DNA from: a virus
Length of the DNA: 30,857 bases
IMG/VR virus record: IMGVR_UViG_3300042565_000220
Location: 1-30,857 of that record
Direction: 5' to 3' (one strand)
Below are positions 1 to 30,857 of this stretch, one piece after another (within the stretch, counting starts at the first letter, position 1; every line of letters starts with the position of its first letter). The translations under genes and the position numbers were made by a program. The notes under the pieces were generated by a model that saw only the letters and a list, made by a program, of their open reading frames with translations, was not told where the DNA came from and searched no databases.

Positions 1-127
1 AACCGCTATTTTCTATCGTGGCACTATCTATCACACAACAACCAAACGAGTATGCTCCAGCGTACAATGATACCAACTTTGTAATTACGGAGTCATCAGG
101 TGGCATCTACACAAAGGACAATTTCAA
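1..127. repeat. Terminal direct repeat, left copy
   Basis: Bases 1-127 are identical to bases 30731-30857. The repeat lies inside the start of the first tail gene and its promoter, not at a natural boundary. A 127-base exact overlap is the mark of a circular de Bruijn-graph contig (127 is a common largest k-mer). I read it as an assembly overlap, giving a 30730-base circle, rather than a biological terminal repeat. Confidence 0.95.
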
Positions 128-1145
128 GTTCATTGCAGAGGTCAAGCAAAGCACCACTTCACTTGCCAAGCTTAAAGCACCCATCTACTACGGAAGCACA
201 AACAAGGGGGTGTTCAACATCGGACGCATCCTTGAGAACTATGTCACCTATGATTGGAACTTCAACGATAGTGCAGCAAGTGGTTGCACAAATTCAATTA
301 TGGATTACAAGGTGGAGTTTGGATATGAATACTCTGCATCTGCCACAGGAAGCGTCACCGAATACACCAACTTGACATCGGCAACTGGAAGCGTGTGGAA
401 TGCTGCACTCAATCCAATTGACTTGGTGAACTATGCTGGTCAATACACAATGGATGGCAATGGATTATTCTTGACTCCTATCCGAAGCAAGACGATTCAC
501 CGTACTCAAAAGGATTGGCTCTATGCTATCCGCAACACGGCAACAACTGCCCTTGTAACTTACTCGGACGCATCCACACAAACAATCAATCTACCATCTA
601 CAAAGGTGGTTCGCATTCCATCAGGAAGTCAATTGACAATACCGGGTGCAGCGACATACTATGACATCCAGTTAAAACTTGGAGGAACGGTTCTATCGGA
701 AACCTACCGAGTGAACCTGATTGACGAGTGTAGCAAATACGACACAACTGACTTGTTCTTCCTGAACTCATTAGGTGGGTTTGACTCATTCCGATTCAAT
801 AGGGTGAGGCGTGACAATTACGACATCCAGCGAAAGCAATTCAAGTCCAACCCTTACACATTGGGTGCGACATACGGTTACACTACATCGGCATTCAAGC
901 AAAAGACCTACGACACGAATATGACTCACAAGGTCAAGATGTTCAGTAACTGGATCACGGAAGCAGAGAGCGAGTGGTTGCTTGACTTGTTTACATCTCC
1001 CGTTGTCTATGCGTACGATGGCACTTTGGTTGCGGTCAATATAGACGCAACGACCTACGAAGTCAAGAAGCACATCCAAGACAATGCGTTCTTCATTGAG
1101 CTTGATATGAGTTATTCCTTTGAATCAAAACGCCAACGCCAATGA
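18..1145 (+). CDS. Putative tail/baseplate structural protein
   Basis: A 375-residue protein read from a GTG start; no better start is seen upstream across the circular junction, and the promoter-like element ends 4 bases before it. The N-terminus (ALSITQQPNEYAPAYNDTNF) is of a style I know from tail-region proteins of Bacteroidetes phages, and the composition (rich in T, S, Y, N, few charges, beta-strand-like) fits a virion protein. No catalytic motif, signal peptide or membrane segment is visible. The gene overlaps the next one by 4 bases (ATGA), so the two are probably translationally coupled. It lies upstream of a 946-residue tail protein and the tape measure, so a distal-tail or baseplate role is inferred; the exact role is unknown. 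Confidence 0.6.
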   Translation: MALSITQQPNEYAPAYNDTNFVITESSGGIYTKDNFKFIAEVKQSTTSLAKLKAPIYYGSTNKGVFNIGRILENYVTYDWNFNDSAASGCTNSIMDYKVEFGYEYSASATGSVTEYTNLTSATGSVWNAALNPIDLVNYAGQYTMDGNGLFLTPIRSKTIHRTQKDWLYAIRNTATTALVTYSDASTQTINLPSTKVVRIPSGSQLTIPGAATYYDIQLKLGGTVLSETYRVNLIDECSKYDTTDLFFLNSLGGFDSFRFNRVRRDNYDIQRKQFKSNPYTLGATYGYTTSAFKQKTYDTNMTHKVKMFSNWITEAESEWLLDLFTSPVVYAYDGTLVAVNIDATTYEVKKHIQDNAFFIELDMSYSFESKRQRQ

Positions 1146-3982
1146 TAGAAATTTATGTTGCAATCCCCACATCGTTGCTTGAAACGATTGAGGGCAGTTT
1201 TGAGAGTCGTGTTGTTGATGCTTTTGAAGAAGGTGAGGAATGCCGTATTTCAAAAGAGATTGCATTGGGTGGTAGTTGGGTTCAACGCAAACTTGACACC
1301 TACAAAGATTTCAATGTCTTAATCAATCGCTCTATTGCAGACATTCGTGAACCTGACACAAGGTCATCCGATTGGACAAAGACAATTGAGTTGCCGGGTT
1401 CAAAGACAAACAACATCATCTTCTCTCATCTTTTTGAGGTAGAGCAAACCACAAGTTCAACGACACAATTTTCACCGACATTCAACCCGAATCTCAAAGC
1501 GGAGTGCATCATCTATGTAGATGGCATTGAGCAATTGAGAGGGTTCTTGAGGTTGATTCAAATCCGTGTTGATGACTCCACACACATCACCTATGAGGTA
1601 ACTTGTCACGGACAATCTGCGGACTTCTTCACGACCATCGCAGAACGCAAACTGAACCAGTTAGATTTCAGCGAATACAACCACACTTTGTCAAGTGGCA
1701 ACATCATTGACTCGTGGTCAAACCAAATCTACAAGAACGGAACTCCACAAGCATTTGCATACGGAGAAGGCTATATGTATGCGATGATAGACAAGGGGCA
1801 TCCGACAAACATCGCTTTGTGGGATACAAGTCAATTTACTCCTTCGCTCTATGCAAAGACGGTGGTTGACAAAATCTTCACCAATGCTGGATTCACCTAC
1901 ACAAACGATTCCTTTTTCAACTCGGATAGGTTCAAGCGGTTGGTGTTACCAGCACCATCGTCATTGACGGCAAATGCTGCGACATTGGAGTCAAGAAGAT
2001 TCCGAGCTTCTCGCACAACATCTGCACAATCCCTTGACCTGAACTCAATCCTTATATTCCAAAACGATTCCACAGGTGGGAACTTTGACAATGGTGGCAA
2101 TTACAACAACACGACCGGGCGTTATACTGCACCTATTGGTGGAAGATATGTGTTTGATGTTGACCTTTCTATCAACTACGCATCCACCGGCTATGCACCT
2201 GTATTCCAAGAGGACATTCACTTGGTGTTTGGATTGTATGTTGACGGAGTGTTGAAGCAAACAAGCACGGTCACCGTTGACTTCGGATCACCAGCATTCC
2301 AAGTCGGATTGTACTTCTCACCTTTGGCGGTGTTTACAGGCAATGTGTTGGATGTGAGATTGGCACAAGTTTATGACGATGCCAATTCATACAATTTGAC
2401 CAATGCTCAATTCTCTTTGGATATCGGTATTGGTTCGTTTATTGAGAGCAATCAATCAGCGTACACATACGGACTTGGAGAGACGGTTGACTTCTCTGCA
2501 TTCCTAAACTCCGAAGTCAAGCAAAGCGAGATGTTTATGTCGTTTGTTAAAATGTTCAATTTGTACATTGAACCCGACAAAGACAATCCCAAGAATCTGC
2601 GTTGCGTTCCACGAGATGAGTTCTATACTGGAGATAATGTTGATTGGACTGCTAAACTGGACTATTCTCAACCTGTTGAGATTGTGCCTATGGGAGAGCT
2701 TGAAGCAAACCCCTATGTCCTACAATACAAAGAGGGCAAGGACGAAGCGAATGTCTTGTATCAGGAATCGTATCAAACAACATACGGAAGTCGTACATAC
2801 AAGGTTGAGAACCAGTTTATCAAGAATGAGAAAAAGATTCAAATTGCTTTTGCACCTACGCAAATAAACTCGTACAACAACCAAAAGAACTTTGTCTTGT
2901 CGTATGTCCCCAACTATCAAGATGGTGACTTGAGGATATTGTATTTTGGTGGTGTTGTGAGTGGAGTCAATTGGAAGTTCTACGCACAATATGCGGGTGT
3001 TGGTTTGAACTACACAAATCAATTCTCCATCCCATTGACCATTCACTTGGACTCAATCAGCAATCCCACATATGACATTCTTTTTGGAATGCCGAGAGAG
3101 ATTGGTGTTGGTGCGGGGTACAAGTATACCAACTCAAACCTTGTCAACAATTACTACTATCGTTTCTTGAGTGAGATAACAGGATCAAACTCCAAGATAT
3201 TAAGAGCATACTTCCGCATCACTCCGAAGGATTGGCTCAACTTGTCATTCTCGGATGCTTACTTTTTTGAAGGTCAGTATTGGCGATTGAATCAAATCAG
3301 CGATTACAACCCAATTGAGGATGGTGTGTATTTGTGCGAGTTCTTGCTTCAGCAATTTATTGAACCAGCGACCATCGTCCAAAAGACAATCGGTGCGGGA
3401 ACTGCGGGGCAAACCGATGCGGAATCCGACATCTATCCCGGTGGGAATATACCAATCAAACCCGGCATCAAAGGTGTGACCGTTGGTGTAAGTCAAGGAG
3501 GAGGAGGTATAATTCAGGGCGATGGTATTGTGCAGAACAACAATCTCACCGATACATTTGCAGTTGTTTCCAAAAACACAACATTCCAAGACGGAACGGA
3601 TGGAAGTGCTGCGATATTGTGTGATGACTTTGCAGTTACTAAAGCAGACACACTCTATCTTGGCAATTACGAGATGTATCCATCATTCTTGAGTGGAGGT
3701 GCAGTTCGTACGGAGACAACAAACTACAATGTGACCAAAGATGATTGGTTAATTTTGTGTGATGCAACCGCTGGAGGGTTTACGGTAACTCTTCCCGATC
3801 CATCGGGATTGAGCGGAAAGCATTGGGTGTTTCTCAAAACAAATTCAGCACATTCAATCACGATTGCAACGGCAACAACTGCAACAATCAACGGAGTAGA
3901 CGATGAGGTCATCAACAACCATTGGGAAAAGAAATGGGTTGTGTGTGATGGAACAAATTTCTACATAATAGGTAACGGATAA
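1142..3982 (+). CDS. Large tail hub/spike protein with C1q-like insert
   Basis: A 946-residue protein, the largest in the genome. Residues 50-145 (KLDTYKDFNVLINRSIADIR, then a KTIELPGSKTNN stretch) match a conserved N-terminal pattern of Bacteroidetes phage tail proteins. Residues about 300-430 look like a C1q/TNF jelly roll: a GGNYNNTTGRYTAPIGGRY motif followed by alternating strands. Residues 450-500 (FVKMFNLYIEPDKDNP) return to a tail-hub-like pattern. A glycine-rich linker near 780-800 precedes a C-terminal module, about 860-946, of the type that ends many phage fibres (DATAGGFTVTLPD; final FYIIGNG). Probably a multidomain baseplate or receptor-contacting protein at the tail tip. Domain calls are by eye; virion location is inferred from neighbours. 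Confidence 0.65.
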   Translation: MIEIYVAIPTSLLETIEGSFESRVVDAFEEGEECRISKEIALGGSWVQRKLDTYKDFNVLINRSIADIREPDTRSSDWTKTIELPGSKTNNIIFSHLFEVEQTTSSTTQFSPTFNPNLKAECIIYVDGIEQLRGFLRLIQIRVDDSTHITYEVTCHGQSADFFTTIAERKLNQLDFSEYNHTLSSGNIIDSWSNQIYKNGTPQAFAYGEGYMYAMIDKGHPTNIALWDTSQFTPSLYAKTVVDKIFTNAGFTYTNDSFFNSDRFKRLVLPAPSSLTANAATLESRRFRASRTTSAQSLDLNSILIFQNDSTGGNFDNGGNYNNTTGRYTAPIGGRYVFDVDLSINYASTGYAPVFQEDIHLVFGLYVDGVLKQTSTVTVDFGSPAFQVGLYFSPLAVFTGNVLDVRLAQVYDDANSYNLTNAQFSLDIGIGSFIESNQSAYTYGLGETVDFSAFLNSEVKQSEMFMSFVKMFNLYIEPDKDNPKNLRCVPRDEFYTGDNVDWTAKLDYSQPVEIVPMGELEANPYVLQYKEGKDEANVLYQESYQTTYGSRTYKVENQFIKNEKKIQIAFAPTQINSYNNQKNFVLSYVPNYQDGDLRILYFGGVVSGVNWKFYAQYAGVGLNYTNQFSIPLTIHLDSISNPTYDILFGMPREIGVGAGYKYTNSNLVNNYYYRFLSEITGSNSKILRAYFRITPKDWLNLSFSDAYFFEGQYWRLNQISDYNPIEDGVYLCEFLLQQFIEPATIVQKTIGAGTAGQTDAESDIYPGGNIPIKPGIKGVTVGVSQGGGGIIQGDGIVQNNNLTDTFAVVSKNTTFQDGTDGSAAILCDDFAVTKADTLYLGNYEMYPSFLSGGAVRTETTNYNVTKDDWLILCDATAGGFTVTLPDPSGLSGKHWVFLKTNSAHSITIATATTATINGVDDEVINNHWEKKWVVCDGTNFYIIGNG

Positions 3983-3985
3983 GAT

Positions 3986-5689
3986 ATGGCACTAACGGCA
4001 GCGATAGACCTAACGGTCAAAAAACCTGACTTCAAGTCAATGAAGTCGGAGATTAGAGAATTAACCGTCCAAGCACAACAGGCGGTGATGCAGTTTGGTG
4101 AGTTTTCTCCCGAAGCGATAAGGGCAGAACAAGCACTTGCACAAGCTCGTGACCGAATGGATGACTTCAATGACCGAGTTGCAGCAGTAAACCCCGACAA
4201 GTTTGCTCAAATCAATACGGTTGTTCAAGGAGTTGCTCGTGGATTTCAAGCAGCACAAGGGGCAATGGCTCTCTTCGGAAATGAAAGCGAGGACTTGCAA
4301 AAGACAATGGTCAAGTTGCAAGGTGCGATGGCATTGGCTGAAGGACTTGAGGGACTTGGAAAAGTGAATCAGCAATTCACGGCATTGGCAAACACCATTA
4401 AAGGCAAGGTTGTAACTGCCTTTAGTACCTTGAGAGGTGCTATTATCGCATCAGGTATTGGTGCGTTGGCAATTGCATTGGGTTATGTGGTGGCAAACTT
4501 TGAAAAGGTCAGTCAAGTCGTATTGAAATTGATCCCCGGACTTGCCCAAGTTGGAAAGATTATCGGTAATTTGGTGCAACAATTTACGGATTTCATTGGT
4601 GTGACTTCAGCAGCGGAACGCTCATACAAGGCATTCTCCAAATCAATCACCACAACCAACGAGGACATTCAAGGTCAAATTGACTTGCTTTCCGTTCAAG
4701 GCAACAAGGAACTTGAAATCTTTGAACTGCGAAAAAAAATCATCAATAACCAGTTGGCATTGATTGCAAAGAGAAAAGAGACAGGTGTAAAATTGACAGA
4801 GGATGAATTGGAGGAAGAAGCAAGATTGTATCGTGAGCTGAATAACAAATTGAAGGTGACCGATGCAGAGCGTGACAAATATGTAGCAGACAAAGAGAAG
4901 GAAGCCGAAGCCAAACGCAAAGAACATCGGAAGAGATTGCAAGACATAGACAATCAAATTGAGGACGAGAAACTGAAGAAAAGAATCACCAATACTGAAG
5001 ATGAATTTAAGAGATTAGGTGCAGAACAAGTTGCTCAAATCACTCAATTATCACGATGGTATGCCGAGCAAATTGCTATGGCTGAAGGCAATGAAGAGGA
5101 GATTCAAAAGATTGACAAATTGTATGCAGAGAAGGCACTTGCAAACGAGGCAGAGTTCAACCAAAAAAGAATTGAGCTGAATAGAAAAGCGGATCAACAA
5201 ATAATGGATGCAAAGTTGTCAATGGCAAAAAGCACCGTTGATGGCTTGACTTCGTTGAATACCATCCTAACTAACGAGGAGAAGAAGAGAGAGAACATTC
5301 AAAAGGGTATCGCATTGGTTGAGATTGCAATTGATAGTGCGGTGGCGTTTTCAGGTTTGAATGCGGAATCTGCTCAAGCATCTGCAAAGGTTGCGGGTAT
5401 TCTTGGACCAGCAACTCCCATCTTCACCGCTGCATACTATGCACAAGGTGTTGCAAGAATCTTGGCGAATGTCGCAAGAGCAAAACAATTGTTGTCAGGA
5501 AGTAGTGCATCACAAGGTGGTTTAACTGGAGGCACTCCCATATCAATTAACCCAACAAGTATCACTTCATCATCCCTTCCAAGTGAAACAGGAATTGGAT
5601 TTTCGCAGAGAGTATTTGTGACCGAAGGGGACATAACTCGCACACAAGCAAGAGTCGGAAACACCAAAAGAGTATCCGTTGTGAAATAA
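3986..5689 (+). CDS. Tail tape measure protein
   Basis: A 567-residue protein. The N-terminal 130 residues are helical and alanine/glutamine rich, including VARGFQAAQGAMALFGNES, a pattern typical of Bacteroidetes phage tape measures. A hydrophobic segment (about 150-171, GAIIASGIGALAIALGYVVA) is a membrane-insertion candidate; a second apolar stretch lies at about 175-205. Residues 240-405 are strongly charged and predicted coiled coil. The C-terminus is low-complexity. At about 1.5 angstrom per residue the length implies a tail of roughly 85 nm, a family rule of thumb rather than a measurement. It starts 3 bases after the tail hub gene. It is not directly preceded by the tail chaperones, which lie two genes further upstream across the circular junction. 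Confidence 0.85.
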   Translation: MALTAAIDLTVKKPDFKSMKSEIRELTVQAQQAVMQFGEFSPEAIRAEQALAQARDRMDDFNDRVAAVNPDKFAQINTVVQGVARGFQAAQGAMALFGNESEDLQKTMVKLQGAMALAEGLEGLGKVNQQFTALANTIKGKVVTAFSTLRGAIIASGIGALAIALGYVVANFEKVSQVVLKLIPGLAQVGKIIGNLVQQFTDFIGVTSAAERSYKAFSKSITTTNEDIQGQIDLLSVQGNKELEIFELRKKIINNQLALIAKRKETGVKLTEDELEEEARLYRELNNKLKVTDAERDKYVADKEKEAEAKRKEHRKRLQDIDNQIEDEKLKKRITNTEDEFKRLGAEQVAQITQLSRWYAEQIAMAEGNEEEIQKIDKLYAEKALANEAEFNQKRIELNRKADQQIMDAKLSMAKSTVDGLTSLNTILTNEEKKRENIQKGIALVEIAIDSAVAFSGLNAESAQASAKVAGILGPATPIFTAAYYAQGVARILANVARAKQLLSGSSASQGGLTGGTPISINPTSITSSSLPSETGIGFSQRVFVTEGDITRTQARVGNTKRVSVVK

Positions 5690-5704
5690 CGCTATTTGAA
5701 TACG
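5690..5704 (+). promoter_or_regulatory. CGCTATTT element before protease gene
   Basis: CGCTATTTGAATACG runs directly into ATG at 5705. TATTTG ends 6 bases before the A of ATG, so if its last G sits at -7, transcription would start at the start codon. No TTG lies at the expected -33 distance, so the promoter call rests on similarity to the elements at 3, 8666 and 12515. Confidence 0.5.
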
Positions 5705-6571
5705 ATGAAACTACCAGTTTACAAATTAGACATCAACGAATGGGACGAGGAGACAGGTATTGAGTTTGTCTCTCTCGTGGAATCTCCAGCGATACAAAAG
5801 GACTTCCTTGCTTTCTCTGCTTTTGAGAACGATTACCCACAGGCAGCGGTTGACAATGCCATTCGTGGAATGGAATTGAATGAGAAAGTAGACAACGATT
5901 GTGCGACATTGGTAGGCAAAGCAAGAGCAAACCAACTTGCCAACCGTGAGAACCTGTCACTTGAAACGATTGAACGCACTTACTCCTTCTTGAGTCGTGC
6001 GAAGGAATACTACAACCCCGATGACACCGAAGCGTGTGGAACTATATCTTATTTGCTATGGGGTGGTGAAGAGATGCTCCGTTGGTGTGAAAGAATCCTA
6101 AAGGTAGAAGGTCAAAAGTTTGCCATCCAAGACGAGGAGAAACGAATCGTAACTGGAGCAGCGATGATTGCCGACCTTCCTATCTATCGCAGAGACGATG
6201 TGCGTGGGGAATACTATGTGGTATTTGACAAGGAGAGCATCTTCAAGATTGCCAAAAAATGGGCAAGGGGTAACAAGTACGATGCAGTCAACGCCCATCA
6301 CCGCACTCCGATAATGGATGGCGTGAGCTTGTTTGAGTCATACATCATTGACCGGGAGAGAGGCGTGATGCCACCGAAGGGATTTGAAGAGGTTGCTGAC
6401 GGATCGTGGTTTGTTTCCTACTTGGTAGACAATGACGATGTGTGGGCAAGAGTCAAAGAGGGTGAGTTCAAAGGGTTCTCCGTTGAGGGCGTTTTTGATT
6501 TCCCTGAAGAGAAAGATGAACAAATACTTGAGGCATTGAAAGAAGTCCTTTCCAAGTGGAACGGCAAGTAA
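5705..6571 (+). CDS. Prohead protease, XkdF-like, with extra N-terminal domain
   Basis: A 288-residue protein. I chose ATG 5705 over an in-frame TTG at 5696 because the TTG lies inside the promoter-like element. Residues about 148-265 match the XkdF-type phage serine protease pattern: VTGAAMIADLPIYRRD, EYYVVFDKESIFKIA, SWFVSYLVDNDDVWARV and GEFKGFSVEG. Candidate catalytic residues are His198/199 and Ser259. Residues about 52-135 form a separate helical domain (LVGKARANQLANRENLSLET, then TEACGTISYLLWGG) that I associate with proteases of Bacteroidetes phages. It should cleave the scaffold and possibly the capsid protein during head maturation; scaffold and capsid genes follow directly. Confidence 0.8.
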   Translation: MKLPVYKLDINEWDEETGIEFVSLVESPAIQKDFLAFSAFENDYPQAAVDNAIRGMELNEKVDNDCATLVGKARANQLANRENLSLETIERTYSFLSRAKEYYNPDDTEACGTISYLLWGGEEMLRWCERILKVEGQKFAIQDEEKRIVTGAAMIADLPIYRRDDVRGEYYVVFDKESIFKIAKKWARGNKYDAVNAHHRTPIMDGVSLFESYIIDRERGVMPPKGFEEVADGSWFVSYLVDNDDVWARVKEGEFKGFSVEGVFDFPEEKDEQILEALKEVLSKWNGK

Positions 6572-6609
6572 AATTGCAACACCGAAACATAAACTCTAAT
6601 TTTATACAA

Positions 6610-7143
6610 ATGAACGCAAAAGAAACATTGAAAGAAATCCGCACGATGTTGGGATTTTCGGACGAAGAAACCAAAGTGGAGATGGCAACTGCCACCTTGA
6701 CTGATGGAACGGTAATTGAGTACGAAGGCGAATTGGCGGTAGGAACTGCCATCTTCGTTCAAACTGCCGAAGGCAACATCCCAGCACCTGACGCAACTCA
6801 CGAGGTTGAAGGTGGATTGTTGGTTACAACTGAAGGTGGTTTTGTTACTGAAATCGTAGAACCCGAAGTTGAGATTGAAATTGAAGCCGAAGAGTTCGCA
6901 ACCGTTAGTGCATTCAACGACACCGTTTCCAAGTTGGAATCTGCAATCGCTGAATTGTCTGCAAAGGTTGAGTCATTGACTGCATCAAACATCAAACACA
7001 AAGAAGCTATGAGCAAAGCGATTGACCTGATTGAGAAGGTTGCTGATTTGCCAAGCGAAGAACCCTTGAAAGCACCTGTATCTACAAAAAAGAACGACCG
7101 CTTTGAAGCACTTAAAAAATTCAAAAACTCTATAAACAAATAA
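6610..7143 (+). CDS. Putative scaffolding protein
   Basis: A 177-residue acidic protein. I chose ATG 6610 (MNAKETLKEIRTMLGF) rather than an upstream in-frame start inside the protease gene, because the sequence from there begins like a mature N-terminus and follows an A/T-rich leader typical of Bacteroidetes starts. Residues about 20-80 contain two beta-rich segments with glycine turns (LTDGTVIEYEGELAVGTAIF and a related stretch), then a glutamate-rich run, then a coiled coil at about 110-150. The C-terminus is lysine-rich. Position between protease and major capsid protein, acidity and coiled coil fit a scaffold that is cleaved and lost. I see no motif that proves it. Confidence 0.6.
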   Translation: MNAKETLKEIRTMLGFSDEETKVEMATATLTDGTVIEYEGELAVGTAIFVQTAEGNIPAPDATHEVEGGLLVTTEGGFVTEIVEPEVEIEIEAEEFATVSAFNDTVSKLESAIAELSAKVESLTASNIKHKEAMSKAIDLIEKVADLPSEEPLKAPVSTKKNDRFEALKKFKNSINK

Positions 7144-7147
7144 AACT

Positions 7148-8077
7148 ATGTCATTTTCAGTAGGATCACTCGCTAACTACACCAATGAGCAGTCAACTGA
7201 CTTATTGGTAAAAGCATTGTTCGGAAGCAAAACTTCTTCAACTTTGCAATCTGCTAACCAAGTTCAGGTAGGTGTTAAATCAGCATCTGCTTTGAACATT
7301 CTTGCTTCAACCGTTTTCTTTCAAGCCGATGGTTGTGGTTACAACCCATCAGGTACAACTGCCTTCACTCAACGCAATATCACCGTTGGTGCAGTAAAAG
7401 TTGAAGAAACTTTGTGTCCAAAAACTTTGGAAGCCAAATGGATGCAAACCCAAATTATGCCCGGTTCACCAACAATGATTCCTTTTGAAGAGCAAGTCGG
7501 TGCTGAAAAAGCTGCCGTTATTGCACAAACTTTGGAAACTGCATTGTGGCAAGGTGACACCGCAAGTGGTAACCCTAACTTGAGCCGTTTTGATGGTTTC
7601 AACAAAATCATCGCTGCTGCTTCTCCAGTATTGGCTAACTCTGCACCAACTGCTTTTGCTTCTATCACCGCTGCAAACATTGATGACATCTTGGATCAAG
7701 TGTACGCTAACATCCCCGCTGCCGTTGCAGAGAAGGATGACTTGGTTTGCTTCTTGGGAATTGATGCTTACAAGTTGATGTTGGTTAACTTGAAGAATGC
7801 AAACTTGTTCCATTATGTTGCAGATGCTGCACAAACTATGGAAATGGTTTACCCCGGTACAAATATGAAGTTGATTGCCGTAGGTGGTTTGAACGGAACA
7901 AGCAAGATTGTTGCTGGTTCTTTGTCAAACTTCTTTATGGGAACTGACTTGATTGACGAGCAAGAAGAAGTGAAGATGTGGTACTCTATTGATAACGATG
8001 AAGTACGAGTTCGTTTCACTTTCAAAGCTGGTGTTCAGGTTGCTTTCCCCGGAGAAATCGTTTACTTCACCCTTTAA
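7148..8077 (+). CDS. Major capsid protein (HK97-fold, predicted)
   Basis: A 309-residue protein starting 4 bases after the scaffold candidate. The sequence (SFSVGSLANYTNEQS; central MIPFEEQVGAEKAAVIAQTL; KMWYSIDNDEVRVRFTFKAG near the C-terminus) follows the pattern of Bacteroidetes phage major capsid proteins, in which a long central helix and a beta-rich C-terminal domain are recognisable. Its length suits a small HK97-type capsid shell. It follows the protease and scaffold in the normal order and precedes a tail-tube candidate. Its codon usage (many GCT, GGT, AAC) looks optimised for high expression compared with neighbours, which fits the most abundant virion protein. The fold is inferred, not shown by a signature. 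Confidence 0.8.
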   Translation: MSFSVGSLANYTNEQSTDLLVKALFGSKTSSTLQSANQVQVGVKSASALNILASTVFFQADGCGYNPSGTTAFTQRNITVGAVKVEETLCPKTLEAKWMQTQIMPGSPTMIPFEEQVGAEKAAVIAQTLETALWQGDTASGNPNLSRFDGFNKIIAAASPVLANSAPTAFASITAANIDDILDQVYANIPAAVAEKDDLVCFLGIDAYKLMLVNLKNANLFHYVADAAQTMEMVYPGTNMKLIAVGGLNGTSKIVAGSLSNFFMGTDLIDEQEEVKMWYSIDNDEVRVRFTFKAGVQVAFPGEIVYFTL

Positions 8078-8088
8078 TCCATTAAGAT

Positions 8089-8595
8089 ATGCCTTGTTTA
8101 CTTACTTCAGGATTTGCCCTTGACTGCAAAGATGCAGTTGGTGGCATCAAAAGCATCCACTTGATTAACTGGGCAACTTCAGGATTCACCGTTGCAAGTG
8201 GAGAAGTTACCGCAACAAGCGTTGCAAGTGGTAGCGTGTATACTTACGAACTCCCCAAAGCAACTGGATCAATGGTAATCACCACAAATGTGAGTGTTGA
8301 GAATGGCACATCCTTCAACCAGTCGGATGTTGCTTTCAAACTTCGCAGATTGTCAACCACCAAAAGAAATGAAATGAAATTGTTGGCACAAGGCAGATGT
8401 TTCTGCATCGTGAAAAACAACAACGATGAGTATTTCTTGGTCGGTAAGGAGTACGGATGTGATGTGACCGCTATGGTTGCGAACACAGGTACTGCGATGG
8501 GTGATTCAAATGGATATGAGGTTACCTTGTCAGCGATTGAAGCGGAAGCACCTTACAAATTGCAGAGTTCAGTTGTTACCAGTTTAGGTATCTAA
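8089..8595 (+). CDS. Putative major tail tube protein
   Basis: A 168-residue protein beginning PCLLTSGFALDCKDAVGGIK, with KATGSMVITTNVSVENGTSF in the middle, RNEMKLLAQGRCFCIVKNN and a final NGYEVTLSAIEAEAPYKL. This layout (alternating strands, a central helix around the KRNEMKLLAQ segment and a conserved NGY motif near the end) is what I associate with tail-tube proteins of Bacteroidetes siphoviruses. It is placed directly after the capsid gene and is followed by a rho-independent terminator, consistent with a highly expressed capsid-tube transcript. It could alternatively be another abundant virion protein such as a decoration protein. Confidence 0.6.
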   Translation: MPCLLTSGFALDCKDAVGGIKSIHLINWATSGFTVASGEVTATSVASGSVYTYELPKATGSMVITTNVSVENGTSFNQSDVAFKLRRLSTTKRNEMKLLAQGRCFCIVKNNNDEYFLVGKEYGCDVTAMVANTGTAMGDSNGYEVTLSAIEAEAPYKLQSSVVTSLGI

Positions 8596-8621
8596 TTGGT
8601 TCTTGATTCATAGGAGAAAGA

Positions 8622-8647
8622 GGGAGGGCAAATGCTCTCCCTTTTTT
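8622..8647 (+). terminator. Rho-independent terminator after capsid/tube genes
   Basis: GGGAGGGC (8622-8629), loop AAAT, GCTCTCCC (8634-8641), then six T (8642-8647). The stem is 8 bp with one G-T wobble. It lies 27 bases after the tube gene and immediately before the next promoter, separating two transcription units. Confidence 0.9.
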
Positions 8648-8680
8648 GTTACATAAATTTCGCATCGCTATTTTGTATAG
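8646..8680 (+). promoter_or_regulatory. Promoter for fibre operon
   Basis: TTG at 8646-8648 (in the terminator tail), 20 bases, then TATTTTG at 8669-8675, then TATAG and ATG at 8681. The core CGCTATTTTGTATAG belongs to the recurring family. The leader would be at most a few bases. Confidence 0.65.
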
Positions 8681-9010
8681 ATGTTGGTAATTAACAAAGG
8701 GCAAACGAAGAATTGGTATTTAACATTGACGGAGAAGGCAAGTGCTGCATCCTATGTGTTTACATTTACTCATCGCCAAACCGAGACCATCGTCACAAGA
8801 ACATTGACGGACATATCTGCACACAAAGAGCGATACAATCAATTTCAGTTCATTGAAGGCACTACTGCAACCCTTTTGGAGGGAGAACACGAATATAGTG
8901 TTTCAACTGCTGGAGGCGTGTTGTGTGAGACAGGTCTTTTGAAAGTACAAAAGTCATTCACCGAGAATGAATACAACCCAACACTAAACGAAAAAATCTA
9001 CATACAATGA
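8681..9010 (+). CDS. Small conserved structural protein
   Basis: A 109-residue protein, probably one beta-sandwich domain: INKGQTKNWYLTLTEKA at the N-terminus, then YVFTFTHRQTETIVTRTLTD, the motif KERYNQFQF and a final ETGLLKVQKS. The arrangement recalls small immunoglobulin-like virion proteins near the fibre genes of Bacteroidetes phages. No enzyme motif, signal peptide or membrane segment is present. It is the first gene of the fibre transcription unit and overlaps the next gene by 4 bases (ATGA). A baseplate adaptor or neck role is possible; the function is not established. Confidence 0.55.
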   Translation: MLVINKGQTKNWYLTLTEKASAASYVFTFTHRQTETIVTRTLTDISAHKERYNQFQFIEGTTATLLEGEHEYSVSTAGGVLCETGLLKVQKSFTENEYNPTLNEKIYIQ

Positions 9011-9267
9011 GCAATTCAACAAGCATCATCGCTGGTGGCGATGGATTCAAGTATCACGCAACTGGAACTGTGACCGGAGTCGGTTATTCAGCTCTTGTGG
9101 TTCAAGAGGACACCGTGTTCACATCTTTTTCCGTTGACGGTACAAATGTACTTTCAGCACGAGGATTGAGTGCAGTCACTTTGCAACAAGGTGCGTATCT
9201 TCCCGCTGGTGGTTCTTCAAAAATCACAGGGTTCATCATCTCTTCAGGATCGGTAATCGGTTATTAA
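9007..9267 (+). CDS. Small glycine/serine-rich structural protein
   Basis: An 86-residue protein with low charge, rich in G, S, T and V (SIIAGGDGFKYHATGTVTGV; end GFIISSGSVIGY). It looks like a short beta-strand protein of the kind that forms trimers or decorates a tail. It starts inside the end of the previous gene (ATGA overlap) and ends 1 base before the next small gene, so it is part of a tightly coupled unit upstream of the receptor-binding fibre. I do not recognise a family. Confidence 0.5.
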   Translation: MSNSTSIIAGGDGFKYHATGTVTGVGYSALVVQEDTVFTSFSVDGTNVLSARGLSAVTLQQGAYLPAGGSSKITGFIISSGSVIGY

Positions 9268-9268
9268 A

Positions 9269-9415
9269 ATGATAGGCATCGGAATTGGCACACGAAGTCG
9301 CCTATACAAAGGTCAAGCGTGGGATATTGTGCAAGGATACAAGGCACGAATCACAACTGATGGTGGTTATTATGAGGGTATCTCTTGCTTACTAAACAAA
9401 CTTAACAACTTATGA
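9269..9415 (+). CDS. 48-residue fibre-associated small protein
   Basis: A short gene of 48 codons plus stop: MIGIGIGTRSRLYKGQ, then AWDIVQGYKARITTDGGYYE and a final GISCLLNKLNNL. The stop overlaps the start of the fibre gene (ATGA at 9412-9415), and it starts right after the preceding stop, so it fits the operon exactly. The segment GYKARITTDGGYYEGISCLL resembles a motif I have seen next to or inside fibre proteins of Bacteroidetes phages (YKxRVxxDGGxxExxxCL), where it may be a structural linker. Function unknown. Confidence 0.6.
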   Translation: MIGIGIGTRSRLYKGQAWDIVQGYKARITTDGGYYEGISCLLNKLNNL

Positions 9416-11070
9416 GCAATTTATTAAGTCAAGCAAGTTTGGTAATGATACCAAGCGGATACAAGGAGGACGTAGTATACAGTGAGATCCCCATCAACGG
9501 AGCCGGCGATTTGGCGTTCACCCGAGCATCCAACGGGACAAGGATCAACAGCCAGGGATTGGTTGAGGTTTGCCCGTGGAATTTGTTGGAGTATAGCGAA
9601 GATTTTAGTAATGCGTATTGGTCAAAAGATGTGGGGGCTTCTGTTGATTCCAATGTAGCAACCGCCCCAAATGGCACAACAACCGCAGACCGTTTGAATT
9701 ATGCGGGTGCGGGTCAAGCCGTTTATACCATACAATCTGTTGTAGGAACAAACACCTTTTCAGTTTATTTGAAGGGCGAAGGCGCAAACATTGGCAAACA
9801 AATACATTTAGAGATTGGCAACGGAACGGGAAGTAAAAATGTAACATTAACGGGAGAATGGCAAAGATTTGAAACTGACGCAAATAGTGCCACGAGTATA
9901 GCAATTAAAAGATTAAATAGCGGTCAAGCATCCGCCGTTTTGGCTTGGGGTATTCAAGTAAACCAAGGCGCATTAAAACCCTATTTCCCCACTACCGACA
10001 GATTAAATGTTCCCCGATTAACTTATCAAAATGGGGGCGGGGGGTGTCCGAGTTTGTTGTTGGAGAAGCAGAGTACGAATGTTGTTCTAAATAGTGAAGA
10101 TTTTAGTAATGCAAGTTGGTTAACAAGTAATGTTACATTAACCGCAAATCAAACAACTTCGCCCGATGGAACACAAAATGCCGACAGTTTAATTCCTAAT
10201 ACAACAAATACGACCATTCATAGAATTTTTGAAAGTGCAATCAATTCAATTGCAACTGCAAGTTATTCTATTTTTGTCAAACCAAATGGCTATTATAGGG
10301 TAGCATTGCGAGAGTGTGAAACAACGGGCTCTTCAATTGGATTTGATTTGCTTAATGAAACAATTATTACTACATATTCAACGGGCGGATGCACTGCGAG
10401 TGGTGGTAAAATTGAAAATATGGGCAATGGATGGTATCGCATCAGTGGTATTTTTTCTTTTGCATCTGCAACAAGTCAAAGGTTAGGATTGTATGTTGTT
10501 TCGTCAAGTTGGACATCGGGAGACCCTGAAAGTGTAAGTTGGGCGGGAAATGGCACAAGCGGAGTTTATTTATACGGCGCACAGATGGAAGCATCATCTT
10601 ACCCCACCTCCTACATCCCAACCACATCATCAAGCGCAACAAGGGTGGCGGATGATTACTCTCGCTCTTTGTCAAGCATTGCATCGGGTACTGCATATAT
10701 AAACATTACGGATAATGTCGCGGTAGGAACGCCAGGAACTCACCTATTTGGCCCGTTTAGTATTACGGGCGCATCATTAGGGCTTTATTTGTCAAGACCA
10801 AATAATGCAAGATTGCGTCTTTGGACTCAAGCGTCTGCCAATGTATTCCAAACAACTGAAACCAATTTAAAACTTGCAATGACTTGGGATGGAACAAATG
10901 TCAATGTTTATCAAAATGGGGTTAAGGTGGTTACCAATTACGCATACGCAATAACGAATGTAAATAATTTGTTTTCAAGTACATACCTTGAGAGTTCGGC
11001 TACAATTGCTGAAATTGTATTGTTTAATTCAGTTTTAACCGATGCCGAATGTATCGCCCTAACAACATAA
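9412..11070 (+). CDS. Receptor-binding tail fibre with tandem carbohydrate-binding-like domains
   Basis: A 552-residue protein. Residues 1-55 form a conserved anchor (LVMIPSGYKEDVVYSEIP, then FTRASNGTRINSQGLVEV). Two related beta-sandwich units follow, at about 56-190 and 215-400; each opens with a YSEDFSNAYW or NSEDFSNASW motif and has a P(D/N)GT motif about 20 residues later, like CBM_4_9-type carbohydrate-binding modules. Residues about 420-552 look like a LamG/concanavalin A-type domain (MTWDGTNVNVYQNGVKV; final IVLFNSVLTDAECIAL). The likely role is recognition of surface glycans at the tail tip. A 17-base identity between the two unit openings (9598-9614 and 10096-10112) supports duplication. 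Base use is unlike the flanking genes (G runs at 10032-10044), suggesting exchange. Confidence 0.75.
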   Translation: MSNLLSQASLVMIPSGYKEDVVYSEIPINGAGDLAFTRASNGTRINSQGLVEVCPWNLLEYSEDFSNAYWSKDVGASVDSNVATAPNGTTTADRLNYAGAGQAVYTIQSVVGTNTFSVYLKGEGANIGKQIHLEIGNGTGSKNVTLTGEWQRFETDANSATSIAIKRLNSGQASAVLAWGIQVNQGALKPYFPTTDRLNVPRLTYQNGGGGCPSLLLEKQSTNVVLNSEDFSNASWLTSNVTLTANQTTSPDGTQNADSLIPNTTNTTIHRIFESAINSIATASYSIFVKPNGYYRVALRECETTGSSIGFDLLNETIITTYSTGGCTASGGKIENMGNGWYRISGIFSFASATSQRLGLYVVSSSWTSGDPESVSWAGNGTSGVYLYGAQMEASSYPTSYIPTTSSSATRVADDYSRSLSSIASGTAYINITDNVAVGTPGTHLFGPFSITGASLGLYLSRPNNARLRLWTQASANVFQTTETNLKLAMTWDGTNVNVYQNGVKVVTNYAYAITNVNNLFSSTYLESSATIAEIVLFNSVLTDAECIALTT

Positions 11071-11074
11071 AAAA

Positions 11075-11458
11075 ATGGCAAACCAATTTCTGAAATACGA
11101 ATTTACCCCCACCGAATGGGCAACCCTTCGCAAGTTAATAGAAACTACCACAATCAACCCCGAGGGGGGCGAGGTCACCACCTTTGTAAATTGTGCGGTT
11201 GTTGAGTTGGGATTTTTGCCGATTACGCCCGCCGTTTATGACGGGATGAAATTGAAAACCCCCGCAGTTTTAAGCGACAAGTGGGCGGTTGACATTTTGT
11301 TTTACACCGAACCACCCGCAGAGTTTACCCCGTTTGAGGTTTGGCCCCCGCCGATGGGAATTCATACATTCAGCGGTGATGACAATTTGTATTTACAAGC
11401 ATATTGCAAGAAGTTTCCTGACTCACCCTATTGTGTAATTCCCGATGAAAAACTTTAA
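11075..11458 (+). CDS. Hypothetical protein downstream of fibre
   Basis: A 127-residue protein, probably soluble. It opens with KYEFTPTEWATLRKLIE, has strands in the middle (CAVVELGFLPITPAVYDG) and a proline-rich stretch (EPPAEFTPFEVWPPPMG). Two cysteines sit near the C-terminus (YCKKFPDSPYCV). I see no enzyme signature. It shares the C/G-run-rich base style of the fibre gene, as if the two were acquired together, and genes directly after a fibre often encode fibre chaperones or attachment proteins; that is only context. It overlaps the holin-like gene by 14 bases. Confidence 0.5.
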   Translation: MANQFLKYEFTPTEWATLRKLIETTTINPEGGEVTTFVNCAVVELGFLPITPAVYDGMKLKTPAVLSDKWAVDILFYTEPPAEFTPFEVWPPPMGIHTFSGDDNLYLQAYCKKFPDSPYCVIPDEKL

Positions 11459-11636
11459 TGATACAAGTGCGGTCATTGCAACTGCTATTTCAGGCAGTTC
11501 AGCTCTCATCACTTTCACGCAAACTTATCAGCCAATTGTTACTTTTTGCGTGGGGATTCTTGGTATTATATCGGGCGTGTTGGCTGTGGTATATTACCAC
11601 AAGAAAATCAAGAGGATAGATGGCAAAGGCAACTAA
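11445..11636 (+). CDS. Holin-like membrane protein 1
   Basis: A 63-residue protein with two hydrophobic segments, about 8-27 (AVIATAISGSSALITF) and 30-50 (IVTFCVGILGIISGVLAVVY), joined by a short TYQP turn, and a basic C-terminal tail (HHKKIKRIDGKGN-like ending). Small size, two transmembrane segments and a charged tail are typical of class II holins. It starts within the end of the preceding gene and lies 270 bases upstream of the amidase. A second holin-like gene follows, so one may act as holin and the other as antiholin or accessory. Confidence 0.6.
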   Translation: MKNFNDTSAVIATAISGSSALITFTQTYQPIVTFCVGILGIISGVLAVVYYHKKIKRIDGKGN

Positions 11637-11736
11637 CTCGGTAGCGTTTAGGGCAAAGCCAAAGAACAAACTCCGCAGACACACAAAGCATATTAACAAA
11701 CACAAATCGTGGAAACCCAAAAGAGGACAAGGATAA
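11620..11736 (+). CDS. 38-residue very basic protein
   Basis: A short reading frame beginning ATG at 11620: MAKATNSVAFRAKPKNKLRR, followed by HTKHINKHKSWKPKRGQG and stop. Roughly 40 percent of residues are K, R or H. It overlaps both neighbours in other frames and fits between two holin-like genes. The KHINKHKS...RGQG ending resembles very small basic proteins I have seen in Bacteroidetes phages, so I judge it real, but its role (nucleic-acid or membrane binding) is unknown. Confidence 0.5.
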   Translation: MAKATNSVAFRAKPKNKLRRHTKHINKHKSWKPKRGQG

Positions 11737-11918
11737 GTTTCAAATCCTACTTTGAACCAACACCAAAAAGATTCCGTGTGCTTGGAGATTCCATCGCTGC
11801 GGGATCGTTGTTTGTTGCCGGGTTAAACATTGACCATCCCAAGTTGATGCTTATCATTGGCATATGTGGTGGACTCGGCAAGTTTATCACAAACTTCTTC
11901 ACGGATGAAACAAGTTAA
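11709..11918 (+). CDS. Holin-like membrane protein 2
   Basis: A 69-residue protein from a GTG start. A basic N-terminus (METQKRTRISFKSYFEPTPK) leads to two hydrophobic segments at about 24-40 (VLGDSIAAGSLFVAGLN) and 44-62 (LMLIIGICGGLGKFITNF), with a short acidic C-terminus. This hairpin topology is typical of small phage holins. Its end overlaps the amidase start by 14 bases (ATG at 11905 inside this gene), a close coupling expected of a holin-endolysin pair. Confidence 0.6.
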   Translation: METQKRTRISFKSYFEPTPKRFRVLGDSIAAGSLFVAGLNIDHPKLMLIIGICGGLGKFITNFFTDETS

Positions 11919-12513
11919 ATTCAACGGTTACTACAAAGAAGAGTCACCGAAATCACAAATCTATTTGCATCACACCGCTGGTGGTGGTGACGGAGTGGCA
12001 ACCTTCAAGTTTTGGGATGCCGATCCAGTAAACATCGCAACCTGTGTTGCGATAAGTCGGTCAGGTGAAATCGTGCAAGGGTTCTCATCTAAACATTGGG
12101 CGTTCCACTTGGGTTTGAAATCTGCACACTTCAAAGGGTTACCATTCATCAAACTTGACAAGACATCCATCGGCATTGAGATTTGTAATTGGGGTTACTT
12201 GGTAGAGAAGAACGGCAAGTTCTACAACTATGTCGGCAAGGAGGTCAAGGATGTATGCAAACTTGAGAAGCCATACAAAGGATTTACCTATTTTGAGAAC
12301 TACACGAAAGAGCAAATTGCATCAACCAAAGAGTTGTTGTTATTGTGGCGTGAGAAGTATAACATTGACTTGACATATCACGAGGACATTTGGCAAGTTA
12401 CCAAAAGAGCTTTGAGCGGAAAGAATGGAGTGTTCACTCACAACTCGGTTCGTGCAGACAAAATTGATGTCTATCCGCACCCTGATTTGGTATCTATGTT
12501 GCAATCACTTTAA
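11905..12513 (+). CDS. Endolysin: N-acetylmuramoyl-L-alanine amidase
   Basis: A 202-residue protein from ATG 11905; upstream in-frame starts lie inside the holin gene and would add a non-conserved tail. The Amidase_2 (type 2, T7 lysozyme-like) pattern is clear: IYLHHTAGGG with His22/His23, EIVQGFSSKHWAFHLG, SIGIEICNWG, TYHEDI, and THNSVRADKIDVYPHPDL. Probable zinc ligands are His22 or His23, His179 and Asp188. The enzyme cuts the amide bond between muramic acid and L-alanine in peptidoglycan. No signal peptide is present, so release depends on a holin, two candidates for which lie directly upstream. Confidence 0.9.
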   Translation: MKQVKFNGYYKEESPKSQIYLHHTAGGGDGVATFKFWDADPVNIATCVAISRSGEIVQGFSSKHWAFHLGLKSAHFKGLPFIKLDKTSIGIEICNWGYLVEKNGKFYNYVGKEVKDVCKLEKPYKGFTYFENYTKEQIASTKELLLLWREKYNIDLTYHEDIWQVTKRALSGKNGVFTHNSVRADKIDVYPHPDLVSMLQSL

Positions 12514-12530
12514 GTTGCTATTTGATTACG
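12499..12530 (+). promoter_or_regulatory. Promoter for portal/connector operon
   Basis: TTG at 12499-12501, 17 bases, TATTTG at 12519-12524, then ATTACG and ATG at 12531. The core TGCTATTTGATTACG is a close match to the element at 5690 (CGCTATTTGAATACG). The last G of TATTTG is 7 bases upstream of the A of ATG, consistent with a leaderless transcript. Confidence 0.55.
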
Positions 12531-14411
12531 ATGATATTCCAAAGGATTAATTTTCACGACAACAAACTGCCTGTGTTCAAGGAGAACAAGGCAAAGGGGT
12601 TCGTGACTTTCGGAGCAGACAATCTCTATCCCGATTTTCTCGTAGAGTTATTTAACAAATCACCCAAGCACAATGCCATCGTTTCTGCAAAAGCTTCTTA
12701 TATTGCTGGTATTGGTACTGATGTTTTCGGACAAAACACCACCGACATCGCCAAAGCCGAAGCCAAACTAAAGAACATCAACGCCTATGAGACCTACGAG
12801 GAACTCAAAGCAAAGATTGCATACGATGCCGAGTTGTTCAATGGGTTTTGTGTTGAGGTTATTTGGAACAAAGCCAAGACCGCACCAAGCGAATACTATC
12901 ACATCCCATTCAAGGATGTACGCAAAGGTTTGGAAGGTGAATACATCTATTGTGAAGATTGGACTGATGCAAAAGCACCACGCATATCTTATCAACCCTA
13001 CAACCCCATCACAAGAGAATCAAAGCAATTGTACTATTGTCAGTTCTATCGTCCCGGTGAAGGCACTTATCCGCTTCCCGATTATGTAGGGGCGTTGAAA
13101 TATATTGAGGTTGATACCGAGATTTCCAATTACTACTTGAATAGCATCAAGAACGGATTCACGGCACAAACTCACATCCAGTTGTTCAAGGGAATCCCAA
13201 CACCTGAAGAAGCTCGTGCAACTGCAAGACGATTCAAGGAGAACTATCAAGGAACGGACAATGCCGGTGGTTTAATTATCCAATACAACGATCCGACCGA
13301 GAAGGAATCAATTATTTCCAACCTTCAACCATCGGATTTTGACAAGCAATTTGATTTGCTGAATAAGACCGTTCAACAAGAGATATTTGTTGCACACAAG
13401 GTCAACTCTCCAATGTTGTTTGGGGTGCGTGTAGAAGGTCAGTTGGGTGGCAGAACGGAATTGATTGAAGCATATGAGATGTTTCATCACGCCTACATTG
13501 AACCACGCCAACAAAAGATTGATGATGTGTTCTCGTACTTGCTTGAACCTATTGCACAGGTAAGATTAGAGACCATCAACAAGCCACCAATCGGATTGGA
13601 CTATCAGTCATTGTTCACCGCTGGTGTAATTACAAACGAAGAAGCACGGAAAGAACTTGGGCTTCCATTGATTACCGATGTTCAGCAATCTTCTTTGAAC
13701 GATGCCATCAATGCTTTGAGTCCTTTGGTTGCAAACAATGTATTGTCAAATATGACAATCAACGAGAAGAGACAATTGGCAAACCTTCCGCCTATCGCTG
13801 GAGGAGATTCATTGCCATCAGCAGCACCAGTTGCCTTGTCAAAACAAAACCCATTCGGTTGGGATGATGAGCGTGACCTTGTTGTATTCAATAAGTACGG
13901 AGAGAAAGCCGAAGAGTTTGAGGAGGCGAAGTTTGAGTTTGCCGATGCGATTGAATCTGCCATCTTGAATGTGTTGAAAGAGAACAAAGGGTTACAGGTT
14001 GGAGACATTGTAAACATCACCAAACTTGACGCAAGGGTTGTTGCCGATGCGATTGCCAAACTTGCCAAAGCGGAATTGGTTAAGTCATACGAGGACGGAT
14101 TGGAAACAACCCCAAAAGGATTGGAAGAAATCAAAAATCTTCAAACTGAATTGGTGGTTCGCTATCAATACGGACTTGCACCGGGAATCAGCGGAGGACT
14201 TTTGATTGATACATCTCGTAAGTTCTGCACGGATGTTGTCAATAGTGGTCGTGTGTATTCTCGTGAGGACATCAATATGATGTCATCGGAGTTGGGATAT
14301 GATGTGTGGAAACGCAGAGGTGGTTGGTATCACAATCCAACACTTGATGTCAACACACCACAATGCAGACACATTTGGGTTCAAAAATTATTGAGGAGAA
14401 TTAAACGATGA
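12531..14411 (+). CDS. Portal protein with winged-helix-like and MuF-like C-terminal regions
   Basis: A 626-residue protein; ATG 12531 is preferred over TTG 12522 because the latter lies within the promoter element. Residues 1-400 follow the phage portal pattern (FVTFGADNLYPDFLVELFNK, long helices, EIFVAHKVNSPMLFGVR near 285-300, then EAYEMFHHAYIEPRQQKI). Residues about 470-535 look like a winged-helix domain (ILNVLKENKGLQVGDIVNI, then TTPKGLEEI). Residues about 541-626 resemble a MuF-type minor-head segment: SREDINMMSSELGYDVWKRR, then TPQCRHIW. The portal forms the ring through which DNA enters. It sits about 5 kb downstream of the protease rather than upstream, an unusual order. Confidence 0.8.
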   Translation: MIFQRINFHDNKLPVFKENKAKGFVTFGADNLYPDFLVELFNKSPKHNAIVSAKASYIAGIGTDVFGQNTTDIAKAEAKLKNINAYETYEELKAKIAYDAELFNGFCVEVIWNKAKTAPSEYYHIPFKDVRKGLEGEYIYCEDWTDAKAPRISYQPYNPITRESKQLYYCQFYRPGEGTYPLPDYVGALKYIEVDTEISNYYLNSIKNGFTAQTHIQLFKGIPTPEEARATARRFKENYQGTDNAGGLIIQYNDPTEKESIISNLQPSDFDKQFDLLNKTVQQEIFVAHKVNSPMLFGVRVEGQLGGRTELIEAYEMFHHAYIEPRQQKIDDVFSYLLEPIAQVRLETINKPPIGLDYQSLFTAGVITNEEARKELGLPLITDVQQSSLNDAINALSPLVANNVLSNMTINEKRQLANLPPIAGGDSLPSAAPVALSKQNPFGWDDERDLVVFNKYGEKAEEFEEAKFEFADAIESAILNVLKENKGLQVGDIVNITKLDARVVADAIAKLAKAELVKSYEDGLETTPKGLEEIKNLQTELVVRYQYGLAPGISGGLLIDTSRKFCTDVVNSGRVYSREDINMMSSELGYDVWKRRGGWYHNPTLDVNTPQCRHIWVQKLLRRIKR

Positions 14412-14968
14412 CCAACTTTGTATATTTCATAAGCACAACCTATCTCAAGGACAACACTCCTTTGAATGAGAATGTTGACGACAAATTGCTCAAGTCAGCA
14501 ATCAAAGAAGCTCAAGAGATTTATATTCGGGATGTCATCGGTTCGGGCATATACAATGAATTGCAGACACAAGCGTATGCAAACACTTTGACTGCCTTGA
14601 ATGTCACCCTTTTGGATTCGTACATTGCACCCTGTTTGAAATACTACACATTGACCGAAGCAATGCTTCCAATGACTTTCAAACTGATGAACAAATCGGT
14701 TGCATCAAGAGAGAGTGACAACGCTCGTGCCGTATCCGTGGAAGAGATGACAATGATTGAAGGCAGATACCGTGATAAAGCGGAGTATTATGCGAATCGT
14801 TTGCGTGATTACTTGCGTACAAACCCAAATGACTATCCGTTATTCTTGAATCCCGGCAATACAATTGACACCATCCGTCCAAAGAACACCGCTTTTGTGG
14901 GTGGCATCTATCTTCCAACTTCACAAGATTGTTATTGGAATTATGACTTCCCCAACGAGGACAAATAA
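14408..14968 (+). CDS. Head-tail connector (neck) protein
   Basis: A 186-residue, mostly helical protein: FVYFISTTYLKDNTPLNENV, KSAIKEAQEIYIRDVIGSGI, and RYRDKAEYYANRLRDYL. The pattern, an N-terminal TYLKDNTP motif, an IKEAQ..YI.DVIG motif and a C-terminal helix ending in a proline/asparagine tail, is what I associate with the gp6-like adaptor of Bacteroidetes phages. It overlaps the portal by 4 bases (ATGA), fitting a protein that docks under the portal ring. Confidence 0.65.
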   Translation: MTNFVYFISTTYLKDNTPLNENVDDKLLKSAIKEAQEIYIRDVIGSGIYNELQTQAYANTLTALNVTLLDSYIAPCLKYYTLTEAMLPMTFKLMNKSVASRESDNARAVSVEEMTMIEGRYRDKAEYYANRLRDYLRTNPNDYPLFLNPGNTIDTIRPKNTAFVGGIYLPTSQDCYWNYDFPNEDK

Positions 14969-15012
14969 GTGGCAGAAAAACAACGAGGCAAAGCTTCTTA
15001 AATTCCTAAAGA

Positions 15013-15453
15013 ATGACATTAAACCAAATAATCAAAAAGATTCAAACCGCAGCCGAAAGCCATAAGATGGTAGGCAAGTTTGGAGTCGGTCAGCAATCCA
15101 ATTTAACGGTTGAGAATGTTGAATACTATCCGCTTGTTTGGTTGTATCCTGATGGGTTTAATCTTTCCACAACTGGAAACTTGATGACATACAACTTTGC
15201 TTTGCTGGTGATGGATCGTGTGTTTGAGAGTGAGAGCAATGTCATTGAGGTTCTTTCGGACACCGCACAAATCATTGCTGATGTATTTGCATTGATTGAT
15301 AACAACACCCAAGATGACGAGGACTTTGAATTGGTAGTTACTTCCAACGCTTCACCTTTTTACGATGCCAAAACCGACATTCTTTCAGGATATGCAATCA
15401 ACTTCCAAGTCAACACTCCTTATTTATTTAATACTTGCGTTGTTCCTGTTTAG
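15013..15453 (+). CDS. Tail completion/terminator-like protein
   Basis: A 146-residue alpha/beta protein: LNQIIKKIQTAAESHKMVGK, GVGQQSNL, YPLVWLYPDG, TYNFALLVMDRVFESES, DTAQIIADVFALI and a final YAINFQVNTPYLFNTC. The helix-strand order is that of small tail-terminator/completion proteins, which cap the tail tube and join it to the head. It lies after the adaptor, in the head-tail connector block. The start is well placed 44 bases after the previous stop. Assignment is by pattern and position. Confidence 0.6.
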   Translation: MTLNQIIKKIQTAAESHKMVGKFGVGQQSNLTVENVEYYPLVWLYPDGFNLSTTGNLMTYNFALLVMDRVFESESNVIEVLSDTAQIIADVFALIDNNTQDDEDFELVVTSNASPFYDAKTDILSGYAINFQVNTPYLFNTCVVPV

Positions 15454-15673
15454 CGTGTTTTTGGCTTTCCTTAATTTGGAGAAGCCGATTCGCATTCAAA
15501 GACCAATACAAGTGGAGATGCACGAGAGAATCGTGCAGAGAGAGAAACTTGTAAGGGACACGCTCATCAAACGAATCAACTCATTTGATACAATCTACCT
15601 TGACACCTTCAAACCTTCAGCAGAGGGCTTGAAAAAGGCGATAGGATTACACATCCACTTGGACACCATATGA
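15392..15673 (+). CDS. Single-pass membrane protein
   Basis: A 93-residue protein starting at ATG 15392 within the end of the previous gene; an in-frame ATG at 15365 would add 9 residues. Residues about 8-27 (LLIYLILALFLFSVFLAFLN) form one transmembrane helix, followed by a charged region (RPIQVEMHERIVQREKLVRD) that could form a coiled coil. This topology suits an inner-membrane spanin-like subunit or an anchor protein. It overlaps the next gene by 4 bases. Function unknown. Confidence 0.55.
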   Translation: MQSTSKSTLLIYLILALFLFSVFLAFLNLEKPIRIQRPIQVEMHERIVQREKLVRDTLIKRINSFDTIYLDTFKPSAEGLKKAIGLHIHLDTI

Positions 15674-16509
15674 AGAAAAATAATGTAGTGCGAATTGAAA
15701 AGGGGTGGGAGGAAACGAAAGTCCTTCTTATTTCGGATTTACATTGGGACAATCCCAAGTGTGACAGGGAGTTGTTGAAGAAGCATCTTGACGAAGCACT
15801 CAAAGGGAATCACGACATACTTATCAACGGAGATTTGTTTTGCTTGATGCAGGGTGCGTATGATCCACGCAAATCCAAGAGCGACATCCGTCCTGAACAC
15901 AATTCCGCAAACTACTTTGATGCCATTATCAACACCGCAGTTGATTGGTTTACACCTTACGCACATCTCATCAAGTTGGTTGCTTATGGCAATCACGAGA
16001 CCGCCATCTTAAAACGCCAAGAGACGGACATCATTGAACGCTTTGTTACTTTGTTGAATTACAAGACAGGTTCGGACATTCAGGTGGGAGGATATGGTGG
16101 ATGGATTCGCATCCAGTTCAACGATGGCAATACGACACAATCTTTCAAGATTAAGTATATGCACGGATTTGGTGGTGGTGGTGCGGTAACTCGTGGCACT
16201 ATCCAGCACAACCGAATGAGCGTCAATGTAGAGGGAGCGGATGCGATTTGGATGGGGCATGTTCACGAGGACTATGAGATGACCTACACCGTTGAGCAGT
16301 TGACACAACACGACACGGTGATGTTGAGAGACATCTTGATGATTAGGACAAGTGCATACAAGGAAGAATACGGAGACGGATCAAAGGGATGGCACATTGA
16401 AAGAGGTGCAAGTCCAAAACCAATTGGCGGTCGCTGGTTAATTCTCAAACCATTCCGAGACAAGTCAACAACACGCAAGATTCACGCCTATACGCACAAG
16501 ACATTATGA
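15670..16509 (+). CDS. Calcineurin-like metallophosphoesterase
   Basis: A 279-residue protein with the full metallophosphoesterase motif set: DLHW (Asp23, His25), GD (Gly54, Asp55), GNHE (107-110), MHG (His165) and GHVH (His197, His199). These residues bind two metal ions and hydrolyse phosphomono- or diesters. No signal peptide or membrane segment is seen. The substrate cannot be told from sequence; nucleotides, nucleic acid ends or a host signalling molecule are possible. It sits between connector-type genes and DUF3310, outside the replication block, which is an odd place for a DNA-processing enzyme. Confidence 0.85.
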   Translation: MKKNNVVRIEKGWEETKVLLISDLHWDNPKCDRELLKKHLDEALKGNHDILINGDLFCLMQGAYDPRKSKSDIRPEHNSANYFDAIINTAVDWFTPYAHLIKLVAYGNHETAILKRQETDIIERFVTLLNYKTGSDIQVGGYGGWIRIQFNDGNTTQSFKIKYMHGFGGGGAVTRGTIQHNRMSVNVEGADAIWMGHVHEDYEMTYTVEQLTQHDTVMLRDILMIRTSAYKEEYGDGSKGWHIERGASPKPIGGRWLILKPFRDKSTTRKIHAYTHKTL

Positions 16510-16760
16510 TGAAAGTGCAAATCATACTGGAACAAAAGAATGACTCGTGGCTTGAATCCGTTGGGATTGAACCGGAGATTGTGCAAATCTTGGAAGATGG
16601 ATTTGTAAATGAGCAACACATTGTCGCTGCTTGTGCGTTCTTTGAGAATACGCAACTATTTATGACAGGAGGACACATCATTGTGATTGAAGAGAGTTAT
16701 TATACCTTTGTGAGAAAATGGATGCAATTAACCCAACCCACTACAAACAGGGAGACATAG
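16506..16760 (+). CDS. Hypothetical small protein
   Basis: An 84-residue acidic protein (KVQIILEQKNDSWLESVGIE, then FENTQLFMTGGHIIVIEESY). It overlaps the metallophosphoesterase stop by 4 bases and the next gene by 43 bases. A second ATG at 16509 would shorten it by one residue. Predicted mixed alpha/beta; no motif recognised. Confidence 0.5.
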   Translation: MMKVQIILEQKNDSWLESVGIEPEIVQILEDGFVNEQHIVAACAFFENTQLFMTGGHIIVIEESYYTFVRKWMQLTQPTTNRET

Positions 16761-16954
16761 AGTGTATTGATGCGATTGAGTCAGCAACCATCAGGAAGAA
16801 GGGACTCATTGCCGTCTGCACCGCAAATGTAATTAAGTACCTTTGGAGATGCGAGGACAAGAACGGACTGGAAGATTTATACAAGGCAAAGTGGTATCTT
16901 GACAAGCTCATCGCAGAGAAGGAAAAACAAACGAAGAAAAACGCTACTTTGTAA
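16718..16954 (+). CDS. DUF3310 family protein
   Basis: A 78-residue protein matching DUF3310 (SaV-like phage protein): NPTHYKQGDIECIDAIES at the N-terminus, and TANVIKYLWRCEDKNGLEDL followed by YKAKWYLDKLI. The family is widespread in phages of many hosts and is sometimes labelled a nucleotide-kinase-like protein, but its activity is not firmly known to me. It overlaps the preceding gene by 43 bases in another frame. Confidence 0.8.
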   Translation: MDAINPTHYKQGDIECIDAIESATIRKKGLIAVCTANVIKYLWRCEDKNGLEDLYKAKWYLDKLIAEKEKQTKKNATL

Positions 16955-16955
16955 G

Positions 16956-17288
16956 ATGAGATTCTTGTTGATTCTGCTCCTTCCGTTGACCAGTTATGGA
17001 CAAGTCCTTGTTGATACAAATACCATCAAACAAGCCAACCACTATTTGGTGAAAGGTGCGATTGCAAGAGAACAAGTCACGCTTCTTTGCAAGATTGTGA
17101 CATCGGATTCTATCATAATTGCCGAGCAAGATTCCATCATTGTCAAGGTGCGAATCAACAACGCATATCTGCGAGAGAAGAACAATGCCCTTGTGAGTGA
17201 AAATAAAGCCATCTCACGCACTTTGTCGCTATTCAAGAACATCAGTATAGGTTTATCAGTTTTAATGCTTGTAGGATGGCTGAAATAG
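16956..17288 (+). CDS. Exported protein with C-terminal membrane anchor (spanin-like)
   Basis: A 110-residue protein from ATG 16956. Residues 1-16 (MRFLLILLLPLTSYGQ) look like a signal peptide with probable cleavage around SYG/Q; there is no lipobox cysteine. Residues 40-85 are predicted coiled coil. Residues about 91-108 (FKNISIGLSVLMLVGWLK) are hydrophobic. A secreted coiled coil with a membrane anchor fits a spanin or other envelope-lysis factor, but it is far from the amidase. It overlaps the next gene by 13 bases. The start is preceded by CGCTACTTTGTAAG, resembling the CGCTATTT element, but this lies inside the DUF3310 coding end and could be chance. Confidence 0.55.
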   Translation: MRFLLILLLPLTSYGQVLVDTNTIKQANHYLVKGAIAREQVTLLCKIVTSDSIIIAEQDSIIVKVRINNAYLREKNNALVSENKAISRTLSLFKNISIGLSVLMLVGWLK

Positions 17289-17815
17289 ATTTAAGCAAAT
17301 TAGGCGATGCACTTGACACATTTCTTGGTGAAGGTGGAAACGATGACTTGTTGAATCAAATCATTGAGAATTGGTGGAATCAAAGGGTGTATCCTGAAAT
17401 CGCTCGTTCAATGGACGAGAAAAAGATAAATGCTTCGTCTGCTTTGAAGCAATCCTTCGTGCCGGGAGAGATTATCAAGTCACCCACATCCATCAACACA
17501 ATCCTTCTTGCGGAGGATTATTGGGAGTTTGTGGAATACGGAAGGAAGCCAACGAGGAATGGTCACATTGAAGGCACTCCGTACCTGTGGCAGTCCATCC
17601 AAGAATGGATCGCTTACAAAGGAATCAAGCCAACAAATCCAAATATGTCGTATGAGTCACTTGCCAAAGCCATCGCAAGGAAGATTCACCGAAGGGGAAC
17701 AAAAGCAACCAACTTCTTATCGGATGCGTTCACCGAATCCTTACAAATGGAGTTAGTCAACGAGTTGAATGCTCGTCTTGGTGACTTGATTTTTGCGGTG
17801 GAAGTGAAAAGTTAA
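17276..17815 (+). CDS. HK97 gp10-like head-tail/tail joining protein
   Basis: A 179-residue protein: DYWEFVEYGRKPTRNGHIEG in the middle, then SIQEWIAYKGI, LAKAIARKIHRRGTKATNF and a final helix. The EFVEYGRKP motif and the A.....I.RRGT.....F segment are typical of gp10-like proteins that complete the head-tail junction. It is the last structural gene before the early region and is followed by an A/T-rich gap with a strong promoter. It closes a connector block (portal, adaptor, completion protein) interrupted by non-structural genes. Confidence 0.65.
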   Translation: MAEIDLSKLGDALDTFLGEGGNDDLLNQIIENWWNQRVYPEIARSMDEKKINASSALKQSFVPGEIIKSPTSINTILLAEDYWEFVEYGRKPTRNGHIEGTPYLWQSIQEWIAYKGIKPTNPNMSYESLAKAIARKIHRRGTKATNFLSDAFTESLQMELVNELNARLGDLIFAVEVKS

Positions 17816-17836
17816 TTCACAAAAAGAAAAAAATAC

Positions 17837-17875
17837 TTGCACATTTAGAAAGTTTACTTTACTTTTGCTCTCGTT
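17837..17875 (+). promoter_or_regulatory. Strong early promoter
   Basis: TTG at 17837-17839, 20 bases, TACTTTTG at 17860-17867, then 8 bases to ATG 17876. This is an exact match to the Bacteroidetes TTG / TAnnTTTG pattern. It sits in a 60-base non-coding gap at the junction of structural and early genes. An imperfect inverted repeat GTGAA-N7-TTCAC (17804-17820) and the tract ATTCACAAAAAGA lie just upstream. Confidence 0.8.
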
Positions 17876-18061
17876 ATGGATTACACGAAAGCAATTGAAG
17901 AGATTAAAATGAAGAGACGGCAAGGACTATTGCAGTCAGTCGCTCGTAAAGCTGGGGTATCTCTCCCAACGGTTAGAAAGTATTTAATTGAGGGGAACAT
18001 CGTTTCTCCAAAAGCCAAGTCAGTCATTGAGATTGCATTGAAGGAGGTGAACAATGATTGA
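17876..18061 (+). CDS. Small helix-turn-helix DNA-binding protein
   Basis: A 61-residue protein. Residues 14-41 (RRQGLLQSVARKAGVSLPTV then RKYLIEGN) form a helix-turn-helix with the AxxxGVSxPTVxKYL pattern. It is the first gene after the strongest promoter in the genome, so it may be an early regulator or autoregulator. It overlaps the next gene by 8 bases, and its last codons contain that gene's Shine-Dalgarno sequence. Confidence 0.65.
   Translation: MDYTKAIEEIKMKRRQGLLQSVARKAGVSLPTVRKYLIEGNIVSPKAKSVIEIALKEVNND
18041..18050 (+). promoter_or_regulatory. Perfect Shine-Dalgarno sequence
   Basis: AAGGAGGTGA, fully complementary to a typical 16S rRNA 3' end, just before ATG 18054. Such sites are rare in Bacteroidetes genes; similar ones precede 20395 and 20802. 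Confidence 0.7.
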
Positions 18062-18314
18062 ATGTGCTGCTAATGGGTGGATTTTACATTCTCAAGGTGG
18101 AGGTAAATATGTGTATACTGATGCACAGGTAGAGAACTATTTTCTCAACCATCACTTTGAAGAGATTGAACCCTACTTGATAAGTGATAATGAGATGTTT
18201 CACGGATGCGTGACCAAGAATGTTGTTGGTGTGGCATCGGAGACCTTCCAATTCAAAGAACCGGAGAAGTTCACAATCTTCTTTATGCTCGGACAAAAAA
18301 CAAATTTCCTATGA
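18054..18314 (+). CDS. Hypothetical early protein
   Basis: An 86-residue protein (IECAANGWILHSQGGGKYVY, then FNHHFEEI-like and FHGCVTKNVVGVAS segments). I recognise no family. Its start is preceded by AAGGAGGTGA (18041-18050), a perfect Shine-Dalgarno sequence three bases before ATG. It overlaps the following ERF gene by 4 bases. Confidence 0.5.
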   Translation: MIECAANGWILHSQGGGKYVYTDAQVENYFLNHHFEEIEPYLISDNEMFHGCVTKNVVGVASETFQFKEPEKFTIFFMLGQKTNFL

Positions 18315-18850
18315 ATAAAAGCGAATCAATCAAGAACATCGCTGGTGCGTTGGTAAAATTCCAAGCATCGGTGAGCAAGGTAGCAAAGGAGTCAAACAAC
18401 CCTTTCTTCAAGTCAAAGTATGCGTCATTGGCAAACATCTTGTCAACCATCCAAAAGCCATTGAGCGATTGTGGATTGGCGGTCAGTCAGTTTCCCGATG
18501 GTGACGCACTCACAACCATCATCCTACACTCCGAATCAGGTGAGTGGATGGAGTCATCCTACACGATGCCTGTGGCAAAGCAGAACGATCCACAAGCGAT
18601 GGGTTCGGCAATCACTTACGCTCGGAGATATGCTCTCGGTTCAATCTTGAACCTGAACATTGACGATGACGATGATGGTGAGAAGGCAATGGGTAGAACA
18701 TCTGCACCAAAGAAAGAAGAACTCACTCCCAAGCATCCCAATTGGGCAAAAGCAATGGAGCATCTCAAGACCGGTGGACTGATGACCGACATCACAAACA
18801 AGTACGATGTCTCTCCAGTCAATCAAAAACTATTAATTGGCGAGAAATGA
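18311..18850 (+). CDS. erf: ERF family single-strand annealing protein
   Basis: A 179-residue protein from ATG 18311 (an upstream in-frame start lies inside the previous gene). The ERF pattern is clear: ALVKFQASVSKVAKESNNPF, FFKSKYASLANILSTIQKPL, the central GLAVSQFPDGD, and MGSAITYARRYALGSILNL, followed by a DDDDDG acidic stretch. ERF proteins anneal complementary single strands in phage recombination. A YqaJ-type exonuclease follows with an ATGA overlap, forming a classic exonuclease-annealase pair. Confidence 0.9.
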   Translation: MNKSESIKNIAGALVKFQASVSKVAKESNNPFFKSKYASLANILSTIQKPLSDCGLAVSQFPDGDALTTIILHSESGEWMESSYTMPVAKQNDPQAMGSAITYARRYALGSILNLNIDDDDDGEKAMGRTSAPKKEELTPKHPNWAKAMEHLKTGGLMTDITNKYDVSPVNQKLLIGEK

Positions 18851-19494
18851 AACATCAACTTCCAACTATTCACTCTTCTTTGACGGAGGAGGATTGGCAA
18901 GATTTGAGAAGGTCACGCTTCACCGCTTCCGAAATTCACAAACTGATGGGGACTCCGAAAACAAAATCGGAGTTCCTTTCCGAGACGGCAAAGTCCTTTG
19001 TGTTTGAGAAAGCAGCGGAGTATCTCACAGGCAACCGAACGGAGATTTATGGTCGTGCTTTGGATTGGGGCAAGGAACACGAGAAAGAAGCTTTCCACTA
19101 CTTCCAGCAACAAACCGATGATTTCTACACCTACTACGGAGCGGAGACCTACACCTTCATCACTTATGGACTTTGGGGTGGTTACTCTCCCGATGCACTT
19201 GGTGAGAAGCTCATTGAAATCAAATGCCCTTTTAATTCAGGCAACCACTTGCAAAACTTCTTCATCAAAAACAACGAGCAACTCAAGAGCAAACGGACGG
19301 AGTATTATTGGCAGATGCAGATGGGAATGATTGCAACCGGGTTGACCGAAGGGATATTCGTTTCTTACGATCCCCGAATGCCCGATGGAAAGAAGGTAAC
19401 TGGAACGCTCATCACTTTGGACGAGGACTCTCAAGAAATCATTGACGAGAAACTGACCTACGCTGGAGAACTATTTTTGTCAATCACAAAATAA
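18847..19494 (+). CDS. YqaJ-type viral recombinase exonuclease
   Basis: A 215-residue protein from ATG 18847. The YqaJ/lambda-exonuclease fold is recognisable: RRSRFTASEIHKLMGTPKTK, ALDWGKEHEKEAFHYF (Glu), WGGYSPDALGE...LIEIKCP (Asp, Glu-x-Lys) and WQMQMGMIATGL. These give the PD-(D/E)XK metal site. It would resect double-stranded DNA 5' to 3' to supply single strands to the ERF protein, with which it overlaps by 4 bases. After its stop is an A/T-rich 69-base gap with a promoter-like sequence. Confidence 0.9.
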   Translation: MKHQLPTIHSSLTEEDWQDLRRSRFTASEIHKLMGTPKTKSEFLSETAKSFVFEKAAEYLTGNRTEIYGRALDWGKEHEKEAFHYFQQQTDDFYTYYGAETYTFITYGLWGGYSPDALGEKLIEIKCPFNSGNHLQNFFIKNNEQLKSKRTEYYWQMQMGMIATGLTEGIFVSYDPRMPDGKKVTGTLITLDEDSQEIIDEKLTYAGELFLSITK

Positions 19495-19502
19495 ATCGTC
19501 CA

Positions 19503-19563
19503 TTCACAAAAAGATTTGTAAAATAAATTTGTAATTGTGAAATAAAAGTTGTTTGTTTGAACT
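19503..19563 (+). promoter_or_regulatory. Promoter/operator region before tiny-gene run
   Basis: TAAATTTG at 19524-19531 matches TAnnTTTG; no TTG is found at the usual -33 distance. TTCACAA (19503-19509) and TTGTGAA (19535-19541) are inverted around it, a possible operator. The tract ATTCACAAAAAGA is shared with the region upstream of the 17860 promoter. Confidence 0.5.
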
Positions 19564-19770
19564 ATGGCATTAGACATCATCTACCCAATCATCTTGACTC
19601 CCATCGCATTTGCGGTGGGCTACGGAATCCACGCATTCCGCAAGTCAATGAAGCAAGAACTTCCCGAAGCCAAACCATACGAGTTTGAAAGGGACGAGTA
19701 CAATCCTGACTTTGACCAATTCAGTCAGGCGATTTACAACCACAAATTCTACAAAGGAAAAGCAAAATGA
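19564..19770 (+). CDS. Single-pass membrane protein
   Basis: A 68-residue protein with one N-terminal transmembrane helix (residues about 4-24, DIIYPIILTPIAFAVGYGIH), then a charged cytoplasmic-type tail rich in E, Y and K. It is the first gene of a run of tiny genes after the recombination pair. Overlaps the next gene by 4 bases. No family recognised. Confidence 0.55.
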   Translation: MALDIIYPIILTPIAFAVGYGIHAFRKSMKQELPEAKPYEFERDEYNPDFDQFSQAIYNHKFYKGKAK

Positions 19771-20054
19771 CAACAACAATACTATTTGGATTGACATTCG
19801 TCCTATTGGTGTACAAGGTGTATGCTGATGAAAAGAAGTCACAAAGTTACTTGGAAGAGATTTACCGTCTACATCGGATGAATACCGAATTAGAAGGTGA
19901 ACTTTGGCAGAATCGCATTGACTTGCAAACTGCCACTAACCAATTGAACTTGGCAAAAATGAGTCACGAGAAAACCAAGCAAGAGCTTGAGGACAAAGCG
20001 AGGACTTGGGAGAACCAGTATAACGCAATCAAGAATGAAGGCAATCGTCATTAA
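19767..20054 (+). CDS. Membrane-anchored coiled-coil protein
   Basis: A 95-residue protein: N-terminal helix (TTTILFGLTFVLLVYKVYAD) as a transmembrane anchor, then residues 25-90 rich in E, K, Q, L with heptad-like spacing (coiled coil). It overlaps both neighbours. It resembles spanin-like or host-envelope factors in layout, but it is in the early region; function unknown. Confidence 0.55.
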   Translation: MTTTILFGLTFVLLVYKVYADEKKSQSYLEEIYRLHRMNTELEGELWQNRIDLQTATNQLNLAKMSHEKTKQELEDKARTWENQYNAIKNEGNRH

Positions 20055-20169
20055 AGCAACAATCAACTTCATCACCAAGTGGCGTGTGTACTTTGCCGGT
20101 GAGTTACTCGCCACCTTTGAGAGTGAACAGGACGCACACGATTACGCAAAATTCATAAACGAACAATGA
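20035..20169 (+). CDS. 44-residue hypothetical protein
   Basis: A short gene from ATG 20035 (KAIVIKATINFITKWRVYFA, then GELLATFESEQDAHDYAKFI). It looks like a small beta-beta-alpha domain. It overlaps the previous gene by 20 bases and the next by 4 (ATGA), which supports it as a coupled gene. A longer in-frame start at 19987 lies deeper in the previous gene and is less likely. Confidence 0.5.
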   Translation: MKAIVIKATINFITKWRVYFAGELLATFESEQDAHDYAKFINEQ

Positions 20170-20402
20170 GCAACAATAAACAACAAACGGCAATAGGAAT
20201 TGTAAACCATAAAATTGATAACTTAGAATGGGCATTTCAATTTAATAATGATGTACCAGTAATGATTGCTGAATACATTAATGGAAAAAGAGAAATGAAC
20301 CTTACAATTGGTGATACTAGTACTTCAAACATTGTATTTAGTGATGGCAATGGAAACACATTTAAGATTTTTGCAAGGGAGAAAGGAGGTAACAATGAAT
20401 GA
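20166..20402 (+). CDS. NNKQ-family small protein, copy 1
   Basis: A 78-residue protein beginning MSNNKQQTAIGIVNHKIDNL. Its first codons share 21 bases (20172-20192) with the start of the gene at 20802, although the rest differs, suggesting recombination or duplication of the 5' end. The body is acidic and beta-rich (MNLTIGDTSTSNIVFSDGNG). The end carries a GGAGGT Shine-Dalgarno-like run for the next gene. Confidence 0.5.
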   Translation: MSNNKQQTAIGIVNHKIDNLEWAFQFNNDVPVMIAEYINGKREMNLTIGDTSTSNIVFSDGNGNTFKIFAREKGGNNE

Positions 20403-20805
20403 TAAAATCAAACACCTATTAGCCACCGCTTATAAAACCGATTCAATAGAAAAAAACAAATGGCGTATTGAAAACCGAGAACAACGAAGAGAACAAAGAA
20501 AAAAAGAACTTAAAGAACTTATGGAAAAAGAAAAAACAATGAGCAACAATAAACAGAGTAGCGTAGAGTGGTTGGTTGAACAAATCAAAAAAGACATCAA
20601 TTTGAGATTGAGAGGATTTGATATTGACAAAGCACTTGAACAAGCCGAAGCAATGCGAAAGGATGAAATTAAAAATGCTCAAATGGATATGTTTATTCAT
20701 CTTAATAATTTGCCTTATGGTTTAGAATATCTTGAAAAACGACAAAGTGCAGAAGATTTTTCACAACAATACTACAACGAAACATTCGGAGGAGGTGAGC
20801 AATGA
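20395..20805 (+). CDS. NNKQ-family small protein, copy 2 (extended)
   Basis: A 136-residue protein from ATG 20395, preceded by AAAGGAGGTAAC. Residues 1-48 are extremely charged (NREQRREQRKKELKELMEKE). Residue 49 is an internal Met opening MSNNKQSSVEWLVEQIKKD, the start motif of copies 1 and 3, and the protein ends QQYYNETFGGGEQ. It is either a fusion of a charged segment to an NNKQ protein, or the true start is the internal ATG at 20539 (giving 88 residues). No enzymatic motif is visible. Confidence 0.5.
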   Translation: MNDKIKHLLATAYKTDSIEKNKWRIENREQRREQRKKELKELMEKEKTMSNNKQSSVEWLVEQIKKDINLRLRGFDIDKALEQAEAMRKDEIKNAQMDMFIHLNNLPYGLEYLEKRQSAEDFSQQYYNETFGGGEQ

Positions 20806-21014
20806 CAAACAATAAACAACAAACGGCAGTGGAGTGGTTATGGGAAATTGCATATAATAGAGATTTAACCGTTGCAGATTGGAAACAAGCCAAAGAAATG
20901 GAGAAAGAAAGAATTGAAACTGCATACAACAAAGGAACAGTTCATGGAATTGATTATCCTGAAAGTACATTACCAATAACTGGTGAACAATACTACAACG
21001 AAACATTCGGAGGA
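20767..21014. repeat. 27-base direct repeat pair in NNKQ genes
   Basis: 20767-20793 and 20988-21014 are identical and code for the YYNETFGG end of copies 2 and 3. Together with the 21-base start repeat (20172-20192 and 20808-20828) they show tandem duplication with divergence. Confidence 0.85.
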
Positions 21015-21026
21015 AACAATGAATAA
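20802..21026 (+). CDS. NNKQ-family small protein, copy 3
   Basis: A 74-residue protein: MTNNKQQTAVEWLWEIAYNR, then WKQAKEMEKERIETAYNKG and a final EQYYNETFGGNNE. It shares start and end motifs with copy 2; the ends share an exact 27-base stretch (20767-20793 and 20988-21014). It follows a Shine-Dalgarno-like GGAGGAGGTGA. Proteins with this start and end are familiar from Bacteroidetes phages, but no function is known to me. Confidence 0.55.
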   Translation: MTNNKQQTAVEWLWEIAYNRDLTVADWKQAKEMEKERIETAYNKGTVHGIDYPESTLPITGEQYYNETFGGNNE

Positions 21027-21186
21027 ACAAAGTAACTACAACCTGATGTGGGCAATCGCCATCCTTCGTGAGGACTATCACCATTGCTGGAGATATATCG
21101 CAGCGGAAATGGGGTGCAGCGAGTGGAAAGCACGGTATCTTTATTCACGGATCAAGAAAGATTTTAAGTTGAAACAATCAAACTAA
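21019..21186 (+). CDS. Small putative DNA-binding protein
   Basis: A 55-residue protein from ATG 21019: NYNLMWAIAILREDYHHCWR, then YIAAEMGCSEWKARYLYSRI. The IAAEMGCSEWKARYLYSRIKKDF portion resembles a helix-turn-helix. It overlaps the preceding NNKQ gene by 8 bases. The -33 TTG of the ncRNA promoter (21169-21171) lies within its final codons. Confidence 0.5.
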   Translation: MNKQSNYNLMWAIAILREDYHHCWRYIAAEMGCSEWKARYLYSRIKKDFKLKQSN

Positions 21187-21199
21187 ATCGCTATATTTG
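21169..21199 (+). promoter_or_regulatory. Promoter of candidate ncRNA
   Basis: TTG at 21169-21171, exactly 20 bases, TATATTTG at 21192-21199: a perfect Bacteroidetes -33/-7 pair. The predicted start of transcription is near 21206, 107 bases before the next start codon. Confidence 0.8.
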
Positions 21200-21205
21200 T
21201 ACAAG

Positions 21206-21299
21206 AAGTTGAGATTTCGCAGCTCTCGTAAACTTTCAAGATTTTTGCCCGTTGGGATGATAGGTGCTGCGACCACTGTCATTTTGATGGGCTTTTTTT
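21206..21299 (+). ncRNA. Candidate structured small RNA with kissing loops
   Basis: About 94 bases with own promoter and a terminator-like 3' end. Hairpin 1: GAGA (21211-21214) pairs with TCTC (21224-21227), loop TTTCGCAGC. Hairpin 2: GCCC (21247-21250) with GGGC (21289-21292), internal loop, then ATGATAG-G-TG (21257-21266, one bulge, one wobble) with CACTGTCAT (21274-21282), loop CTGCGAC. The loop motifs TCGCAG (21217-21222) and CTGCGA (21267-21272) are fully complementary, predicting a 6-bp kissing interaction. Seven T (21293-21299) follow the outer GGGC. No convincing reading frame lies within. It may be a trans-acting sRNA or a cis leader/attenuator of the HNH gene starting at 21313. Confidence 0.7.
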
Positions 21300-21312
21300 A
21301 TTCGCAGCAAAA

Positions 21313-21840
21313 ATGAACACACAAGAAGAAGAATGGAAAGCGATTGCGGAATGCAATGGTGAGTACCACATCTCCAATCACGGGAGAGTTAAGAGTTTGA
21401 AGTTTGGCAAGGAAAGGATTTTGCGACACGGTTTAATTGGCAACGGTTATCCAGCGGTTAGTATTTGTTATTCAAAGAAAAAACAAAAATGTGAACTAAT
21501 TCACAAATTAGTTGCATTGGCTTTTATTCCAAATCTTGACAACAAACCACAAGTCAATCACAAAGACGGGAACAAGTTAAACAATCACATTGACAATTTG
21601 GAATGGGTGACAATTAAAGAAAATATACAACATGCTTGGAATACGGGATTGTTTGAGGACAAAAGAAAAAAAGTCGCAGCATCTGCTAAATTACATCATT
21701 CCAAACCAGTTCTTGATTTGCTTACAGGTACGAAATACAATTCATTGAGTGAAGCTTGTCGTTTATTAAACGAACCATATTCAAGACACTCAATGCGAAT
21801 CTTTATGTCATACAAAACAATTAGATTTATCTACCTATGA
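21313..21840 (+). CDS. HNH endonuclease with NUMOD4 (free-standing homing type)
   Basis: A 175-residue protein. Residues 5-30 (EEEWKAIAECNGEYHISNHG) are a NUMOD4 motif. Residues about 60-100 contain the HNH core: HKLVALAFIPN, then VNHKDGNKLNNHIDNLEWVT. Residues about 130-155 (KPVLDLLTGTKYNSLSEACR) resemble NUMOD1, a DNA-contacting helix module. Such genes are mobile endonucleases that nick or cut specific sites and copy themselves into related phages. It lies between the structured RNA and the helicase loader and overlaps the latter by 4 bases. I see no interrupted host gene around it, so not an intron-borne copy. Confidence 0.85.
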   Translation: MNTQEEEWKAIAECNGEYHISNHGRVKSLKFGKERILRHGLIGNGYPAVSICYSKKKQKCELIHKLVALAFIPNLDNKPQVNHKDGNKLNNHIDNLEWVTIKENIQHAWNTGLFEDKRKKVAASAKLHHSKPVLDLLTGTKYNSLSEACRLLNEPYSRHSMRIFMSYKTIRFIYL

Positions 21841-22448
21841 GCAAAGATCCAGCGTTTCTGTTTTATTCTTCGGACTTTTTGACCGGGACATTGTTGATGT
21901 CAATGGAGCAGAAAGGCAAGTTTATCACCTTGCTTTGTATCCAACATCAAAAAGGTCATTTATCCGAAAAAGATATGTTGCACATATGTGGTTCATATGA
22001 CGAAGATGTATTTACCAAATTCCAAAAAGATGAACAAGGCAAGTTCTACAACATCAGGTTGGAAGAGGAGGTTGATAAGCGTAAAGCGTACTCCGAATCA
22101 AGGAGAAACAATCGTAAGAAGAAAGAAGATATGAATAACACATCTTTATCATATGTTCAACATATGGAAAATGAAAATGAAAATGAAAATTTAATTGAAA
22201 AAAAGAAGGTAGCACGATTCCAAAAACCCACCATTGAACAACTCAAAGAGTATATGAGCGAACAAGGAATGAACGACATTGCAGAGAACTGGTTAAACCA
22301 TTACGAAGCAAACGGCTGGATGGTCGGAAAGAACAAGATGAAAGATTGGAAAGCGTCAGTCAGGACTTGGAAGATTAATCAAAAAAATAATTCAGCAACT
22401 CCACAAGTTGTTCACAAAAAAGTGTTTAATTTGTCGGACTATGAATGA
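21837..22448 (+). CDS. Putative replication initiation/helicase loader (DUF1376-like)
   Basis: A 203-residue protein: KDPAFLFYSSDFLTGTLLMS, then KGKFITLLCIQHQKGHLSEK, a pattern typical of DUF1376/DnaD-like phage replication proteins with a winged-helix N-terminus. A low-complexity ENENENEN linker (residues about 110-118) connects to a C-terminal part, IEQLKEYMSEQGMNDIAENW, then WLNHYEANGWMVGKNKMKDW. It lies directly before the DnaB-type helicase (8-base overlap), so it probably loads the helicase on DNA. Confidence 0.75.
   Translation: MSKDPAFLFYSSDFLTGTLLMSMEQKGKFITLLCIQHQKGHLSEKDMLHICGSYDEDVFTKFQKDEQGKFYNIRLEEEVDKRKAYSESRRNNRKKKEDMNNTSLSYVQHMENENENENLIEKKKVARFQKPTIEQLKEYMSEQGMNDIAENWLNHYEANGWMVGKNKMKDWKASVRTWKINQKNNSATPQVVHKKVFNLSDYE
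22167..22190 (+). repeat. Hexamer microsatellite in loader gene
   Basis: GAAAAT repeated four times without error, encoding the Glu-Asn linker of the loader. In-frame, so changes in copy number would alter linker length only. Confidence 0.9.
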
Positions 22449-23676
22449 ACTTGAAGATTACATACTCGGACAACTTTTATTCTATGAGCAGACAAGAGCT
22501 TTGCTTCCAAGAATCAAACACCAATGGTTTGAACAACCCCTTCACCGAGAGGTCATCCAGCGGATGTCGGTTGCTTACTACGGCAACGAGGCAATTGATT
22601 ATATGTCCTTGACCAAAGGGATGAACAATGATGATAGAATGAGGGTGATTTTCATCGGGCAGAATGTCAGCAATGTAGCGAATGTGAGCAGTTATATTCC
22701 CAAGTTGGAAGCCAAGTACCTACACAAGGAGTTTGTTGCTCAAATCTCTTCTATTGACTTGACAATTGATTTGAAAGAGTTGCTCACACAAACTCAAAGC
22801 ATAATTGACAACACCAAGTTCACAACAATCAACGATCCTGTAAGCATCCACAAGTTGAGCGGTGAAGCCGTTGACAACATCACCCAAGCAATTGAGCGTG
22901 GCGATAGAATAACAGGTAAGCGAAGCGGATGGATTTCAATTGATAGAATCTTGGGAGGTTGGAACGCTGGTGATTTGGTGGTGATGGCTGCTCGTCCCGG
23001 TCAAGGAAAGACGGCACTTGCTTTGTCCTTGATGTATGAGTTCGGGAAGTTGGAAGGGAAGGGTTTGTTTGTGAGTTTAGAGATGTCATCCGAGCAACTT
23101 GCAAAGCGATATTTATCACTCCTTGTGGACATCCCTAATTGGAAGATTCGCAACGCCAACCTGAAGGAGGTGGAGGTCATAACCCTTTGTGACAAGGTAA
23201 ACAATTCAACGGTTGAGTTCTTTGTTGATGACGATCCGAACTGCACGATTCAGCAAATCAAATCCAAAGCAAAGATTCACAAAGCAAAGCACGGACTTGA
23301 GCTTCTCGTGATTGATTACATCCAGTTAATCAAAGGGACAAAGCAAAACCGAGAGCAAGAGATTGCAGAGATTTCTCGCAACTTAAAACTATTGGCAAAG
23401 GAATTGCAAATCACCGTCATCGTTCTTGCCCAATTATCTCGCAAATGTGAGGAGAGAAGTGACAAGAGACCGATGTTGAGCGACATCAGGGAGAGCGGAA
23501 GTATTGAGCAAGATGCGGATGTTGTGATGTTCCCCTTTCGCCCGGCATACTATTCAGGCGAGAAGATGGAAGTTGAAGAAGCGGAGGTCATCATCGCAAA
23601 GAATCGTCACGGAGAATGTCACACCATTCCAACAACCTTTACAGGAAGTCGGACAATGTATGAGGAGAAGTTATGA
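22441..23676 (+). CDS. dnaB: Replicative DNA helicase, DnaB family
   Basis: A 411-residue protein from ATG 22441. The N-terminal domain (1-115) is shorter and divergent from bacterial DnaB. Residues 160-411 carry the RecA-like core: Walker A ARPGQGKT (184-191), SLEMSSEQLAKR (212-223), Walker B LLVIDYIQL (288-296), VLAQLSRKCEERSDKRP, DIRESGSIEQDAD (348-360) and AKNRHG (386-391). It should unwind DNA 5' to 3' as a hexamer at the fork. Overlaps loader and following HNH gene. With no phage DNA polymerase seen, it presumably recruits host polymerase III. Confidence 0.93.
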   Translation: MNELEDYILGQLLFYEQTRALLPRIKHQWFEQPLHREVIQRMSVAYYGNEAIDYMSLTKGMNNDDRMRVIFIGQNVSNVANVSSYIPKLEAKYLHKEFVAQISSIDLTIDLKELLTQTQSIIDNTKFTTINDPVSIHKLSGEAVDNITQAIERGDRITGKRSGWISIDRILGGWNAGDLVVMAARPGQGKTALALSLMYEFGKLEGKGLFVSLEMSSEQLAKRYLSLLVDIPNWKIRNANLKEVEVITLCDKVNNSTVEFFVDDDPNCTIQQIKSKAKIHKAKHGLELLVIDYIQLIKGTKQNREQEIAEISRNLKLLAKELQITVIVLAQLSRKCEERSDKRPMLSDIRESGSIEQDADVVMFPFRPAYYSGEKMEVEEAEVIIAKNRHGECHTIPTTFTGSRTMYEEKL

Positions 23677-24275
23677 GAAAGAGATGGACTGAAGCCGAGA
23701 CCGATGAGCTTGTAAAGTTGTATCCAACAACATTGGCAAAAGATTTGGAAACGCATTTTGGGTGTAGTATTAAACAAATTTACAACCGTGCAAAAAGAAT
23801 TGATTTGAAGAAAGACCAGGAATGGTTGATGAACTACTACAAAGAAAATTACAAAGGTCACGAACACACCCAATTCAAAAAAGGGATGAAGTCGTGGAAC
23901 AAAGGAATGAAAGGTTTGCAAATCGGAGGGAAAGAAACCCAATTCAAGAAAGGGCAAACACCACACAACACAAAGCCAATTGGTCATCGTTCATTCCGTG
24001 ATGGTTACCTGGTAGAAAAAGTTGAGAAAGGATTTGAGTTTGTTCACATCCTGTTATGGAAGCAACACAACGGAGAGATTCCAAAGGGAATGTTTGTCGT
24101 GTTTAAGGACAGAAATAGAAGCAACATTCATATTGACAATTTAGAAATCATTGACCGGGTAGAGCATATGAGAAGGAATCACATTCAAAATCTACCTGAA
24201 GAATTGAAAGAAGTTATACATATCAAAAAATCATTAACAAGAAAAATAAATTCCTATGGCAAGAAACAAGATTAA
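23673..24275 (+). CDS. HNH endonuclease with N-terminal HTH
   Basis: A 200-residue protein. Residues 1-48 (KRWTEAETDELVKLYPTTLA, then FGCSIKQIYNRAKRIDL) form an SANT/Myb-like helix-turn-helix. Residues about 120-175 contain an HNH_3-like core: FVHILLWKQHNGEIPKGMFV, then NIHIDNLEIIDR. The middle is lysine/glycine rich (FKKGMKSWNKGMKG). It is a probable mobile endonuclease inserted after the helicase gene, with a 4-base overlap at its start and a 20-base overlap at its end. Confidence 0.8.
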   Translation: MRKRWTEAETDELVKLYPTTLAKDLETHFGCSIKQIYNRAKRIDLKKDQEWLMNYYKENYKGHEHTQFKKGMKSWNKGMKGLQIGGKETQFKKGQTPHNTKPIGHRSFRDGYLVEKVEKGFEFVHILLWKQHNGEIPKGMFVVFKDRNRSNIHIDNLEIIDRVEHMRRNHIQNLPEELKEVIHIKKSLTRKINSYGKKQD

Positions 24276-24474
24276 CGACCTACGAGATCATCTCTTTGAA
24301 ACTTTAGAACGGTTAAAAGAAGGTGACATTGACATCCAAACTGCAAAAGCGATGGCAGATGTCGGACAAGTAATTATCAATTCCGCAAAGATTGAGATTG
24401 ATTTCATTCGTGCAACTGGATCAACAAAGGATTCAGGGTTCATCAAGTTGGGTGATGGTAATGAGAAGCTATGA
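24256..24474 (+). CDS. Conserved hypothetical small protein
   Basis: A 72-residue protein: NDLRDHLFETLERLKEGDID, then TAKAMADVGQVIINSAKIEI and a DSGFIKLGD end. The QTAKAMADVGQVIINSAK motif is one I recognise from many Bacteroidetes phages and prophages, in replication or regulatory clusters. Likely all-helical. The function is unknown. Overlaps the next gene by 4 bases. Confidence 0.6.
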   Translation: MARNKINDLRDHLFETLERLKEGDIDIQTAKAMADVGQVIINSAKIEIDFIRATGSTKDSGFIKLGDGNEKL

Positions 24475-24968
24475 ATCACTACCAGGAGACACACAACCTA
24501 AAGCAAGAGATTCGCAGATTGAGATTGACCATTCAGCAACTACACACATCACACGCACAAGAGGTCAAGAGATTAAAGAACGAAATACTCCGTCCACGAT
24601 GCGACATTAACGACATAGAAGCTGACTGGACGGATGCAATGCGAGTGGCTTGTCAAGTTTACGATGTCACCCCTGACCAAATCGTTTCTCACAATCGCAA
24701 ACAACACATCTCCTATGCACGGCATCTATTTTGCTATTTATGTAGGAAGCATTTGAAGATGACCTTCGCTGGGGTTGGCAACATCCTTCATCGGGATCAC
24801 TCATCTATCATTAACTCCGTCAATGTTTACACCGACCTAATCCAATATGACCGAATCACAAGTCAACATTATACGAAAGCACTTGCCTTATTGGGTGATT
24901 ACTTGCAAGAAAGGACTCACGCAGAGCATCTCCATCTACAAGACGGAGGAGGAGTTGTTGAGGTGTAA
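24471..24968 (+). CDS. DnaA domain IV-like origin-binding protein
   Basis: A 165-residue protein. Residues about 8-42 are charged and leucine-rich, a probable coiled coil. Residues about 55-122 match the C-terminal DNA-binding domain of DnaA: ACQVYDVTPDQIVSHNRKQ, ISYARHLFCYLCRKHLKMTF, and GVGNILHRDHSSIINSV, which covers the DnaA signature. The AAA+ ATPase part of DnaA is absent. It may recognise the phage or host origin, or repress host initiation by occupying DnaA boxes. It lies in the helicase block, which favours a replication role. Confidence 0.8.
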   Translation: MNHYQETHNLKQEIRRLRLTIQQLHTSHAQEVKRLKNEILRPRCDINDIEADWTDAMRVACQVYDVTPDQIVSHNRKQHISYARHLFCYLCRKHLKMTFAGVGNILHRDHSSIINSVNVYTDLIQYDRITSQHYTKALALLGDYLQERTHAEHLHLQDGGGVVEV

Positions 24969-24990
24969 GAAAAAATACGAAAAAGATGGT

Positions 24991-25016
24991 TATATTTGTA
25001 GTATTGAAAAGAAAAT
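24991..25016 (+). promoter_or_regulatory. Promoter before sigma-like gene
   Basis: TATATTTG at 24991-24998 matches TAnnTTTG exactly and is the same octamer as the ncRNA promoter. No TTG lies at the expected -33 distance. It leaves a leader of about 10 bases before TTG 25017. Confidence 0.55.
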
Positions 25017-25526
25017 TTGAACAAAGCCGACATCATATTGGAACTATCCAAAGCTGATTGGCTCACCCAAGCAACGAGGAATATCGCCAAAGATAGAGAG
25101 TTGGCAAGGGAGTTGTATCAATTTTACTTTTTGACATTATTGGAAAAACCTGATGAGCAAATTGAGAAAATATACAGGGACGGATACATCCAGTTTTGGT
25201 CAATCCGTCTCCTTTATTTGGCTATCAACGGCAACCGGCATCCCTTCGGTAACTCTCGCATATATGACCAGTACGATGTCTATGAGCTTGACTTCGCTGA
25301 AGAACCTGACCTACTCCTTGAGAGAGAGGAAGAAGAAACAATTGAACTTGAACGAATCAACAAAATAAATCAAGTAACCGAGTCAGCATACTTCTATGAA
25401 AAGGAATTATTCAAGATGTGGTGTTCAGGAATGTCTGCAAGGGCGATCCATAGAAAGACCGACATCTCCGTCCGTGAAGTGTTGAGGGTGGTGAAACTAA
25501 TGAAAGAACGATGCACACAGAAATAA
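25017..25526 (+). CDS. Putative sigma-70-like transcription factor
   Basis: A 169-residue protein from a TTG start, the only reasonable one after the promoter. Residues about 28-88 (ARELYQFYFLTLLEKPDEQI, then IQFWSIRLLYLAINGNRHPF) resemble a sigma region 2; residues about 90-112 are acidic; residues about 127-165 (EKELFKMWCSGMSARAIHRK, then TDISVREVLRVVK) resemble a region 4 helix-turn-helix. The layout matches compact sigma-like proteins of Bacteroidetes phages. It might direct host RNA polymerase to the deviant CGCTATTT promoters of structural genes, an inference. Overlaps the next gene by 16 bases. Confidence 0.6.
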   Translation: MNKADIILELSKADWLTQATRNIAKDRELARELYQFYFLTLLEKPDEQIEKIYRDGYIQFWSIRLLYLAINGNRHPFGNSRIYDQYDVYELDFAEEPDLLLEREEEETIELERINKINQVTESAYFYEKELFKMWCSGMSARAIHRKTDISVREVLRVVKLMKERCTQK

Positions 25527-25765
25527 TTGGAATTGCTTGTTTAGCAATCATTATTGTGAACTTTGGAAAACCAGCCGACCTACTTAAACGCTATCTCTAC
25601 GGAAACGAATACCACAAATGGAAGCGAATGAAACCACTTGATTGTGCTTTCTGCCTATCGTGGTGGTTGGGGTTGTCCTTCTTTTTATACACTTACGGAT
25701 GGGTGGGGATACTTTATGCATCCATCGCAACGGTGATTGTCGCACTACTTGAAACCAAACTATGA
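25511..25765 (+). CDS. Multi-pass membrane protein with CxxC motif
   Basis: An 84-residue protein with three hydrophobic segments: about 4-18, 45-60 and 62-80. The motif KPLDCAFCLSWWLGLSFF places two cysteines (CAFC) and a tryptophan pair at the start of the second helix, a pattern found in small phage membrane proteins. Possible roles include superinfection exclusion or metal binding; neither is shown. Overlaps the next gene by 4 bases. Confidence 0.55.
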   Translation: MHTEIIGIACLAIIIVNFGKPADLLKRYLYGNEYHKWKRMKPLDCAFCLSWWLGLSFFLYTYGWVGILYASIATVIVALLETKL

Positions 25766-25956
25766 GTCCACAAGAAAAAGCGAAAGAACTGGTAGACCTA
25801 TTCACGGTAATTGGGTTGCAACAACGAAACGAGGGAATTCAATGTGCCATACTTTCCGTTGACAAAATACTTGAAGTCCTATCGTCCAAGTCCGTTAGCA
25901 ATGAGTTTTGGATTATGTACTATGAACAAGTAAAAAAAGAAATTGAACTATTATGA
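25762..25956 (+). CDS. Conserved small phage protein
   Basis: A 64-residue helical protein: SPQEKAKELVDLFTVIGLQQ, then QCAILSVDKILEVLSS and EFWIMYYEQVKKEIELL. The KAKELVD...CA..SVD.IL...FW..VK.EI pattern is widespread in phages of Bacteroidetes and others, with no assigned function. Overlaps neighbours by 4 bases on both sides. Confidence 0.6.
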   Translation: MSPQEKAKELVDLFTVIGLQQRNEGIQCAILSVDKILEVLSSKSVSNEFWIMYYEQVKKEIELL

Positions 25957-26231
25957 GCAATATAGAATTTATCCTTTCGCTTCAACCACTCTTTGACAAG
26001 TGGAAGCAAACCCAAGTGTTCCAACCAACTGGAGAGGAAGCAAACAAACTGAACGCAGTCCATCGTGAAATCTTTGGACGCAACTTGCCGAACTGCTCTA
26101 CCTGTGTGACGGAAGCATTGCACTCACTTTTGATATGGGCGAACCAACAACAAGATGCACTCACCAAAGCACAACTTGCGGATGATGAGCAGAAACCAAA
26201 ACGGAGAAGAAAAAATGAAAGCAACGATTGA
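25953..26231 (+). CDS. Hypothetical protein with Cys pair
   Basis: A 92-residue protein: NIEFILSLQPLFDKWKQTQV, then VHREIFGRNLPNCSTCVTEA, LHSLLIWANQ and a lysine/arginine-rich tail (KPKRRRKNESND). The NCSTC motif resembles a two-cysteine pattern seen in small phage proteins with a helix bundle. Overlaps the next gene by 17 bases. No function proposed. Confidence 0.5.
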   Translation: MSNIEFILSLQPLFDKWKQTQVFQPTGEEANKLNAVHREIFGRNLPNCSTCVTEALHSLLIWANQQQDALTKAQLADDEQKPKRRRKNESND

Positions 26232-26439
26232 ATTCAATCTCCCTGAAGAACAAGAGGAGTTTGAAGATGCGACAAACGGATGGAAGTGGGGACACGCTAT
26301 GTGGCAACTGGATCAATTCTTGAGGACAAAGGTCAAGTACGCACCTGATGACGCATCCGAAGAATCCATCAACGCTTATCAAGATGCAAGAGATGCACTC
26401 CATCGCATATTAAGTGAAGAGAATCTTGAAATGAGATGA
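26215..26439 (+). CDS. Conserved small phage protein
   Basis: A 74-residue acidic protein from ATG 26215 (an in-frame upstream start is inside the previous gene): KATIEFNLPEEQEEFEDATN, then GWKWGHAMWQLDQFLRTKVK. The FNLPEEQ.EFE.A..G..W...MW.LD..LR pattern is known from many phages. Probably helical. Overlaps the following HNH gene by 4 bases. Confidence 0.6.
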   Translation: MKATIEFNLPEEQEEFEDATNGWKWGHAMWQLDQFLRTKVKYAPDDASEESINAYQDARDALHRILSEENLEMR

Positions 26440-26690
26440 AGAAACACACCTTGACCTACTTGAATCACTTCGGCTATGACATCAGCGACTTCATCCCTTG
26501 CGAGGTATGTGGAACAACTGCGGTTGACATCCATCATATTGAAGCGAGAGGAATGGGTGGTAGCAAGGAAGCCGACAACATTGAAAATCTCCAAGCATTG
26601 TGCCGTGCCTGTCACACCAAGTTTGGGGATCAAAAGCAATTCAAACAATTCCTAAAGGAAAAACACGCAGAGAAACTGAATCTGCGATAA
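26436..26690 (+). CDS. Small HNH endonuclease near terminase
   Basis: An 84-residue protein with a zinc-type HNH motif: CEVCG (CxxC, residues 22-25), VDIHHIEARGMGG, then NLQALCRACHTKFG (CxxCH). Short HNH proteins next to terminase genes often help genome packaging in cos phages, where they act with the terminase. Here it precedes the terminase small-subunit candidate, which makes that role likely. Confidence 0.8.
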   Translation: MKKHTLTYLNHFGYDISDFIPCEVCGTTAVDIHHIEARGMGGSKEADNIENLQALCRACHTKFGDQKQFKQFLKEKHAEKLNLR

Positions 26691-26702
26691 TTCTGTGATA
26701 AA

Positions 26703-27092
26703 ATGGCAAACAATCCAAAAGCAATTGAGAACTTGAAACCTTTCAAACAAGGTGAGGATGAAAGACGGCATATGCAAGGCAGACCGCAGAAACTCATCAC
26801 GCAAATGAAAGAGATTGGCTACACCAAAAGTCAGGTTGAAGATACGATGTTGTCAATGCTATCGCTATCACGCAAGGAGTTGGAGAAGATAGACAGAGGG
26901 GATGAGTACACGATAATGGAACGCACCATCGCTGGAGCATTGCTAAAGGGACACGACAAGAACTCACTCTTCAACTTGGAGATGTTACTCACACGCTCAC
27001 AAGGCAAACCAAAAGAAACAATTGACCAAACAATAGAATCCAAAAATTTCACAATAACTTTGAATTTAGACAATGACAACTTACATCGGTAA
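26703..27092 (+). CDS. terS: Putative terminase small subunit
   Basis: A 129-residue protein: NPKAIENLKPFKQGEDERRH, GRPQKLITQMKEIGYTKSQV, and a helical end ERTIAGALLKGHDKNSLFNL, then LLTRSQGKPKETID. This follows the DUF5681-like pattern (NP..IENLKPFK.G..........GRP...L......A...LL.R..GKPKE) commonly placed before Bacteroidetes phage terminase. It would bind DNA at the packaging site. Terminase large subunit is 1.3 kb downstream, separated by three genes. Overlaps the next gene by 20 bases. Confidence 0.6.
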   Translation: MANNPKAIENLKPFKQGEDERRHMQGRPQKLITQMKEIGYTKSQVEDTMLSMLSLSRKELEKIDRGDEYTIMERTIAGALLKGHDKNSLFNLEMLLTRSQGKPKETIDQTIESKNFTITLNLDNDNLHR

Positions 27093-27276
27093 CGGATGGG
27101 AGAATGAGTACGGACTCAACCTATCAATCAACATCAACAAATTAAACGAAGCCATCAAGAGTGGTGAACTGGTAGTCAATCAATACGGTGATGTCCGTGT
27201 CAACTGCAACAAGATGAAAGCACCACACGAGAAGAGCAAAGCCACCCACTCACTTTCAGTTCCCAAACCACGATGA
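27073..27276 (+). CDS. Conserved small protein
   Basis: A 67-residue protein: TTYIGNGWENEYGLNLSINI, then NQYGDVRVNCNKMKAPHEKS and ATHSLSVPKPR. The YIGNGWE..........I....L....KNKYGDV....K.K.P......THSL pattern is familiar from phage genomes as an uncharacterised family. Overlaps the next gene by 4 bases. Confidence 0.55.
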   Translation: MTTYIGNGWENEYGLNLSININKLNEAIKSGELVVNQYGDVRVNCNKMKAPHEKSKATHSLSVPKPR

Positions 27277-27458
27277 AGAAAACTTGGAGGGGGTTGGATG
27301 TTTACCCACCCATTGACGATGAGCTGAAGTTGGTTCACACCAATCAAGGTGAGTTCACTCTTGCTCGTTACATTGACGAGATGTGGATTGACGAACACAC
27401 CAACAGGTTGCTTGAGGTCGTGTACTGGATGCCTATACCAATTTTGCCAAACGAATGA
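27273..27458 (+). CDS. DUF551-like small protein
   Basis: A 61-residue protein: KKTWRGLDVYPPIDDELKLV, then LARYIDEMWIDEHTNRL and a final VVYWMPIPILPNE. The ending, a strand followed by xxxWMPIPxxP, is characteristic of DUF551 phage proteins. Function unknown. Overlaps the glycosyltransferase by 4 bases. Confidence 0.65.
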   Translation: MKKTWRGLDVYPPIDDELKLVHTNQGEFTLARYIDEMWIDEHTNRLLEVVYWMPIPILPNE

Positions 27459-28441
27459 AGATCCTGATTCTCACCGATGGAATGAATGGTGTGGTGTATC
27501 ACCGCATCTACACTCCGCACCTTCGTTTGCAGTTGGACGGACAAGCGACAATTGATGTCTGCCAATCCCAAGAGGAGTGGATGACCATTGACTTCAAATT
27601 GTACGATGTGATTGTGTTCTCCCGATGGCTCGGAAAATACCACTATGATATTCTCAAGCGGATCGCTGATGCTGGGAAACCCTATGTCATAGATGTGGAT
27701 GACTATTGGGTACTCCCAAAATACAACCCGGCTTATTGGGCATACAGGAAGGGAATCAAGAACGCCATCAAGGATGCAATCCACTATGCGGATGCCGTCA
27801 TCACCACCACTCCGATGTTGGCAAAAGAGATACGCACCATCAACGAGAAGGTGTATGTCGTGCCGAACTGCTTGGACTTAACACACAACCAATGGTCGCA
27901 AATTAAGGAGAAAAATGAGACGGTGAAGATTGGATGGGTGGGAGGAATTACACACGAGGAGGACTTGAAGCTCATCGCTGATGACATCAACGCTATGGAT
28001 GTGGAGTTCTACATCGTTGGTTACACTCCGAGTGAGCATTGGAACAACATCGTCAAACTGATTCCAAAAGCCAAGATTGTAGAAGGCACAAGCGTGTGGG
28101 AATATGGCGAGGTATACAAGCACTTTGACTTTGTACTTGCACCCCTTCAGGACAACCACTTCAACCAATGCAAGAGTGAACTGAAGATTGTGGAGGCAGC
28201 AGCGTATAGCATCCCTATCATCTGCTCTGCGGTGTTCCCCTACCTTTACCACACATCAAACGATGGTGTGATATTCACCAACAAAAACAATTGGAAAGCA
28301 TCCATTGAAAAACTGATTCACGCTGGTCACTCGGTGAGACAATCTATGGGACGGAGTAACTTTGACTATTGCAACACTTATCACAATTTGGAACTGCACA
28401 ACCTTACTCGGTTGGCGGTTTACGATAAATTATGCAAATAA
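27455..28441 (+). CDS. Glycosyltransferase, GT-B fold (GT4-like)
   Basis: A 328-residue protein. The N-terminal half (ILILTDGMNGVVYHRIYTPH, YDVIVFSRW, YVIDVDDYWVLP, then DAVITTTPMLAKEI and VVPNCLDL) and C-terminal half (KIGWVGGITHEEDLKLIADD, VEFYIVGYTP, and KSELKIVEAAAYSIPIICS) follow the two Rossmann-like domains of GT-B enzymes; the last motif matches the GT4 nucleotide-sugar-binding region with its two Glu. Likely uses a UDP- or GDP-sugar. Acceptor unknown: DNA bases, virion protein or host surface glycan. It lies between the terminase subunits, with 10 bases of overlap with the large subunit. Confidence 0.8.
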   Translation: MKILILTDGMNGVVYHRIYTPHLRLQLDGQATIDVCQSQEEWMTIDFKLYDVIVFSRWLGKYHYDILKRIADAGKPYVIDVDDYWVLPKYNPAYWAYRKGIKNAIKDAIHYADAVITTTPMLAKEIRTINEKVYVVPNCLDLTHNQWSQIKEKNETVKIGWVGGITHEEDLKLIADDINAMDVEFYIVGYTPSEHWNNIVKLIPKAKIVEGTSVWEYGEVYKHFDFVLAPLQDNHFNQCKSELKIVEAAAYSIPIICSAVFPYLYHTSNDGVIFTNKNNWKASIEKLIHAGHSVRQSMGRSNFDYCNTYHNLELHNLTRLAVYDKLCK

Positions 28442-29619
28442 ACTACAAGCGACCATATGTCACCAGTTACCAACAAGCCATCCTTGATTGTGAGGAGAGG
28501 TTCACGATAACGGCTGCGTCTACCAAAACAGGCAAGACCGCATCGCACATCATATGGTTGTTTGAACAAGCTCTCAAGTGCAAGGATGGACAATCGGTTT
28601 GGTGGGTTGCACCTGTTTACCAACAAGCGGAGATTGCATTCCGAAGGATGAAGACACAAGTCAATGACCGGGACTTCTTCCAAAGCAACGAGACCAAGTT
28701 GTTGCTCACTCTTCCAACAGGATCTCGCATTGAGTTCAAGTCAGGCGAGAAACCCGACAACCTTTATGGAGACGATGTGTTTGCTGCGGTCATTGATGAG
28801 GCGAGTCGTATGCGTGAGGAGTCGTGGTATGCGATGCGTTCAACCCTAACCGCCACACAAGGCAAGTGCAAGTTGATTGGGAATGTCAAAGGCAAAAAGA
28901 ACTGGTTCTACAAGTTGGGAGAAAGAGCGAGGAGCGGAGAGAATGACTATCGCTATTTCAAAATAACCGCTTACGATGCAGTCAAGGAGGGTATTCTCAA
29001 ACTTGAGGAGGTAGAACAAGCCAAGCGTGACCTTCCTGAAAATGTATTCAACGAGTTGTATCTTGCAGAACCAGCGGATGACAAGACCAACCCTTTTGGA
29101 ATTGACAACATCCGCAGATGTTACCGACCTGTATCACGAGGAACGGTTGTCGCTTGGGGAATTGACCTTGCAAAATACTCGGACTATACCGTCATCGTTG
29201 GATTGGATGCCAACAATCAATGTGCGTATGTTGACCGATTCCAAGCGGATTGGGGCATCACCCAAGACCGCATCATTCGGTTGATTGGAAACACTCCAGC
29301 GTTCATTGATAGCACCGGTGTTGGTGATCCTATCGTTGAGCAAATCCAAAGGGTATGTCAAAGAGTCAAGGGATTTAAGTTCACATCACAATCCAAGCAA
29401 CAACTAATTGAGGGACTCGTTCTCTCCGTTCAACAAAACTCGGTGTTCTTCCCTGAAGAACCAATCGGCTCGGAGATGGAGAACTTTGAATTTGAATACA
29501 CACGAACTGGTGTGAGATACACCGCACCATCAGGACTCCACGATGACTGCGTGATGGCTCTCGCATTGGCAGTTGATTGCAAGTCACACAATAGACCGGG
29601 AACTTTTTACTTTGCATAA
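28432..29619 (+). CDS. terL: Terminase large subunit
   Basis: A 395-residue protein. ATPase: Walker A-like ASTKTGKT (about 29-36), Walker B AVIDEA (Asp122, Glu123), coupling motif GNVKG (150-154). Nuclease (RNase H-like): GIDLAKYSD (Asp245), FIDSTGVGD (Asp293), LHDDCVMALA (Asp371/372). Both halves needed to package and cut DNA are intact. The deviant Walker A (S/T-rich rather than GxxGxGKS) is common in phage terminases. It overlaps the glycosyltransferase and is followed 2 bases later by the tail chaperone gene. Confidence 0.93.
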   Translation: MQINYKRPYVTSYQQAILDCEERFTITAASTKTGKTASHIIWLFEQALKCKDGQSVWWVAPVYQQAEIAFRRMKTQVNDRDFFQSNETKLLLTLPTGSRIEFKSGEKPDNLYGDDVFAAVIDEASRMREESWYAMRSTLTATQGKCKLIGNVKGKKNWFYKLGERARSGENDYRYFKITAYDAVKEGILKLEEVEQAKRDLPENVFNELYLAEPADDKTNPFGIDNIRRCYRPVSRGTVVAWGIDLAKYSDYTVIVGLDANNQCAYVDRFQADWGITQDRIIRLIGNTPAFIDSTGVGDPIVEQIQRVCQRVKGFKFTSQSKQQLIEGLVLSVQQNSVFFPEEPIGSEMENFEFEYTRTGVRYTAPSGLHDDCVMALALAVDCKSHNRPGTFYFA

Positions 29620-29621
29620 TT

Positions 29622-30170
29622 ATGAAATGGAATAACATAACCATCTACCAACTGCAAGAGATTCACTCTTGTCGTGATATGTCTCACATTGAGAAAACAA
29701 TGAACACCCTTGCCATCGTCAAAGATTGGTCAATGGACAAGGTAGAGTCAATGCCGATTGATGAGCTGACAAACGAACTGAAGAAGTTGGAGTTCTTGAA
29801 CACACTCCCAACCGACAAGGTGCGATTCTCTTTCCGAAATCGTGGAAGGCGTTGGAAGTTGGCCAAGACAACAAACGAGATTTGCGGACACCACTTCATT
29901 GAACTCCAGCAAGTATTCAACGGTGATATGATTGAGTCGCTCCACAAAGTGATGGCGTTGCTGACTTACGAGGTGGATTTGTTGGGACGCACAAAGAAGG
30001 TGACCGATGCACAGGCACACTATCAAGAGAAGTGTGAATTGTTCTTGTCCCTTCCAGTTACCACCGCATATTCCTATGCAGTTTTTTTTTCGGCAGTTTA
30101 TCCCAAGTTATTGGAAACTATCCTAACCTATTTGAAGGAGGAGATGAACCAATTGAAACGGGAAGCGTAA
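29622..30170 (+). CDS. Tail assembly chaperone, short form (gpG-like)
   Basis: A 182-residue protein: NITIYQLQEIHSCRDMSHIE, AIVKDWSMDKVESMPIDELT, then a strand-rich middle and a C-terminal helix AYSYAVFFSAVYPKLLETIL. The first residues (ITIYQ.Q.I), the W..D..E.MP.DEL segment and the FF..VYPK...... helix resemble tail chaperones of Bacteroidetes phages. Near its end it has a T9 run (30082-30090, codons GTT TTT TTT TCG); the -1 frame from there is open for 96 codons, giving a predicted long form. Such pairs assist tube polymerisation around the tape measure. Confidence 0.7.
   Translation: MKWNNITIYQLQEIHSCRDMSHIEKTMNTLAIVKDWSMDKVESMPIDELTNELKKLEFLNTLPTDKVRFSFRNRGRRWKLAKTTNEICGHHFIELQQVFNGDMIESLHKVMALLTYEVDLLGRTKKVTDAQAHYQEKCELFLSLPVTTAYSYAVFFSAVYPKLLETILTYLKEEMNQLKREA
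30082..30090 (+). promoter_or_regulatory. Slippery T9 frameshift site
   Basis: Nine consecutive T preceded by G and followed by C; in the zero frame the codons are GTT TTT TTT TCG. T TTT TTT fits the X XXY YYZ rule for -1 slippage, since every tRNA contact can re-pair. Confidence 0.7.
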
Positions 30171-30379
30171 GTCCATTAGCGTGGTTGGAATTAGTTGACA
30201 AGATTGTCAAAGGGGATCGGACAAAATGGGACACTATCTTGCAGATGCCGTTGATTGAGTTCCTGAACACGATTGCTTTCTACAAGGCCAAGACAAAAGA
30301 GAGGCAGAAACGATTGGAGCAGTCAGCGACAAAGGGATTTAACGCATATGTCGTGGCTTGTTTGAACGAGATGTTGTAA
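30089..30379 (+). CDS. Tail chaperone -1 frameshift extension (gpT-like)
   Basis: From the T9 slippery run the -1 frame stays open without a stop to 30379, past the zero-frame stop at 30168-30170. The shift would add GSLSQVIGNYPNLFEGGDEP, then a SVSPLAWLELVDKI stretch and an IEFLNTIAFYKAKTKERQKR helix, making a fusion of about 252 residues against 182 for the short form. The segment after 30185 could be read as a separate 64-residue protein from TTG 30185, but the open join and slippery site favour frameshifting, as in lambda gpG-gpGT. Alternative: RNA polymerase slippage on the T run. Confidence 0.7.
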   Translation, partial: FGSLSQVIGNYPNLFEGGDEPIETGSVSPLAWLELVDKIVKGDRTKWDTILQMPLIEFLNTIAFYKAKTKERQKRLEQSATKGFNAYVVACLNEML

Positions 30380-30405
30380 CAAATTATTGGCAGTATTTGT
30401 TACAA
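30374..30405 (+). repeat. 11-bp perfect inverted repeat over the chaperone stop
   Basis: TTGTAACAAAT (30374-30384) pairs with ATTTGTTACAA (30395-30405) across 10 bases and includes the stop codon of the long chaperone frame. A second hairpin, TTGGCA (30387-30392) with TGCCAA (30408-30413), uses overlapping bases, so the two are mutually exclusive. No T run follows, so a simple terminator is doubtful. Confidence 0.75.
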
Positions 30406-30586
30406 ATTGCCAAAATATAGGATTAGTGGCAAATGTTTGCATTCCCTATCGGGAAGATGTTGAAGGTGGTTCATTCAATCCCCTTGTTTTATACTGAAAG
30501 GTATTATACCCTTAAACATATAACTTGCCATAAAAGGGACAAAACTATATGCTTTTGAGTATTATATTGCACTTTATCGTTGGATA

Positions 30587-30605
30587 TTTGTGACATTATC
30601 ACAAA
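30587..30605. repeat. Operator-like palindrome
   Basis: TTTGTGA and TCACAAA are perfect 7-base inverted arms around CATTA. Its right arm continues as TCACAAAAAA, like the TTCACAAAAA tracts upstream of the promoters at 17860 and 19524. TTATCACAA within it resembles, but does not match, a DnaA box (one base is missing). Confidence 0.7.
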
Positions 30606-30665
30606 AAATAAACCTTAAAGTTGAATCTATCCGTCATAAACTAAACCCATAGGTTAACAATATAT

Positions 30666-30713
30666 TGTGCAATTTGTGCAAATTGGTGTGCAATTAACCA
30701 TTGTATTGTGCAT
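30666..30713 (+). repeat. Iteron-like TGTGCA direct repeats
   Basis: TGTGCAA at 30666 and 30675, TGTGCAA at 30687, TGTGCAT at 30707, with centre-to-centre spacings of 9, 12 and 20 bases. The last copy lies just before the TTG of the tail promoter. Could be binding sites for a phage regulator or initiator. Confidence 0.55.
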
Positions 30714-30747
30714 TTGGGACGCATACCTTGAACCGCTATTTTCTATC
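30714..30747 (+). promoter_or_regulatory. Promoter for tail operon (spans the junction)
   Basis: In the right-hand copy, TTG at 30714-30716 is followed after 20 bases by TATTTTC at 30737-30743, and GTG begins at 30748. The same element is at 7-13 in the left copy. The spacing is the same TTG-N20 seen at three other promoters in this genome and fits the Bacteroidetes -33/-7 arrangement, although the -7 box is a deviant of TAnnTTTG. The core CGCTATTTTCTATC belongs to a family of four similar elements set 11-12 bases before structural start codons. Confidence 0.6.
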
Positions 30748-30857
30748 GTGGCACTATCTATCACACAACAACCAAACGAGTATGCTCCAGCGTACAATGA
30801 TACCAACTTTGTAATTACGGAGTCATCAGGTGGCATCTACACAAAGGACAATTTCAA
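30731..30857. repeat. Terminal direct repeat, right copy
   Basis: Exact second copy of bases 1-127. It repeats the start of the first tail gene: its GTG start falls at 30748 and the reading frame runs off the end of the window. It should be trimmed rather than annotated as a second truncated gene. Confidence 0.95.

What the first reader, a model, noticed from the sequence alone, without database searches (positions are those of the whole stretch)
30082..30379. Programmed -1 frameshift in tail assembly chaperone at a T9 run
The -1 frame is open without any stop from the T9 slippery run to 30379, and the downstream frame begins before the zero-frame stop. Gene content fits the lambda G/GT pair. 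The run is in the expected place near the end of the short form. Transcriptional slippage on T9 is an alternative mechanism with the same outcome.
Basis: partly seen in the sequence, partly recalled or inferred. Interest (0 to 1): 0.7.

Follow-up and report, generated by a model that had tools for sequence, protein, structure and literature searches.

The report
Phage tail-gene frameshift at long T-run
A phage gene that probably helps build the tail makes two proteins from one reading start, switching frame at a run of nine or more Ts that has never shortened in hundreds of relatives, which suggests that the RNA-copying enzyme stutters there rather than the ribosome slipping.

Summary
T9 lies at 30082-30090 in the zero-frame ORF 29622-30170. 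The -1 frame is open to 30379, with no start codon ahead of or near the run, so the gene makes a 182-aa and a 252-aa product. It is not an indel: every relative I could read keeps the arrangement (247 complete loci, then 158 of 158 more, about half of these fetched through the -1 tail alone; 183 distinct site contexts), including isolate Nonlabens phage P12024S and a Galbibacter contig. The run is always 9-12 Ts. It sits in all three codon phases, and whenever one flank loses a T the other gains one. No T7, T8 or UUUUUUC-type site was found. There is no conserved stem-loop and no Shine-Dalgarno-like motif. A length rule that ignores codon phase fits RNA-polymerase slippage better than ribosomal -1 slippage at U_UUU_UUU, which any T9 also contains, so ribosomal slippage is not excluded. 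The protein belongs to no named family and has a fold without a PDB match. It lies just after the terminase gene and upstream of a tape-measure-like gene; the tail-assembly-chaperone (G/GT-like) role is inferred. In the larger sister group both post-run frames encode long tails. New variant of a known kind; transcripts have not been measured.

The parts
29622..30170 (+). zero-frame ORF, 182 aa: conserved N-domain (residues 1-156) plus a 26-aa zero-frame tail; putative short tail assembly chaperone (G-like)
   Evidence: relatives; fold predicted at pLDDT 87, same fold as P12024S gp38 by Foldseek TM 0.74/0.67
30082..30090 (+). T9 slippage run; contains the in-register heptamer T_TTT_TTT (30083-30089)
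   Evidence: run of at least 9 in every relative read
30089..30379 (+). -1 frame tail, 96 aa plus stop, fused to residues 1-156 to give a 252-aa product (GT-like)
   Evidence: profile match to the -1 tails of the P12024S family, hhalign 93.8%, E 1.8e-7
28432..29619 (+). terminase large subunit, immediately upstream
   Evidence: PHROG phrog_2 E 3e-34
3986..5689 (+). tape-measure-like protein, downstream across the circular junction
   Evidence: short local match to L178:12832-14772 (97 columns, 30% identity, single-comparison E 3e-9); that protein matches the tape-measure family phrog_1538 at E 2.3e-7

Best explanation
The T9 run is a programmed slippage site for the host RNA polymerase inside a probable tail-assembly-chaperone gene. 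Most transcripts carry nine U and give the 182-aa zero-frame protein. A fraction gain one U (or lose two) while the polymerase crosses the run, and ordinary translation of these gives a 252-aa protein whose last 96 residues come from the -1 frame, like lambda gpG and gpGT. Transcripts that lose one U give an early stop. Shown: the two-frame architecture, its conservation, the length rule, variation in codon phase, flank compensation, and homology of both parts across two phage groups. Inferred: that polymerase rather than ribosome slips, the product ratio, and the chaperone function.
For: Run never shorter than 9 in 247 + 158 loci, lengths 9-12, in phases 0, 1 and 2; 41 clusters at 70% protein identity all obey this, nine of them with a site other than T9 in phase 1. 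The codon after FF varies (TAT, TAC, TGG, TCG, TTG, TTC, TTT) but begins with T except CTG; CTG occurs only where the 5' codon is TTT (5/5 versus 13/178), and the 5' codon AGT only with TTT on the 3' side (2/2 versus 3/181). No folding signal up- or downstream, mean z between 0.0 and 0.3, and 0/41 Shine-Dalgarno-like 5-mers. About half of the second survey was fetched through the -1 tail alone, so without using the run, and shows the same. Bacterial RNA polymerase is known to slip on runs of 9 A or T (PMC5009743). No relative with a continuous frame was found.
Against: Any T9 run contains the heptamer T_TTT_TTT in register, so ribosomal -1 slippage is possible at every site. In the commonest phase the outer Ts also serve coding (V/L/I in the zero frame, L/F in the -1 frame), which explains part of the length rule. 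The Fisher p-values treat related sequences as independent; they rest on few independent events. Published chaperone fusions are credited to ribosomal frameshifting (PMC5009743). No transcript data were available. Chaperone identity rests on the paired-ORF architecture, operon position and weak fold matches.
Confidence: 0.72

Rival explanations
1. Classical ribosomal -1 frameshifting: tandem tRNA-Phe slippage on U_UUU_UUU makes the fusion from a single U9 mRNA.
For: The heptamer is in register in every site, as it must be in any run of 9 or more. Chaperone fusions elsewhere use ribosomal slippage (PMC5009743).
Against: The heptamer needs only 7 T, or 6 with UUC/UUA/UUG as last codon, yet nothing below 9 is seen; codon phase varies and the flanks compensate; no downstream structure and no Shine-Dalgarno-like motif. 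In E. coli U_UUU_UUU is reported as much less shift-prone than A_AAA_AAG (PMC5009743).
Confidence: 0.24
2. The -1 ORF is a separate gene translated from its own start, with no fusion.
For: P12024S gp39 is annotated that way, from an ATG inside the tail.
Against: In the window no start codon lies between the -1 frame's upstream stop and 32 codons past the run, while conservation of the -1 protein begins at the run.
Confidence: 0.03
3. Sequencing or assembly indel, pseudogene, or genomic phase variation at a hypermutable homopolymer.
For: Homopolymers are error-prone.
Against: All relatives, including an isolate phage and hundreds of independent assemblies, keep the tail in the -1 frame; none has it in frame.
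Confidence: 0.01

Closest known systems
Lambda G/GT tail assembly chaperone pair (and HK97-type relatives)
   Same: Two proteins sharing an N-domain; the longer joined through a -1 shift near the end of the first ORF; upstream of a tape-measure gene in one transcription direction
   Different: No detectable sequence family match; adjacent to TerL rather than directly before the tape measure; a homopolymer of at least 9 T instead of a heptamer such as lambda's (heptamer recalled, not looked up here)
Thermus thermophilus dnaX transcriptional slippage
   Same: Homopolymer whose slippage yields mixed mRNAs read normally by ribosomes into products with different C-termini; nearby stops in the other frames (PMC5009743)
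   Different: There the longer product is the zero-frame one; here both the zero frame and the -1 frame are coding
Shigella spa13 and insertion-sequence transcriptional slippage
   Same: Slippage used to extend a protein in another frame; spa13 slippage affects expression of Spa32, a needle-length determinant (PMC5009743)
   Different: Bacterial or insertion-element genes; no tail chaperone. In the held papers searched I found no tail chaperone credited to slippage
Nonlabens phage P12024S gp38/gp39
   Same: Homologous N-domain fold and -1 tail, T9 in the same register, same place after TerL
   Different: Annotated as two hypothetical proteins, the second from an internal ATG

Membership tests
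Phage tail assembly chaperone (G/GT type) | Overlapping ORF pair joined by a programmed shift near the end of the first ORF | tested here: met
Phage tail assembly chaperone (G/GT type) | Located in the tail module, just upstream of the tape measure gene | tested here: inconclusive
   A same-strand tape-measure-like gene lies downstream but two genes (window) or four genes (L178) intervene; TerL is directly upstream
Phage tail assembly chaperone (G/GT type) | Sequence match to a known chaperone family | tested here: not met
   No Pfam family above its cutoff; P12024-type members match phrog_32199, the window protein only phrog_10547 weakly, both of unknown function
Phage tail assembly chaperone (G/GT type) | Fold like known chaperones | tested here: inconclusive
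   No PDB fold match with E <= 0.001; the named viral hits include three tail assembly chaperones but all are weak (E 0.07-0.46)
Phage tail assembly chaperone (G/GT type) | Binds tape measure and tail tube protein, absent from virion | not testable with these tools
   needs biochemistry
Transcriptional slippage site | A or T run of about 9 or more, conserved in length | tested here: met
Transcriptional slippage site | Independent of codon phase | tested here: met
   phases 0, 1 and 2 seen; flank compensation
Transcriptional slippage site | Heterogeneous transcript lengths | not testable with these tools
   no RNA data held
-1 ribosomal frameshift cassette | X_XXY_YYZ heptamer in register | tested here: met
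   follows from every run of 9 or more
-1 ribosomal frameshift cassette | Downstream stem-loop/pseudoknot or upstream Shine-Dalgarno-like stimulator | tested here: not met
   mean z 0.2-0.3 downstream (pseudoknots not modelled); 0/41 Shine-Dalgarno-like motifs

The most novel reading that the evidence does not exclude
A large group of phages, probably of Bacteroidota, makes its tail-assembly-chaperone isoforms by programmed transcriptional slippage, and in most of the P12024S-like clade one T-run gives three products: a zero-frame tail of about 55-84 aa, a -1-frame tail of about 84-92 aa, both coded by the same DNA, and a near-tailless form from the +1 frame, which stops within 0-3 codons.
Probability: 0.4. 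Interest if true: 0.75.

Novelty: new variant of a known kind. Interest (0 to 1): 0.6.

Why it matters
The tail chaperone fusion is a textbook ribosomal frameshift conserved across tailed phages. Here the same kind of fusion appears to have been kept in a very common phage group by a different machine, RNA polymerase, with a clean rule (at least 9 T, any codon phase) that can be tested in one reporter or one RNA-seq experiment. It also means that gene callers miss or truncate the second product in a large number of genomes, as in P12024S.

Tried and rejected
Indel or pseudogene: rejected by all relatives. Independent start of the -1 ORF: no start codon. Upstream terminator-like hairpin GCATA-TTCC-TATGC next to T9 in the window (z -3.5): not conserved in relatives. 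Downstream stimulatory structure: no signal. Other flavobacterial phages (P12002L, 11b) show no obvious equivalent T9 fusion in the regions examined; not pursued. PDB sequence and fold searches gave nothing. A Pfam EXS hit for P0001 (E 0.03) is below cutoff and taken as noise.

Full report
Observation. The window is a virus record closed by a 127-bp direct end repeat, so it is a complete circular map of 30,730 bp. Right after the terminase large subunit (28432-29619) lies ORF 29622-30170. At 30082-30090 it holds nine T in register GTT TTT TTT TCG. The -1 frame is open from 30038 to 30379 and has no start codon before 30185. The fusion product is 252 aa. T9 is the only T-run of 8 or more in the window.

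Conservation. tblastn-confirmed relatives at 74-99% protein identity all keep T9 and the -1 tail where the contig reaches it (L029 ends in a contig-edge artefact). In the window family, third-position variation collapses in the overlap. The portal protein led to Nonlabens phage P12024S, where the gene pair after TerL (gp38/gp39) has its own T9 in the same register. Wider searches gave 261 loci, 247 of them complete: run lengths 9 (215), 10 (29), 11 (1), 12 (2), in phases 1 (230), 0 (16) and 2 (1). None is shorter than 9, and the tail is always in the -1 frame. A second survey used a distant member and, separately, the -1 tail alone as query, so about half of its loci were fetched without using the run; 158 of 158 testable loci obey the same rule. 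Some contigs recur; there are 183 distinct 42-nt site contexts.

Homology of the two groups. The N-domains align full length by profile (hhalign 76%, E 2.4e-5) and the -1 tails more strongly (93.8%, E 1.8e-7). Predicted structures of L178 (pLDDT 92) and of the window protein (pLDDT 87) share their order of helices and strands, and the window model matches the P12024S gp38 model at TM 0.74/0.67 with 15% identity. The run lies at the end of the last helix, where the N-domain ends.

Mechanism. A ribosomal heptamer U_UUU_UUU needs seven T in one phase and tolerates UUC, UUA or UUG as its last codon. The data instead show a minimum of nine T in any phase. The codon after FF is TAT, TAC, TGG, TCG, TTG, TTC or TTT, all starting with T although only 19% of codons in these genes do. 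The exception, CTG, occurs only where the 5' codon has become TTT (5/5 against 13/178); a 5' AGT occurs only with TTT on the other side (2/2 against 3/181). These counts include related sequences, so they show direction rather than a true probability. Part of the rule in the common phase can be explained by coding needs (V/L/I upstream; L or F in the -1 frame), but the sites that break those needs still have at least nine T. There is no folding signal in the 40-60 nt upstream or 60-100 nt downstream (41 clusters, mean z 0.0 to 0.3; pseudoknots not tested) and no Shine-Dalgarno-like motif. Bacterial RNA polymerase slippage on runs of nine A or T is established (PMC5009743). I therefore favour transcriptional slippage, at about three to one over ribosomal slippage. 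Both could act together.

Second tails. In most of the P12024S-like clade the zero frame also stays open for 54-84 codons past the run, longer than expected from synonymous resampling of the -1 frame (p < 0.05 in 78% of 41 clusters), while the +1 frame stops within 0-3 codons in most. P12024S itself, L112, L180, L181 and the window family have shorter zero tails that are not exceptional, so a function for the zero tail is possible, not shown.

Function. Position and architecture suggest a tail assembly chaperone. In the Galbibacter contig L178, TerL, this gene, four genes, a protein matching the tape-measure family phrog_1538 (E 2.3e-7) and a head protease follow in order. In the window a tape-measure-like protein, third gene downstream, precedes the protease; its link to the L178 protein is one 97-column local match at 30% identity. 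No sequence family names the protein, there is no significant PDB fold match, and named chaperone hits in the viral fold library are weak. The chaperone role is inferred at about 75%.

Literature. The held papers describe tail chaperone fusions as ribosomal. Searches for slippage in tail chaperones, for tail chaperone frameshifts with Bacteroidetes and for slippage with Flavobacteria showed none in the listed results; subscription papers are not held.

Noticed in passing
1-127 and 30731-30857: Exact 127-bp direct repeat at the two ends of the record: complete, circular or circularly permuted map of 30,730 bp.
   Followed up: yes
L036:23570-23830: Nonlabens phage P12024S gp39 is annotated from an internal ATG; its conserved reading starts at the T9 run.
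   Followed up: yes
L113-L261, after the T-run: Zero and -1 frames both open for about 55-84 codons after the run in most P12024S-like members; a dual-coded pair of C-terminal tails.
   Followed up: partly
30064-30079: Short inverted repeat GCATA-TTCC-TATGC just before T9 makes the site look like an intrinsic terminator in this genome; not conserved.
   Followed up: partly
L176, L180, L181: The phage gene sits in MAG contigs labelled Epsilonproteobacteria, Euryarchaeota and Pseudooceanicola, perhaps misbinned.
   Followed up: no
1142-3982: 946-aa structural protein with a weak C1q-domain match (E 2.5e-4, below the curated cutoff).
   Followed up: no
27455-28441: Glycosyltransferase gene (phrog_7162, E 9e-58) directly upstream of the terminase.
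   Followed up: no
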